NCBI GenBank assembly: GCA_947488085.1
Contig: CANKYI010000001.1
Location: forward strand, 1,373,928-1,437,927
From: an uncultured Erythrobacter sp.
Lineage (GTDB): Bacteria > Pseudomonadota > Alphaproteobacteria > Sphingomonadales > Sphingomonadaceae
DNA: 64,000 bases
Direction: 5' to 3'
Both the position numbers and the translations under genes were made by a program. Below, piece after piece: positions 1-64,000 of this stretch. Within the stretch, counting starts at the first letter, position 1; each line of letters starts with the position of its first letter. Under the pieces are notes generated by a model. The model did not search any database, had not been told where the DNA came from, and saw only the letters and a program-made list of their open reading frames with translations.

Positions 1-1
1 A

Positions 2-118
2 GAGGTGCAGCGATTGCACTCACCGATTGATGGTTACGCACTTTATGGAAAACGCGGCCCGTCCATGCGCGTAGGCGATCCGGTCATGACGATAGGCATT
101 CCAGTCGACGGCTTTTGA
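2..118 (+). CDS. C-terminal fragment of a CDS running off the left edge; resembles the C-terminus of succinylglutamate desuccinylase/aspartoacylase-family proteins
   Basis: Open frame from base 2 to TGA at 116-118: EVQRLHSPIDGYALYGKRGPSMRVGDPVMTIGIPVDGF*; SPxDGYxLYxxxxPxxxxGDPxxxIG pattern. Confidence 0.4.
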   Translation, partial: EVQRLHSPIDGYALYGKRGPSMRVGDPVMTIGIPVDGF

Positions 119-189
119 GGGAGAATGTGAGTCGTCAGCAGCCTGTCTGCTTTTTCAAGCTCCTCAAGCCTGACCGCCATTTTGATCCC

Positions 190-1053
190 CTACCGAACGG
201 TGAAACCGTCTTTCGTCCGGAGGTATAACACGCAGTTATCATCAGCGATGCAGGTGATTTCGTGGTCTGTGTTGTCATCTGATGCAATGTATCCACCAGC
301 GTCCAGACGTGTCGCGTCGCGGCCGATTGACTTATGATCGACTGCTCCTGCGATAATTACAGTCTTTAGACTTCCCTCACTCACGGAGAGCGTGACTGAG
401 GAATTTGGCGGCAGTTTCAGCAGCGAGCCATTGCTGGCGGTCGGTTCCCCTGACTGCCACAGCACAGCTACCTCTGGTCCCGGCCCTTCTGGATTCTCAG
501 TATTGATCCAAACGCTTTCCTCAGCACTAAGCCAAACCAGATTTCGGCTCGCCAGATTGATTGGTAACTCCCCGTTGTTGAATTCTTGACCCACCCCTTG
601 AACAAGATAGGGACCGGAGAGAATCTCCAGAAATGCAGTCGCAGTTTCGCCCGGCTTGGCAGCCGTAATGTGGGGTTCGCCCGCAGGCTGCGTCCAATAT
701 GAGCCGGGTTCCATCCACATTTTGGCCGCCTGTGGGTCGTCATTGTGAATAGCTCCGCTGATCACAATGGCCCGGTAGGTGATGTTGTGAATGTGCGGCG
801 GAGAGGAAAAACCGTCACCAAATTTCAACAACATTCCCGAAGGGACATCCTGCGTGATATCGCCCCAAAGAACACCAGCTTGTGGGCTGGCGTCACCTCT
901 GGCGGGGTTGAGCGGCTGATAGGTCACTTCATCAACGGGGATGACAGTGACATCGTTTCCCTCACCCATTAACTCAGGCTCATCGGCGGTATCTAAACAG
1001 CCCGCCGCAAGCATCACCGCTGCACCCATCATAATGGAAACCGTGCGTTTCAT
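190..1053 (-). CDS. DUF4437/cupin-type lipoprotein
   Basis: ORF with signal peptide and lipobox (MLAAGC); cupin-like PPHIHNITYRAIVISG segment. Confidence 0.7.
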   Translation of the reverse strand: MKRTVSIMMGAAVMLAAGCLDTADEPELMGEGNDVTVIPVDEVTYQPLNPARGDASPQAGVLWGDITQDVPSGMLLKFGDGFSSPPHIHNITYRAIVISGAIHNDDPQAAKMWMEPGSYWTQPAGEPHITAAKPGETATAFLEILSGPYLVQGVGQEFNNGELPINLASRNLVWLSAEESVWINTENPEGPGPEVAVLWQSGEPTASNGSLLKLPPNSSVTLSVSEGSLKTVIIAGAVDHKSIGRDATRLDAGGYIASDDNTDHEITCIADDNCVLYLRTKDGFTVR

Positions 1054-1071
1054 GGTTAGGCCCGCTCTTGC

Positions 1072-2061
1072 TTAGTTGGAGATGACAATCTTGCCTTTGG
1101 CTTTGCCGCTGGCCAAGCGGTCGTAAGCAGCGCCGACTTCAGCCAAGCCGAAGGACATCTCATCCACGAGCGGTTTTAACGCGCCTGCATCTGCAACCCG
1201 CGCAAGCTCTGCGAGGATCTGACCATGCTGTTCGCGCCCATGATTGTGCAGCATCGGGATCAGCATAAAGACGACATGGATCGACAGGCCTTTGAAATGC
1301 GCTGGCGTCAGGTCGAGTTCAAGCATGGAGACAGTGGTAGCCACCTGTCCATTCAAGGCTGCGGCTTCAAAGGAATTGGTCATATTGGCGCCGCCGACAG
1401 AATCGAAAACGACATCAAAACCCGTCCCGCCAGTGTGCTTCGCCACATAATCGGTGACTGCTTCATTGGTGAAGTTGATCGCTTTGGCACCGTAACCCTC
1501 AATGGTCCCCACCTCGTTATCATCCCTGATGGTTGCATAGACATCCGCCCCCATATGCTTGGCCAATTGCACAGCGAGATGGCCAACACCACCGACACCG
1601 CCATGGACGAGGACTGTCTGTCCTTCTTTGACGCCCGCACGCATCAAACCCTCAAAAGCCGTAATTCCCACCAGCGGGATGGCAGCGGCTTCACGCATGG
1701 TCAGCGATTTGGGCTTGTGGGCAATCAGTTTGGCATCTGCGTTGATAAACTCAGCCAATGTGCCCTGAAGACCGATCAATCCGCCAGCGCAGCCATACAC
1801 TTCGTCGCCCGGTTTAAAGCCGTCGACACCTTCTCCGACCGCCTCGACAGTTCCGGCGAAATCCATACCCAAAACGGCGGGAAGGTCGGGTGAAAGGGGA
1901 AGCTGATCCTGACCCATTTTGCGGATCATCGTATCAACCGTATTCACACTGCTGGCGGCAATACGCACCAGAACATGGCCGGGCGTGACCACTGGATCAG
2001 CGATTTCGGCTGCCTTAAACTGGGCGTCATCACCGTATAAATTCAGGACCATCGACTTCAT
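1072..2061 (-). CDS. NADP-dependent zinc-type alcohol dehydrogenase / quinone oxidoreductase (MDR superfamily)
   Basis: GxGxxG-like VHGGVGGVGHLAVQLAKHMGADV and PGDEVYG; start set to MKSMVLNLYG. Confidence 0.85.
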   Translation of the reverse strand: MKSMVLNLYGDDAQFKAAEIADPVVTPGHVLVRIAASSVNTVDTMIRKMGQDQLPLSPDLPAVLGMDFAGTVEAVGEGVDGFKPGDEVYGCAGGLIGLQGTLAEFINADAKLIAHKPKSLTMREAAAIPLVGITAFEGLMRAGVKEGQTVLVHGGVGGVGHLAVQLAKHMGADVYATIRDDNEVGTIEGYGAKAINFTNEAVTDYVAKHTGGTGFDVVFDSVGGANMTNSFEAAALNGQVATTVSMLELDLTPAHFKGLSIHVVFMLIPMLHNHGREQHGQILAELARVADAGALKPLVDEMSFGLAEVGAAYDRLASGKAKGKIVISN

Positions 2062-2166
2062 TGCGCTTACCTCTTTGAAAATTGAGGCATGTATGTGCAT
2101 CATATCCTCTTGCGAGATAAGCTGGTCTCGACGATAATCACTTTTCTGCTTTTCAATACAATCCGG

Positions 2167-3069
2167 TCAATCGTCTAAGACCAACCGCGGGCCAATTCTC
2201 TCTACGAGAAAGTCGATCATCACACGCACTTTGGCCGACAAGACGTTCGATTTCGGATAGACGAGCCAGACTGCTGAGCCATCGCTGACCTGGTATTCAG
2301 GCAGAACCCGTACGAGTGATCCTTCCCGCAAATGATCATTGATACTCCAAAGCGAATTCATGGAAATGCCAACCCCAGCAAGTGTTGCGATGCGTGTGCT
2401 TGCGCCGTCATCGCATCGAACCTGCTCGTTTGCATCGGCCGGTGGGAAAAGGCATTCACGATTGTTATCAGCGCTTAAAGTGCGGCTGCCACTGCCAAAC
2501 ACCAACAATCGATGCCCTTGCAGATCGTTCGGCGTATCAGGCGTGCCATGTCGCGCGAGATAATCTGGCGAAGCGGCCAGAATGCGGGTGTCGTCTGCGA
2601 GCTTTCGCCCGACCATCGAACTGTCCTCTATGGCAAGGTTGCGCAGAGCAAGATCATAAGCACCTTCGATCAGATTGGTTTGTGTATCCGAAAGCCGGAG
2701 ATCCAAATTCACGTCTGGATGTCGGTCCAAAAACTCCGACAATATGGGTGCGATGTAAAGCTGAGCGAACGTGCTTGAACACGCAAACCGCAAAGTACCC
2801 GATGCAGCCGGGTTCCCCTTGCCCAGCGCGACCAGTCCGGCATCCTGTTGCGCGATAATTTCCTTGGCGAACGGAAGAAACTCTGCCCCTTTGAGCGATA
2901 GAGAAACTTTGCGCGTGGAACGATGAAGCAGGTCGGCTCCCACTTCCTTTTCCAGCTTTGCCAAACGTGCGCCCGCCACCGCAGGAGCCAGTCCCAACTG
3001 CCTCCCGGCGGCGCTTATGTTTAACAACTCCGCAGCGATGACGAACAGGCGCAGTGCATCTGTATCCAT
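2167..3069 (-). CDS. LysR family transcriptional regulator
   Basis: N-terminal HTH (MDTDALRLFVIAAELLNISAAGRQLGLAPAVAGARLAKLEKEVGADLLHRSTRKVSLS) typical of LTTRs. Confidence 0.92.
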   Translation of the reverse strand: MDTDALRLFVIAAELLNISAAGRQLGLAPAVAGARLAKLEKEVGADLLHRSTRKVSLSLKGAEFLPFAKEIIAQQDAGLVALGKGNPAASGTLRFACSSTFAQLYIAPILSEFLDRHPDVNLDLRLSDTQTNLIEGAYDLALRNLAIEDSSMVGRKLADDTRILAASPDYLARHGTPDTPNDLQGHRLLVFGSGSRTLSADNNRECLFPPADANEQVRCDDGASTRIATLAGVGISMNSLWSINDHLREGSLVRVLPEYQVSDGSAVWLVYPKSNVLSAKVRVMIDFLVERIGPRLVLDD

Positions 3070-3188
3070 ATTATACTGATATCCTATATTCTATATCGCA
3101 ATTGGCTATATTTTATATCGATAAAGGAGGCAATATATCCAAATCCAAGGTCGCGGCGCTTAGGGCGGCGCTCATTTGGAGACAGGTC

Positions 3189-3971
3189 ATGCAAATTGAC
3201 GCAAGCGTGAACTACCACATCAAAAAGGCCGCCCCGCAGGCGTTCGAATTTGATGTAGATGGTATCATCGGCAATCTGGTCTCACCCGAATTGGTTGAGA
3301 CCAAAATCAAGGTCGCCGATATGCGCGGCAGGGAGACTGACCTCGATTTTCAGCGTGATGGAATTGCGTTTCTCAATCACGTCTCGACCATTGATCAGTT
3401 CACCGACGACGGTGAGTGGGAAGCAACTTACAATGCCGAATTGACCGGCCTGCTGCAAAAGCAAATCGGCGCGAAGGAGGTCATCATCTTTGACCACACC
3501 GTGCGCATCGATGATGCAAACGCCGCGCGCCGCCCTGCCCGCAACGTCCACAATGACTACAACAAGGCGGGCGCTCATCAGCGCCTGATCGATCTTGTCG
3601 GCGAAGCACGCGCTGATGAATTCGAACGCGCCGGATTTGGGTTTGTGAATGTGTGGCGCCCTATTGATCGCGTTATCAAAACGTCACCCCTCGGCTTCAT
3701 TCGTCCATCCTCGATACGAGACAATGACTGGATGGATATCGGGTTGGTCTATCCGGACCGCTTTGGCCAAATTCTCGGGGTCGCCGCAAACCGCAACCAC
3801 GAGTGGTTCTACCGTTCCCAGATGACCTCTGGCGAGGTCGTCGTCTTCAACATCTACGACAATGGCGGGCGCCCTCATCTGGCCCACAGTGCTCTCGACT
3901 TGCCGGGGGATCGCAATGCGAACGCCCCACGCAAAAGCATAGAGAGCCGCACGCTCGTCCGGTATTGCTGA
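3189..3971 (+). CDS. CmcJ/NvfI family oxygenase/hydroxylase
   Basis: RNVHNDYNKAGAHQRL, VNVWRPIDRVIKTSPLGF, FDH and C-terminal RPHLAHSALDL..ESRTLVRY pattern of CmcJ-like proteins; ATG at 3189 chosen. Confidence 0.75.
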   Translation: MQIDASVNYHIKKAAPQAFEFDVDGIIGNLVSPELVETKIKVADMRGRETDLDFQRDGIAFLNHVSTIDQFTDDGEWEATYNAELTGLLQKQIGAKEVIIFDHTVRIDDANAARRPARNVHNDYNKAGAHQRLIDLVGEARADEFERAGFGFVNVWRPIDRVIKTSPLGFIRPSSIRDNDWMDIGLVYPDRFGQILGVAANRNHEWFYRSQMTSGEVVVFNIYDNGGRPHLAHSALDLPGDRNANAPRKSIESRTLVRYC

Positions 3972-3990
3972 ACACGAAAGGCATAGAACA

Positions 3991-4905
3991 ATGTCGACCG
4001 ATCTACTCGAAAAAGCCCGCACCGTGATCCGCCCAACGCGGGCAGAGATGCTGCAACGGACACCGAGCGTAAATCGCTTCTGGAACGAGAACGAGGATGT
4101 GTTTGAGCATGCTTGGGCACAATGGGAGGAAAATGGAGGTCTGGCTGACCTTGGCCTCGACCGCTCGCTTTATGCGCCTGAACTGCGGCGGGCTGTCGAG
4201 CAAGCCTGGCAAGACCCGGAGCAAGAGATTGCGGTGAGGGCCCTTTGGACCGAAGTGTTTCCAAACGTCTACGAAGCGCAATTCTTTGATCCAGACAAAC
4301 TCTCCATCTTGAGGGAATTCCTGCACCGCGCTGGGCAAGCGGATATCCCGCTTCGGCCACCCTATGGGCTTGTGCTCAATCGCGGCGGTGCCATGCTTGA
4401 TCCGCGCTCCGAAGGGTATCTCGCCGCCCCATCATTTCAGGCGTTTTACAAAGATCTCATGGATCACTTTATGCGACCGATTGCGCGGCTCCTGTGTCCG
4501 GATGTTTATGGTTATGACAGCCAGACATTCGGCTTTTCCATCCAATGGGAGGCAGGCAAGGACACCACGTTGCAGGCGCACACGGATGCATCGAGCGTGA
4601 CATTAAATATCAACTTGAACCTGCGGGGTGAGGACTTTTCCGGTTCAGCTGTACGCTTCATGGACCCGGCAACCAACTCCGTAAAGGATTTGACCTTTGC
4701 ACCGGGTACAGCGCTCATCCATCACGGTAGAGCCATGCACGCCTCCAAACCGATCACCCAAGGTGAGCGGCACAATTTCGTGCTCTGGCTTTACGGCCAG
4801 AATGGCCAGACACCCTATCAACACGGGCGCTCCGACAACACTGTATCAGCGCAAGAGCGTTGGTCACTGCCACGGGTTCAGCCCGACAATTTTGCCCCGT
4901 TCTGA
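3991..4905 (+). CDS. 2OG-Fe(II) oxygenase family protein
   Basis: HxD...H iron triad: QAHTDASSVTLNINLN ... TALIHHGRAMHASKPI..GERHNFVLWLYG. Confidence 0.8.
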   Translation: MSTDLLEKARTVIRPTRAEMLQRTPSVNRFWNENEDVFEHAWAQWEENGGLADLGLDRSLYAPELRRAVEQAWQDPEQEIAVRALWTEVFPNVYEAQFFDPDKLSILREFLHRAGQADIPLRPPYGLVLNRGGAMLDPRSEGYLAAPSFQAFYKDLMDHFMRPIARLLCPDVYGYDSQTFGFSIQWEAGKDTTLQAHTDASSVTLNINLNLRGEDFSGSAVRFMDPATNSVKDLTFAPGTALIHHGRAMHASKPITQGERHNFVLWLYGQNGQTPYQHGRSDNTVSAQERWSLPRVQPDNFAPF

Positions 4906-4954
4906 TCGGGCAAATTGAACCTCACCACTCTCATTCAATGAACGGATACATCCC

Positions 4955-5752
4955 ATGACCAAAACGATAATCATCACTGGCGCCACCGACGGCATTGGCC
5001 TTGAAACTGCCAAAATGATCGCGGCTGAAGGGCACACGCTTTTGCTCCATGGACGCAGCGCTGAAAAAGTTGTTGCAGCGGCGGACGCTGTATCGGCCAT
5101 CCCCGGCGCGGGGACGATCAACACGTACCGCGCCGACCTTTCGATCTTGGCAGAGGTCAAAGAGTTGGCGACGCAGATCAAATCCGATTTCGACGCAATC
5201 GACGTGCTGATCAACAATGCAGGCGTGTTCACAACACCCAACCCGACCAATGCCGATGGCTATGACACGCGCTTTATCGTCAACGTCGTTGCCCCCTATC
5301 TGCTGACCAAGTCTCTAATGGCGAACTTCAGCGAAGAGGCGCGCGTTGTGAACCTGTCTTCGGCTGCCCAGTCCCCTGTCGATGTGGATGGCCTCCTGGC
5401 TAAACAGGCCTTCTCCGACAACGCGGCCTACGCCCAAAGCAAGCTTGCTCTGACCATGTGGTCGTTCGAACTGGCGAACCAGCTTGGGGCGGATGGTCCG
5501 ATGATTGTGGCAGTAAACCCAGCATCGTTTCTTGGCAGCAAAATGGTCAAGGAAGCCTACGGTCAGAAAGGCAACGATCTTCGCATTGGTGCTGACATTT
5601 TGACCAGAGCAGCGCTCAGCGAAGAGTTCGCTGGCGCGTCTGGCCGGTATTACGACAATGATCGCAAGACCTTCACACAGCCACATCCTGACGCGCTAAA
5701 TCCCGCAAAAAATAGGCGTGTGATCAACGCCGTCGAGCAGCTGATCCGCTAA
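4955..5752 (+). CDS. SDR family oxidoreductase
   Basis: TGATDGIGLETAK (TGxxxGIG), NNAG, S..YAQSK catalytic pattern. Confidence 0.92.
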   Translation: MTKTIIITGATDGIGLETAKMIAAEGHTLLLHGRSAEKVVAAADAVSAIPGAGTINTYRADLSILAEVKELATQIKSDFDAIDVLINNAGVFTTPNPTNADGYDTRFIVNVVAPYLLTKSLMANFSEEARVVNLSSAAQSPVDVDGLLAKQAFSDNAAYAQSKLALTMWSFELANQLGADGPMIVAVNPASFLGSKMVKEAYGQKGNDLRIGADILTRAALSEEFAGASGRYYDNDRKTFTQPHPDALNPAKNRRVINAVEQLIR

Positions 5753-6023
5753 GCCAATTATCCAATCTGACGACAATCTGGCCAAGCGCATTGTGCAATT
5801 CCCGGCTGAATCGATCAACGCTTATAAGCAGATGGTCTATGAGAGCATCGACAAACCCATCGATGATGCGCTGAAAGCTGAGGCCTATTGGCTGTATCAG
5901 GCGACCAGCAAGACACCGGCAGTCAAACGTTTCCGCATCGCTGATGAGCAAGGCCTCGAACACGATATCGAAAATCAGCGAAAGTGGGTCGAACTTGTTA
6001 TGGATGTCCAAGACATCAACTAG
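5745..6023 (+). pseudogene. C-terminal remnant resembling enoyl-CoA hydratase/isomerase family
   Basis: Frame is open upstream of the called GTG at 5793 back to a stop at 5742-5744: IIQSDDNLAKRIVQFPAESINAYKQMVYESIDKPIDDALKAEAYWLYQATSKTPAVKRFRIADEQG..., similar to the C-terminal helix region of crotonase-fold proteins; no N-terminal domain present. Confidence 0.45.
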
Positions 6024-6044
6024 TTGCCGCTACTTCGATGAACA

Positions 6045-6077
6045 GAAAACCGGCTCTGCATTGCGGAGCCGATTTTC
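6045..6077 (+). terminator. Rho-independent terminator-like hairpin
   Basis: gaaaacCGGCTCtgcattgcgGAGCCGattttcg. Confidence 0.65.
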
Positions 6078-6260
6078 GAGTGTTTCACCATTGTGGATAT
6101 GAGCTTGTACGCCCTCGACGACGATGTCTGCGCAACTCAGCACCGACATAAGCAATCCCCCTGCCTTACAGCTAAGCTCACGATAGAGGCTGTGGGCGTG
6201 CTCCGTTTGCCCTCAATCTAGTGGCGTGATCAAAACGGAATGAGCATTGCTTGACTCATA

Positions 6261-6278
6261 ACTCTACATAGATAGAGT
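6261..6278. promoter_or_regulatory. Inverted repeat, candidate PadR operator
   Basis: ACTCTA-cataga-TAGAGT immediately upstream of the PadR ATG (6286). Confidence 0.5.
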
Positions 6279-6285
6279 ATTGCGA

Positions 6286-6588
6286 ATGAAACGTAAGCGT
6301 AAGCCATCACGTCAGACTCTTCTTGTTCTATCAGCGCTCGCGGCTCGACCAAATGATTGGCTCTATGGACTGGAGATTGCGCAGCTAACTGAGCTCAAAT
6401 CGGGCTCGCTATATCCAATTCTCATTCGATGTTCTGAAAGGGGACTTTTGGAATCGCAATGGCTCGAACCCATTGTCCAAGGACGTCCTCCCAGACACGC
6501 CTATCGTATCCTCCCTTTGGGCGCTGATTTACTTGCCCAATCTCACCGTCAGATTGTTCGACTGCCAGATCAAGGACTGCCTACATGA
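6286..6588 (+). CDS. PadR family transcriptional regulator
   Basis: Winged helix with YGLEIAQLTELKSGSLYPILIRCSERGLLES...GRPPRHAYRILPLGADLL. Confidence 0.9.
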   Translation: MKRKRKPSRQTLLVLSALAARPNDWLYGLEIAQLTELKSGSLYPILIRCSERGLLESQWLEPIVQGRPPRHAYRILPLGADLLAQSHRQIVRLPDQGLPT

Positions 6589-7178
6589 CTCAGTTAAGTT
6601 TGATCGAGGTCATCTTGCTGCGGCTCTCAAATTGGATCTCAGAGCCTGCGGATCGGGACTGGATTGCCGCAATGGCTGTTGAAACGACCGAAGTGAGGAC
6701 GAACAGATTAGATTGGGCGGCTGGGTGCCTTCTGGCGGCAATCAGAACGAAATGGGAAAACCAATGGCCGAGACTGTTGCTCGCCATGGCTTCTCCATTG
6801 CTGGTTGTTGTCCTAAACGCTCTTACGTTCGGCTTTGCCGCCACGTTCGCCGGTGGGCTTTTGCGCCAAGAGCTGTTTCTGCTGATCGTTATGTTAACCC
6901 CGGTTTTCTGCGTCGCCGTTTTGATCGGCTTCGTCGCAGTTCACCAATTTCCTCTTGGTTCAACTATCATTGCCGCAACTGGAAACGTGCTGTTTCCGCT
7001 CATGATGTATTGGATTCTCACCAGCGGCAATCCGGTTGCATTGCTGCACTCGGAGGCTTCATGGCTTTCATTGACGCCAGTGCTTGGCATTACTGCTCAG
7101 ACATTTGTTTTGGCTTCTGGCGCGTATATCGGCCGGAGGCTTCGGAAGCTTAACTGGACTTCAGCCAAGTCAACTTGA
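6585..7178 (+). CDS. Multi-TM membrane protein, uncharacterised, co-operonic with PadR
   Basis: ATGA overlap with the padR stop; several hydrophobic segments. Confidence 0.7.
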   Translation: MTQLSLIEVILLRLSNWISEPADRDWIAAMAVETTEVRTNRLDWAAGCLLAAIRTKWENQWPRLLLAMASPLLVVVLNALTFGFAATFAGGLLRQELFLLIVMLTPVFCVAVLIGFVAVHQFPLGSTIIAATGNVLFPLMMYWILTSGNPVALLHSEASWLSLTPVLGITAQTFVLASGAYIGRRLRKLNWTSAKST

Positions 7179-7374
7179 TTGGCCCTCGCTGAAGTGTCTG
7201 ATCATGGGTCGGCCGCCGATATTGAGGTCAAGTCGTGAATTGGATGCGTTGGTTGTTCACCGCTATCAATTTCTGCGACTTGGACTAGCCGTAGCAGTGC
7301 ACCACATGATGCGCGTGAGATCACCCGTGCAACAAGCTGGATGGCCAGCCAAACACCGCATCATTGATGAAATT

Positions 7375-7451
7375 TGGTAGCGGAGGAGGGACTTGAACCC
7401 CCGACACGCGGATTATGATTCCGCTGCTCTAACCACCTGAGCTACTCCGCC
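7375..7451 (-). tRNA. tRNA-Met (CAT anticodon)
   Basis: Minus strand GGCGGAG-TA-GCTC-AGGTGGTTA-GAGC-A-GCGGA-ATCATAA-TCCGC-GTGTC-GGGGG-TTCAAGT-CCCTC-CTCCGCT-A-CCA folds as a full cloverleaf. Confidence 0.95.
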
Positions 7452-7573
7452 CCAAAGGGATCCCGCTCGTTATATTACAGGGCGGGATTCGCGAGGCCAA
7501 AGACCTCAAGCGAGCGGCGCGTTTAGGGCGCAGGTTCGCGCCGGTCAACCTCAAGTTTGCCGCCGAGCCACCT

Positions 7574-8230
7574 CTAACGCGAGCTCTTGTTCATCCGCAG
7601 CACTTTGACCGCCAAACTGCGGTTGAACGCACGGTCCACCGCTTTGCCGATTTCAGGCAAGCTGGCCGCCAATTGCCCCAGGGCATCGCGGTCGATCCTC
7701 GCCATGCGCATGTCCTGCGTGACAGTAACGGTCGCGCTTGCACGTTCGCCGGAGACATGGCTCATTTCACCCAGAAATTCGCCCGCACCGCATTCGCTGA
7801 TAATGGCCAGATCGCGTTCAATCTCTGCTCGACCGCTGGCGATGTAGATTAGGGGTGGATCGAGTTCTCCTTGTTTGATCAATTGCGAGCCGACGGTGAC
7901 ATCTTCCCAAATCATGAGATCGCGCAGGCGGCTTTGCTGGGTCGGCTCCTCAATCTTCATCACATGGTCGAACAGATCACGCTCTTCGCTCGTCATCACG
8001 CCAGAGCGTGCTCTGCGGCGGAGTTCGAACAGGCGCGCGCCATTTACGGCCACAAAGCCGATCGCGATCACCAGTCCGATGCCAATACCTGCGGTGAGCG
8101 CAAAGTAGGCGACACCCAAAAGGCCAGCAGCGAGGCACAGCATTCGGATCGTGCGCACTTGATGCGGGATCATCGCCGCGATCAACGCGATCCCTGCTCC
8201 CCAGCCGACCAATGTGCTCCAATTGTCCAT
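7574..8230 (-). CDS. Membrane protein with three N-terminal TM segments and a C-terminal cyclic-nucleotide-binding-like domain
   Basis: Hydrophobic N-terminus to about residue 65, then CNB-like GSQLIKQGELDPPLIYIASGRAEIERD...GEFLGEMSHVSGERASATVTV. Confidence 0.75.
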   Translation of the reverse strand: MDNWSTLVGWGAGIALIAAMIPHQVRTIRMLCLAAGLLGVAYFALTAGIGIGLVIAIGFVAVNGARLFELRRRARSGVMTSEERDLFDHVMKIEEPTQQSRLRDLMIWEDVTVGSQLIKQGELDPPLIYIASGRAEIERDLAIISECGAGEFLGEMSHVSGERASATVTVTQDMRMARIDRDALGQLAASLPEIGKAVDRAFNRSLAVKVLRMNKSSR

Positions 8231-8275
8231 CCCTGCCCCTTAGCAGCCACCATCCTGCACCGTCGCGCGAAAACG

Positions 8276-8797
8276 TTAAACCAACCGCTCCTTGCCCCGA
8301 AAAGCACAGCGTTTCACCGCCTCCCACGGGCCATCTTGATAGAGATGCAATTCGAGCGCGGGAAAGGTGAATGCGCGCGTTTCAATCGCCGGGCCAAGCC
8401 GCGCCTGAAGCTCGCGCGCCTCACGCTTGGAGACCTTGTTCTGGATCGTAATGTGTGGGCGCGGCTCGTACAGGTCCTGCGCGGTCAGACTGCCGTGGAA
8501 GTGTTCGGCTATCATGGCACGCAATGTCAGCAAAGGCTCGCTTTGCAGCGCGATGGCGGTTCCTGTGTGAAGGTCCATTACGCCAGAGATCATGGCCTCA
8601 GGGGGTGCGAATTCGCGCGTAATGGTGGGCAGGAATATCTTGAGTTCCTCCAAAAGCGACGGCGCAAAAGAATGGAACATGGTGACATGCGCGTTCAAGT
8701 GATTGCGCTCCGCCGGATAGTGCTCTCGGCGCAGACCATCGGCCCATGCCTGAATATTCGGCGGCAAAGCGGCGGTGACGATAAACGGCCGCGCCAC
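8276..8797 (-). CDS. 2'-5' RNA ligase / LigT-like family protein
   Basis: HVTMFHSF and HITIQNKV (two HxT motifs); GTG start at 8797. Confidence 0.8.
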   Translation of the reverse strand: MARPFIVTAALPPNIQAWADGLRREHYPAERNHLNAHVTMFHSFAPSLLEELKIFLPTITREFAPPEAMISGVMDLHTGTAIALQSEPLLTLRAMIAEHFHGSLTAQDLYEPRPHITIQNKVSKREARELQARLGPAIETRAFTFPALELHLYQDGPWEAVKRCAFRGKERLV

Positions 8798-8801
8798 GTC
8801 C

Positions 8802-9773
8802 CTACTCCATCTCTCCGCGTTCTCGGCGAAGTTCAAACCACTTCTCAACCGCCGCATTGTGGCCATCCAGCGTTGCGTTGAACTCATGCCCGCCCGTGCC
8901 ATCCGCGACCATGAAGAGGTATTCGTGATCTTCTGGGTTGAGGACAGCTGCGATGCTCTCACGCCCCGGATTGGTGATCGGACCACTGGGTAGGCCAACC
9001 ATCGTATAAGTGTTGTAGCCATTCACCGCTGCGATCTCGGACTGACGGATCCGGCGGCCCAAAGGTTTACCCTGCGTGATCGGATAGATGATCGTGGGGT
9101 CCGCTTGCAGCATCATCCCCACTTCGAGCCGGTTGGAATAAAGGCCCGCAACTGTGCCGCGCTCCTCGGGTGTGCCGGTCTCTTTTTCAACTACGGAGGC
9201 AAGGATCAATGCCTCTCGCAGCGTTTCAACCGCAATGTCATCGGACCGCTCTGCCCATGCCTCAGCCAGGTACAAGTCCATCGCTGCCTGCATCTGCTCG
9301 ACCAGCGCGCTGCGTTCCTGTCCGCGTTCAAAGGCGTATGTGTCAGGCAGGATTGAGCCTTCAGGCGGCACGTCTAAATCGCCAGTCATCAGCTCTTCGG
9401 CCATCAATCGTTCCCACACCAAAACAGACGGCATGCCTTCGGGGATGGTGACGAAACGGCGAATGACATCGCCAGATTGGAACATGTTAAGGATGTCACC
9501 TTGCGACATGCCTTCGGTTAGCTGGAACTCGCCCGCTTGAATGGGATCAGAGGACCCGAACAGGCGTGCATTCATCAGGAAGCCGTCAGCGGATTCGATC
9601 AAGCCGCCCTCTTCCAAATCCTTGGCCACCGCGCTCAATGAGGAGCCTGCTGGCACAATAAATGGCGTGTCTTGCTCAACCGTGGCTGCGCCCAGCCCTG
9701 CCCCGCTAACGAACAAAGCGACAGCGGCGACCAAGGCCAAAACCAGTCCGACGATGCAGCCGAACCGCTTCAT
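8802..9773 (-). CDS. mltG: Endolytic murein transglycosylase MltG
   Basis: EGSILPDTYAFERG, ASVVEKETGTPEERGTVAGLYSNRLEVGMMLQADPTIIYP, YNTYTMVGLPSGPITNPGRESI. Confidence 0.93.
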   Translation of the reverse strand: MKRFGCIVGLVLALVAAVALFVSGAGLGAATVEQDTPFIVPAGSSLSAVAKDLEEGGLIESADGFLMNARLFGSSDPIQAGEFQLTEGMSQGDILNMFQSGDVIRRFVTIPEGMPSVLVWERLMAEELMTGDLDVPPEGSILPDTYAFERGQERSALVEQMQAAMDLYLAEAWAERSDDIAVETLREALILASVVEKETGTPEERGTVAGLYSNRLEVGMMLQADPTIIYPITQGKPLGRRIRQSEIAAVNGYNTYTMVGLPSGPITNPGRESIAAVLNPEDHEYLFMVADGTGGHEFNATLDGHNAAVEKWFELRRERGEME

Positions 9774-9777
9774 CGGA

Positions 9778-11037
9778 TCAATCCACCTTCTGCATGATGA
9801 TCGACGCGTTGGTGCCGCCAAAACCGAAGGAATTGTTCAGCACTGCGTTCACTTCACGCTTCTTCGCCTTCAGTGGCACAAGGTCAATGCCTTCTGTGCC
9901 GTCATCGGGATTGTGCAGGTTGAGCGTCGGAGGCACCACACCGTCGCGCATGGCAAGGATGCAGAACACCGCCTCGACCGCGCCAGCACCGCCCAGCAAA
10001 TGACCGATTGCGCTCTTGGTCGAACTCATCGATGCGCCGCTGAGATCATCGCCCAACACGCGCTTCACCGCAGCCAACTCAATCGTGTCGGCCATGGTCG
10101 ATGTGCCATGCGCGTTGACATAGTCGATATCACCGGGGCCAAGGCCCGCCTTCTTCAAAGCCATACGCATCGCCAATTCGGCGCCCTTGCCCTCTGGGTG
10201 CGGGGCAGTCACATGATAAGCGTCGCCTGACAGCCCGTACCCGGTGACCTCGGCATAAATTGTCGCGCCGCGTGCTTTGGCATGCTCGTATTCCTCAAGC
10301 ACAACAACGCCCGCACCTTCACCCATGACGAAGCCTTCGCGGTCCTTGTCATAGGGGCGGCTTGCCTCTTTTGGCCGGTCATTAAAGCTGGTGTTGAGCG
10401 CGCGCGCCTGTGCGAACCCTGCAATGCCCAGCGGGTTGACGGTGCTTTCCGCTCCGCCCGCCAGCATGATATCCGCATCGTCCATCATAATCATCCGCGC
10501 CGCATCACCGATGGAATGCGCACCGGTTGAACAAGCCGTCACAACAGCATGGTTCGGACCCATGAAACCATATTTGATCTGCACTTGCCCAGTGACCAGA
10601 TTGATCAAGCGACCATGCACAAAATGCGGAGAAACGCGGCCCGGACCGCGTTCTTTCAGGACGATGCTCTCGCTTTCGATCCCCGGCAAACCGCCAATCC
10701 CCGCGCCGATTGAACAACCCACGCGCTCTTTTTCTGCATCGGAAAGATCGGTCAGGCCTGCGTCTTCCAACGCCTGACCCGCGGCATCGATGCCGTATAC
10801 GATGAAGGGATCGACTTGCCGCTGAACCTTGTGATCAACACGCTTGTCCGCATCAAAGCCCCAAGGATGATCCTTGTCCTTTACCTCGCATGCGATGGTG
10901 CATTTCTGCCCTTCTGGATCAAAGCTCGTGATTGGCCCTGCACCGCTTTCGCCAGCGATCAGATTTTTCCAAGAGGTCTCGACATCGCCCCCAAGCGGGG
11001 TGACAAGGCCAAGTCCGGTGACAACAACGCGGCGCAT
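9778..11037 (-). CDS. fabF: Beta-ketoacyl-ACP synthase II
   Basis: MRRVVVTGLGLVTPLG, VTACSTGAHSIGDA active site, VNAHGTSTMADTIE, KSAIGHLLGGAGA. Confidence 0.97.
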   Translation of the reverse strand: MRRVVVTGLGLVTPLGGDVETSWKNLIAGESGAGPITSFDPEGQKCTIACEVKDKDHPWGFDADKRVDHKVQRQVDPFIVYGIDAAGQALEDAGLTDLSDAEKERVGCSIGAGIGGLPGIESESIVLKERGPGRVSPHFVHGRLINLVTGQVQIKYGFMGPNHAVVTACSTGAHSIGDAARMIMMDDADIMLAGGAESTVNPLGIAGFAQARALNTSFNDRPKEASRPYDKDREGFVMGEGAGVVVLEEYEHAKARGATIYAEVTGYGLSGDAYHVTAPHPEGKGAELAMRMALKKAGLGPGDIDYVNAHGTSTMADTIELAAVKRVLGDDLSGASMSSTKSAIGHLLGGAGAVEAVFCILAMRDGVVPPTLNLHNPDDGTEGIDLVPLKAKKREVNAVLNNSFGFGGTNASIIMQKVD

Positions 11038-11174
11038 TCATCTCTCCAAAGCCTAAGCGGGCCAAATGCTTGTTTGCTCAAACACTACAGGCCCGCCACC
11101 CTTTCAAAAAGGGCTCGGGCCTGTCGGTCAGAGACCCGACCTTGCAAGCAAGGAACCGGGCAATCTGGGGGCGA

Positions 11175-11411
11175 TTAGCCCTTGTGCTCTTCGATGAATT
11201 TGGTCGCATCGCCAACGGTGCTGATCTTTTCAGCCGCATCGTCGGGGATTTCCACGCCAAACTCTTCTTCAAAAGCCATCACCAGCTCGACAATGTCGAG
11301 GCTGTCAGCGCCCAGATCATCGATGAAGCTCGCTTCTTGAGTGACCTTGTCACCTTCGACGCCGAGATGCTCGACGACAATTTTCTGCACGCGGTCGGCA
11401 GTATCGCTCAT
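11175..11411 (-). CDS. acpP: Acyl carrier protein
   Basis: [26 protein letters not shown] phosphopantetheine motif. Confidence 0.97.
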
Positions 11412-11517
11412 GTGTTTCCCTCTTAGATTTGGGGTTTCAATTACCCCATGGCCCTAAAGGTGCGTTCGATTGAGCGCAAGTCAAGATGCAATGCGCATTC
11501 CCGATCATCACCGACCT

Positions 11518-12336
11518 TCACACAAATAGTTCGCGCGTATCGAGAATTTCAACGTCATCGCGCGGCTCCAAGCTCTGCAAAATCTTATACTTATGCGCGC
11601 TGCCAAAGGTGATGAGCGCGGTCAGCCCTTGTCCGCTAATCATATCGAGCGCGCGGTTGATCAGGTTAGTGTGCGCCAGGTTGATCTGCGTCCAGCCACC
11701 GGGGCCAAGATCTTCGTCGAAGAAACGCTGATAGGGAGTACGTGATTTTTCAACGAGTTGATCGAATTCTTGCGTATGGATGAAACGCGGATCGTCACCG
11801 CGACCGGCGATCTCGCGCGAATAGTGGCTCAACGCGGCCTGATGGACTTCCCATTCGATCGCCCGCGATGGGTCGCTCTCAATCCGCTCCAAAGCCGCAC
11901 GGCGATCATCGGCAATCTTTTGTGTCCAACCCGCCGTGCCCAAGATGCGGAAACCCATTTCCTGGCTCAGCGGAAAGACGACATCCGTGTATTCTGGGAA
12001 AACCTGCGTGCGCGGTTCGTCCACTTTTCCGGTTTCTCGAAACGAAGTGATGGCTTGATCCACCCTCTCAGGGGGAATTTCGGTCAGGATCACGTCTGGC
12101 GCGGCTTTGCGGATTGCCGCTTCGAGTATGGGCAGCGAATATCGCTCACTGGTGCGATGGCCGGAATGGATCACGCCCATCACATGCACCTGAGTTGTGA
12201 CGGATGACGCTCCGTCGTGAGCGCTGCACGCCGTCAGCGGAATGGCCGCTGCCAATCCAATCGATCCAGTGAGCGCGGACCGCCGGGTTAACGTGAAGCC
12301 TTGTTTCATATCATGGGGTTCGGCGCGCGCGTTCAT
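11518..12336 (-). CDS. Secreted/lipoprotein TraB/GumN/ChaN-like (TIKI superfamily-like) protein
   Basis: Signal peptide with lipobox-like PLTAC, HVMGVIHSGHR, ILTEIPPER, TFGSAHK. Confidence 0.55.
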   Translation of the reverse strand: MNARAEPHDMKQGFTLTRRSALTGSIGLAAAIPLTACSAHDGASSVTTQVHVMGVIHSGHRTSERYSLPILEAAIRKAAPDVILTEIPPERVDQAITSFRETGKVDEPRTQVFPEYTDVVFPLSQEMGFRILGTAGWTQKIADDRRAALERIESDPSRAIEWEVHQAALSHYSREIAGRGDDPRFIHTQEFDQLVEKSRTPYQRFFDEDLGPGGWTQINLAHTNLINRALDMISGQGLTALITFGSAHKYKILQSLEPRDDVEILDTRELFV

Positions 12337-12364
12337 TTGGTTTCACACCTTCTACTCGAAACCC

Positions 12365-13357
12365 TCAATACCTCGACCGCGCCGCCAACTGAGCCTCTGC
12401 TCTCATACGGCTGCTCACCCGGTTCAAGCCTTCCTGAGGATAGTCACGATCCGGATCAATGGCGAGTGCGCGGCGGTAGTAATCGCCTGCCCCTTCCAAC
12501 TCTCCGCCGCTTTCATAGCACAGTCCAATATTGAACAGGACGGAGACATGATCGGGGTTCGTCTGCTCCAACCCCTCAAAGCCCGCACAAGCCGCTTCAA
12601 TACTCTCATTGGTCGCCCGCACAGCATCGCGGAAAGGATCGCGGTCCTCACGGCGCAAGTCGCGGCGCCGTTCCATAACGCGAATATTGCGCAGCGTTTC
12701 TCTGGGGGCAAGGTCGCGGCGGATCGCGCCGACTAGCTGATCTACCATCCCATTGGCCATATCGAGAACCGATGGCACTGTGCTTTCATCAGCGCAAAAT
12801 CGCACACTTTCACTGCGAGAGGCGTCGAAGGAATAGAGCTGCTCCCCGCGCGCACTGACCAGCAGGATGCGTGGGTCGACGCGGACGGTCAGCTCACTGC
12901 ATTGGATACGAACTTCTCGGCGTTCAATGCACTTATCTTCATCATCACGAGCAACGCATTCGCGCTCAATCTTGGGATCAATATCGCGCTCAATCGCTTC
13001 GCTACGCACGGTTCCGCGCAGCCGGGCATCGGCCTGTAAAGGCGCGGTTGTGATTGTGCCGTCATTTCCCTCCACCTCAACCGTCGCACTGCGCAGCGCG
13101 CCCGGTGAAATGATGTCGAACCATGGCTCGCCGCGAATGGAGATATTGCCCAGCACGTCGCTCAAAGCGAGCTCAACGTCTTGACCAATATCACCGCCAA
13201 AGCGTTCCATGACGATCAGCTGCGTCTCTGCGGGGATGTCCGCATCCGATGGATAGACGCCGCGCACAGGGATCGTTTCCGCTGCTGCACTTTGTGCGAA
13301 AAACGCCGCCATGGCGCCCGCGCAAACCGTCAATAACCTGCCAGATCGGTAACTCAT
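12365..13357 (-). CDS. Periplasmic TPR-containing protein, uncharacterised
   Basis: Signal peptide (AFFAQSAAAE); C-terminal TPR-like NIGLCYESGGELEGAGDYYRRALAIDPD. Confidence 0.65.
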   Translation of the reverse strand: MSYRSGRLLTVCAGAMAAFFAQSAAAETIPVRGVYPSDADIPAETQLIVMERFGGDIGQDVELALSDVLGNISIRGEPWFDIISPGALRSATVEVEGNDGTITTAPLQADARLRGTVRSEAIERDIDPKIERECVARDDEDKCIERREVRIQCSELTVRVDPRILLVSARGEQLYSFDASRSESVRFCADESTVPSVLDMANGMVDQLVGAIRRDLAPRETLRNIRVMERRRDLRREDRDPFRDAVRATNESIEAACAGFEGLEQTNPDHVSVLFNIGLCYESGGELEGAGDYYRRALAIDPDRDYPQEGLNRVSSRMRAEAQLAARSRY

Positions 13358-13424
13358 GAATTGCCCCCAAGTGAGTTCTCGACCAGTATTCGTTCATTTA
13401 AACTGTATTATGTATGAACGAAAG

Positions 13425-15233
13425 TCAGCCCTCCTCTGGAGTCTGCTTTTGTACCTGCTTTTGCGGAGGCTCAACCAAACGCAGCATCAGTTCGCGCAAT
13501 TGCGCCGGCTGCGCTTTGGACGGCGCGCCCATCATCAGGTCCTCGCCCTTCTGGTTCATCGGGAAGGCAATCACTTCGCGGATCGCTTCTTCACCAGCGA
13601 GCAACATCACAATCCGGTCAATGCCCGGAGCCGATCCACCATGCGGCGGCGCGCCCAATTTGAACGCTTCGATCATGCCGGAAAATTCGCGGTCGACAGT
13701 CGCCTTGTCATAGCCTGCGAGTTCAAAGGCTTTGTACATGATGTCCGGGCGGTGGTTCCGGATTGCGCCTGAGCTGAGCTCATAACCGTTGCAGACAATG
13801 TCATATTGCCACGCTTTGATGTCGAGCGGGTCCATCGTCTCCAATGCTTCCATCTCGCCTTGCGGCATCGAGAATGGGTTGTGCGAGAAATCGACCTTCT
13901 TCGCGTCTTCGTCCCATTCATACATGGGGAAATCGACGATCCAGCAGAATTTAAAGCAACCCTCTTCGATCAGGCCAAGCTGCTCACCAACTTGCGTGCG
14001 TGCTGCGCCTGCGAGTTTGGCGGCATCCTTCTCCTTGCCAGCAGCAAAGAACAGGCCGTCATCGGGGCCGAGGCCGAGTTCGTTGTAGAGGTCAGCCATC
14101 AGGTCCGGCCCATGGTTCTTCGCAATCGGCCCGCCGAATTCACCGCCTTTGCGAGTGACATAACCAAGCCCAGCGAACCCTTCCGAACGCGCCCAATTGT
14201 TCATGTCATCGAAGAATTTACGGCTCTTCTCATTGGTTTTGGGAGCTGGCACCACGCGCACCACACCGCCGCCGCCAACGATCTTCTCAAATAGGCCAAA
14301 GCCCGATTTTTCGAAGTGGCTGGTGACATCGCTGATCTCCAACGGGTTGCGCAGATCGGGTTTGTCCGTGCCGTATTTCAGCATCGTTTCCGCATACGGA
14401 ATGCGCGGGAAGTCACCCGAAGCAGTCACCGTCTTGCCATCGGCGAATTCAGCAAATGTGCCTGCGAGCACGGGCTCAAGCGCTTGAAACACATCTTCCT
14501 GTGTCACAAAGCTCATCTCGAAATCGAGCTGGTAGAATTCCAAGCTGCGATCAGCGCGCAAATCCTCATCGCGGAAACACGGCGCGATTTGGAAATAGCG
14601 ATCAAAGCCACTCACCATCAACATCTGTTTGAACATTTGCGGAGCCTGCGGCAGCGCATAGAAATTGTTCGGATGCATCCGGCTTGGCACGAGGAAGTCG
14701 CGCGCGCCCTCTGGGCTGGATGCGGTCAAGATCGGCGTCTGGAACTCAGTAAAGCCTTGCTCTGTCATCCGCTGACGCAGCGAGGTTATCACCTTGGAAC
14801 GCAGCATAATATTGCGGTGCATCGTCTCACGCCGCAGATCGAGGAAACGGTATTTGAGGCGAATGTCCTCTGGGTAATCCTGCTCACCAGCGACCGGCAT
14901 AGGCAATTCTTCGGCCGCACTTTGAACCGTAATGCTGCGCGCAAACACTTCGATCTCGCCTGTAGGCAAGTCGGCGTTCACCGTCTCAGGCGTGCGAGCC
15001 TTCACATCGCCATCAATGGTCACAACCGATTCGGCTCGAAGCCCTTCGAACACGCTCAAGGCTGGAGAATCTTCGTCAGCGACGATTTGTGTGATGCCGT
15101 AATGATCGCGCAGATCGACGAACAAAACCCCGCCATGATCGCGTTTGCGGTGGACCCAGCCGGACAAACGGACGGATTCTCCGACATTTTTCGCTGAAAG
15201 CTGTGCGCAAGTGTGGGTACGATAGGCGTGCAT
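13425..15233 (-). CDS. aspS: Aspartyl-tRNA synthetase
   Basis: [77 protein letters not shown]. Confidence 0.98.
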
Positions 15234-15424
15234 CTAAACTCTTGTCCTGTTCGAAGCTATGACGCTAAGGCGCGCCAGCGGTTTTTGCGTCGGTAACACC
15301 TCGCATTCGCTGCGCGCGCTAACAGGGCATGACCTGCACTTTGTCAAGTCGCGCACCACTCGAACTCACTGGGCCAACAACGGCCCGAGAGCGGCACTCC
15401 GCTCAAGCAAGCATAAGAAGAACC

Positions 15425-16657
15425 ATGAAAATACATGATCTGATCACCACAACCGAAGCGCTCGAAGATCTATGTGAGCGTCTGGCAAAATCAGATTTTG
15501 TCACGGTCGACACCGAATTCATGCGCGAAAACACCTATTGGCCTGAACTGTGCCTGGTACAGATCGCCAACACCGAAGAAGCTGCTGCGATTGACCCATT
15601 GGCGGACGGGCTCGACATGACCCCGCTGCTCGATCTGCTGACAGAGAATGATGAGGTTCTCAAAGTTTTCCATGCTGGCGGGCAGGACGTTGAGATCATC
15701 GTCAATCTGACAGGCAAGACCCCCTTCCCCATTTTCGATACGCAAATCTCGATGATGTCGATCAGCCAGTCCGAACAGATCGGCTATGCCAATATGGTCG
15801 ATCATTGGCTGAACATTCAAATCGACAAAGGCGCACGCTTTACCGATTGGAGCCGCCGTCCGTTGACCGAACGGCAGATTGAATACGCTATTGGCGATGT
15901 GACCCATCTGTCCAAAATCTTCCCAAAAATCCTCAAAAAGCTGATAAAAACCGGGCGCGGTGATTGGCTGGATGCGGAGATGGAAAAACTTGCCGATGCG
16001 TCCAATTACATCGTCAATCCCGAGACATCGTGGAAACGCATCCGCCAACCGGGCCGCAATCCGCAAGCGTTGGGCAGATTGAAAGCGCTGGCCGCATGGC
16101 GCGAGGGTGAGGCGCAGCATAAGAACATTCCGCGTGGTCGGATCATGCGCGATGAGACTTTGGCTGATGTCGCATCCCATCCCCCTAAGAAACAGGGTGA
16201 TCTGGCGAAAGTGCGCGGCCTGTCTGCCTCTTGGAAGGACAATGATATCGGCAAGCGTTTGATGAAAGTGATCGCGGAGGCAGAACCCTTGCCCAAATCG
16301 GAAATGCCCGAAAAGATGAAACGCGGCGCGCCATTGGGTAAAGAGGGCGCATTGGTCGCCGATCTGCTCAAACTCCTCCTGAAAATACGCGCGCGCGAAA
16401 TTGACGTAGCCTCGCGCCTTTTGACCCGCGCTGATGAGCTGGAGGCTCTGGCCGCTGGTGTGCGTGATCTCAAAGTGTTGACCGGTTGGCGCTATGATGT
16501 GTTTGGCAAAGATGCACTGGAACTGGTCGAGGGTAAACTCGCCTTTGCTGTTAAGGACGGCAAGCTCACCATGACCCATATCGACGATATGCAAGCCAGC
16601 ATGGAAGAGGGTTTGGCGGAAGCAGAGCCAGTTGCCGAAGCCCCGACAGAGGAATGA
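15425..16657 (+). CDS. rnd: Ribonuclease D
   Basis: DTEFMRENTYWPELCLVQIA, VFHAGGQDVEI, DWSRRPLTERQIEYAIGDV (DEDDy exonuclease) plus HRDC region. Confidence 0.95.
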   Translation: MKIHDLITTTEALEDLCERLAKSDFVTVDTEFMRENTYWPELCLVQIANTEEAAAIDPLADGLDMTPLLDLLTENDEVLKVFHAGGQDVEIIVNLTGKTPFPIFDTQISMMSISQSEQIGYANMVDHWLNIQIDKGARFTDWSRRPLTERQIEYAIGDVTHLSKIFPKILKKLIKTGRGDWLDAEMEKLADASNYIVNPETSWKRIRQPGRNPQALGRLKALAAWREGEAQHKNIPRGRIMRDETLADVASHPPKKQGDLAKVRGLSASWKDNDIGKRLMKVIAEAEPLPKSEMPEKMKRGAPLGKEGALVADLLKLLLKIRAREIDVASRLLTRADELEALAAGVRDLKVLTGWRYDVFGKDALELVEGKLAFAVKDGKLTMTHIDDMQASMEEGLAEAEPVAEAPTEE

Positions 16658-16658
16658 G

Positions 16659-17555
16659 GTGAGCACTTACCTGCCCACCATCAAACAGCTGCAATATTTG
16701 GTGGCGCTGCACGAACATGGCCATTTTGGCCGTGCGGCAGAGGCCAGCTTCGTTTCCCAATCCACTCTATCCGCCGGTATTCGAGAATTGGAATCGCTGC
16801 TGGGCGTGACGTTGGTGGAACGCTCGCGTCGCGTTGTTCGGTTCACCGCCTTGGGCGATGCCGTGGTGGCCAAAGCGAACCGCTTGCTGCGCGAGGCTGA
16901 GGAATTGTCCGATCTGGTTCAGGCGTCGGGAAAGCCGCTCTCGGGCCAGCTGCGCATGAGCGTTATTCCCACCATCGCTCCCTTTATGCTGCCGCGTATT
17001 CTGCCGCGTTTGCGCAAAGAGCGCCCGGACCTGTCGCTGATGCTGCGTGAAGAGACCAGCCACGATGCGATTGAATCGCTGCAACATGGACGGGTTGATT
17101 GCGTCCTCTTGGCTCTGCCATTTGATACGGGCGAAGTGGAGGTCGAACATATCGCCGATGACCGGCTGTTTGTAGCCTTCCCAAAGGATGATCCGCGTGA
17201 CCCGCCTGCGCAGATTCCGCCAGATATGATTGATGAAGGGCGGTTGTTGCTCCTCGAAGATGGTCACTGTCTGCGCGATCACGCACTGGCTGCATGCAAC
17301 CGATCCGAACTACGCGCGAGTGCAAGCATGATCGCCACGAGCCTGCATACTCTGGTGCAAATGGTCGAGAATGATTTAGGCCTCACCATGCTGCCCGAAA
17401 TGGCAATTGATGCGGGTATCTTGACCACGACCGAAGTGGTCGCGCGCCCCGTTAAAAGCGCCACTGCCGTGCGTAAAATCGCGCTTGTCTGGCGCAAGAA
17501 CTCTCCGCGAGAGGCAGACTTTCGCCTGCTCGCAGACGAATTGCGCGCAGGATAG
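16659..17555 (+). CDS. oxyR: LysR-type peroxide sensor, OxyR-like
   Basis: LTTR HTH; GHCLRDHALAAC carries both redox cysteines with OxyR spacing (C-x8-C). Confidence 0.88.
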   Translation: MSTYLPTIKQLQYLVALHEHGHFGRAAEASFVSQSTLSAGIRELESLLGVTLVERSRRVVRFTALGDAVVAKANRLLREAEELSDLVQASGKPLSGQLRMSVIPTIAPFMLPRILPRLRKERPDLSLMLREETSHDAIESLQHGRVDCVLLALPFDTGEVEVEHIADDRLFVAFPKDDPRDPPAQIPPDMIDEGRLLLLEDGHCLRDHALAACNRSELRASASMIATSLHTLVQMVENDLGLTMLPEMAIDAGILTTTEVVARPVKSATAVRKIALVWRKNSPREADFRLLADELRAG

Positions 17556-17686
17556 CGTTCAAAATCGGCACAGTTTGCATCCTTAGGTCAAGTCCCTATG
17601 GTGCGAGGCAACAAGCGCTGTCCGTTCGGTAAGCCGCGCGTGAAACGCCAGAAAAATACTCGGGAAGACCCATCGCACATTCCACC

Positions 17687-19393
17687 ATGCCCAATGAGGC
17701 TGATACTCCGATTGACCCGCCATTAGTCGATCTGCCAATCAACACCCACGATAGCGGTTTCTACAACGGTTTCAGCCGCGAGGTCACGATTCCTGGCAAG
17801 ATCATCGTGTCACTCATCATCATGTGGGCGATCTTTTTCCCAGTAAATGCGATGGAGACGCTTAAGATTGCCAACTCAACGATCATCGCATCGTTTAGTG
17901 GTTGGTACATCTATCTCGTCGCGTCGTTCATCGTGGTTTGCGGGGTGCTCGCATTGCTCCCTCAAAGCGGCCGCTTGCGCATTGGTGAACCCGACGGAAA
18001 GCCGGAGTTTTCTCGTTTTTCGTGGTTTTCGATGCTGTTCGGTGCCGGGATAGGGATCGGAATGCTGACCTATTCCACGGGCGAACCACTCGCCCATTTT
18101 GCAAGCAATCCAGACATAATCCGCGGCACAATCGAAGCCTCCTCGCCCGAGGCGGTGCGTTCTGCATACATGTGGACGTTCCTGCATTGGGGCTTCGGCG
18201 CTTGGTGCACCTATGCGCTGGTTGGCTTGGCAATCGGCTATGTTGCGCACCGCCGCGGATTGCCTTTGACGATCCGATCAAGCCTCGCGCCAATCTTTGG
18301 CGAGCGGATGTCAGGACCAGCGGGTCATTTGGTCGATATTGTCGCTGTGGTCGCAACGATCCTTGGCGTGGCGGTCACGATGGGATTGGGCGTTCAACAA
18401 TTTGTCGCAGGGCTGCACCGCATCGGCCTTGGTGATTGGTTGATGGTGACGAACGCCGATGGCGAACTCACTGCATCTGCCGCCGCGATTGTGGTTGCGC
18501 TATTGCTGTTGGTGGGAGCATCGACGATTAGCGCACTTTCAGGTGTGGGCCGCGGGATTAAGTGGCTTTCGAACATCAATATGGGGCTGTCTTTCGCACT
18601 GCTCGCACTGTTCGCAGTGGCTGGATCAGGTTTGTATGGCCTGAAGTTGCTGGGCGTTGGCATCTGGGATTATATCGTCACCCTTCCCGCCAACTCGCTC
18701 ACTCTATTCAGCTCTGATGGCAGCGATGCGGGCGATGCGTTGGTTCAATGGCAGCTTGATTGGTCGGTGTTCTATTGGGCGTGGTGGATCGCCTTTGCGC
18801 CGTTTGTTGGCATGTTCATCGCGCGCATTTCTCGAGGACGAACGATCCGCGAATATATCTTCGGCGTTGCCTTGGTCCCTGCTCTTATGTGCTTCCTTTG
18901 GATGGGACTTGCAGGCGGCACAGCGATCGATCTGGAACTGAACGGTCAAGCACAAGGTGCGATCCTCAACACCGGCATCTCTGATCAACTTTACGCCACT
19001 CTCGCCGTATTGCTCAGCCCGAATGTCGCATGGGTGGTGTCCGGGCTCGTCGTGGTTTTGTTGATGACGTATCTCATCACATCGGTCGACAGCGCAATCC
19101 TGATCGTCAACACTATTAATGGCGCCGGCGAAGATGAAGGCGGGCGGCGATATCACATCCTGTTCTGGGGCACTGCACTGGCGTTTGTCGTGGGATCGAT
19201 GCTGATCCTTGGCGGGATCGAAGCCATTCGGATCACTATGATCATCGGAGCCTTACCGTTTTCCGTCGTTGTGACGCTGATGGGTGCATCGATTATCAAG
19301 GCTGTCGTCTACGACCTCATCCGCAAACGCCAAGGCGTGCCGACCACCGAAGAGGCGTGTCTGGAATGGGCGGAAGAGCAAAAAGTGGCCTGA
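17687..19393 (+). CDS. BCCT family transporter
   Basis: FGAGIGIGMLTYSTGEPLAHF; MWTFLHWGFGAWCTYALVGLAIGYVAHRRGLPLTIRSSLAP; DWSVFYWAWWIAFAPFVGMFIARISRGRTIRE. Confidence 0.95.
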   Translation: MPNEADTPIDPPLVDLPINTHDSGFYNGFSREVTIPGKIIVSLIIMWAIFFPVNAMETLKIANSTIIASFSGWYIYLVASFIVVCGVLALLPQSGRLRIGEPDGKPEFSRFSWFSMLFGAGIGIGMLTYSTGEPLAHFASNPDIIRGTIEASSPEAVRSAYMWTFLHWGFGAWCTYALVGLAIGYVAHRRGLPLTIRSSLAPIFGERMSGPAGHLVDIVAVVATILGVAVTMGLGVQQFVAGLHRIGLGDWLMVTNADGELTASAAAIVVALLLLVGASTISALSGVGRGIKWLSNINMGLSFALLALFAVAGSGLYGLKLLGVGIWDYIVTLPANSLTLFSSDGSDAGDALVQWQLDWSVFYWAWWIAFAPFVGMFIARISRGRTIREYIFGVALVPALMCFLWMGLAGGTAIDLELNGQAQGAILNTGISDQLYATLAVLLSPNVAWVVSGLVVVLLMTYLITSVDSAILIVNTINGAGEDEGGRRYHILFWGTALAFVVGSMLILGGIEAIRITMIIGALPFSVVVTLMGASIIKAVVYDLIRKRQGVPTTEEACLEWAEEQKVA

Positions 19394-19749
19394 AGACTTT
19401 ATGCAACACTTAGATTTTCAAATAAACTCAAAGTTGCATTTGACTATATTTGAATAGTTTTAATCTTCCCTTGAGAGAATTATCCATAGAATAAGGTCTT
19501 CTCTCGATGATTGTAAGTATACGATCTGAATACTGAAGATTTACAACTCATGCTGATCTGTGTTGTTATTCTGCAACAAGGCAGCAAAGGTTCTTGAAAA
19601 CTCACACTTTCACTGTGGCCAGCTTACTGACCGCTTGGTAACGGGCCTTTGCGCCAGCGTTGCGTTTACTCGCTCGCGCGCAATTCTTGGGTTTACGCTG
19701 ATGCAGTTCCGCATCGCGGGCCCATACGAAAGCTCAAAGGGGCATATAA

Positions 19750-22407
19750 ATGTCAAAGTACATAAGCGGGGCGTCGATTGGCGCACTCGCGGTCGCAATT
19801 GCATCGCCAGTTGCGGCGCAAACCGCAGATCAACCGGCTCAGGCTGAAGAACGCCAAGGCGGCGTTGGCTCCATCGTTGTTACCGCACAACGCCGCAGCG
19901 AAGACCTGCAGGACGTGCCGGTTTCCGTCTCCGCCATTGGCGCAGAAGCTCTCGATGAGCTGAACATCGACACGTTTGAGGACTATCTCGACCAGATCCC
20001 AACTGTAACCGCAGGCGGCAATGGCCCGGGTCAAAGCACGATATACATTCGCGGCCTTGCCTCCACCACGCCGAACATCACGGTTGCTGGTGTTGCCGGT
20101 CTTGCGCCAAACGTTGCGCTCTACCTCAACGATCAACCGCTCTCACAGCCGGGCCGTAACCTCGACGTTTACGCCGCTGACCTTGAGCGGATCGAAGTGC
20201 TCTCGGGCCCGCAAGGCACTCTGTTCGGCGCTAGTTCGCAAGCGGGCGTTGTGCGCCTGATCACGAACAAGCCTGATCTGTCGGGCTTCTCTGCAAGTTC
20301 ATCGGCTGGCATCTCCTTCACCAAAGGCGGCGAAGCGAGCTACCAGGGCGAAGTGATGGTCAACGTGCCGGTTAGCGACACGTTCGCACTGCGCGGCGTC
20401 GTCTATCTTGATGATCAAGGCGGCTACATCGACAATGTCGCTGGCACCCGCGATCTGACCGAAAGCGCGCGTTTCCGCCCTGAAGGTTTCGTCCGTGAAA
20501 ACGGCGTGCCTGTGAACGCCAACCGCGCCGGTTTCCAGTCAACCGCTGATCTGTCGGGCGTCACATTCCTGCAAGCTGACAACGCCGGCATTGCCGAAGA
20601 TAACTTCAACGACACCACCTATGCTGGCTTCCGCGTCAGCGCATTGTGGGAAGTCACACCGGATTGGACAGTAAGCCTGTCCCACCAGCGTCAGAGCTTG
20701 GAATCAGACGGTGTGTTCTTTGCCGACCCGGAATTGGGTGGTCTGGATGATCTGGAAATCGAGCGTTTCGAAGCAGACCGTCTCGAAGACGATTTCTCGA
20801 ACACCAGCTGGACCGTCGAAGGACGCATTGGCTGGCTCGATGTGATCTATACCGGCGCATACACCGACCGCGAAAGCGAACAGCGCGCGGATTACACCGA
20901 CTACCTATTTGCGGGCCAATATCTTCCCTATTACATCTGTGATGGTTCGGTGAGCTATCCCGGCGCGGGCAACGATCCGTCCGGCACATGCCAAGCGCCA
21001 AACCTGTTCGTGAACTCCTTCTCCAAAACCGAAGTGTTCACACAGGAATTGCGTTTCAGCACACCTGAAGATTGGCGCGTGCGCTTCCAAGGCGGCGGCT
21101 TCTATTCCGATCTCAGCCTCGAAGAGCGCGTTGATTTTGCCTATCCCGGCAACACCATTGCGCAGCCATTTGGTCCGTTTGCTGAAAACTTCCCGCAAAC
21201 AACCGGCTTTGTCTCCGATCCGGGTCCATTCCCCGCCTCGACAATCTTCCGCAACGACATTCGCCGTACAGACGAACAGTTCGGCATCTTTGGCGAAGCA
21301 AGCTTCGACATTGTGCCTGACCTGCTGACCGTCACACTCGGCGCGCGTTATTATGATGTTGAAGTTGATTTTGAAGGCAGCGCCAACGGTTCGTTCTGTA
21401 ACTCTGGCGGCACCGATCAAAACGCATTCGGCACCGACATCAGCGATCTTTATAATGGCGATGGGCAGTTCACCTTTATCGGATCATGCGATCCTGCTTT
21501 GCGCCAGACTTTCGACTTGAATGACAGCTTGGCTGATATTCAGGCCGCTGGCCTTTCTGCAGCGCAAGCGCAGCAAGTGTTCAACGCCGTTCGCGCGCCA
21601 GACACCGCATCGACCGATGGCTTGATCTACAAGGGTACGGTTACGCTGACCCCAAATGAAGACCTGCTGTTCTATGCAACATATTCAGAGGGCTTCCGCC
21701 CCGGCCTGCTCAACCGTCCCGGCGGCGCAGTGGCACCGGGAACTGGCTTTGTTGTGCCATTCGAGGTCGAAACCGATGAAGTGAAAAACTACGAGCTGGG
21801 TTGGAAAATGGACCTTCTCGAGGGTCAATTCCGCTTCAACGGCTCGGCGTTCTTCGTGGACATTTCGAACCTGCAAACGCAGATTTTCGATCCTTCGATC
21901 ACAAACCTCTTCTTCTCGTCCAACGCGGCCGATGCAGAGATTTACGGGATTGAAGCAGACTTTACCGTTGCACCTTATGCGACGCCGGGTCTGACACTGT
22001 CGGGCGCATTCTCGATCCTCGATACAGAGATCACCGAAATCCTCATCCCGACCACAGACGTGATCGAAGGTGAAGAGCTTGCATACGCTCCGGGTTTTCA
22101 GGGCAATATTCGCGCTCGATACGAATGGGATCTGTCGGATAGCCTTGAGGCGTATATCCAACCGCAAATGACCTATTCGGGTTCGAAGTTCACTGACATT
22201 ATCGAGATCAACAAGATCGAACTCGATAGCTACACCACGTTCGACCTGTCGGTTGGTGTGAAAGCGGAACAGTGGCGTTTTGAAGTGTTTGGTGAGAACC
22301 TTTCAGATGAACGCGCCGAAGTATCCGGCATCTTTGGCAATGACCGCGAACGCATCATCACCAACCGTCCTTTGACGGTCGGCATGCGCGTGTCATTCGA
22401 CTACTAA
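19750..22407 (+). CDS. TonB-dependent receptor
   Basis: Signal peptide, plug domain (IVVTAQRRSEDLQDVPVSVSAIGAEAL...YIRGLAS), C-terminal beta-barrel ending VGMRVSFDY. Confidence 0.95.
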   Translation: MSKYISGASIGALAVAIASPVAAQTADQPAQAEERQGGVGSIVVTAQRRSEDLQDVPVSVSAIGAEALDELNIDTFEDYLDQIPTVTAGGNGPGQSTIYIRGLASTTPNITVAGVAGLAPNVALYLNDQPLSQPGRNLDVYAADLERIEVLSGPQGTLFGASSQAGVVRLITNKPDLSGFSASSSAGISFTKGGEASYQGEVMVNVPVSDTFALRGVVYLDDQGGYIDNVAGTRDLTESARFRPEGFVRENGVPVNANRAGFQSTADLSGVTFLQADNAGIAEDNFNDTTYAGFRVSALWEVTPDWTVSLSHQRQSLESDGVFFADPELGGLDDLEIERFEADRLEDDFSNTSWTVEGRIGWLDVIYTGAYTDRESEQRADYTDYLFAGQYLPYYICDGSVSYPGAGNDPSGTCQAPNLFVNSFSKTEVFTQELRFSTPEDWRVRFQGGGFYSDLSLEERVDFAYPGNTIAQPFGPFAENFPQTTGFVSDPGPFPASTIFRNDIRRTDEQFGIFGEASFDIVPDLLTVTLGARYYDVEVDFEGSANGSFCNSGGTDQNAFGTDISDLYNGDGQFTFIGSCDPALRQTFDLNDSLADIQAAGLSAAQAQQVFNAVRAPDTASTDGLIYKGTVTLTPNEDLLFYATYSEGFRPGLLNRPGGAVAPGTGFVVPFEVETDEVKNYELGWKMDLLEGQFRFNGSAFFVDISNLQTQIFDPSITNLFFSSNAADAEIYGIEADFTVAPYATPGLTLSGAFSILDTEITEILIPTTDVIEGEELAYAPGFQGNIRARYEWDLSDSLEAYIQPQMTYSGSKFTDIIEINKIELDSYTTFDLSVGVKAEQWRFEVFGENLSDERAEVSGIFGNDRERIITNRPLTVGMRVSFDY

Positions 22408-22429
22408 GTCGAATTCGATCCAATCAAAG

Positions 22430-22464
22430 CGGCGGGAGTGGCAGATCGTCACTCCCGCCGTTTT
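22430..22464 (+). terminator. Rho-independent terminator after TonB-dependent receptor
   Basis: CGGCGGGAGTG-gcagatcgt-CACTCCCGCCG-TTTT (11-bp perfect stem). Confidence 0.88.
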
Positions 22465-22493
22465 GCTGTCTGGCGCAATTTGGCTAAGGCCCC

Positions 22494-24452
22494 ATGATGA
22501 CACGCGAAGAGCAACTCAAAGACGCGCAATCGGCGCTGCAATCGGGCCAGTTTGAGGCTGGCTTGAACGCCGCGCGCGCTGTGTTGACTGACAACCCAGC
22601 CGATGGCGAAGCGCTGTATATGGCGGCGGTTGCGGCGCGCTATCTGAAGCAGTTCGGCACTGCTGGCGAGCACCTTTCCGCGCTACACGCCGCCATGCCT
22701 GAATATGGCCGTGCTTGGCAGGAAGAGGGACATCTTGCGGTGGCTCGCGGCGACAATCCGGCGGCGCTAGCGGCATTCGTGCGCGCAACCCGATTCAACC
22801 CTGCGCTAGAGGCAAGCTGGCGCGAACAGGCGCGTTTGCAGACCGAGGCTGGGCGCACTGGCGAAGCGCAGGCGGCAAACGCACAGCGTGAACGACTTGC
22901 GAAATTACCGCGCGAATTGCTGGCGGTGACTAATCATCTGGCAGAGGGACGCTTGATGCGAGCAGAGGAAATCTGCCGCCACTTCCTGCGCCGGAACCCC
23001 AAAAACGTAGAAGGCATGCGGCTGCTGGCTAAGATCGGGATTGATCTTGGCATTTTGGATGATGCGGAATTCCTGCTGGAAAGCGCGGTCGAATTTTCGC
23101 CGGACGATGTGCAATTGCGCTTTGACTACATCGATGCCCTGCGCCGCCGTCAGAAATCGGCCGAAGCCCGCGAACAGGCAGAGCTGTTGTATCAGCGTGA
23201 TCCCGCCAATGCGTTGTTCCAAAGCCGCCTTGCGATCGAGTGCATTCAAACGGGTGATTATGATCGGGGCTTGGAGCTCTTCGACAGCGTCCTTGAGAAA
23301 ATCCCCAATGACCCGGCCAGCCTAACCAGCCGCGGCCATGCGCTCAAAACGAAAGGCGACCGGGCTGAGGCAGAGGCAAGCTATCGCGCTGCTATCACCG
23401 CCAGACCCGATCACGGTGATGCCTACTATGCGCTCGCCAACCTCAAAACCTATCGCTTTGACGTGGACGAACTGGCCGCGATGAAGGCCCAAGTGGAGCG
23501 TACGGATCTCGCCTTTATGGACCGTGTGCACCTCAACTTTGCGCTGGCCAAAGCGTTAGAGGATGAGGGCGATTATGAGGGTGCCTTTGCGTGTTATGAC
23601 AAAGGCAATGCGTTGAAACGTGCGCAAACCCGGTACAGCGCGGACGGGATGACAAAGGAGTTGGAGCGGCAAAAAGAGCATTGCACGCCTGACCTCTTCG
23701 CCAAGCATCAAGGCGCAGGCCATACCGCGCCTGACCCAATTTTCATCCTTGGCCTGCCACGCGCGGGTTCAACCCTGCTAGAGCAGATCCTCGCCAGCCA
23801 CTCGCAGATAGACGGCACGCTGGAACTGCCCAATATCCTCGCGCTGGCGCACCGGCTACGCGGGCGCAAAGCCGGACAGTCGCTCTATCCGCAAGTGCTG
23901 CATGATTTGAACGCGGAGCAATTGGAAAAGTTCGGCGCAGACTTCATCGAAAACACCCGCATTCATCGCGCTGGCGCACCGTTCTTCATCGACAAGATGC
24001 CGAACAATTTCCGCCATATCGGCCTGATCCACCTGATCCTGCCGAATGCGAAAATCATCGACGCACGGCGCGCGCCGATGGATTGCTGTTTTTCCGGCTT
24101 CAAACAGCTCTTCGCAGAGGGGCAAGAATTCACATATGGCCTCGCCGAAGTGGGCCGATACTACGCCGATTATGTCGACCTGATGGACCATTGGGACGCG
24201 GTGCTGCCGGGCAAAGTCCTGCGTGTGCAGCACGAAGATGTGCTCGATGATCTGGAGGGTCAAACCCGGCGCATGCTCGACTATCTGGAAGTGCCATTTG
24301 AGGAACAATGCCTCGCCTTCCACCAAACCGACCGCGCCGTGCGCACCGCCTCATCCGAACAAGTGCGCGAGCCGATCAACCGCAAGGGGCAGGATGCGTG
24401 GAAACCGTTTGAGCCGTGGTTGGGCGATTTGAAAGCGGCCCTAGGAAAGTGA
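22494..24452 (+). CDS. TPR-repeat sulfotransferase family protein
   Basis: N-terminal TPRs; C-terminal PIFILGLPRAGSTLLEQILASHSQIDGTLELPNI (5'-PSB loop) ... IDKMPNNFRHIGLIHLILPNAKIIDARR. Confidence 0.92.
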   Translation: MMTREEQLKDAQSALQSGQFEAGLNAARAVLTDNPADGEALYMAAVAARYLKQFGTAGEHLSALHAAMPEYGRAWQEEGHLAVARGDNPAALAAFVRATRFNPALEASWREQARLQTEAGRTGEAQAANAQRERLAKLPRELLAVTNHLAEGRLMRAEEICRHFLRRNPKNVEGMRLLAKIGIDLGILDDAEFLLESAVEFSPDDVQLRFDYIDALRRRQKSAEAREQAELLYQRDPANALFQSRLAIECIQTGDYDRGLELFDSVLEKIPNDPASLTSRGHALKTKGDRAEAEASYRAAITARPDHGDAYYALANLKTYRFDVDELAAMKAQVERTDLAFMDRVHLNFALAKALEDEGDYEGAFACYDKGNALKRAQTRYSADGMTKELERQKEHCTPDLFAKHQGAGHTAPDPIFILGLPRAGSTLLEQILASHSQIDGTLELPNILALAHRLRGRKAGQSLYPQVLHDLNAEQLEKFGADFIENTRIHRAGAPFFIDKMPNNFRHIGLIHLILPNAKIIDARRAPMDCCFSGFKQLFAEGQEFTYGLAEVGRYYADYVDLMDHWDAVLPGKVLRVQHEDVLDDLEGQTRRMLDYLEVPFEEQCLAFHQTDRAVRTASSEQVREPINRKGQDAWKPFEPWLGDLKAALGK

Positions 24453-24473
24453 CCGGGGAGTAGGCGCTGCGCC

Positions 24474-25085
24474 TCACTCCATATGTTTCAAACCCACCCG
24501 CAAGTAATCCCAGCCGGTGATGCAAGTGAGCACCGCCGCCGCCCATAGGGCAACCAATCCGACCACATGGACCCAGCTTTCCGCCAATGTGGCGCAAGTC
24601 GGCGCATCGAGCGATTGGCACGGTTGGCCATGCACCGCCCCGCCAAGGATCAGCATGGCGAGCGCGATAAGCTGAAACGCGGTCTTCCACTTGGCGAGTT
24701 TTGAGACGGGGACTGACACCTGGATGCCGCCCAGAAATTCGCGCAGGCCTGATACCGCTATCTCTCGGATCAAGATGATCGTGCCCGCAATAACATGCAC
24801 ATCGCCCACATACGGCCCGCGCAAATACCCTTGTGCGGTCAGGATCAGGATGACGGCCGCCACCATGATTTTGTCCGCAATCGGATCGAGGAAGATGCCC
24901 AATTTCGACACGGTCCCCTGTGCCCGCGCCAAATATCCATCGAGGAAATCGGTAAGCGCAATCACGCAGTAAAGCAGGAACCCAATCAGATAGCCGAGCT
25001 GCCAATCCGGCCACCACAGGAAGAACCCGAGCAACGGAACCGCGAAAATCCGCGACAGTGTCAATATGTTAGGCAGCGTCAGCAT
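24474..25085 (-). CDS. pgsA: CDP-diacylglycerol--glycerol-3-phosphate 3-phosphatidyltransferase
   Basis: MLTLPNILTLSRIFAVPLL; CDP-alcohol phosphotransferase motif DFLDGYLARAQGTVSKLGIFLDPIADK. Confidence 0.95.
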   Translation of the reverse strand: MLTLPNILTLSRIFAVPLLGFFLWWPDWQLGYLIGFLLYCVIALTDFLDGYLARAQGTVSKLGIFLDPIADKIMVAAVILILTAQGYLRGPYVGDVHVIAGTIILIREIAVSGLREFLGGIQVSVPVSKLAKWKTAFQLIALAMLILGGAVHGQPCQSLDAPTCATLAESWVHVVGLVALWAAAVLTCITGWDYLRVGLKHME

Positions 25086-25219
25086 AATCTTTGCACAACC
25101 CCTTAGCCGGTCTGAGCCCCAAGCAAAACAGTTAGCGCAGCTGTGATGCACAGGACTTGTGCCTTAACACTTAACCGCTATGTCAGCATGATAGAGAACG
25201 GGCGGGCGCACCACACTGC

Positions 25220-26623
25220 ATGACAACATCGACGAATTTGTTGCGCCAAAAGCGCTTTATGCCGTTGATGGTCACGCAATTCTTCAACGCGTTTAACGAC
25301 AATCTGTTCAAGACCGCGCTGGTCCTTTTCGTGGTCTACTCGGTCTATAATGACGAGAAGCAGGAAGCGCTGTTTAGCGGCCTCGCCTCTGTCATTTTCA
25401 TCGTGCCGTTCGTTTTGCTGTCCGCGCTGGCGGGGCAATTGGCGGATACGCGCGACAAGGCGGCGATCATTCGAGTTGTCAAACTGTGCGAAATTGGATG
25501 GGCGTCGTTGGGTGCAATCGGCCTGTTTATGGCTTGGCAAGGGATCATGGTGCACACGGTCGCCATCCCGCTGCTCTTACTCGTGGTGTTTCTGGCTGCC
25601 GCGCAGTCCACATTCCTGGGACCGATTAAATATGCGATCCTGCCGCAACACCTTGAAGCAGAACAAGTATTGCCCGGCACGGGATTGGTCGAAGCGGGCA
25701 CCTATATTGCGATCCTGACCGGCACGATATTGGCCGGTTTCATCGCGGTTGAGCTTGCGATGGTGTTGATCGTGATCACCGCGATTGTTGGCTATTTCGT
25801 CAGCCGATTGGTGCCTGATGCACCCCCGCAAAGCGACTATGAAATGCACTATCCGCTGTTGGAGCCGTATGCGAAGAAGGTGACCAACCCGGTTTTGCGC
25901 TGGCTGGGCTATGTCCCTGTCGCGATTGCAGATCAGGTCACGATGAGCTTCAAACTGGTCCGCGATACGATGCACAATCGCGAGATATGGCTCGCCATTG
26001 TTGCGATCAGTTTCTTTTGGACCATTGGCGCGGTCCTATTCATCCAATTTCCACCACTGGCAAAGAACCAATTGCTCGCCAGCAAAGAGGTTGCGAGCTT
26101 CTTCCTTGTCATTTTCTCGGTCGGAATTGCGATTGGATCGGTGGGGATCAACGCCTTGTTGAAAGGCGAGGTTTCTGCTCGCTTCTCCCCAATCTCTGTG
26201 ATCGTGATGGGCGGTTTTGTGATCGGCTTTTACGTGATTGCGAAGGCGTGGACGCCCAACGCAGCGGGCGAATTGCTGCCGATTCAAACGTGGCTGCTTG
26301 AACCGCTGGCGATACCTTTGTCTTTGATGCTGCTGGGAATTTCGACTGCGGGCGGGTTCTTTGTCGTGCCGCTCTATGCGTTTTTGACAACCCGGTGCGC
26401 GCATGACGCCGCCGCGCGCACGATTGCGGCGAACAATATCGTCAATTCGCTATCGATGGTGATTGGATCAGTGATCGCCATTGGTATGACCACGCTGGGC
26501 ATTCCGGTGGTTGAACAATTGCTTCTCGCAGGGGCCATGACGATGGTTTCCGCCTGGCTGGGCTGGCTGCTTTTCAAAGCCGAAAAAGACGCGGCCGCGC
26601 TAAAAAGCGAAGCGGCGCAGTAA
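25220..26623 (+). CDS. MFS transporter, lysophospholipid transporter LplT-like
   Basis: QFFNAFNDNLFKTALVLF; AQSTFLGPIKYAILPQHL; about 12 hydrophobic segments. Confidence 0.85.
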   Translation: MTTSTNLLRQKRFMPLMVTQFFNAFNDNLFKTALVLFVVYSVYNDEKQEALFSGLASVIFIVPFVLLSALAGQLADTRDKAAIIRVVKLCEIGWASLGAIGLFMAWQGIMVHTVAIPLLLLVVFLAAAQSTFLGPIKYAILPQHLEAEQVLPGTGLVEAGTYIAILTGTILAGFIAVELAMVLIVITAIVGYFVSRLVPDAPPQSDYEMHYPLLEPYAKKVTNPVLRWLGYVPVAIADQVTMSFKLVRDTMHNREIWLAIVAISFFWTIGAVLFIQFPPLAKNQLLASKEVASFFLVIFSVGIAIGSVGINALLKGEVSARFSPISVIVMGGFVIGFYVIAKAWTPNAAGELLPIQTWLLEPLAIPLSLMLLGISTAGGFFVVPLYAFLTTRCAHDAAARTIAANNIVNSLSMVIGSVIAIGMTTLGIPVVEQLLLAGAMTMVSAWLGWLLFKAEKDAAALKSEAAQ

Positions 26624-26625
26624 GC

Positions 26626-26880
26626 TCACATAATAAAGACGAGCACTGCGGCCGTTGTTGCGACATAAGTGCTGGCCACACCGCGCACATCATCCATGGT
26701 CAATCGCCACAGGCTTTCCGCCGGAATATCGTGCAGATCATCGCGCACATGCGGCGGCAGATTTGCCCGGAACGGATGCAACGCGCCCTCATCTGTAAGA
26801 ACCAGACTGCGACGTTTTGCGTTATCGCGCGCCTCTGTCGGGCGCTGCACGAGGGTGCTGGAAAGAGATGCATAGCTCAT
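26626..26880 (-). CDS. Small protein with C-terminal TM segment, uncharacterised
   Basis: 84-aa ORF ending ...VRGVASTYVATTAAVLVFIM; fills the intergenic gap. Confidence 0.55.
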   Translation of the reverse strand: MSYASLSSTLVQRPTEARDNAKRRSLVLTDEGALHPFRANLPPHVRDDLHDIPAESLWRLTMDDVRGVASTYVATTAAVLVFIM

Positions 26881-27013
26881 GGGTCAAGGTGTTAACACTT
26901 TCTTAACCTCTGGCGAGAGCGTGCTTTCCCCTGCCCAAAAGCGGGACAGTAAGCGAACCTTGTGGTTAATCGGCTGACGGCCTAACCGGACAAGTAACAG
27001 GAGAAACCAATTC

Positions 27014-28699
27014 GTGACCAAAACCGCTCAAACCGCCGCAGAATTGCTTGTCGATTGCCTGGTCGAACAGGGTGCTGACCGGGTTTTTACAGTGCCGGGT
27101 GAGAGTTTCCTCGCAGTTTTGGACGCGCTTCACGAACGCTCTGACATTGAGACGGTGACGTGCCGGCAAGAGGGCGGTGCGGCGTTTATGGCTTGTGCTG
27201 ACGGCGCGATGAGTGCGGCGGAAGCGATCCGGCCTGGCATCGCCTTTGTCACGCGCGGTCCGGGCGCGACCAATGCGAGCATTGGGGTGCATGTCGCTCA
27301 TCAAGATTCGCAGCCAATGATCCTGTTTGTCGGTGACGTGGCCCGCCCCATGCGCGATCGTGAGGGGTTTCAGGAGGTCAATTTCGAGGCGTTCTTTGGT
27401 CCCATTTGCAAATGGGCTGCGCGCATTGATGACCCTGCCCGCATTCCGGAATATATCGCCCGCGCACACTCGGTTGCGATCAGCGGGCGGCCCGGCCCCG
27501 TTGTGCTTGCCCTACCCGAAGATATGCTGTGCGACGCCGTTGATGCGAGCCTGATCCCGCGCCCGCTGACGACCCGTCCGGCCCAAGCTGTATGCCCTGA
27601 CGCGATGCAGGCACTGTTCGCAATGATCGGCGATGCCGCCAGCCCGATTGCGATTATCGGCGGCGCTGGGTGGAATGCGAAAGCACGCGAGCATTTTGAG
27701 AGTTTTGCAGCCAGCATCGGCCTTCCAACCGTGACCGCGTTTAGGCGGCAGGATGCAATTGATCCCGCATCCTCGGTCTATGCCGGCAATCTCGGCTATG
27801 GCCCCAATCCGAAATTGGTTGAGCGCGTGAAGAATGCCGATCTGGTGCTCGCCGTGGGCGCTCGCTTGGGAGAGGCAACGACGGATGGATACGAGGTCCT
27901 GACGCCCAACCATCCCGGTCAAACCCTGATCCATGTGCACCCGAACCCCGATGAGTTGGGGCGGGTCTATCGCGCTGATCTGGCGCTGGCTTGCTCCGTC
28001 GATGAATTCGCAGAGGCCGCCGCCCTGTGGGAGGATCATGCGATCATTCCGTTTGATGCTGGGACAGCTGCACATGAAGAGTGGCTCACATGGGCGACGC
28101 ACAATCCATCGGACAATCCCCCTGCACTCGATATGGCCGCCTGTGTCACCGCAATGCGCAGCGCGCTGCCAGCTGACACGATCATCTGCAACGGTGCGGG
28201 GAACTTCGCGGGATGGTGGCACCGCTATTGGCGCTATGCCGGGTATCCAAGCCAGCTTGCTCCAACCGCAGGCGCGATGGGATATGGGCTGCCTGCCAGT
28301 GTTGCCGCCGCTCTGCGCCACCCCGAACGCACAGCGGTGGCTGTTGCTGGTGATGGCGATTTTCTGATGAACGGACAGGAGCTGGCCACCGCTGCCCAAT
28401 ACGGTGCAAACCTCATCGTATTGGTGGTCGATAACGGGGCATATGGCACCATTCGAATGCATCAGGAACGCGAATATCCCGGTCGGGTTTCAGGCACAAA
28501 GCTTGCCAATCCCGACTTCGCAGCCTTGGGCGCAGCTTTCGGTGCTTGGAGTGCGACGGCGGCGACCACAGAGGAATTCACACAAGCGCTCAGTGAAGCG
28601 CAAAGCCGCAGCGGTATCCGTCTCATTCATATGAAGATCGATGTCGAACAACTCGCTGCCAGCGGCGCTACGATCAGCGGGCTGCGAGCGAAGGCTTAA
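27014..28699 (+). CDS. Thiamine pyrophosphate-binding protein, acetolactate synthase-like
   Basis: GADRVFTVPGES, RQEGGAAFMACADG, PGATNASIGVHVAHQDSQP, TPP motif GDGDFLMNGQELATAAQYGANLIVLVVDN. Confidence 0.9.
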   Translation: MTKTAQTAAELLVDCLVEQGADRVFTVPGESFLAVLDALHERSDIETVTCRQEGGAAFMACADGAMSAAEAIRPGIAFVTRGPGATNASIGVHVAHQDSQPMILFVGDVARPMRDREGFQEVNFEAFFGPICKWAARIDDPARIPEYIARAHSVAISGRPGPVVLALPEDMLCDAVDASLIPRPLTTRPAQAVCPDAMQALFAMIGDAASPIAIIGGAGWNAKAREHFESFAASIGLPTVTAFRRQDAIDPASSVYAGNLGYGPNPKLVERVKNADLVLAVGARLGEATTDGYEVLTPNHPGQTLIHVHPNPDELGRVYRADLALACSVDEFAEAAALWEDHAIIPFDAGTAAHEEWLTWATHNPSDNPPALDMAACVTAMRSALPADTIICNGAGNFAGWWHRYWRYAGYPSQLAPTAGAMGYGLPASVAAALRHPERTAVAVAGDGDFLMNGQELATAAQYGANLIVLVVDNGAYGTIRMHQEREYPGRVSGTKLANPDFAALGAAFGAWSATAATTEEFTQALSEAQSRSGIRLIHMKIDVEQLAASGATISGLRAKA

Positions 28700-28700
28700 C

Positions 28701-29111
28701 TCAGCCTTCTGCCATCTGGCAGATCAGTTCCCACTCTTCGGGCCGGATCTTGGCCACTGATAGGCGCGACAACCGCACCAGCTCGCATTCGGCAAGACGG
28801 GGTTCTGCCTTGATCTGTTTCAGTGTGACCGGGTTGTCGAACTTGCGCACCGGTTTGAACTTAACCGCTGCCCATTTGCCGGTCTCATCAGTGGGGTCGA
28901 GGATGCCCGCAACGGTGACTTCGCAAATGCCGACAATCTCCAGCCCTTCGCGCGAATGATAGAAGAAGGATTGATCGCCCACTTCCATCGCGCGCAGGTT
29001 CAGCTTTGCCGTGTGGTTGCGCACACCGTCCCACACGCCTTCGACCTCTTCGACAAGATCATCCCAGCTGTATTTAAACGGCTCAGATTTGACCAACCAG
29101 AAATTTGCCAA
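28701..29111 (-). CDS. EVE domain-containing protein
   Basis: NFWLVKSEPFKYSWDDLVEEVEGVWDGVRNHTAKLNLRAMEVGDQSFFYHS; TTG start at 29111 presumed. Confidence 0.88.
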   Translation of the reverse strand: MANFWLVKSEPFKYSWDDLVEEVEGVWDGVRNHTAKLNLRAMEVGDQSFFYHSREGLEIVGICEVTVAGILDPTDETGKWAAVKFKPVRKFDNPVTLKQIKAEPRLAECELVRLSRLSVAKIRPEEWELICQMAEG

Positions 29112-29254
29112 AAGTGCTCTCCAAATGTTGCCGAAGAAAAAGGCGCGATTGAAGCTGTAATAAGCCTCGATCCGACCCTGCACCAGTCCTTTACTGCCGC
29201 CACACTCAAGGCGGTTAACTCGATCTTTAGCAAGACCCCCCATAGCGGGAACAC

Positions 29255-30958
29255 TTGCACACAATAGGGGCGGTCTCTGAAAGGGCCGAGACAAAGTACG
29301 TGGCAAACGACGAACGAAAAAGACGATTGGGCAGCGCTGACCGAGATCTGGTCGCGCTGGGCATTGCGACCGCTGCGATCATCCTGTTCGTGGCGACCGG
29401 CAGCTCAGTTTTGCCCGGTGCGATCAATGCGATTGTCTCTGGCGGAGCAGGCCCAGATCACTTGTTGGTGAACGCGCTCTTGCTCAATGTTGTGCTCGTG
29501 ATTTTTGGCTGGCGACGGTACCGCGAATTGCGCGATGAGATCACCGAACGCCGCAGCGCAGAGGCCTTAGCCCGCGAATTGGCAGAGATTGATCCGCTGA
29601 CCGGATGCCTGAACCGCCGCAGCATGACAGAGGCGACAGAGCAATTGCGCGAGAGTGCCTTTGCTGATCGTATGGCGATTGCCTATTGCATGATCGACTT
29701 TGATAACTTCAAGAATATCAATGATATGCACGGGCATTCGATTGGCGATTCAGTGCTCGTCACCATGGCACAGCGCATTCGCGAGAGTCTGCCAAAACAG
29801 GCCCAGTTGGCGCGGCTTGGCGGGGATGAATTCGCTTTTGCCTGCCCTTATGATCCCGCAACCCGTGATCGCATCGATGACCTGATCATCCGCTTGTTTG
29901 AGCAAATGGCGCGGCCGTTTGAAATGGAAACCGTCACCCTGGATGCCACCATCTCTATTGGTGTTGCCACAGACCATGATGAGCACGGCTACAACCCTGA
30001 TCTCGCATCAGCAGAAGTGTTGATGCAGCATGCCGACATCGCGATGTATACGGCTAAAAAGCAGGGCAAAAATCGCTATTTCTGGTTCGAGCCGACAATG
30101 GAAAACGAACTGCGTTTCCGCAACGAGTTGGAGACAGGCATCCGCCGCGGTCTGGCCGTGGGCGAATTTGTGCCGTTTTACGAACAGCAAGTTGACCTCG
30201 AAAGCGGCGATTTGGTCGGCTTTGAGATGCTGGCGCGTTGGAGATCACCCGATATGGGTCTCGTAAGCCCTGAGATATTCATCCCCATCGCCGAAGAAAT
30301 CGGGTTGATCACTGACCTTTCCGACAGTTTGATGGATCAGGCCTTTATCGACGCACGCGAGTGGGACGAAAGCCTCACTTTGTCTATCAACATCTCGCCC
30401 ATTCAGCTGCGCGATCCGTGGTTTGCGCAGAAACTGCTCAAAATGCTGGTGAAGCACAATTTCCCCGCGCAACGGCTGGAAATAGAGATCACTGAGAGCT
30501 GCTTGCACGACAATATCGGCCTTGTGCGCTCGATCATTATGAGCCTGCGCAATCAGGGTGTTCGCATCAGCCTTGACGATTTTGGCACCGGCTATTCCTC
30601 ACTCGAGCAACTGCGGACGCTGCCATTTGACCGGCTTAAGATCGACCGCAGTTTTGTCGGCGAGCTGAAGAACCCCAACGCCAATTCCAAAATCGTTGAC
30701 GCGATCGTCTCGCTGGGCCGTGGGCTGGAACTGCCGATCACGGCAGAAGGTATTGAAGATCAAGCGATCCTTGATGCGCTCAAGAAAATGGGCAAACTAA
30801 AAGGCCAAGGCTATCTTTATGGTAAGCCGGAAAGCGCCGACCAAGTTCGCAAGCGGCTTGCAGAGGCTGGAAGACTAGTCGCGGGACCCCAAGAACCTGC
30901 CAAAACCGAGGTCGAAGAAAACAGCGCGCCGACAATGCCAAAAATTGCGAATATGTAA
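29255..30958 (+). CDS. GGDEF-EAL bifunctional c-di-GMP signalling protein
   Basis: LARLGGDEFAFA and SLDDFGTGYSSLEQLRTLPFDRLKIDRSFV, TAEGIED; N-terminal TMs; true start may be about 29299. Confidence 0.93.
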   Translation: MHTIGAVSERAETKYVANDERKRRLGSADRDLVALGIATAAIILFVATGSSVLPGAINAIVSGGAGPDHLLVNALLLNVVLVIFGWRRYRELRDEITERRSAEALARELAEIDPLTGCLNRRSMTEATEQLRESAFADRMAIAYCMIDFDNFKNINDMHGHSIGDSVLVTMAQRIRESLPKQAQLARLGGDEFAFACPYDPATRDRIDDLIIRLFEQMARPFEMETVTLDATISIGVATDHDEHGYNPDLASAEVLMQHADIAMYTAKKQGKNRYFWFEPTMENELRFRNELETGIRRGLAVGEFVPFYEQQVDLESGDLVGFEMLARWRSPDMGLVSPEIFIPIAEEIGLITDLSDSLMDQAFIDAREWDESLTLSINISPIQLRDPWFAQKLLKMLVKHNFPAQRLEIEITESCLHDNIGLVRSIIMSLRNQGVRISLDDFGTGYSSLEQLRTLPFDRLKIDRSFVGELKNPNANSKIVDAIVSLGRGLELPITAEGIEDQAILDALKKMGKLKGQGYLYGKPESADQVRKRLAEAGRLVAGPQEPAKTEVEENSAPTMPKIANM

Positions 30959-31012
30959 TTGGGCAAGCGGCAAAGTGCCGCAAGACTGGACGCTAGGCCT
31001 ATGGGTGCATAG

Positions 31013-31846
31013 ATGCAGGCCACTATGCGCATCCCCTTTGTAAAAATGCACGGACTAGGCAACGATTTCATCGTGCTTGATGCGCGGGTCGACGCGTTGC
31101 CTGAAATGACAAGTGCGATAGCGCGTGCGCTTGCTGATCGGCGTGAAGGCATTGGCTGCGATCAATTGGTGCTGCTTGAACCCAGCGCAGCCGAAGCGTT
31201 TCGCATGCGCTTTTTCAATTCCGATGGCGGCGAAGTAGAAGCATGCGGGAATGCGTCGCGCGCAGTTGCTCTGTTGCATGGAAAAGCTGCGCGGGTTGAG
31301 ACCGCTGGCGGCGCGATCATGTTAGAGCCTGCTGGAAGCGGCGCGACCGTCGATATGGGCCACCCGAGATTTGAGTGGGACGCGATCCCCCTCGCCTATG
31401 CCATGGACACTGCGCAGATGCCGGTGGGTTGGCCAAGTGACGATGGCGCGCTGGAGACACCGATTGCCGTCAATGTCGGCAATCCGCATGTAGTGTTTTT
31501 CGTCGAAGATGCCGATGCCATCGACCTTGCGACGCTCGGCCCACTGATAGAGCACGACCCTTTGTTTCCCGAAGCGATCAATGTGAATGTCGCCAGCATG
31601 ATTGGCAAAGATCACTTGCGGCTGAACGTGTGGGAGCGCGGAGCAGGACTGACGCGTGCCTGCGGAACAGGCGCCTGTGCCAGTGCGGTTGCAGCGATCC
31701 AACGCGGGCTGGCTGGACACCGAGTGACAGTGACTTTGCCGGGTGGCGATCTGGTGATTGAATGGGCACCGGGTGAGACAATCCGCATGACGGGCCCTGC
31801 GACAGAATCCTATCGCGGTTCGTTCGAATGGGACGATTTCTCTTGA
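31013..31846 (+). CDS. dapF: Diaminopimelate epimerase
   Basis: FVKMHGLGNDFIVLD; FNSDGGEVEACGNASRA; ERGAGLTRACGTGACAS. Confidence 0.97.
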   Translation: MQATMRIPFVKMHGLGNDFIVLDARVDALPEMTSAIARALADRREGIGCDQLVLLEPSAAEAFRMRFFNSDGGEVEACGNASRAVALLHGKAARVETAGGAIMLEPAGSGATVDMGHPRFEWDAIPLAYAMDTAQMPVGWPSDDGALETPIAVNVGNPHVVFFVEDADAIDLATLGPLIEHDPLFPEAINVNVASMIGKDHLRLNVWERGAGLTRACGTGACASAVAAIQRGLAGHRVTVTLPGGDLVIEWAPGETIRMTGPATESYRGSFEWDDFS

Positions 31847-33018
31847 ATGATCCCGAAGTCATATCCTTAGGCTGCCGCCTCAACATCGCTGAAAGCGAAC
31901 GCATGAAGGCCATGCTTGCCGATGCAGGCGATGTCGTTGTCGTCAATTCTTGCGCAGTGACATCAGAGGCAGTGCGGCAAACCCGGCAAGCCATCCGCAA
32001 GGCGCGACGTGCGCGGCCTGATGCGCGGTTGATCGTAACGGGATGCGCCGCCGATATTGAGCGCGATCAAATCGCCGATATGCCCGAAGTTGATGGCTTG
32101 ATAGCCAATGCGGCAAAATTGGACCCTCGCGCATGGAATGTGCCTCTGCCAGAGGCTCCACCCACTCCAACCCGCACGCGCGCTTTTATCGCCGTGCAAA
32201 ATGGCTGTGACCACGCCTGCACCTTTTGCGTAATCCCCCAAGGACGCGGGGTAAGCCGTTCGATGACTATCACCGAGGTGCTTCGCGAGGTTGAGCATCA
32301 CCTGAGCCAAGGCGCGCGCGAAGTCGTGTTGACCGGCGTGGACGTTACATCGTGGGGCCATGACCTTGCTGACACGCCGCCGCTGGGCGCTTTGGTGAAA
32401 GCGGTCCTCGACACGTTTCCGCAATTGCCGCGCCTGCGTATGTCATCGCTGGACGGGATAGAAATTGACCCGTTGCTGTTTGACCTGTTCGCAGGTGAGC
32501 CGCGGTTGATGCCGCACTTGCACCTATCGCTGCAACATGGGCACGACCTGATCCTCAAACGCATGAAGCGCCGCCATAGCCGCGGTGATGCAGTTGACTT
32601 AGTGTCACGGCTTAAGGCCTTGCGCCCTGACATCGCCATTGGCGCAGACCTTATCGCAGGCTTTCCAACCGAAACGGATGAGCACCACGCGGCCAACCTT
32701 TCAATTATCGATGACCTAGATATCGTACATGGCCACATCTTCCCCTATTCGCCCCGCCCCGGCACACCCGCAGCTCGCATGCCGCAAGTCGACCGCGCGG
32801 TGGTGAAGGCACGCGCCGCCGAATTGCGCAGCGCCGTTGCTGCGCGCCGAACCACATGGCTGGACGGGTTTGTGGGTGAAACCATCAGCGTCCTCGCCGA
32901 ACGCGACGGCACCGGCTATGCGCCCCATTACGCGCGAGTGCGCCTTGGCCAAGGCACTGCCGCTAGCACGATAATCGAAATGACACCGCGCGCGGTAACA
33001 GAAGGGTTTTTGGAATGA
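31828..33018 (+). CDS. mtaB: tRNA (N6-threonylcarbamoyladenosine(37)-C2)-methylthiotransferase MtaB
   Basis: SLGCRLNIAESERM; radical SAM AVQNGCDHACTFCVIPQGRGVSRS. Confidence 0.93.
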   Translation: MGRFLLNDPEVISLGCRLNIAESERMKAMLADAGDVVVVNSCAVTSEAVRQTRQAIRKARRARPDARLIVTGCAADIERDQIADMPEVDGLIANAAKLDPRAWNVPLPEAPPTPTRTRAFIAVQNGCDHACTFCVIPQGRGVSRSMTITEVLREVEHHLSQGAREVVLTGVDVTSWGHDLADTPPLGALVKAVLDTFPQLPRLRMSSLDGIEIDPLLFDLFAGEPRLMPHLHLSLQHGHDLILKRMKRRHSRGDAVDLVSRLKALRPDIAIGADLIAGFPTETDEHHAANLSIIDDLDIVHGHIFPYSPRPGTPAARMPQVDRAVVKARAAELRSAVAARRTTWLDGFVGETISVLAERDGTGYAPHYARVRLGQGTAASTIIEMTPRAVTEGFLE

Positions 33019-33929
33019 CGGAGAGCTGGAGCCAGCGGCTATTGGGGGGCTTTCGCAAAACCTCAGAGCGGCTCGGCAGCAACCTCACCGGCGTCGCAAC
33101 CCGGCTGGATGATGCGACGCTCGATGATATTGAGGATGCGCTGATCACATCGGACCTTGGCCCCGCAGCAGCAGGCCGTATTCGCGCGCGCCTTTCGGAT
33201 AAGAGCTTCGGGCTTGAGATTACTCAGAGTGAGTTGAAACAGGCGGTCGCGGATGAAATCGCCGAAATCCTGCGCCCTGTTGCAAAGCCGCTGGAGATCA
33301 CTGCCTTTCCCCGTCCGCAGGTGATCCTCGTCATCGGCGTCAACGGATCGGGCAAAACCACCACCATCGCAAAACTCGCTCATCTTTTTACAGAAGACGA
33401 TTACGGCGTCCTGTTGGCGGCAGGTGACACATTCCGCGCCGCCGCGATCGGCCAACTGGCCACGTGGGCAGAGCGCGCCGGCGTTGATCTGGTGCGCGGT
33501 CCAGAAGGCGGCGACCCCGCCTCCATCGTGTTCGACGCGGTGAAACAAGCCACTGACACCGGGATCGACGCTCTGGTGGTCGACACAGCTGGCCGTTTGC
33601 AAAACAAAGCCGAATTGATGGAAGAACTGGCGAAAATTCGCCGTGTTCTTGGTAAATTGAACGAAGACGCGCCACATGATGTGGTGCTGGTTCTGGATGC
33701 AACCAATGGCCAGAATGCGCTGTCTCAGATTGACGTTTTCAAGGAGGTCGCAGGCGTCACTGGCCTTATCATGACCAAGCTGGACGGCACGGCGCGCGGC
33801 GGCGTTCTGGTTGCAGCCGCTGAGCAATATTGCCTGCCAATCCATGCGATTGGCGTGGGTGAGAAAATGGAAGATTTGCGCCCCTTCGACCCCGATCTGG
33901 TCGCGCGCGTTATTGCAGGAGTGGCGTAA
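33015..33929 (+). CDS. ftsY: Signal recognition particle receptor FtsY
   Basis: VILVIGVNGSGKTTTIAKLA; GDTFRAAAIGQL; DTAGRLQNK; TKLDGTARGG. Confidence 0.97.
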   Translation: MTESWSQRLLGGFRKTSERLGSNLTGVATRLDDATLDDIEDALITSDLGPAAAGRIRARLSDKSFGLEITQSELKQAVADEIAEILRPVAKPLEITAFPRPQVILVIGVNGSGKTTTIAKLAHLFTEDDYGVLLAAGDTFRAAAIGQLATWAERAGVDLVRGPEGGDPASIVFDAVKQATDTGIDALVVDTAGRLQNKAELMEELAKIRRVLGKLNEDAPHDVVLVLDATNGQNALSQIDVFKEVAGVTGLIMTKLDGTARGGVLVAAAEQYCLPIHAIGVGEKMEDLRPFDPDLVARVIAGVA

Positions 33930-34615
33930 TGGCCGAGGGTGAAACCGAAACCCAATCAAAGCCAAAGTCTGAGGCGAAAAAGGCGGGATCAGGCTGGATC
34001 AGTGTCGCTGTCGATTACGGTCCGCTGCTCGTTTTCCTCGGCGTGTACCGCTACTACGCGCCGTCCGATCCCAACCCGGCGGGCGAAATCCTTGCCATCA
34101 TATACGGCACCGGCGCTTTTATGCTCGCAGCGATCACCGCGCTACTCGTGTCGAAATGGCGGTTGGGCAAGATCTCACCAATGCTGTGGTTCTCAACCAT
34201 CCTTATCATTGGCTTTGGCGCGCTAACAATATTTTTTGGCGACCCAACCTTTGTCCAGATCAAGCCAACGATCATCTATGCTGGCATGGGCGGAGCGCTG
34301 TTGATCGGGTTCTTCTTGGGCCGCGCTCTGCTGCAAATCCTGCTGGAGGCTGCATTTGAGGGCGTGGACGAGGCCGGATGGCTCAAACTGTCGCGAAATT
34401 GGGGCGTGTTCTTCTTGGCACTTGCAGCCCTGAACGAAATGATCCGCTTTAATTTCAACGCCGATAATGGCGGGTTTGAAACGTGGCTATGGGCGAAGTT
34501 CTGGGTCTTTATGCCGCTGAGCTTTATCTTCACATTCAGCCAAATCCCGATGCTGTTGAAGCATGGATTGGATGTCGGGCAGGATGATGAAGAAGCCGAC
34601 GAAGGCTCTGCTTAG
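33929..34615 (+). CDS. Inner membrane septation protein A/YciB family
   Basis: SVAVDYGPLLVFLGVYRYYAP...WGVFFLALAALNEMI pattern; position directly after ftsY. Confidence 0.85.
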   Translation: MAEGETETQSKPKSEAKKAGSGWISVAVDYGPLLVFLGVYRYYAPSDPNPAGEILAIIYGTGAFMLAAITALLVSKWRLGKISPMLWFSTILIIGFGALTIFFGDPTFVQIKPTIIYAGMGGALLIGFFLGRALLQILLEAAFEGVDEAGWLKLSRNWGVFFLALAALNEMIRFNFNADNGGFETWLWAKFWVFMPLSFIFTFSQIPMLLKHGLDVGQDDEEADEGSA

Positions 34616-35040
34616 GAAAACACTTCCGGTTCGCCTCGCAATCGTAGTCGCCTCGCTTGGATCTCTTGGGTCATAAACGGAATAGTGATGGAAGAGACAA
34701 TTGTCGCAATGACCAATGCGAAGGTCAGATAATTTGCGCTCAACATATCGATCCCAAGCCAAGTGTACCAAGCCTGTGCACTGATGGTGCCTGTCAACGC
34801 CACTAAAGGTACCGAGCTTGCAAGGCTCCTTTTTGCAAGCAGAAACTCGAAGACCAGCGCGGTGACCAACGTAGGAACAAAGCCGGTGGTCAGGATCATT
34901 TCGGCCAAGCGCGATGGTCCCAAAAGCACAATGCCGAGCAATGGCCAAAACGTCAGAATGGCAAAGATCGAATAGCCCACAAATGGCAGGACTAGCGCCC
35001 AAACCAATGCTCTGAAAATCCGGGTGATCTGCATCGCCAT
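34612..35040 (-). CDS. Multi-TM membrane protein, uncharacterised
   Basis: 142-aa ORF with about 4 hydrophobic segments; overlaps the stop of the preceding gene. Confidence 0.5.
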   Translation of the reverse strand: MAMQITRIFRALVWALVLPFVGYSIFAILTFWPLLGIVLLGPSRLAEMILTTGFVPTLVTALVFEFLLAKRSLASSVPLVALTGTISAQAWYTWLGIDMLSANYLTFALVIATIVSSITIPFMTQEIQARRLRLRGEPEVFS

Positions 35041-35082
35041 ACTGGTCCGATATCAGCTGATCGCTAATACCTGTTTAAGCGC

Positions 35083-37011
35083 CTAAATCTCCACTTGGCT
35101 CCCAAGCTCAACAACCCTGTTCGTGGGTAGCTTAAAGAAGTCCATCGCGCTCGCTGAATTCATCAGCATCCATGCGAAAATCTTCTCTCGCCAGATCGGC
35201 ATGCCCGGCTTGTCACTCGCCAGTAGAGTTTGGCGCGAGAGGAAGAAGCTGGTGTGCATCATGTCGAACTCACCCCCGCATCTCTCCATGTGTTTGAGCC
35301 CCGTTGGAACGTCGGTTTCCTCCATAAAGCCATAATGGAGCACCGCGCGGAAGAACCCGTCGCCAAGGTCAGTGAACTCGCACCGTTTGGTCGGATCGGC
35401 ATAGGGCACATCGGCGATATCAATCGTCAGGATCACAACCCGTTCGTGAAGGACCTTGTTGTGCTTGATATTGTGCAGCAACGCAGAAGGAACGCCCGCC
35501 GTGCTCGATGCCATAAAGATCGCTGTTCCGGGGACGCGCAGAGCGGAGTTCTTGGCTGATTTTGCAAATATCTCCATCGGCAGCGCATGCTCGCTCATCC
35601 GTTCGCGCATCAATTTGCGACCGCGTGACCATGTGGTGAGTAGGAGAAAAGCGACAAAGCCCACCGCGAGCGGGAACCAGCCGCCCTCAGGCACCTTGGT
35701 GAGGTTCGCTGCGAAATACGCACCGTCGACGATCAAGAAGACCAGCACGACCGGCACCGCATACCACCACTTCCATTTCCACACGCCGATCAAGAGCACC
35801 GCCATCAAAAGAGTGTCGATAGTCACAGCCCCCGTCACCGCGATGCCATATGCATTGGCGAGGTTGGATGAGTTCTGGAACGTCAGAACCAGAATGATGA
35901 CCGCGATCATCAGCGCCCAATTGACCGCCGGAATGTAGATCTGACCGCCCTCAGTCTCCGATGTATGGCGGATGTTGAGGCGGGGGATATAGCCCATCTG
36001 GATCGCTTGCTGCGTGATCGAGAACGCGCCTGAGATCACCGCTTGGCTGGCAATGAAGGTTGCGATTGTGGCGAGGAAGACGAGCGGTAGACGCCATTCC
36101 TCCGATGCCAAGAAGAAGAACGGGTTTTGGATCGCCTCGGCGGCCTGTTCGGCGGGCAGGCCGATGACCATAGCGCCTTGACCGAAATAGTTGAGCAGCA
36201 GGCAAGGCATGACAAAGCCGAACCATGAAAGCCGCATTGGCCCGCGCCCAAAATGGCCCATGTCGGAATACAGCGCCTCGGAACCCGTCACAGCCAGCAC
36301 GACCGTCCCCAATGCAAGGAAGGCGAACCAGCCATCAAGAATGAAGAAATTGACCGCATGGTGCGGAGATAGTGCCCACAAGATATCCGGCGTTTGCACA
36401 ATCTGCCAGGCGCCCAACCCCGCGATCACAGTGAAGTAGACGATCATCACCGGCGCAAACAAAGCGCCAACTTTTGCTGTGCCGCGTTTTTGCAGCACGA
36501 ATAGAAACACCAGCAATGCGAGAGAGATTGGGATCACATATCGCTCAAACCCTTCATCCACGACCGTCAAACCTTCGACCGCCGAGAGGACCGAGATGGC
36601 AGGCGTAATCATGCTGTCGCCATAGAACAACGCGGTCGCAAACACGCCCAAGAGCACCGCGATCCAGCCATATTTCGACTTAGAAAGGCTGCGACTGATC
36701 AGAGCAACGAGAGCGAGCGAACCGCCCTGCCCCTTGTTATCCGCACGCATCAGGATGGAGACATATTGGATCGAGACGACCAGCGTCATCGACCAGAAAA
36801 TCAGGCTGACCACGCCCAGCACATGAGCCGGGTCCAATTGCACTTCGGCGCGGCCCACAAAGGTTTCACGAAAGGCGTAAAGTGGGCTGGTGCCGATATC
36901 GCCAAAGACGACGCCAATCGCGCCGACCGCCAGCGCCCCTTTGGAAGCGCTGTGGCTCTTGCCACCCTCTGGGGGGTGGTGAGCGGGTGCTGGAGCTGAC
37001 GTGTCGCTCAT
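35083..37011 (-). CDS. kup: Low-affinity potassium transporter Kup
   Basis: [70 protein letters not shown]. Confidence 0.96.
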
Positions 37012-37122
37012 ATGCGGCGATTATCCCGAGAGGCCGGGCGCGCTGGCCCATCCAAGGCCGCGCCACCTAGCACCGCGCTCCTGCCCCTGCAACATCGCGA
37101 CTCGCAAGCGCCCCACAGCGGA

Positions 37123-37764
37123 TTATTGCAGCATCGGAGCGTTGGCGATCATTTGGTCGAGCTGAGCGATGCGTGCCTCGATGTCATCACGCCACGGCGC
37201 GTCCTCAGGCGAGCGCGCCAACAGGTTCGCCCAAGTGTCCCGCGCCGCACGAACTTGGCCGGTTTGCAACAGAGAGAAGCCCATGAAGTAGTCGGCTCCG
37301 GGGTTGAGCGGATCAATTGCGCGCGCTTTGCTATAGGCGAACGCCGCCGCCGGGGTCACAAAGCCATCGGCATGGCCAGTCAGCGACATCGCAAGCGCCA
37401 GCCATCCTTCGAGATGGTCGGGATTGTCGTTCAAGCCTTTGCGCAGCATCGCCGCCGCTTCATCAAATTTTCCCCGCCGGGCAAAGCCATCGGATAAGAC
37501 CAGATAATCGGGTTTCGGTATTGCATCGTCGAATAGCTGTCGGCGAGCGGTCACCATTTCCTCGCCAGATTGCTGATCGCTGGCAATATCCGGCTCTTTC
37601 GGACTGCCGGGCTGATCAGGGGAACCTTGCCACGCATATCCGACCAGACCGAACAGCAGAATCGCACCGAACACGGCAAAGCCTTCTTTCGGCAATCGCA
37701 GCATAAACGCCGCAATCGCAAAGCTGACCAGCGCCAGCGACAAAACACCAAGCCAGCCGCCCAT
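37123..37764 (-). CDS. ccmI: Cytochrome c biogenesis CcmI-like TPR protein
   Basis: N-terminal TMs plus TPR-like repeats; operon position after ccmH. Confidence 0.75.
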   Translation of the reverse strand: MGGWLGVLSLALVSFAIAAFMLRLPKEGFAVFGAILLFGLVGYAWQGSPDQPGSPKEPDIASDQQSGEEMVTARRQLFDDAIPKPDYLVLSDGFARRGKFDEAAAMLRKGLNDNPDHLEGWLALAMSLTGHADGFVTPAAAFAYSKARAIDPLNPGADYFMGFSLLQTGQVRAARDTWANLLARSPEDAPWRDDIEARIAQLDQMIANAPMLQ

Positions 37765-38186
37765 TATTCGGTGCCCTTGTCAGAGCGCCGCTTGCCCAGA
37801 CGCGTGAACAGCACTCCGCCAACGATCAACAGCAGCAAGAGCGGGATCGCGAAAAGCGGCCATGTGGTTGAGGAAACTTCGGGCTGATAGCTGACATAAT
37901 CGCCATAACGCTGAGTCAGCCAGCTACGGATCGCATCGGGGCTTTCGCCTGCGAGTATGCGCGAGCGAACCTGATGACGCATATCGCCTGCCATCGGCGC
38001 ATCGCTATCATTGATCGATTGCGACTGGCATTTGAGGCAGCGCAAGGTCTCCATCAGCTCGGTCGCCTCTGCCTCTAGCGCCGGATCTTCGAGCTGCGTG
38101 TAGGCATAAGGCGCAGGCGGCATCGATTGCTGAGCCAGCACGGGCGCCGCGAACAATGCAAGGATTGCGAACCAAAACCGCATCAT
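37764..38186 (-). CDS. ccmH: Cytochrome c-type biogenesis protein CcmH
   Basis: LRCLKCQSQSINDSDAPMAGDMRHQVRSRI; LTQRYGDYVSYQP. Confidence 0.95.
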   Translation of the reverse strand: MMRFWFAILALFAAPVLAQQSMPPAPYAYTQLEDPALEAEATELMETLRCLKCQSQSINDSDAPMAGDMRHQVRSRILAGESPDAIRSWLTQRYGDYVSYQPEVSSTTWPLFAIPLLLLLIVGGVLFTRLGKRRSDKGTE

Positions 38187-38707
38187 CGCACCTCTTCCAG
38201 TTTTTCGAGCAGCAGCGGCACGGTTTCGGCGCGGATATCGCCGATATGCTGATACCTAATGTTGCCGGCAGCATCGATCACATAGGTCTCCGGCACACCC
38301 GACGCACCGATCTCCAGCATCAATTCGGAGATATCGTCCGATCCGATGCGCGAATAGGGATTGCCATAACGGTTTAGGAAATCAGCCACAGCCTCAGGCC
38401 GGTCGCGCACCGCAATGCCGATGATCTCGACGCCTTCTTCGCGCAGGCGCTCCAGATGAGGTGCCTCCGCGATGCAAGGTAGGCACCAGCTCGCCCAGAT
38501 ATTGAGCAGGCGAGGCTGACCATCAACAAAGTCCGCGCGCGATACGCCCGGCATCCCCTCCAAAGCAGGTTCCAGCGTGAAATCGGGCAGCGGCTGTTCG
38601 ATCATTTGCGACCGGACATTCTGCTCTTTTGGCTGAGTTAGCTGATATCCGGCGAGCCCTGCGAAAAAGAGGAAGAGTGCCAGCGGTATGAAGTAGGCAA
38701 GGCGCAT
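38183..38707 (-). CDS. ccmG: DsbE family thiol:disulfide interchange protein (CcmG)
   Basis: LLNIWASWCLPCIAEAPHL; GVPETYVIDAAGNIRYQHIG. Confidence 0.93.
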   Translation of the reverse strand: MRLAYFIPLALFLFFAGLAGYQLTQPKEQNVRSQMIEQPLPDFTLEPALEGMPGVSRADFVDGQPRLLNIWASWCLPCIAEAPHLERLREEGVEIIGIAVRDRPEAVADFLNRYGNPYSRIGSDDISELMLEIGASGVPETYVIDAAGNIRYQHIGDIRAETVPLLLEKLEEVR

Positions 38708-40725
38708 TATTCAGCAGGCTCCGGCGCGGCGGCGGTTCCGGGTTCATCACCGTCGGAGCTGCCCAGTGCCTCAACATCAGCACGGCGCGCTTTGCCTTGT
38801 GCTTTGGCGCTGCGGCGTTTCAGATCAACCTGCAAACGGCCTACAATCGACAGGATTCCGCCAAACGCGATCAGCAATCCGCCATACCAGATGAAGGTCA
38901 CAAATGGCTTCCACCAGACCCGGATCTGCCAGCGCTCATTGCCATTGGCATCAATGCCAGCACTGTCCCCAACCACGACATAGAGCTGTCCATCCCAGCG
39001 GGTCACTAGCGCGCTTTCAGATGTGGGTTGTGGCGGGGACCAGAAATTGCGCGATTGCGGGCCGAGCACGGTTGGATCTTCATCACCGCGTGCAGCCAAA
39101 ACCCGCGCCTCTATTGCAGTCCAATTGGGACCGGCCACGGGGTCGACGCTTTCAAGTTGAATGTTCCAGCCTGCGACCACTTCGCTATCGCCCGGAGCCA
39201 TCGCAGCGAGCTTTTCCGACGTGAACGCGCTCTCACTCGCCATGCCGAACAGAGAAACTGCAACGCCGAAATGCGCCGCAATCATGCCCCATGTCGCAGT
39301 GGGTACACGGCGGATATTGCGTCCTTTCAACGGCAGCAATGCACCGATGCCGAGCGCCACCGACAATGCCAAACCCAGCACAGCGAGCACTGAATAATCT
39401 CCGAGGATCGCGACCAGCGCGACAATCGCAATGGCTACCGCTGCCAACAGAGCCAGCTCAAATTGAATGCGAGCCGGCTTATCATCTTTCCACCGCAGCA
39501 ATGGGCCGACAGCCATCACAATAAACATCGGGATCGCAAAGATCGCACCCGCCGGATTGAAATATGGAGGCCCAACACTGACGCGCACATCAAACGCTTC
39601 TGTCAGCAGCGGATAGAGCGTGCCCAGCAGCACAATCGCAAGGATCGCAGACAGCATCACATTGTTGAACACCAGCGCCCCTTCGCGGCTGGTCACGGTG
39701 AAGCGCTTACCCTCTGAAATCGAGCCAGCCCGCATCGCAAAAATCACCAGCGCGCCGCCAATATAGAGGCCAAGCAAGCCCAGGATGAAGCTGCCGCGTT
39801 CTGGATCAACGGCGAAGGCATGAACGCTGGTAAGCACACCTGATCGCACCAAGAATGTACCCAGCATCGACATAGAAAATGCCAGCACACCCAGCATAAT
39901 CGTCCATGTGCGCAAAGCGTCGCGCGCGGCCAATACGGTGACCGAATGGAGCAAAGCGGTCGCCGCGAGCCACGGCATAAGCGAGGCGTTTTCAACCGGG
40001 TCCCAGAACCACCAGCCGCCCCAGCCGAGCTCATAATATGCCCAGTAGGAACCCGCCGTAATACCAAAGGTCAGGAACACCCAAGCGCCCAGCACCCATG
40101 GCCGCATGACTTTCGCAAAATCGGGGGTCACTTGCCGCGTGATCAGCGCACCCATCGCGAGGCTGAACGCGACCGACAGGCCGACATAGCCAACATACAA
40201 TGTAGGCGGATGGATCGCGAGGCCGATATCTTGGAGCAGCGGGTTAAGACCGCCCCCCTCAAGTGCAGGTACTGGCAGTCGCTCAAACGGGTTCGAGCTG
40301 AGCAGCATAAAGGCGTAGAAACCCAGCGCCACAAAGCCCTGCACCATCAAAGTCGCGCTCATCGTTTTTTCTGGCAAGCGCCGCTCTAAGCCGCCGAGCA
40401 ATCCGCCTGACAGTGCGAGCACTGCGACCCAAAGCAGCATGGAGCCTTCGTGATTGCCCCATGTTCCGGTGAGTTTGTAGATAAACGGCTTGGCCGAATG
40501 CGAATTGGTCGCGACCAGCTTGATCGACAAATCGGTGACCGCGAAAGCATACAGCAGCAGGAAAAACGCCAGCACTGCCAAGAACGCCTGAACCACCGCG
40601 GCCGGGCGAGCATAAAGTGCATGGGGGCTGGCGGCATCGCGCAGGCCCATAGCGCCGGAAATCATCATCAACACAGACAATGCGGCGGATAGCCACAATG
40701 CGGCAAGGCCCAATTCAGCGATCAT
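38707..40725 (-). CDS. ccmF: Heme lyase CcmF/NrfE family
   Basis: GTWGNHEGSMLLWVA; YELGWGGWWFWDPVENASLMPWL (WWD-type domain). Confidence 0.96.
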   Translation of the reverse strand: MIAELGLAALWLSAALSVLMMISGAMGLRDAASPHALYARPAAVVQAFLAVLAFFLLLYAFAVTDLSIKLVATNSHSAKPFIYKLTGTWGNHEGSMLLWVAVLALSGGLLGGLERRLPEKTMSATLMVQGFVALGFYAFMLLSSNPFERLPVPALEGGGLNPLLQDIGLAIHPPTLYVGYVGLSVAFSLAMGALITRQVTPDFAKVMRPWVLGAWVFLTFGITAGSYWAYYELGWGGWWFWDPVENASLMPWLAATALLHSVTVLAARDALRTWTIMLGVLAFSMSMLGTFLVRSGVLTSVHAFAVDPERGSFILGLLGLYIGGALVIFAMRAGSISEGKRFTVTSREGALVFNNVMLSAILAIVLLGTLYPLLTEAFDVRVSVGPPYFNPAGAIFAIPMFIVMAVGPLLRWKDDKPARIQFELALLAAVAIAIVALVAILGDYSVLAVLGLALSVALGIGALLPLKGRNIRRVPTATWGMIAAHFGVAVSLFGMASESAFTSEKLAAMAPGDSEVVAGWNIQLESVDPVAGPNWTAIEARVLAARGDEDPTVLGPQSRNFWSPPQPTSESALVTRWDGQLYVVVGDSAGIDANGNERWQIRVWWKPFVTFIWYGGLLIAFGGILSIVGRLQVDLKRRSAKAQGKARRADVEALGSSDGDEPGTAAAPEPAE

Positions 40726-40743
40726 AGTCTGTGTCCGTCCGCT

Positions 40744-41211
40744 CTATTCTAACCCGGCGACCGTTTCGGCATAATCGTCATTGCCGTCATGCCCTTCCAG
40801 ACCTTCAAGCTCTCGCGGCACGTAATTCTCATCATGTTTGGCGAGCAGATTGGTGGCGAGGAATGTGCCGTCCGATTGCAAACTGCCCTCTGCAACAACG
40901 CCGGATCCTTCGACAAACAGATCGGGCAGGATGCCGCTATAGGTGACAGGCACGCTGCTATCTTCATTGCCGGTGACGATGAAATCGACCGTAATACCAT
41001 CCGCTTGAGTGGCGATAGAGCCCGGCTGCACCATTCCGCCAAGCCGGACGGGTTGTCCAACGGCGGGCGGTTCAGCTGACATTTGTTCGGGCAGATAGAA
41101 ATAGTTCGCTTGGCTGCGCAAAGCCCATGCCGCGATCAGGCCAGCGGCAACAATCGCGACCAGAGCAAGAATGACCAATGTCATACGCTGATGTTTGGCT
41201 TTCATCGCCAT
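40744..41211 (-). CDS. ccmE: Cytochrome c maturation protein CcmE
   Basis: RLGGMVQPGSI; VTYSGILPDLFVEGSGVVAEG; LLAKHDENYVP (heme-binding H). Confidence 0.95.
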   Translation of the reverse strand: MAMKAKHQRMTLVILALVAIVAAGLIAAWALRSQANYFYLPEQMSAEPPAVGQPVRLGGMVQPGSIATQADGITVDFIVTGNEDSSVPVTYSGILPDLFVEGSGVVAEGSLQSDGTFLATNLLAKHDENYVPRELEGLEGHDGNDDYAETVAGLE

Positions 41212-41212
41212 T

Positions 41213-41353
41213 TTATTTCCGCCTCATTTCATCGCGGCGCTTTTCCGCGCTGCGCATTGAGTAGTAGCTCCAGATGATGAGAAGCGCGAGCGCGATCAGA
41301 CCAACTGCAAGTGCACCATAGACAAAGGGCCACGGATCAAGCGATTCCCGCAT
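41213..41353 (-). CDS. ccmD: Heme exporter protein CcmD (46 aa)
   Basis: Hand-translated: MRESLDPWPFVYGALAVGLIALALLIIWSYYSMRSAEKRRDEMRRK*; single TM, between ccmC and ccmE; absent from the supplied ORF track. Confidence 0.88.
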   Translation of the reverse strand: MRESLDPWPFVYGALAVGLIALALLIIWSYYSMRSAEKRRDEMRRK

Positions 41354-42108
41354 TATGCCGCTCCCATCGCAGGTGTGACCGTGGGCGCTTCATCATCAAG
41401 CGCACGGCGACGAAGGCGCGCCTCAACCTGTTGCTCAGCGATGAGCGCCCGCATCCGCATCAGGACCAAGCCGCCAAATAGCAGCGAAAAACCGAACGCG
41501 CCGACAAGAAGCGGATAGAAGTAGACGCCTTCAATCGAGCTGTTGCCTGCGGTGATGCTGGGCGGTTGGTGAAGCGAATTCCACCATACGACGCTGCGAT
41601 TGATAATCGGCACATTGATCGCGCCAACAAGACCAAAGATCGCGGCGATCTTTACCGACCCGCCTTCACGCGCAGCAGCATTTGAGAGCGCAATGTAACC
41701 GCCATACAGAAAAAGCAGCACCAACATTGAAGTGAGCCTTCCGTCCCACTCCCACCAAGTGCCCCATGTCGGGCGACCCCAGATGGAACCGGTCGCAAGG
41801 CAAATCGCGCAAAAAACCATGCCGGGCATAGCAATGGCGCGCGCAGCGATCCCGGCAAGGGGATGTTTCCATATCAGCAAAGCGGCAGAGGATAGCGCGA
41901 TGCCAGTCCATCCGCCCATTCCCAACCAAGCGGCAGGTACATGGATAAAGAGGATGCGCACAGTCTCACCCATCAACCGATCTGGCGGAACGACAAAAAG
42001 GCCCCAGGCAAGCGTGCCCAGCGACAGCACCAAACCGCTCCAAAACAGAAGCGGCATCAGCCATTTGGCGAGCGACAAAAAGCGCTTTGGATTGGCGTAA
42101 ATATGCAC
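41353..42108 (-). CDS. ccmC: Heme ABC transporter permease CcmC
   Basis: RILFIHVPAAWLGMGGWTG; GSIWGRPTWGTWWEWDGRLTSMLVLLFLYGGY; GTG start chosen. Confidence 0.94.
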   Translation of the reverse strand: MHIYANPKRFLSLAKWLMPLLFWSGLVLSLGTLAWGLFVVPPDRLMGETVRILFIHVPAAWLGMGGWTGIALSSAALLIWKHPLAGIAARAIAMPGMVFCAICLATGSIWGRPTWGTWWEWDGRLTSMLVLLFLYGGYIALSNAAAREGGSVKIAAIFGLVGAINVPIINRSVVWWNSLHQPPSITAGNSSIEGVYFYPLLVGAFGFSLLFGGLVLMRMRALIAEQQVEARLRRRALDDEAPTVTPAMGAA

Positions 42109-42265
42109 GTCTATGTCCCCTGCACCGTCATACCGTCCCAGACGCGTGTAGCAAGGGCGCAAAACTCGCAAGTGTGACTATGGCTCAACGCAACATTCCC
42201 GGTGGCGGGCTAAGCAAAAACTCTCACCTCATTTAAACCAGAGGCACACAATTGGTTCCGGCCTA

Positions 42266-43333
42266 TTAGCTTCGCCCAATAAGCTCTTGAGCCATCCGGT
42301 CTGCAACGACATCAGGCGACGTGCCATCCGCTTCGCTTGCCTGCCAGATTTGTGCAAGGCGCGCCGGGATCTTTTCGATCAGAGCATTCACATCGCCAAC
42401 GCTCGCCTGTTTGCCGTCACGACGGGCGAGATATTCGGTGGCGACCGAGATAATGCCGCCTGCATTGATGACATAATCGGGCGCATACAGGATGCCACGG
42501 TCAAATAGCACCCCGCCATGGCCAGCGCGGGCCAATTGGTTGTTTGCCCCCCCTGCGACAATCTTTGTGTTGAGCGCTGCAATAGTCTTATCATCAAGGA
42601 TCGCGCCCAGAGCATTAGGGCTGAGCACGTCGCATTGTGTGGTCAGGATCGCATCAGGAGCGACGACTTCAGCGCCCAATTTCTCGGCCAGCGCCTTGAC
42701 GCCATCCGCATGAATATCCGCCAGCGTCAATCGCGCACCGTCTTTAGCGAGCAATCGGGCAACCCCGCCGCCAACACTGCCAGTGCCCTGCACCGCAACG
42801 TGGACGCCCGTCATATCGTCCGTCTTCAAGCGATGCTGAACCGCCGCCTTGATCCCCAAATAGATACCGTATGACGTGAACGGGCCGGGATCGCCGCCAG
42901 CGCTACCGTCTCCGGCAACAGGTAGGCCTGAGACATGAGCGGTCCGCTTAGACACTGCGACCATATCCGCTTCGCTAATGCCGACATCTTCTGCTGTGAC
43001 ATAGCGCCCGCCCAAGCCTTCGACTGCATCGCCAAAGGCCGCGAGCATTTCTGGTGTTTTGGTTCGCTCTTCATCGGCAAGGATGACGGCTTTGCCTCCA
43101 CCCATAGGCAGGCCGGCCATCGCGTTCTTGTAACTCATGCCGCGCGACAGGCGCAGGGCATCACGCAAGCCATCCTTTGGATCGGGATAATGCCAAAACC
43201 GCGTGCCGCCCGCACCAGGACCAAGATGCGCCGAATGAACCGCAATAATCGCCGTCAATCCTGACGCACGATCGCGCACGACGTGCACCATCTCATGATC
43301 GTCAAAATCGGGTTCGGTCCAAAAAGCTGTCAT
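42266..43333 (-). CDS. Glu/Leu/Phe/Val dehydrogenase family
   Basis: GPGAGGTRFWHYPDPKDGLRDALRLSRGMSYKNAMAGLPMGGGKAVI; VQGTGSVGGGVARLLAKDGARLTLADI. Confidence 0.93.
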   Translation of the reverse strand: MTAFWTEPDFDDHEMVHVVRDRASGLTAIIAVHSAHLGPGAGGTRFWHYPDPKDGLRDALRLSRGMSYKNAMAGLPMGGGKAVILADEERTKTPEMLAAFGDAVEGLGGRYVTAEDVGISEADMVAVSKRTAHVSGLPVAGDGSAGGDPGPFTSYGIYLGIKAAVQHRLKTDDMTGVHVAVQGTGSVGGGVARLLAKDGARLTLADIHADGVKALAEKLGAEVVAPDAILTTQCDVLSPNALGAILDDKTIAALNTKIVAGGANNQLARAGHGGVLFDRGILYAPDYVINAGGIISVATEYLARRDGKQASVGDVNALIEKIPARLAQIWQASEADGTSPDVVADRMAQELIGRS

Positions 43334-43423
43334 AATCTTACGCGCCTTGCCTGTTTGCCCAATGGGCCGGTGCGCAAATAACCTGACAAAAGCCCCCATT
43401 TAATCTGGGTTACTGCGGGGAAG

Positions 43424-43501
43424 TGGGGCGATCGACGGGACTTGAACCCGCGACCTCCGGCATCACAAGCCGGCGTTCTAACCAACTGAACTACGATCGC
43501 C
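43424..43501 (-). tRNA. tRNA-His (GTG anticodon)
   Basis: Minus strand G(-1)-GCGATCG-TA-GTTC-AGTTGGTTA-GAAC-G-CCGGC-TTGTGAT-GCCGG-AGGTC-GCGGG-TTCAAGT-CCCGT-CGATCGC-C-CCA; extra G(-1):C73 pair typical of tRNA-His. Confidence 0.96.
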
Positions 43502-43627
43502 ACATACCCGCCTTGGCCAAAACCCCATCGCTAGAATCTCTACGCCAAGTCACGCGCTATCCACTGCCATTAAGCGGCTGTTTGCGGCGGTCAAGACCAC
43601 CACGCGCGGGCGAGCGCCTGTTGCACA

Positions 43628-44374
43628 ATGCGCAGGCCAAGGGAAGAGAAAACTGCCTTCACCGCGCACATGCGCAACAAAATTGCGCAAGGCTTCCAAC
43701 CCTTGCTTGAGACGCGGCGCAGCGTAAGCATGTTAGGCATGCAGTTCGCATCCGATTCTGTGGCGCATCGCATCGCGCAAACCGACGGCATTCAGCGCGT
43801 GCCGCATCCCAAAATTGAGCTGTTTCAGTTGAAGGGTTTCGTGAGCAGCGACCTTGCCAGCGAGCTCATCACGTTGATCGACCGCGACCGTCGCCCCTCG
43901 ACCATCGCCGATGCCAATGGAGATGACTATTTCCGTACCAGCGAAACATGCGACCTTGATACGAACAATCCTGCTGTCAAAGCGTTAGAAGCACAATTTG
44001 CAGCACTCAACGGCATCGACCCGATGCTGGGCGAGCCCTGTCAGGGTCAACGCTATGATGTGGGACAGGAGTTTAAGGCACACACTGACTACTTCACCCC
44101 CGGTGGAACCGACTACGAGAAGTTTTGCAGCGTGAGCGGACAGCGAACGTGGACGTTCATGATTTATCTCAATCCCGTTGAGGCGGGCGGCGCAACGCGG
44201 TTCAAAGTGATTGGCAAAAGCTTTCAACCCGAACTGGGAAAGCTGCTTTGTTGGAACAACGCCCGACCCGATGGCAGCGTTAATCCGGCGACACTGCATC
44301 ATGGAATGAAAGTGCGAAAAGGCGTAAAATACGTGATCACCAAATGGTATCGCGAATTACCTTGGCCATGGTAA
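43628..44374 (+). CDS. Prolyl 4-hydroxylase-like 2OG-Fe(II) oxygenase
   Basis: RYDVGQEFKAHTDYFTP (HxD), TWTFMIYLNPVEAGGATRF, NPATLHHGMKVRKGVKYVITKWYRE; start uncertain. Confidence 0.88.
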   Translation: MRRPREEKTAFTAHMRNKIAQGFQPLLETRRSVSMLGMQFASDSVAHRIAQTDGIQRVPHPKIELFQLKGFVSSDLASELITLIDRDRRPSTIADANGDDYFRTSETCDLDTNNPAVKALEAQFAALNGIDPMLGEPCQGQRYDVGQEFKAHTDYFTPGGTDYEKFCSVSGQRTWTFMIYLNPVEAGGATRFKVIGKSFQPELGKLLCWNNARPDGSVNPATLHHGMKVRKGVKYVITKWYRELPWPW

Positions 44375-44555
44375 TATATTGATCGGGTAGTCCAGACGTG
44401 TTTACATATTTTGATGTAAACTATTATTCAAGCAATTATAAGTGTTTGAACGATTTTACCCATCTGTTCGGGAACACATCCGTTTATAATAGGTTTATAA
44501 TTCCAAGAACTGAGTACTTATCGTATTCGGATGATTTAGTGATTGTAGAAATTTT

Positions 44556-45110
44556 ATGTCAGTTATCAACTATATAGGAACAGTCGTCGAGGTTAGCAGC
44601 TCAACTGATCGTCAGTTTAGCAAGGACCGTAGCAGCGCGATTAAGATCGCGGCCGGTCATGGTGTTGTTGGCGATGTGCATGGCGGCAAAACGATCAAGC
44701 ATCGCAGTCGGATGGAGATTGATCCCAATCAACCCAATCTGCGTCAGGTTCATTTGATGCCCGTCGAATTGCTAGAAGAGCTGGACCGTAAAGGGTTCGA
44801 AGTGAATCCCGGCGATCTGGGTGAGAACATCACGACAAGAGGCATCGATTTGATCAACCTAAGCCGCGATACGATTTTGCGGATTGGAGCTGAAACCGTG
44901 TTGAGCGTGACCGGCTTGCGCAATCCCTGTGTCCAGATCGAGCAATTCGCGCCCGGCCTGCTGAATGAACTTGCTTACAAAGCCAATGGCGAGGTCAAAC
45001 TCAAAGCAGGCATTATGTGCATCGCTTTGTGTTCGGGGACAGTGCGTCCAACAGACGAAATCACGGTGTATCACCCAGAGGGCCCGCATATACCGCTTGA
45101 AAGGGTGTAA
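44556..45110 (+). CDS. MOSC domain-containing protein
   Basis: GVVGDVHGG...RQVHLMPVELLEEL...NPGDLGENITTRGIDL...GLRNPCVQIEQF. Confidence 0.9.
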   Translation: MSVINYIGTVVEVSSSTDRQFSKDRSSAIKIAAGHGVVGDVHGGKTIKHRSRMEIDPNQPNLRQVHLMPVELLEELDRKGFEVNPGDLGENITTRGIDLINLSRDTILRIGAETVLSVTGLRNPCVQIEQFAPGLLNELAYKANGEVKLKAGIMCIALCSGTVRPTDEITVYHPEGPHIPLERV

Positions 45111-45149
45111 CCTGACAGGGGTCGTGAGACGCTACAGTTAGCAAGACGC

Positions 45150-45183
45150 AAAAAAGGCGGCTCCGAAAAGAGCCGCCTTTTTC
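45150..45183. terminator. Bidirectional Rho-independent terminator
   Basis: AAAAAA-GGCGGCTC-cgaaaa-GAGCCGCC-TTTTT between convergent MOSC and rpmE genes. Confidence 0.9.
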
Positions 45184-45224
45184 ATGCGCTGCGATTGGAT
45201 CGCGCGCAAATTGTGCATCGCTGT

Positions 45225-45449
45225 TTACTTCTTGAGAGTAAGCCCGCCAAAACGCTTGTTGAATTGAGCCACACGACCACCTTCTTGAAGTTGTTGACGA
45301 CCGCCAGTCCAAGCCGGGTGGCTGGTTGGGTCAATATCAAGTGCGAGTGTGTCGCCCTCTTTGCCCCAAGTGGAACGAGTTTGAAATTCAGAACCATCGG
45401 TCATTTTGACCGTGATCATGTGATACTCTGGATGCCCTTCGGCTTTCAT
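45225..45449 (-). CDS. rpmE: 50S ribosomal protein L31
   Basis: [50 protein letters not shown]. Confidence 0.95.
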
Positions 45450-45575
45450 CGTCTTATTCCTTTGCTCGGCGTGTCCCGGTTCCGACCGGGGTGCCTATCG
45501 AGTGGATTTGTGTGAATTCGAAGCGGCGCGCCTAGGCGGCTTTTGCACAATTGGCAAGTGTTTTGCCCCGTTCGA

Positions 45576-46058
45576 CTATCCCGCTGGCGGATCGGCGATC
45601 ATCGCAGTGAACTCAACCTGGCAGGTCGGCTTACCTTCAACACTGGCGAGGCCTTTGAACTTGTAGACCCGGCTGCGTTTTTGCAGAAACTCGACCTCAA
45701 GATCGAGCAAGCAACCCGGCGTCACAGGCGCGCGGAACTTGGCGTTCTCAATCCCCATGAAGATCACCAGCTTACCTGTACCCGAGAGCTCCAGCGTCTC
45801 AATTCCCAGAATTGCTGCGGCTTGAGCCAGCGCCTCAATCTGAAGCACGCCAGGCATAATCGGCGCGCCGGGGAAATGGCCCTGAAAGAACTCCTCATTC
45901 ATGCTGACGGCTTTCACCGCATGAATGCGCTCATTCAGGTGGATCGTTTTGACCCGGTCAACCAGCAACAGCGGATAGCGGTGCGGCAGGGCTTTCAAGA
46001 TCTTGTGGATGTCATAGTCCACAATCGGTTCTGCTGAACCTGTCTCAGTCTCGCTCAT
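45576..46058 (-). CDS. fabZ: 3-hydroxyacyl-ACP dehydratase FabZ
   Basis: [40 protein letters not shown]. Confidence 0.96.
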
Positions 46059-46094
46059 GCCCTGCCCCCTCTATGCTGCGTGCTGCTGTTCAGC

Positions 46095-46784
46095 TTAACG
46101 CCCGGATGGTGCCGGAGCAGCTGGCTGCTGACCTTGTTGCGCGGCTTGCTGTTGCTGGATCAATTGCGCTTGCAGCAAAGTTTGCTGGATCTCTTGGAAG
46201 ATCTGAGCCCCGTTGCGCGACGGGCGCCAATCAGCCGGCGGCACAATCGCAACCGATGGCACGCGCGCATTTAGAGCGGTTGTGATCAATGCCGTGATAT
46301 CTGCACCTTCAGCGGCAAACTGAACTGCCTCAGGCTGTAGAACCATGACGATCTGCTGCTGTGTGGTGACATCGGTCAGCGCGGTCGGATACTGCGCCAA
46401 AATCTGATCAACGGCGTAGATACGCGCAGCATTGACCTGATTGGTGATTGCGCCGACTTCTTGTTCCAGAGTCTGAATTTGCGCAAAGTTTGACGCCTGT
46501 TGCACAGCCGGAAGCTCCGCTTCGTCAAGTTGACCATTACCATTGGTGTCAAACGGCTGAAGCAGCTGGGTTAGCTGTTGCTGTTTGGTCTGACGGGTTT
46601 CGATCTGTGCCTGATAGGTGACGCCGATCTGTTGGTAAGCGGTTTGCAGAGCGCTCGACCCGATGATCGCACGGCTGACATCAGCGGTTGCGAAACGGCC
46701 ATCAACCTGAGCGGTGGCAGGAGCAGCAGCCAGCGCAGCGAGCGCGAGCGCCGCAGGGGCGAGTGTCTTGGAAAGAAGTTTCAT
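46095..46784 (-). CDS. OmpH/Skp family periplasmic chaperone
   Basis: Signal peptide; coiled-coil Q-rich protein; located directly after bamA. Confidence 0.8.
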   Translation of the reverse strand: MKLLSKTLAPAALALAALAAAPATAQVDGRFATADVSRAIIGSSALQTAYQQIGVTYQAQIETRQTKQQQLTQLLQPFDTNGNGQLDEAELPAVQQASNFAQIQTLEQEVGAITNQVNAARIYAVDQILAQYPTALTDVTTQQQIVMVLQPEAVQFAAEGADITALITTALNARVPSVAIVPPADWRPSRNGAQIFQEIQQTLLQAQLIQQQQAAQQGQQPAAPAPSGR

Positions 46785-49513
46785 TAGAATTGTGTTCCTA
46801 CGTTGAACGTTAAGGTCTTATCGTCATCGCCTTCGACCTTTCGAATGGTCTGTGCGAAGTCGATCCGGAACGGGCCGAAGGGCGAGTTCCAGTTGACGCC
46901 GATACCGGCGGTGATGCGAGGGGAAGGCGAATCGCCAAGGAAGACCTCGCGAATTGCACTACCCCTGCGGATGAGACGGGTGTTGGGAGTGACGCCATCA
47001 GCAGCAAGAGCATTGATGGTCAAAGTGCCATCGTCAGTGCTGATGAAGAGCGGGTTGCCAGAGGCATCAACTTGCGGAAGGCCAGTTGGGTTATCCTGAA
47101 GGATGGGAGTATCGACGCCCCACAAGGAACCAACATCAAGGAAGATAGAAGGCCGCAGGCCCAGTTCGCGAGCACCCGTGCCGAGTGGAATCTCAATCTC
47201 AGCGCGACCCAGATAGTAATTGCGGCCACCAATGGAATCGTCGCGGATCGAATTGCGATCCGTGATGAGCACCGGAGCGCCATTGTCATCAAGGACGTTG
47301 TTGTTGAACCCATCGAGGACATAGGCCTGCGTCAGGATGCGCGGACCAACGCCGCGAATGCCGAAGCCACGGAATTGTGGTTCACCCAAGAAGAACCGGT
47401 CGGTCAACAGAATGTCATCGACATCAGGTCCGCCGCGATCACGCAACGGAACGATGGTCCCACCTTCTAGCGAAAGCGAGAAGATAAAGCCGGTATTGGC
47501 GACGTTCCAGAATTGCTGTGCACGCCCACGGAACCGTGCATAGCGCACATCACCACCAAGGCCAGCAAACTCCGTGCTCAATGAAACGGTGCGTCCGCGC
47601 GTCGGGCGCAGGCGCGAGTTCAGCGAGTTATAGCTGAGGCTCAGCCCCAGAATTGAACTCAACCGATTACCCAGGGAATCGCACAAGAAGCGGCCAGCAA
47701 GCAGCGGATCGCATTCGATGTCACCATCGCCATCCGTATCGGAGAAGAACAGGTTTCTGTCTAAGCTGACTTCATCATAGTTGAGCGTGTAACTGCCCAC
47801 CAGCGACATAAATTCCGTCAGCGGCACACCGACGCGATATTGAACGCCTGTGGTTGCCTGCTCAAATGTCGTGTTGCGATCATTGTTAGTGAAGTTGAAG
47901 CTGTTGAAATCGCGCCGATACAGATCCGCACCCGCAGAGATGTTGCGGTCAAAGACATAAGGTTCAGTGAAGCTGACCTGCGCAGAGCGAGAGAATTGCG
48001 AATAGTTGAGGCTCAGCCCGATTGTCTGACCGCGCCCGCGGAAATTGCGCTGGCGGATGGAGCCTGCGAGAATGAACTGCTCGATCGAAGAGAAACCGGC
48101 GGAGAATTGCAGTTCGCCGGTCGGTTGTTCTTCGACATTGGCTTCGAGGATGATCCGGTCCGGCGCAGAGCCTTCGACCTGGCTGACCTCAAAATTCTCT
48201 TGGAAATAGCCCAGCGAATTGATCCGGGCTGTCGTCCGTTGCACACCTAGGGAGTTAAAGGCATCGCCTTCCGACAAACGGAATTCCCGACGCACAACTT
48301 TGTCCTGCGTCAGCGTGTTGCCGTTAATGTCCACCTGCTCAATATAAACACGTGGCGCCTGTCTGAGGATGAACGTGATATCCATCGTCAGATCATCAGG
48401 ATTGCGGTTAAAGCGCGGCTGAACATCAGCAAAAGCATAGCCGAAGCGGCCCGCAAGCTCAGTTAGCTGCTCGACCGTGTCTTCCACCGTTTTGGCGTTG
48501 TAAAAATCGCCGCCTTGCATGACGAGACCCGCTTGCAGCGCATCGCTGTCAAAATCGCGCAGTTGGCTTTCCACTTCGACATCGCCGAACGTGTAACGTT
48601 CGCCTTCCTCAACCACATAGGTGATGATGAAGTCGCGTTGATCCGGGGTTAGCTCGGCAACCGCAGAGACAACGCGGAAATCGGCATAGCCTTCTGTCAA
48701 ATAGAACTGGCGCAGCTTTTGTTGGTCAAAGGCAAGCCGGTCCGGATCGTAGCTGGTGTTGGAGCTGAAAAAGCGGAAGAAGCGCGATTGCTTCGTGACC
48801 ATCTCGCTTCGCAAATCGCCATCGGAGAACACTTCGTTGCCGATAATGTTGATCTGGCGGACCTTGGATTTGGGCCCTTCGACAATTTCAAACACCACAT
48901 CGACACGGTTTTGCGGCAGCTGCACCATTTTTGGTTCAACCGTCGCAGCAAAGCGGCCTTGGCGTTTGTAAAGCTCGATAATACGCGCAACATCGGCGCG
49001 CACTTTGGAACGAGTGAAAATCTGACGCGGGGCAAGGCGAATTTCCGGAAGGATCTTGTCAGCATCCAACCGATCATTGCCCTCTAGCACGATGCGATTG
49101 ATCACCGGGTTTTCTGTCACGGTGATAACGACATTGCCGGCATCATTGCGGATCGAGAAATTGGAGAACAGTTCGGTCGCGCCCAAATCTTTGAGCGCCT
49201 CGTCAGCCCCCGCCGACGTATATTCCTGACCCACGCGCAGGCGGATATAGGAAAGAATGGTGGTGGGTTCCAACCGCTCAGCGCCAGCCACGCTGATCGA
49301 ACGGATCGTGTTGGTCACCGGAGCGGGTGCTGGGGTTGGTTCAGCCGCAGGCGCAGGTTGCGCCGTCGGGGTAGCCGGAGCCGCCTCGTCCTGCGCAATT
49401 GCCGCATACGGTACACCAGCCAGCATCGTGGCACCGGTAAGCGCCATTGCCAGCCGACCTGTGGCACTCTTCGAAGCAACAGACTGAATGCCTGTCTCGT
49501 TGCATTGATTCAT
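46784..49513 (-). CDS. bamA: Outer membrane protein assembly factor BamA
   Basis: POTRA repeats, surface antigen barrel with FFLGEPQFRGFGIRGVGPR and C-terminal TLTFNVGTQF. Confidence 0.95.
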   Translation of the reverse strand: MNQCNETGIQSVASKSATGRLAMALTGATMLAGVPYAAIAQDEAAPATPTAQPAPAAEPTPAPAPVTNTIRSISVAGAERLEPTTILSYIRLRVGQEYTSAGADEALKDLGATELFSNFSIRNDAGNVVITVTENPVINRIVLEGNDRLDADKILPEIRLAPRQIFTRSKVRADVARIIELYKRQGRFAATVEPKMVQLPQNRVDVVFEIVEGPKSKVRQINIIGNEVFSDGDLRSEMVTKQSRFFRFFSSNTSYDPDRLAFDQQKLRQFYLTEGYADFRVVSAVAELTPDQRDFIITYVVEEGERYTFGDVEVESQLRDFDSDALQAGLVMQGGDFYNAKTVEDTVEQLTELAGRFGYAFADVQPRFNRNPDDLTMDITFILRQAPRVYIEQVDINGNTLTQDKVVRREFRLSEGDAFNSLGVQRTTARINSLGYFQENFEVSQVEGSAPDRIILEANVEEQPTGELQFSAGFSSIEQFILAGSIRQRNFRGRGQTIGLSLNYSQFSRSAQVSFTEPYVFDRNISAGADLYRRDFNSFNFTNNDRNTTFEQATTGVQYRVGVPLTEFMSLVGSYTLNYDEVSLDRNLFFSDTDGDGDIECDPLLAGRFLCDSLGNRLSSILGLSLSYNSLNSRLRPTRGRTVSLSTEFAGLGGDVRYARFRGRAQQFWNVANTGFIFSLSLEGGTIVPLRDRGGPDVDDILLTDRFFLGEPQFRGFGIRGVGPRILTQAYVLDGFNNNVLDDNGAPVLITDRNSIRDDSIGGRNYYLGRAEIEIPLGTGARELGLRPSIFLDVGSLWGVDTPILQDNPTGLPQVDASGNPLFISTDDGTLTINALAADGVTPNTRLIRRGSAIREVFLGDSPSPRITAGIGVNWNSPFGPFRIDFAQTIRKVEGDDDKTLTFNVGTQF

Positions 49514-49727
49514 GGAGTAAATGATCCCGTCCAACCCGTATTTGACGCGCCTGCCCCGGACGCAAACGCAAGGCGAAGTATGCCTTGCAAACCCCTAACT
49601 CAATTATCGCCTGTGCCCGATGCACGATACACGGGTCAAGCAGGCATAACGGACAATGTCAGATCGTCCGTTTCCTTTCCCCGACAAACTCCCCCTTAGA
49701 GGCAATTTGCGCGAAGATCAGCCCATG

Positions 49728-50858
49728 TTAGCTGCCAAATGGCAGTAACGACACAACATCATTCCAGGTGACGACCACCATGAAGATGAGCACAAGCGAG
49801 ATGCCGGTTCGATACGCCCACTCCGTTGTTTGCGGCCCGGCCGGTTTGCGGCGGATCGCTTCAACGGCGTAGAAAGCAAGGTGCCCGCCATCCAGTGCGG
49901 GGATTGGCAAGAAATTGATGAATGCCAAATTAAGCGAGATGAGCGCACACAAGGTCACAAACGGCACGAGGCCCAAACTCATCTGTTCACCAGAGAATTT
50001 CGCAATCTTTACAGGGCCTCCCAGCTCTTTGATCGAACGCTGACCTGTAAAGATTTGTTTGATGCCGGTGACCATCATGCCGGTGATTTCCCAGCAACGC
50101 TGTGCGGCAAGAGGAATGGATTCGAGCACGCCGACCTCTTCGAAGACATAACGCCCACCATCCGGTCCCACGCCTATCCGTCCAATCACGCTGACATTGC
50201 CGAAGCTGTCGGTTTCCTCAAGGCGAGCGGTGGTCAACGGGATATCGATCTCATCGCCGTTGCGGTCGACCGTCATAACCATGGGTCGGTCAGGGTGGAG
50301 TGCGACTTCAAGGCGGATTTCCTCAAAATCCTCAATCGCTTCGCCATCAATTGCGACGATTGTATCGCCCAATTGCATGCCCGCATCGCGCGCCACCGAT
50401 TCCTCAGCGAACTGACCAATCGTGCGCGAATCCTCGGCGCCTTCAATGACCGGGTTGCCGTAAATCACGAAGAAGGCGGCGAATATGCCAATCGCTACAA
50501 CCAGGTTCGTCACCGGACCTGCAGCCACGATCAGCGCGCGCCGCCATAGGGCCGCACTTTGGAAATTGCCGTCATTGGCCTGCAGAGGTGGAGCATCGGG
50601 GTCCGGGATGCTGGCCGGATTCATATCACCCCTAAACTGAACATAGCCGCCAAGCGGCAATGCAGAGATACGCCAGCGTGTGCCATGCTTATCCGTGCGC
50701 CCGATCAGCTCACTGCCGAACCCGACAGAGAAAGCGTCCGCCTTTACGCCCAACCATCGGCCCACGAGATAATGGCCCAGCTCGTGCACAGTCACCAATG
50801 GACCCAGCAGCAGCAAGAAGCCGACAAAATACATCCAGAACGGGGGCTGATCAAACAA
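49728..50858 (-). CDS. rseP: RIP metalloprotease RseP
   Basis: VTVHELGHYLVGRWLGVKADAFSVGFG (HExxH); PDZ; LNFLPIPALDGGHL-like NFLPIPALDGGHLAFY. Confidence 0.96.
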   Translation of the reverse strand: MFDQPPFWMYFVGFLLLLGPLVTVHELGHYLVGRWLGVKADAFSVGFGSELIGRTDKHGTRWRISALPLGGYVQFRGDMNPASIPDPDAPPLQANDGNFQSAALWRRALIVAAGPVTNLVVAIGIFAAFFVIYGNPVIEGAEDSRTIGQFAEESVARDAGMQLGDTIVAIDGEAIEDFEEIRLEVALHPDRPMVMTVDRNGDEIDIPLTTARLEETDSFGNVSVIGRIGVGPDGGRYVFEEVGVLESIPLAAQRCWEITGMMVTGIKQIFTGQRSIKELGGPVKIAKFSGEQMSLGLVPFVTLCALISLNLAFINFLPIPALDGGHLAFYAVEAIRRKPAGPQTTEWAYRTGISLVLIFMVVVTWNDVVSLLPFGS

Positions 50859-52014
50859 AGGTAGCGCTCTCCAGCGTATCGCGGGCGCATCGGCGCGCCT
50901 CGCAGTCTATCTCAAGCACTTCATTAAGCGTGCTCGGTTGCGGCGCGCTATAGCGTGCCAAAGTCGCTTCTACCACTGCCGTAATGCGGGTGAACGCAAT
51001 GTGACCGCGCAAAAATGCCTCCACAGCAACTTCATTCGCTGCGTTCAGGATCGCAGGAGCCGCCCCGCCCGCCTCTATCGCTTCGCGACAAATGCGGGTT
51101 GCCGGGAACAGTTCTTCATTGGGCTCTTGGAATGTGAGTTGCCCAATCGCCGCTAGATCAAGCGGCGCAAGCGACGTCTCCATCCGCGTGGGATAGGCCA
51201 AACACGATGCAATCGGCACGCGCATATCCGACGGGCCAAGCTGTGCGAGCACTGAGCGGTCGCGATATTCGACCATGGAGTGAACGATGCTTTGTGGGTG
51301 GACGATGATTTCGATGTTCTCAAGGCCCACGGGGAACAGGTGATGAGCCTCAATAAATTCGAGGCCCTTGTTCATCATCGTCGCAGAATCGATGGTGATC
51401 TTTGCACCCATCTCCCAATTGGGATGTTTGAGCGCCTGCTCTCGCGTCACAGATTTCAGCGCGTCGGCATCCAGAGTGCGAAACGGCCCGCCGCTCGCAG
51501 TAAGGATGATACGCCGGACCTGTTCGATATCATTGCCAGCCAAGCATTGAAAAATCGCATTGTGCTCTGAGTCTGTGGGAAGCAGCGTCGCCCCCGCCCG
51601 CTCCACCGCCGATTTCAGGATCACGCCCGCCGAAACCAACGCCTCTTTGTTCGCTAGCGCAATCGTGCCGCCGCGTTCCACCGCCGCCATGGTCGGGGCA
51701 AGTCCTGCACAACCGACGATCGCGGCAACCGTCATATCAACCGGGCGCGAAGCCGCATCGCACAATGCCTGAGCCCCGCCAGCCGCTTCGATCCCACTGC
51801 CGCCTAATTCTGCGCGCAGTTCATCAAGGCAGTTTTCATCGCCCACAACCGCGATCTTCGCGCCAAATTCGCGGGCGAGTGCGGCAAGCTCCTTGGCGCT
51901 GCAATTGGCGGTCAGCGCCTCGATTTCCCAATCGTCCCGATTGCAACGCACGAGGTCGAGTGTCGATGCACCGATAGAGCCGGTTGCGCCCAAAAGGCTC
52001 ATTGAGCGGGCCAT
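50851..52014 (-). CDS. dxr: 1-deoxy-D-xylulose-5-phosphate reductoisomerase
   Basis: SLLGATGSIGASTLDLV; LANKEALVSAG; LPTDSEHNAIFQCL; NAANEVAVEAFL. Confidence 0.97.
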   Translation of the reverse strand: MARSMSLLGATGSIGASTLDLVRCNRDDWEIEALTANCSAKELAALAREFGAKIAVVGDENCLDELRAELGGSGIEAAGGAQALCDAASRPVDMTVAAIVGCAGLAPTMAAVERGGTIALANKEALVSAGVILKSAVERAGATLLPTDSEHNAIFQCLAGNDIEQVRRIILTASGGPFRTLDADALKSVTREQALKHPNWEMGAKITIDSATMMNKGLEFIEAHHLFPVGLENIEIIVHPQSIVHSMVEYRDRSVLAQLGPSDMRVPIASCLAYPTRMETSLAPLDLAAIGQLTFQEPNEELFPATRICREAIEAGGAAPAILNAANEVAVEAFLRGHIAFTRITAVVEATLARYSAPQPSTLNEVLEIDCEARRCARDTLESATFV

Positions 52015-52015
52015 A

Positions 52016-52810
52016 TTAGAACCCGCTCATATAGGCTGGTAGGACCGCGAGCAGGAAGAGCACAAAGAAGACCGCAAGAAAGCCATCAAGCCGGTCAAAA
52101 ATGCCGCCATGTCCGGGGATGAGTTTGCTGGAATCTTTGACACCCGCGCGGCGTTTCATTGAGCTTTCGAAGAAGTCTCCCGCCTGTGCAATGATGGCGA
52201 TAACGACGCCTGCCGCAAGCGCTCCGGCAAGGCCGGTCACATCGAAACTGGGAATGACCGCGCCCGGCCCCACGTCGAAAATCTCCGCAAAAATGCACAC
52301 AATGCCAGCGGCCAGCGCGCCGCCGCCCAGTCCGGCCCATGTCTTGGACGGGCTGACCGAAGGCATGATGCGCGGACCACCAATCGCGCGGCCAGCGAAA
52401 TAGGCTCCTACATCGACCGCAACCACTGGCAGGACAAAGGCAATCAGCACCGCCCACATTCCATAATCGAGCCGCACTTGAACCATCGCATGCGCCGCCG
52501 CACCGACATAAAGCGCACCCACAAACAGCCATGCAATCTCTGACAAAGGCGATCCAGCAAAGCGGCTGGCGAGCCCGTTCCACTCCCACAGGATCAACCC
52601 GGCGAGCAGCACCACAAACCCAATCCAGAACCAACCGCCCAGCCACAGCGCGATCAGCGTAACGCCCGCCATCGCGACAGCAGAAACGAACCGCACGAGC
52701 AGGTCGTTCATTCCACCCGCATCCGGCGCGGCATCAGAGGCCGCCTTGGGGGAAACCTCATCCATCGCCTGACGCGTAATTTCGTCCAGCCGACCTTTAA
52801 CGTCCGCCAT
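52016..52810 (-). CDS. cdsA: Phosphatidate cytidylyltransferase
   Basis: DVGAYFAGRAIGGPRIMPSVSPSKTWAGLGGG; KDSSKLIPGHGGIFDRLDG. Confidence 0.96.
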   Translation of the reverse strand: MADVKGRLDEITRQAMDEVSPKAASDAAPDAGGMNDLLVRFVSAVAMAGVTLIALWLGGWFWIGFVVLLAGLILWEWNGLASRFAGSPLSEIAWLFVGALYVGAAAHAMVQVRLDYGMWAVLIAFVLPVVAVDVGAYFAGRAIGGPRIMPSVSPSKTWAGLGGGALAAGIVCIFAEIFDVGPGAVIPSFDVTGLAGALAAGVVIAIIAQAGDFFESSMKRRAGVKDSSKLIPGHGGIFDRLDGFLAVFFVLFLLAVLPAYMSGF

Positions 52811-53489
52811 AACGCCGCTCCCTTTGAGCAAAATCATTGAGCGCTTGGGATAGGTGTTCAGGCTTAAAATCTGGCCAAAGTGTGTCGACAAACAGCATTT
52901 CGGCATAGGCGGCCTGCCACAGCAGGAAGTTCGAGAGGCGTATTTCGCCGCTTGTGCGGATCAACAGGTCAAGCGGGGGGAGGTCACTTGTATCAAGCTG
53001 TGCGGTGATGCTTTCAGTGGTAATCGCCCCCGTTTCCGCCGCTTTGACCGCAGCGCGCGCAATCTCATTTTGTGCCCCATAGTTGAGCGCGACCGCCAAG
53101 GTTTGCGTGCCATTGGCCGTTTGCGCCAAAGCGTCTTCGAGCATCGCGACAATATCAGGGGCCAGCGATTGCCAGTCACCGATGATTTTCAGCTTCACCC
53201 CATTGGCAACAAATTCTGGAAGATCCGATTTGATGAACTTGCGCATTAAATTCATCAAATCATCAACTTCGTCCTCAGACCGTTTCCAGTTCTCAGAGCT
53301 GAACGCATACAAAGTCAGGCAATCCAGCCCCATCGGCTCCAGCGCGCGGACGAGCCTGCGCACAGCCTCTACCCCGCGTTGATGCCCGATAGAGCGCGGC
53401 AGGGCGCGTTTTTTGGCCCAGCGACCATTGCCGTCCATGATGATCGCGACATGACGCGCTCCAGCAGATCTGTCTGGGCTATCGCCCAT
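52797..53489 (-). CDS. uppS: Polyprenyl (undecaprenyl) diphosphate synthase
   Basis: HVAIIMDGNGRWAKKRALPRSIGHQRGVEAV; LYAFSSENWKRS; RTSGEIRLSNFLLWQAAYAEM. Confidence 0.96.
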   Translation of the reverse strand: MGDSPDRSAGARHVAIIMDGNGRWAKKRALPRSIGHQRGVEAVRRLVRALEPMGLDCLTLYAFSSENWKRSEDEVDDLMNLMRKFIKSDLPEFVANGVKLKIIGDWQSLAPDIVAMLEDALAQTANGTQTLAVALNYGAQNEIARAAVKAAETGAITTESITAQLDTSDLPPLDLLIRTSGEIRLSNFLLWQAAYAEMLFVDTLWPDFKPEHLSQALNDFAQRERRYGGR

Positions 53490-53522
53490 GCGCTTGGCTC
53501 TCCCCTACCCGTACTCAGACCC

Positions 53523-54080
53523 TCACTGAGTCAGGATTTCCTGTTCTTTCTTCGCCGCGGCTTCGTCCGCATCCGCGACAAATTTGTCAGTCAGCTTCTG
53601 GACTTCGTCCTCCATCCGCTTGCGCTCGTCTTCGGAGATTTCTTTCTTCTTCTCATCCGCTTTGAGCGTTTCCATGCCATCGCGGCGCACATTGCGGATC
53701 GCAATTTTCGCGTTCTCAGCATAGGTGCCTGCAAGCTTTGCCAGCTCCTTGCGGCGCTCCTCTGTCAGGTCGGGCATTGGTAGACGCACGGTCTGACCGT
53801 CGGTCATCGGGTTCAGGCCAAGATTGGCCTTAGTGATCCCCTTCTCTACCGCGCTGACATTCGTTTTGTCCCACACTTGCACACTCAACATGCGCGGCTC
53901 TGGAGCAGAGACAGTGGCAACCTGGCTCAACGGCATCATCGCACCATACACTTCGCAGACCACTGGATCGAGCAAGGCGGTGTTCGCCCGGCCTGTGCGC
54001 AAACCGCCCAAATCACTTTTCAGCGATTCCACTGCGCCGGTCATGCGGCGTTCGATGTCTGCCTTGTCATATTGCGGCAT
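53523..54080 (-). CDS. frr: Ribosome recycling factor
   Basis: [40 protein letters not shown]. Confidence 0.97.
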
Positions 54081-54109
54081 GGATCATGATCCTCTTTTAT
54101 TCATTGGCA

Positions 54110-54835
54110 CTATTGAGCGCCTGATTGCACGATTGTCTGTGTGCCTTTGCCCGAAAGGACGGTGGCCACATTGCCTTTTTCGCGGATGGAAAAGACCACT
54201 AACGGAATGTCGTTCTCTCGGCAAAGCGCGACGGCGGTGGCGTCCATAACTTTCAGATTGTCGGACAACACCTGATCATAAGAGATCGTGTCGAAGCGGA
54301 CCGCATTCGGATTATGCTTGGGATCGCTGTCATATACGCCATCGACGCTGGTGCCCTTAAACAAGGCATCACAGCTCATCTCCGCCGCTCGCAAAGCGGC
54401 TCCTGTATCAGTGGTGAAGAACGGGTTGCCTGTGCCCGCTGCAAATATCACGATCCGGCCCTTTTCCAGATGCCGCTCTGCGCGCCTGCGGATATAGGGT
54501 TCGCAAACGCTGCTCATCGGAATGGCCGATTGCACGCGGGTTTGTACGCCCAGCTGCTCGAGCGCATTTTGCATCGCCAGCGCATTCATCACCGTCGCCA
54601 GCATTCCCATATAATCGCCGGTTGTCCGGTCCAGTCCTTTGGCCGCGGCGGAAATGCCGCGAAAGATGTTGCCGCCGCCGATCACCAGACACACCTGAAT
54701 GCCCGAATCCTTGGCCGCCTTCACCTCTTCGGCAAGGCGCGCGACATAGGCGGGATCGATCCCATATTCCTGCTCGCCCATCAAAACTTCGCCAGACAGT
54801 TTGAGCAGGACTCGCTTGATTTCGGGAAGGGCCAT
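54110..54835 (-). CDS. pyrH: UMP kinase
   Basis: [48 protein letters not shown]. Confidence 0.97.
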
Positions 54836-54996
54836 TTGGGAAAGTCTCTCCGGGTGGATTGTGAGTTGGCCAGCCCATATCCGCGCCGGGGGTCGCTGCC
54901 AAGGGGAATAGAACGCACAGCCTGTACGAATTGTGTGCGCAGATTTGCAAAGCCTTATGGTTGCGCCCGGCCACCTGTCTGCGCGAAACGAAGCGA

Positions 54997-55857
54997 ATGA
55001 TGGCTTTGTTAAAGAACCGCTGGGTGCGCGCGATTGCGCTCGTCACACTAATTGCGGGGATCATGCTAGTCGCCAAAGCGTGGTACGACACGATGCGCGA
55101 TCCCGTGGTTCAACGGTTGGTGATTGAAAGCGAGGGTCTGCTCGCAGGTTCCGAGCCGGTAACGATCGCGTTCCTCACAGACATCCATGTTGCAGGGCCC
55201 GATATGCCGCCATCACGGCTTGAGCGGATTGTGGCGCAGGTGAACGCATTGGAGCCGGACCTTGTAGCGATCACGGGCGATCTGGTCAGCGAAAAACGCA
55301 CTGCGACCCATATCTATTCAGCTGAGGAAATCGTCACACCCCTCGGCGGGTTGGAGGCTACACACGGTGTGGTGGTTGTGCCCGGCAATCACGATCACTG
55401 GTATGACTGGCCCGCTTTGTCCGCTGAGCTTGCTAAGCACCCGGGTATCACCGTGCTCGAAAACGCAGCAGCCCAGATGGGACCGTTCGCAGTGGCGGGC
55501 CTAGACGATGATTTCACCGGCAAAGCGAATTTGGAAGCAACGGCCAACGCGATGCAGCCTTTAACCGGAGCGCAAATCTGGCTCTCCCACAGCCCCGATG
55601 TGTTTCCCTCTGTTCCCGTAAGCGCCGACCTAATCCTCGCCGGCCACACCCATTGCGGCCAGATCGCCTATCCGTGGGGCGGATCACCCGCCACCATGTC
55701 AGACTACGGCCAAACCTACGCCTGCGGAGTGAAGGAGCTGCACGGCAAGACCTTGGTGACGGGCGCTGGGTTGGGCACAAGTTTGCTGCCCGTGCGATTG
55801 TTCACGCAGCCGGAGATTTGGGTGGTGGAGGTGCGGGGTATGGGGAGCCTTGAATGA
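54997..55857 (+). CDS. Metallophosphoesterase
   Basis: [43 protein letters not shown]. Confidence 0.93.
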
Positions 55858-55893
55858 CCGAAAACGGGGTGGGAGCCGATGTCGAGCGCTTAC

Positions 55894-56562
55894 TCAAGCA
55901 AGCAGCCTCGCCCCGCCTTTCATCCAGTATTTGCGATAGATAAACCAGCCAGTCCACATCACAGCATAAAGCCCTAAGGCAGCAAAAATTGCGGGTCGCG
56001 GATCGTCCAAAGTGCTGACCGATCCCGCGTAAGCGGCAATACCCATATAGGGCAAAGTTCCCACCACCCAGAACATAGCAAAGCGCAGCAAGGGCATGCG
56101 CGTCATCCCGGCCATGCAGGCAGTCACCTCGGGCAGGATTGGAGCGGCGCGAGACAGCATGATCATGCCGGGGCCATGCGAGGTGAAGGCGTCGCGCATC
56201 TCGGCACGCTCGTCCTCATCTCGGATCACTTTGGTAAGCGCGCCTTCGCCCCAGCGTTGACAGATCGCATAGCCGCCAAAGGCAGCAATGGCTGAACCAG
56301 TCATGGAGGCAGCAAAACCCAACTCAAACCCGAGGAAATAACTGCCAAGGATGACAATGGTAAGTGTCGGCACAGCGACGAATAGATCAATGGCGAGGAG
56401 GCCCACGACGACAGCAATCACAGTGAGCGCAGAAAGAGTGCTCGCAGTCTCCAGCCATTCTCGCACATTGTCCTCGGTCAAGATTCCAAGCACGCGGCCA
56501 AGAATGAACGTGGATGCGAAGATCGCAGCGATGGTCAACATGACCTTGAGCAGAGTTTTCAT
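55894..56562 (-). CDS. DedA/VTT-domain family membrane protein
   Basis: VPTLTIVILGSYFLGFELGFAASMTGSAIAAFGGYAICQRWGEG; LSRAAPILPEVTACMAGMTRM. Confidence 0.85.
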   Translation of the reverse strand: MKTLLKVMLTIAAIFASTFILGRVLGILTEDNVREWLETASTLSALTVIAVVVGLLAIDLFVAVPTLTIVILGSYFLGFELGFAASMTGSAIAAFGGYAICQRWGEGALTKVIRDEDERAEMRDAFTSHGPGMIMLSRAAPILPEVTACMAGMTRMPLLRFAMFWVVGTLPYMGIAAYAGSVSTLDDPRPAIFAALGLYAVMWTGWFIYRKYWMKGGARLLA

Positions 56563-57296
56563 GAGTCACCTTTTTGCATGATAGCGTTAGCAATTGAGGG
56601 AGAGAGGCGGTTGATGACGCGCAGCAGTTTGGCTTTGCCGATGTCATTATCGAGCGTACCGCGTTCGATTCCTCGAATGATCTGACGCGCGACCTCTTGC
56701 GACGGGAGCTTGCCGCTTCCGCGTCCAGTAGTCATTGGCGTGTCGACCAGCGGGAGGAAGGCCTGCTGAAGCCGAATATTAGTTCCGTTTAGTTGCGCTC
56801 GCAGACCGCGAGAGAGATTATCGAGCCCGCCTTTGGTGGCGCAGTAGATCGCCGACTCTTTCTTAGGCACCAGACCCAGGCCGGAATTGACGTTGAGGAT
56901 GAAACTCTCTGGCCGCTTGCGCAGGCTTCCGAGCAGACCGTGGATCAGCTGAGCTGGGCTGGTAAGATTGATCGCAATTTCTGTGGCAATGCTGGCTGGA
57001 TCAAATTCATTGTCGGTGAATTTGGGCAAGAATTGCACAGCCGCGCAATTGATCAACCCATCGATCCCATCAGGACTAGAATGGGTGATTGCTTCAATAG
57101 CCAGATCAACGCTCGCCGCATCGGCCAGATTAGTCGCAATATGGACAAGTCCAGGCGACATTTGCACCGCATCCTTTGGGGGAGCACGTCGCGAAAGGTT
57201 GATGATAGTGTTGGACGCGCCAAGCGCGCTCAAAAGATCGAGGCCAACACCAGAGCTGGCTCCGGTCAAGACGATGGTTTTGTTTTCGAGTTTCAT
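56559..57296 (-). CDS. SDR family oxidoreductase
   Basis: TGASSGVGLDLL; NCAAVQFLP; NVNSGLGLVPKKESAIYCATKGGL (YxxxK). Confidence 0.92.
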   Translation of the reverse strand: MKLENKTIVLTGASSGVGLDLLSALGASNTIINLSRRAPPKDAVQMSPGLVHIATNLADAASVDLAIEAITHSSPDGIDGLINCAAVQFLPKFTDNEFDPASIATEIAINLTSPAQLIHGLLGSLRKRPESFILNVNSGLGLVPKKESAIYCATKGGLDNLSRGLRAQLNGTNIRLQQAFLPLVDTPMTTGRGSGKLPSQEVARQIIRGIERGTLDNDIGKAKLLRVINRLSPSIANAIMQKGDS

Positions 57297-57347
57297 GGCG
57301 CTAGGGTATTGCCCATGCGCAGCGCGCTGTAATTAACCGAGGTTCAT

Positions 57348-57878
57348 TTGTCGCAATTTCAAGAACTTGTGGTCCAAAATGGACGTCAGATCACATTGAA
57401 AACCGGAGACCATGCTTTCATGCAGGGGGACGATGACTCAAATGTCTACTTCGTCAAATCCGGCTTGCTAAAAGCGTATTACATTCGCGCCGATGGCAAA
57501 GAGCACATTAAATCCTTCCTCGGCGAAGGTTCGATTATTGGCAGCATGGTGGCTTTGGTGGATGGCGATCCTTGCACCTTTAGCCTAGTCGCTAACGAAC
57601 CCACTTTGGCGATCGCATTGCCTTACAAGGCGTTGGCGGACGCAGCGCAAAACGACATTTCGCTCGCCAATGCACTGGTCGGATTCCTCTCCACCTACGG
57701 CAAGCGCAAGGAACAGCGCGAATACCAATTGCTGAGCCTTTCAGCGGAAGATCGCTACGAACTGATGATGGAGACAATGCCTGAAATCTCTGGGAGGATT
57801 AGCCAAGCCGACCTTGCTGCCTATATCGGGATTACCCCGCAAGCGCTCAGCCGGATCAAACGGCGATTGACTAAATGA
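57348..57878 (+). CDS. Crp/Fnr family transcriptional regulator
   Basis: cNBD-like N-terminus (FLGEGSIIGSMVALVDGDPCTFSLVANE) and C-terminal HTH (ISQADLAAYIGITPQALSRIKRRL); TTG start. Confidence 0.88.
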   Translation: MSQFQELVVQNGRQITLKTGDHAFMQGDDDSNVYFVKSGLLKAYYIRADGKEHIKSFLGEGSIIGSMVALVDGDPCTFSLVANEPTLAIALPYKALADAAQNDISLANALVGFLSTYGKRKEQREYQLLSLSAEDRYELMMETMPEISGRISQADLAAYIGITPQALSRIKRRLTK

Positions 57879-58035
57879 GCTAAGATCTTCTGCCTTTGGT
57901 CTGATTCTGGATCAAATCCGGACAGCCGCATGTGCTCCCGAACGAAATGGCCGTCGCGGGTTTAGACTTCGGCGGTCGTGATTCTGCCTCCACTTGCAAA
58001 GAAAGCTTGAGAGCTTGGTGCCTCTTCAGACAGCT

Positions 58036-58857
58036 CTAATTCGGTCGATCAGCAACGGTTGCAGTGCCGTCCATCGCTTCAAAACGAACAAAGGGCCACC
58101 CAACAGGTTCCGACCAGAAATGCGCTCTGGCAACACAGCGCCATGGTGTGTCAGCATCAGCCTGGATCACCGAAATGAGGCTTTCAAGCAAAGTGGGGTT
58201 TGCCAATATGGTCGCGGCCCCGCCGTTCCGGTCAACGAAGTCAGCGAGCTTGTCATATGTGGCATCTCGCAGATCAGAAGGTGACACCGCTTTGCCATTG
58301 ACTGCGATGTCGCACCGGTCATCCTCTGGCGAATAACCAGCAAGGATACCCATGTGCTGCGGCTCGATTTCACCAGCGAACCCTGTAGTCAGCAATTCAT
58401 CAGCAGCGCTTTGGCGCAATCGATCACTGAAGAAATCCACATCCCCGGCCATCAAGACATACGGGCCTGCATCTTCAATTTTGCTCAATGCCCGAAGCAC
58501 GGTGCCAAACCCGGCGTCCCTGTGTGCCGACACAAAAATTGTCTTGGCAACATACTCCTGATCCTGCGCGGAGAGTTGGTGGGGTCTTTCGGGTGCGACG
58601 AAAACGGGTTCGGGCGGTTGGATGTTGGTTTGTCTTGCTCCGTCTTTGATGAAGGAGAGATCCCCCGTTGGCGAGATGACGATGTAGTCACCCTCGCCCG
58701 CATTCCAGCGACGCAGCACTTCGCGGCTCAAACGGGGTGTCGGTGGTTCGTAGAGATGCGAGATAACCTGCTTGCGCGCTACCGGATCATCCGAGCAAGA
58801 GGAAACCGCTGTAAGTAGCGCGAATGCCAATGCGAGGGTCGGCCAGGAGGTGCTCAT
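58036..58857 (-). CDS. Putative lipoprotein of unknown function
   Basis: Signal peptide ending AVSSCSDD; no recognised domain. Confidence 0.6.
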   Translation of the reverse strand: MSTSWPTLALAFALLTAVSSCSDDPVARKQVISHLYEPPTPRLSREVLRRWNAGEGDYIVISPTGDLSFIKDGARQTNIQPPEPVFVAPERPHQLSAQDQEYVAKTIFVSAHRDAGFGTVLRALSKIEDAGPYVLMAGDVDFFSDRLRQSAADELLTTGFAGEIEPQHMGILAGYSPEDDRCDIAVNGKAVSPSDLRDATYDKLADFVDRNGGAATILANPTLLESLISVIQADADTPWRCVARAHFWSEPVGWPFVRFEAMDGTATVADRPN

Positions 58858-59115
58858 ACAGCTATGCCTAGCCGCAAGTTCCTAAGAGAGGCATTATTCG
58901 ATGCGTACTGACGTATGGCTCAGCGCAAAGGTTAGGTGGTCGGGATCGCCGCAACCACGCAAATTGCCTCCAATTTTCCTACATGCTCTGCCGCTGTTAG
59001 CCTCGCATCGGCTCTTTGAAACCGTAGAACGCCCATTCTGGGCTAGCTCACTATGATAACGCCCACCCCGCGCATGTATTTTATGAACGAAACCCGGTTA
59101 GCGCCCGCGAATCAT

Positions 59116-59153
59116 ACAAAAAGGCCGCCGGAAACGGTGTCCGACGGCCTTCA
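59116..59153 (-). terminator. Rho-independent terminator downstream of tsf
   Basis: Minus strand AAGGCCGTCGGA-caccgttt-CCGGCGGCCTTTTTG; approximate coordinates. Confidence 0.8.
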
Positions 59154-59178
59154 AATTGTAGTGCGATAAATGGAGGGT

Positions 59179-60105
59179 TTAGCCCTTCACAGCCGCAGCA
59201 ACTTCCGCTGCAAAATCTTCTTCTTCTTTCTCGATGCCTTCACCAAGTTGGAAGCGGACATAGTCCTTGAGAACGATTTCGCTGCCAGCTTCTTTGCCAG
59301 CTTGCGCGACGACCTCTGCAATTGGGGTCTTGTTGTCCATTACGAAAATCTGGCTGAGCAGCGCGTTTTCCTTGGCGAATTTCTTCACCGCGCCTTCGAC
59401 CATCTTTTCCTGCACATTTTCAGGCTTGCCGCTTTCGGCTGCCTTTTCCGCCGCAATTTTGCGCTCGCGGTCGAGCAGTTCAGGATCAAGCCCGTCCGCA
59501 TCCAGCGCCTGTGGGAAAGCAGCAGCAGCATGCATTGCAAGGTTACGGCCCAATGCCGCCAATGCGTCAGCAGGCGCTTCGCTTTCCAAAGCGATCAGCA
59601 CGCCGATTTTGCCAAGGCCATCAGCAGCAGCGGTGTGCATGTAAGAAACAACCGCGCCCTTTTCGACAGAGACAGTCTTCATCCGCCGAACCTGTTGGTT
59701 CTCACCAATGGTCGCGATATTGTCAGTCAGCTTGTCCGTGACAGTACCGCCATCGGGATAGGTTGCGCCTTTGAGCGCTTCCACATCGTCTGCACCCATG
59801 GTGAGAGCGACGTCAGTGGTTTTGCGGACGAAGTCCTGAAACTTGTCGTTCTTTGCGACAAAGTCGGTTTCAGAGTTTACTTCGACGGCCACACCTTTGG
59901 TGCCCGATACGGCGACGCCGACAAGCCCTTCTGCTGCGGTGCGGCTCGATTTTTTCTGAGCGGTCGCAAGACCCTTGGCACGCAATGCGTCAACAGCGGC
60001 TTCGATATCGCCGTTCGCTTCGGTCAATGCCTTTTTGGCGTCCATCATGCCTGCGCCGGTTTTTTCGCGCAGGGTCTTCACATCGGCGACGGTAAAATCA
60101 GCCAT
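59179..60105 (-). CDS. tsf: Elongation factor Ts
   Basis: [55 protein letters not shown]. Confidence 0.98.
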
Positions 60106-60221
60106 GGAGAATTCCTTCTTAAAAGCTTGGGTGCGCCGGACAGGCCCACTGTATCGGGATGTCCGGCGCGCTAGTCTGGTTTTGTGACGCGCGGGTTGCG
60201 CGCGTCGGTTTGGCTCAAAGC

Positions 60222-61049
60222 TTAAGCAGCAGGCGTTTCAGCGGCAGCATCAGCAACTGGCGCTTCCGGAGCAGGCGCTGCTTCTTCAGCGGGTGCCTCG
60301 GTCGCGGTCGACTCTTCGGGTGGTTGTTCCATCGCGCCAAAATCTTCGCCCGATGTCTCAATCGCTCCGCCTTTGCCCGCAATCGCTGCATCGCCAATCG
60401 CTTGGCAATAGAGGCGAACCGCACGGGCCGCATCGTCATTGCCGGGAACTGGGAAAGCGATGTTGCTAGGATCAACATTGGTGTCGAGCACGCCGATCAC
60501 GGGAATGCCAAGAACAGCTGCTTCCTTAATCGCCAGATCTTCTTTGTTCGCGTCGATTACAAACATCACGTCAGGAATACCGCCCATATCCCGGATCCCG
60601 CCGAGCGACAGTTCCAGTTTGTCACGCTCACGCGTAAGCTGAAGGACCTCTTTCTTGGTGAAGCCGCTGCTGTCACCGGACAGTTGCTCTTCGAGGGTCT
60701 TGAGACGCTTGATCGAGCCGCTGATGGTTTTCCAGTTGGTTAGCATCCCACCGAGCCAACGGTGGTTCACAAAATGCTGACCCGACATGCGAGCAGCTTC
60801 TGCGATCGGCTCTTGCGCCTGACGCTTGGTGCCGACGAACAGAACTTTACCGCCTGCGCGAACGGTGGACTCAACAAAATCGAGCGCGCGTGCGAACAAG
60901 GGCACGGTTTGCGACAGGTCGATGATGTGAACACCGTTGCGGTTGCCGAAGATATACGGCTTCATCCGCGGGTTCCAGCGGTGGGTCTGATGGCCGAAAT
61001 GTGCGCCGGCCTCGATCAATTGCTGCATTGTGACGGTGGGTCCCGCCAT
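60222..61049 (-). CDS. rpsB: 30S ribosomal protein S2
   Basis: [42 protein letters not shown]; start at ATG 61049. Confidence 0.97.
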
Positions 61050-61251
61050 AGATAATTCCTTCCGGTTGTTCCTCTGGAAAGCTGGAACTGCGTGGCGGAG
61101 ATCCCGCGTGCAGCACCGGTATGAGCGCTTTCCATGTGAATTTCGCCGATTTGCGATTGCGTGATTCGCAGCCATTCCTCGACAAGGCTCGCGCCATTAA
61201 CGCCCTTTAGACACAAAATCCAGTGTAAACCGACGCCCGCTCAACCAAAAA

Positions 61252-61325
61252 GAACACAAGTGGAACAAATTTACTTGACTAGGGAGAACACTTATAGAAC
61301 AAGCAAGGGAGAACAAACGCTGAAC
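61252..61325. promoter_or_regulatory. Three tandem LexA (SOS) box matches GAAC-N7-GAAC
   Basis: 61252-61266 GAACacaagtgGAAC; 61286-61300 GAACacttataGAAC; 61311-61325 GAACaaacgctGAAC; the reverse complement is the alphaproteobacterial GTTC-N7-GTTC consensus. Possible promoter TTTACT(61270)-N17-TATAGA(61293) overlaps box 2. Confidence 0.75.
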
Positions 61326-61345
61326 GCCGAATCGGAAGGCCCACC

Positions 61346-61606
61346 ATGATCCTATCAATGACACTCACTGGCCTATTTGCTGTTGTGACAATCGCGACCG
61401 GGCTTAGCCTGCTCGACAGCTGGCTGCGTGGGCGCAGCGTGTATCGGGTGTTGAAGCGCGAGCAATCGCTGCTGAAAGCGGGGTTTATGCCTCAGGTCCA
61501 CGCGCATGAAGTTCGCTTGAGAAAGCCTGCTCGGCGCACTTTGGCATCAGCGGCTCGTCCCTATGCCCGCCGCACGCCTTTACCGGTGTTTCAGACCGCG
61601 GCTTGA
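61346..61606 (+). CDS. Small single-TM membrane protein, predicted LexA-regulated, uncharacterised
   Basis: 86-aa ORF with ATG preceded by GGAAGG; hydrophobic LSMTLTGLFAVVTIATGLSLLDSWL then a basic cytoplasmic-type tail. Confidence 0.75.
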   Translation: MILSMTLTGLFAVVTIATGLSLLDSWLRGRSVYRVLKREQSLLKAGFMPQVHAHEVRLRKPARRTLASAARPYARRTPLPVFQTAA

Positions 61607-62439
61607 TCTGCTTTGCGGCGTTTGACCTTGCCATATTTGTAAAGCGCATAGGGCATCGCCAAAAGATAGCCTAAGCTCATCACAGTGAGCGTCCACCATG
61701 GCTCCAACATCAACGCGGCAAAGCCCAATGCCGATGCAGCCAACAAAGGCAGCCGTACATCGCGGCGCGGACGGATCGCCCCCCAGCTGAGCGTGGCCAT
61801 GTTCGAGATCATCAGGATGGCGATCGCGCTGACCCAAAAGGCAAGGATCATTGGGTCCCGGAAAATCGGCAGACCGGTTTCCAACCACAAATAGCACGGC
61901 ATGAAGGCAATCCCGGCAGCAACTGGAGCTGGGATACCGGTCAGGAAACCAGCGGCGCTGTGCGGCTGATCCTCCATATCGATCCGAGCGTTGAAACGCG
62001 CGAGCCGCAACGCGCAGCAAATCGCAAAGCCCAAAGCTGCAAACCAACCAAAGCGCGGCAAATCCTGCAATGACCACATGAACAAGATAAGCGCTGGCGC
62101 CATGCCGAAAGACAGCGAGTCAGCAAGGCTATCAAGCTCTGCTCCGAACCGCGATTGCGCATTCAACAGCCGCGCAATTCGGCCATCAATACCATCAAGG
62201 ACACCAGCCAAACACACTGCAAGGATCGCATAGGCCCACAGGCCATCAATCGCGAAACGCACACCAGTGAGCCCGGAGCACAAAGCCGCCGCGGTGATCG
62301 CATTCGGCAACATTGCTCTGAGCGTCAGCCCGCTACCATCGACTACATCGACGTCTTCATCTTCCGCTGCCCTTGGTCCGACTCTTGCTGGGACAGACTC
62401 AGGAGGCGTACGATCTTTGGAACGCTTGCTCACAACCAA
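61591..62439 (-). CDS. pssA: CDP-diacylglycerol--serine O-phosphatidyltransferase
   Basis: MLPNAITAAALCSGLTGVRFA; DGIDGRIARLLNAQSRFGAELDSLADSLSFGMAPALI. Confidence 0.95.
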   Translation of the reverse strand: MVVSKRSKDRTPPESVPARVGPRAAEDEDVDVVDGSGLTLRAMLPNAITAAALCSGLTGVRFAIDGLWAYAILAVCLAGVLDGIDGRIARLLNAQSRFGAELDSLADSLSFGMAPALILFMWSLQDLPRFGWFAALGFAICCALRLARFNARIDMEDQPHSAAGFLTGIPAPVAAGIAFMPCYLWLETGLPIFRDPMILAFWVSAIAILMISNMATLSWGAIRPRRDVRLPLLAASALGFAALMLEPWWTLTVMSLGYLLAMPYALYKYGKVKRRKADQAAV

Positions 62440-62476
62440 TACCAGATGCGCTTCGTAACAAAGGCAGGTTCGCAGG

Positions 62477-63229
62477 TTATTGGGCGATCCCTTCGATCAA
62501 TGCCGTCGCGCCCACTTCGGCAAGCACCGTTTCGCCTGCGATGATTTTCTGGCCCATCAACACTTTGGGATCGGTCCCTGCGGGCAGGTATACGTCAACG
62601 CGGCTGCCAAACCGGATCAAGCCAACCCGCTGCCCCTTCGCTACCAAATCGCCCGGCTTCACAAACGGTACAATCCGCCGCGCAACCAGTCCTGCAATTT
62701 GAGTGAACCCGATTGCCAGACCATCGCTGCGCTCAATCAAAATATGCTGACGCTCATTCTCTTCGCTTGCCTTGTCCAAATCCGCGTTCACAAACTTGCC
62801 CGGCACATAGACGAGCCGGCGAATGGTCCCTGCAACGGGCGCGCGATTGATATGAACATCAAACACACTCATGAAAATCGAGATGCGCGTCACTGGCCCA
62901 GCGGGAAGTCCCGGATTGCCTGAGCCATCATCAACCTGCATTTCCTGAGGTGGTTCGACGCTTTGGATCAAGGTTACCAATCCATCTGCGGGCGCGACAA
63001 TCGCATTATCAGATTGCGGCACCACCCGTTCGGGATCGCGGAAGAACGCAAACACACCGATAGACAAAAATAGCAAAGGCCAGCCTACAATCGCCCAATC
63101 CAGCAGCAAGAGCGGGATTAAGCTGATCGCGACTGCGATAACGCCATATTTGCGGCCTTCGGGATGGATCGGGGGCCAACCCCAAGTCGCTTCGCCGCGA
63201 CCCTGATTGTCGAGAATTTCACCTGCCAT
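62477..63229 (-). CDS. psd: Phosphatidylserine decarboxylase
   Basis: [46 protein letters not shown] (LGST-like RFGS processing site). Confidence 0.94.
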
Positions 63230-63407
63230 GCTTGCGCATCTAGGGTCTGGTGATGCCGCAAGCAAGCAAGCGAATGGGATTTAAACGCGATCTGTTGCAC
63301 GCGCAGCATCCTGTGTCCCGGTTCGCATTCACACTTTAGTGATACGTTTACCCTAATTGAGGGCGCGAAAAGATCGCAGCTACGCAAGCACGGAAACCGC
63401 CCAAACA

Positions 63408-64000
63408 ATGAATTCGGCATCAGCAATCCCAGGGTCCACCTCCACCAGCGTGCAAACGAACAACCTGTTCTCGCGCTGGGTTGGAGAGGCACCGATTTTC
63501 GTGATCGGCTGCGCTTTGATGGCGGTTTGTCTCGCGTTGCTCGCGGCAAACGGGGTCAATCCCGGCATAGGCGGGATCATCGCCAACACACAGATTTTCC
63601 TTATGTTTGTGATCGTTCTCGCGTGTTGGGATGCGGGGCGCGAGTTGTTTCGCAGCCGACCGGAAAGTCCCGTCGCTCATCTCAAAGCTCGTTACACCGA
63701 CCCCGCCTTCACGCGCGGCGTCGCCGCCGGATTGCCGTTGCTCGGCGTCGCCATCATCTTGCTTCCCTATTTCTCAAAAATGAAATCGGCGATCCCGCTC
63801 TTCAACGACTACACTTGGGATCAAGCCTTTATCGAATGGGATCGGGCAATATTCTTTGGCTATGATGCATGGCAGGTGCTTCAACCCGTACTCGGCTATC
63901 CGATTGTCACGGCATTCCTCGCGCTGCTGTATCAATTGTGGTTCTTGCTGCTTTATCCTGGGGTCATGTTCTTTGCGTTTGCACGGATCGACAGCCAGGT
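63408..64000 (+). CDS. Partial CDS (runs off right edge), phosphatase PAP2/Aur1-like integral membrane protein
   Basis: Hand-translated open frame from ATG 63408: MNSASAIPGSTSTSVQTNNLFSRWVGEAPIFVIGCAL...FNDYTWDQAFIEWDRAIFFGYDAWQVLQPVLGYPIVTAFLALLYQLWFLLLYPGVMFFAFARIDSQ; absent from the supplied ORF track. Confidence 0.65.
   Translation, partial: MNSASAIPGSTSTSVQTNNLFSRWVGEAPIFVIGCALMAVCLALLAANGVNPGIGGIIANTQIFLMFVIVLACWDAGRELFRSRPESPVAHLKARYTDPAFTRGVAAGLPLLGVAIILLPYFSKMKSAIPLFNDYTWDQAFIEWDRAIFFGYDAWQVLQPVLGYPIVTAFLALLYQLWFLLLYPGVMFFAFARIDSQ

Follow-up and report, generated by a model that had tools for sequence, protein, structure and literature searches.

An open reading frame for an 86-aa protein, preceded by three boxes of the LexA-operator type, was found in the window (the whole 64-kb stretch of Erythrobacter DNA that was analysed). 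This raises the question of whether the frame is a genuine gene of the SOS response and, if so, what its product does in the damaged cell. By analogy with known cases, 61346-61606 may encode an SOS-induced, ClpXP-unstable inhibitor in the inner membrane, probably of cell division and SidA-like in action, a reading to which we assign a probability of roughly 0.5. Searches of the non-subscription literature on SOS and LexA in sphingomonads and Erythrobacter found no paper on this gene or on a sphingomonad SOS division inhibitor.

LexA boxes and the SOS regulon

The initial annotation had described three GAAC-N7-GAAC boxes (GTTC-N7-GTTC on the opposite strand), and a motif search of the window bore out their positions, the exact N7 spacing and the preceding A (Table 1). 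Exact GTTC-N7-GTTC occurs 4 times in the 64-kb window against 1.75 expected, and genome-wide 81 times against 118 for the reversed control pattern; the count in the window, taken alone, is weak evidence. In Markov-simulated 64-kb windows, three boxes within 75 bp were seen in 0 of 200 and two in 1 of 200. A fourth match, at 20223-20237 of the window, is G+C-rich and probably due to chance.

Table 1. Coordinates, in the window, of the gene, its control elements, the parts of its product and its neighbours
Feature	Position	Strand	Remarks
rpsB, divergent neighbour	60222..61050	-	TIGR01011 match; start picked by eye; context, outside the system
LexA box 1, GAACACAAGTGGAAC	61252..61266	+	extra operator upstream of the -35 element; common only to close Erythrobacter relatives
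-35 element, CTTGAC	61274..61279	+	exactly 6 bases before the operator; conserved across 69 family loci
LexA box 2, GAACACTTATAGAAC	61286..61300	+	ancestral operator; alone among the three in keeping the family's TTGAC spacing; found at every framed family locus
LexA box 3, GAACAAACGCTGAAC	61311..61325	+	extra operator downstream of box 2; common to members of the same genus group
Gene of the 86-aa membrane protein, predicted SOS control	61346..61606	+	conserved ORF, dN/dS about 0.1; homologues occupy the same locus
N-terminal transmembrane helix, about residues 2-23	61349..61414	+	hydrophobic segment; AF2 models give a helix over residues 2-44
Juxtamembrane motif L-x-D-S-x-x-R-G-x-x-A/V-Y-x-x-L, residues 22-36	61409..61453	+	column conservation in the alignment
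C-terminal F-Q-T-A-A, putative ClpXP degron	61589..61603	+	67/69 members end AA; the tmRNA tag of this genome has LAIAA at its end
pssA-like CDP-alcohol phosphatidyltransferase, convergent neighbour	61591..62439	-	identified by eye; also adjacent in the related loci that were read

AT-rich matches to the box were found in the same genome at recA, uvrA, uvrD, imuA and rmuC, as well as at a dprA-like gene, two genes for LexA/S24-type repressors and radical-SAM repair-like genes, the names being taken from translations rather than profiles. Furthermore, a box lies about 140 bp ahead of this genome's lexA gene (TIGR00498). Since the same motif sits at recA, uvrA, uvrD, imuA, lexA and other genes, GTTC-N7-GTTC is, to judge from its distribution, the mark of the SOS regulon here, as it is in Caulobacter (PMC9578287, PMC12700426). 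The role of LexA operator previously given to it is strongly supported by these genes and by its retention upstream of every clear orthologue of the small gene, and SOS (LexA) control of that gene is a prediction very well supported in silico.

The two S24/LexA-like repressor genes, at C1:546870 and C1:3027815, each have their own GTTC-N7-GTTC box with a small helix-turn-helix-like ORF on its far side, and they are possible SOS sub-circuits. The radical-SAM repair-like genes lie behind LexA-type boxes at C1:862386 and C1:1190538. At C1:1782175, the box GTTCATGAAATGTTC directly precedes an ORF resembling a phage-type lysozyme, possibly an SOS-induced lysis gene or a prophage remnant.

Conservation of the gene with its operator

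The ORF begins with ATG, with GGAAGG about 6 nt upstream. Close relatives keep it at 69-76% identity, the differences fall mainly at third codon positions, and where dN/dS could be estimated among them it is 0.07-0.13; the earlier call of a gene here is upheld by these data. Homologues were picked by protein similarity alone; 70 loci were fetched, and 69 of them were in the correct frame. In every one of these 69, rpsB runs divergently upstream and one or more exact boxes are present, and the seventieth shows both features once read in frame. Conservation of the box in orthologues, on which the initial annotation had staked its proposal, was thus found at every clear orthologue. Among 20 weaker profile matches, 16 lie at the rpsB locus, 14 of these with an exact box and two (from one genus) with a one-mismatch box and TTGAC in place; the other four lie off the locus and have no box. 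By sequence and position, the 86-aa gene belongs to a family whose place between rpsB and pssA is fixed (pssA and psd were named by eye).

In a reverse test, 30 rpsB loci from 30 genera were picked by rpsB score alone. The box was present in 21 loci, and downstream of it each of the 21 has a short ORF with a hydrophobic N-terminal segment; nearly all of these ORFs end in AA. Of the nine loci lacking the box, among them one truncated by a contig end, a single one has such an ORF. About one third of the sampled genera have neither box nor gene at the rpsB locus and must manage otherwise. Within the family, which we take to be the GTDB Sphingomonadaceae because those relatives that bear a name are Erythrobacter, a profile search matched 121 of 301 genomes, or 45 of 96 genera; a few of the matches are due to chance and lie off the locus. 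The same search of 289 sampled alphaproteobacterial genomes outside the family yielded no credible homologue; its two weak matches (E 9e-5 and 5e-4) fall within longer open frames.

The number of boxes differs among relatives. Those of the same genus group carry boxes 2 and 3 or all three, which suggests that box 3, and box 1 after it, were gained later. Box 2, which has the TTGAC spacing of the family, is the ancestral operator, boxes 1 and 3 being additions in the genus of the window that presumably tighten repression.

Promoter architecture

When the 69 loci were aligned on the operator, only CTTGAC, six free bases, GAACAAATAGAGAAC and the following A stood out from a nearly random remainder, which gives a family-wide promoter footprint of CTTGAC-N6-GAAC-N7-GAAC. 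TATAGA (61293-61298), once named as the best -10 candidate, lies only 12 bp from TTGACT (61275-61280), and with this wrong spacing it is probably not the -10 element. Because the footprint across the family is CTTGAC-N6-operator, a -10 element at 61298-61303 (AACAAG), about 17 bp after TTGACT, is more likely. Scanning for promoters gave no strong sigma-70 site.

The boxes might be chance matches or might serve rpsB, with the short frame spurious, for rpsB borders the same intergenic region and single boxes often arise by chance. The -35 element, however, is directed at the small gene from a fixed distance, box and ORF co-occur across genera, and the ORF is under purifying selection, so that this explanation is highly improbable. 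Its two forms were rejected on separate grounds, chance by the 69/69 conservation, the box-ORF coupling across genera and the clustering relative to simulated windows, and service to rpsB by the way the -35 element is oriented and spaced toward the small gene.

Architecture of the predicted protein

Family members are 70-99 aa long. AF2 models show residues 2-44 as one helix and the remainder mostly disordered, the tail being of low confidence. The N-terminus carries no charge, and the chain turns basic after the transmembrane segment, with a mean charge in family members of +3 over residues 26-45 and +5 beyond. Hydrophobic stretch, modeled helix and charge profile together back the single N-terminal transmembrane helix and basic tail of the initial annotation. 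Because of the positive-inside rule and the basic stretch behind the membrane, the tail should be cytoplasmic, with the short N-terminus outside. The conserved positions are L10, F11, D24, S25, R28, G29, A/V32, Y33 and L36, followed by high variability and then by R71 and a terminal L-x-(A/V)-A-A. None of 53 members matched Pfam, hence no LysM (as in YneA and ChiZ) and no domain of SulA, which binds FtsZ, was found, and neither Pfam, PHROGs, PADLOC nor the PDB gave a credible known family. Four NCBIfam matches to transporters and a response regulator, each in a single member, were dismissed as chance look-alikes of the transmembrane segment.

The Ala-Ala terminus

The C-termini vary highly among members except for the last residues. 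Terminal Ala-Ala, overlooked when the locus was first annotated, is carried by 67 of 69 members versus 2 of 55 and 0 of 22 other ORFs, and Ala-Ala makes up 2.4% of the dipeptides inside the same family tails. The protein of the window ends in QTAA; some close relatives (loci L015-L017) end in LAS, FAG or DCA, so the tail is not strict. A terminal Ala-Ala is the main determinant for ClpXP (PMC7652416), and we infer that it would serve here as a built-in degron. The family tail, L-R-(A/V)-A-A, resembles the L-A-I-A-A end of this genome's own tmRNA (ssrA) tag, ANDNEALAIAA. The ClpXP degron of the LexA N-terminal fragment likewise has a terminal Ala-Ala, and cleavage of this genome's LexA at the usual Ala-Gly bond would leave HGRIAA at the end of the fragment. 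In contrast to both, the Ala-Ala of the family is genome-encoded at the end of a predicted SOS membrane protein, as a putative degron. Turnover by ClpXP is moderately supported in silico.

These features also bear on an SOS-induced membrane effector that does not inhibit division, such as an accessory of repair, segregation or the envelope that would use its basic cytoplasmic tail as an anchor or regulator. SOS control, membrane segment and basic tail would fit it equally well, and the variable tail offers no clue to a divisome partner. No domain was recognised, however, and a turnover tag and fast divergence would better suit a transient inhibitor, which leaves such an accessory role unlikely.

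A leader element outside the genus

Outside the genus of the window, a leader of about 90-100 nt lies between operator and start, whereas the window's own leader is short. A word like TTATCCACA (at most one mismatch) occurs in 50 of the 69 family loci, compared with 1.3 in shuffled sequences, and TGTCAACA often comes after it. In its exact form, the composite TATCCACA-N3-TGTCAACA has five occurrences in 151 genomes, every one at this locus, and in leaders outside the genus (e.g. L023, L040 and L044) the word TTTTCCAC lies 12 bp upstream of it. In the genus of the window, the element is missing and additional LexA boxes are found instead. The element could represent an array of DnaA boxes or a hairpin in the 5' UTR. 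Automatic consensus folding of the leader as a conserved RNA gave no structure (mean z -1.2), and a hand-anchored hairpin gave borderline covariation, with 175 paired cells versus a mean of 160.8 and 175 in the best of 2000 shuffles. An Rfam search of seven loci gave a weak match to RF01815 (rpsB sRNA), below the gathering score, at L034 1156-1243 on the minus strand, the rpsB side of the intergenic region.

A leader of this kind could recall TisB, an SOS type I toxin of the membrane; toxins of its type are very short amphipathic peptides with an antisense RNA. The present protein, likewise small, membrane-spanning and under predicted LexA control, would then depolarise the membrane and favour dormancy, restrained by leader structure or antisense RNA, and most members outside the genus do have an approximately 100-nt leader with a conserved, locus-specific element. 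However, the length of 70-99 aa, the extended and conserved juxtamembrane region and the polar tail speak against such a toxin, the folding signal of the leader is weak and the window's own leader short, and the Rfam search of seven loci, with the weak rpsB-side match as its sole result, recognised no antisense RNA. A toxin of this type is quite improbable.

Proposed mechanism and known inhibitors

Returning to the division inhibitor, we infer induction, topology, degradation and target as follows. LexA at box 2, reinforced by boxes 1 and 3, would block the promoter until DNA damage removes LexA and the gene turns on. Once inserted, the protein would have its short N-terminus on the outer side of the membrane and keep its basic tail in the cytoplasm, its transmembrane and juxtamembrane helix would most likely hold back septum formation, and its Ala-Ala end would target it to ClpXP, so that the block fades once synthesis stops. 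A block of cell division by the 86-aa protein is modestly favoured, because small integral membrane proteins that block a late division step are a widespread SOS mechanism (PMC13396833), of which SidA is the alphaproteobacterial case (PMC4211646).

SidA of C. crescentus, which is LexA-controlled and acts on FtsW, shares with the family the alphaproteobacterial background, the GTTC-N7-GTTC operator and the form of a small inner-membrane protein with one transmembrane segment. SidA has only 29 aa, whereas the family has a long basic tail and an Ala-Ala end, and the likeness is by analogy. DidA of the same species, which acts on FtsN, is of similar size (71 aa) with one transmembrane helix, but it is SOS-independent while the family has conserved LexA boxes. 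YneA, ChiZ and SosA, the Gram-positive and mycobacterial SOS division inhibitors, are likewise SOS- or damage-controlled small bitopic membrane proteins, and YneA is removed by proteolysis for recovery, as is putatively the case here. Unlike YneA and ChiZ, the family has no LysM; YneA is cut by membrane-bound proteases rather than marked by a putative ClpXP tag, and its C-terminal domain is extracellular, whereas the family is predicted N-out/C-in with a long cytoplasmic tail.

A broader model is tentative. The locus may be an SOS checkpoint across the Sphingomonadaceae, with a genome-encoded Ala-Ala tail of the ssrA or LexA-fragment type, so that the protease clearing cleaved LexA would also end the checkpoint. 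Most members outside the genus might add a second, locus-specific leader control (TATCCACA-N3-TGTCAACA and variants), possibly DnaA-binding or an RNA hairpin.

Significance

Sphingomonads are a large and widely used group, and the profile makes the locus a strong candidate for an SOS division inhibitor in up to 45 of the 96 genera sampled; position and box do so in others. It would provide a second alphaproteobacterial case to set beside SidA, and its fixed position, operator and tail make the checkpoint, the protease-based recovery and the fast evolution directly testable. The terminal Ala-Ala tail suggests a short-lived brake on cell division during DNA repair.
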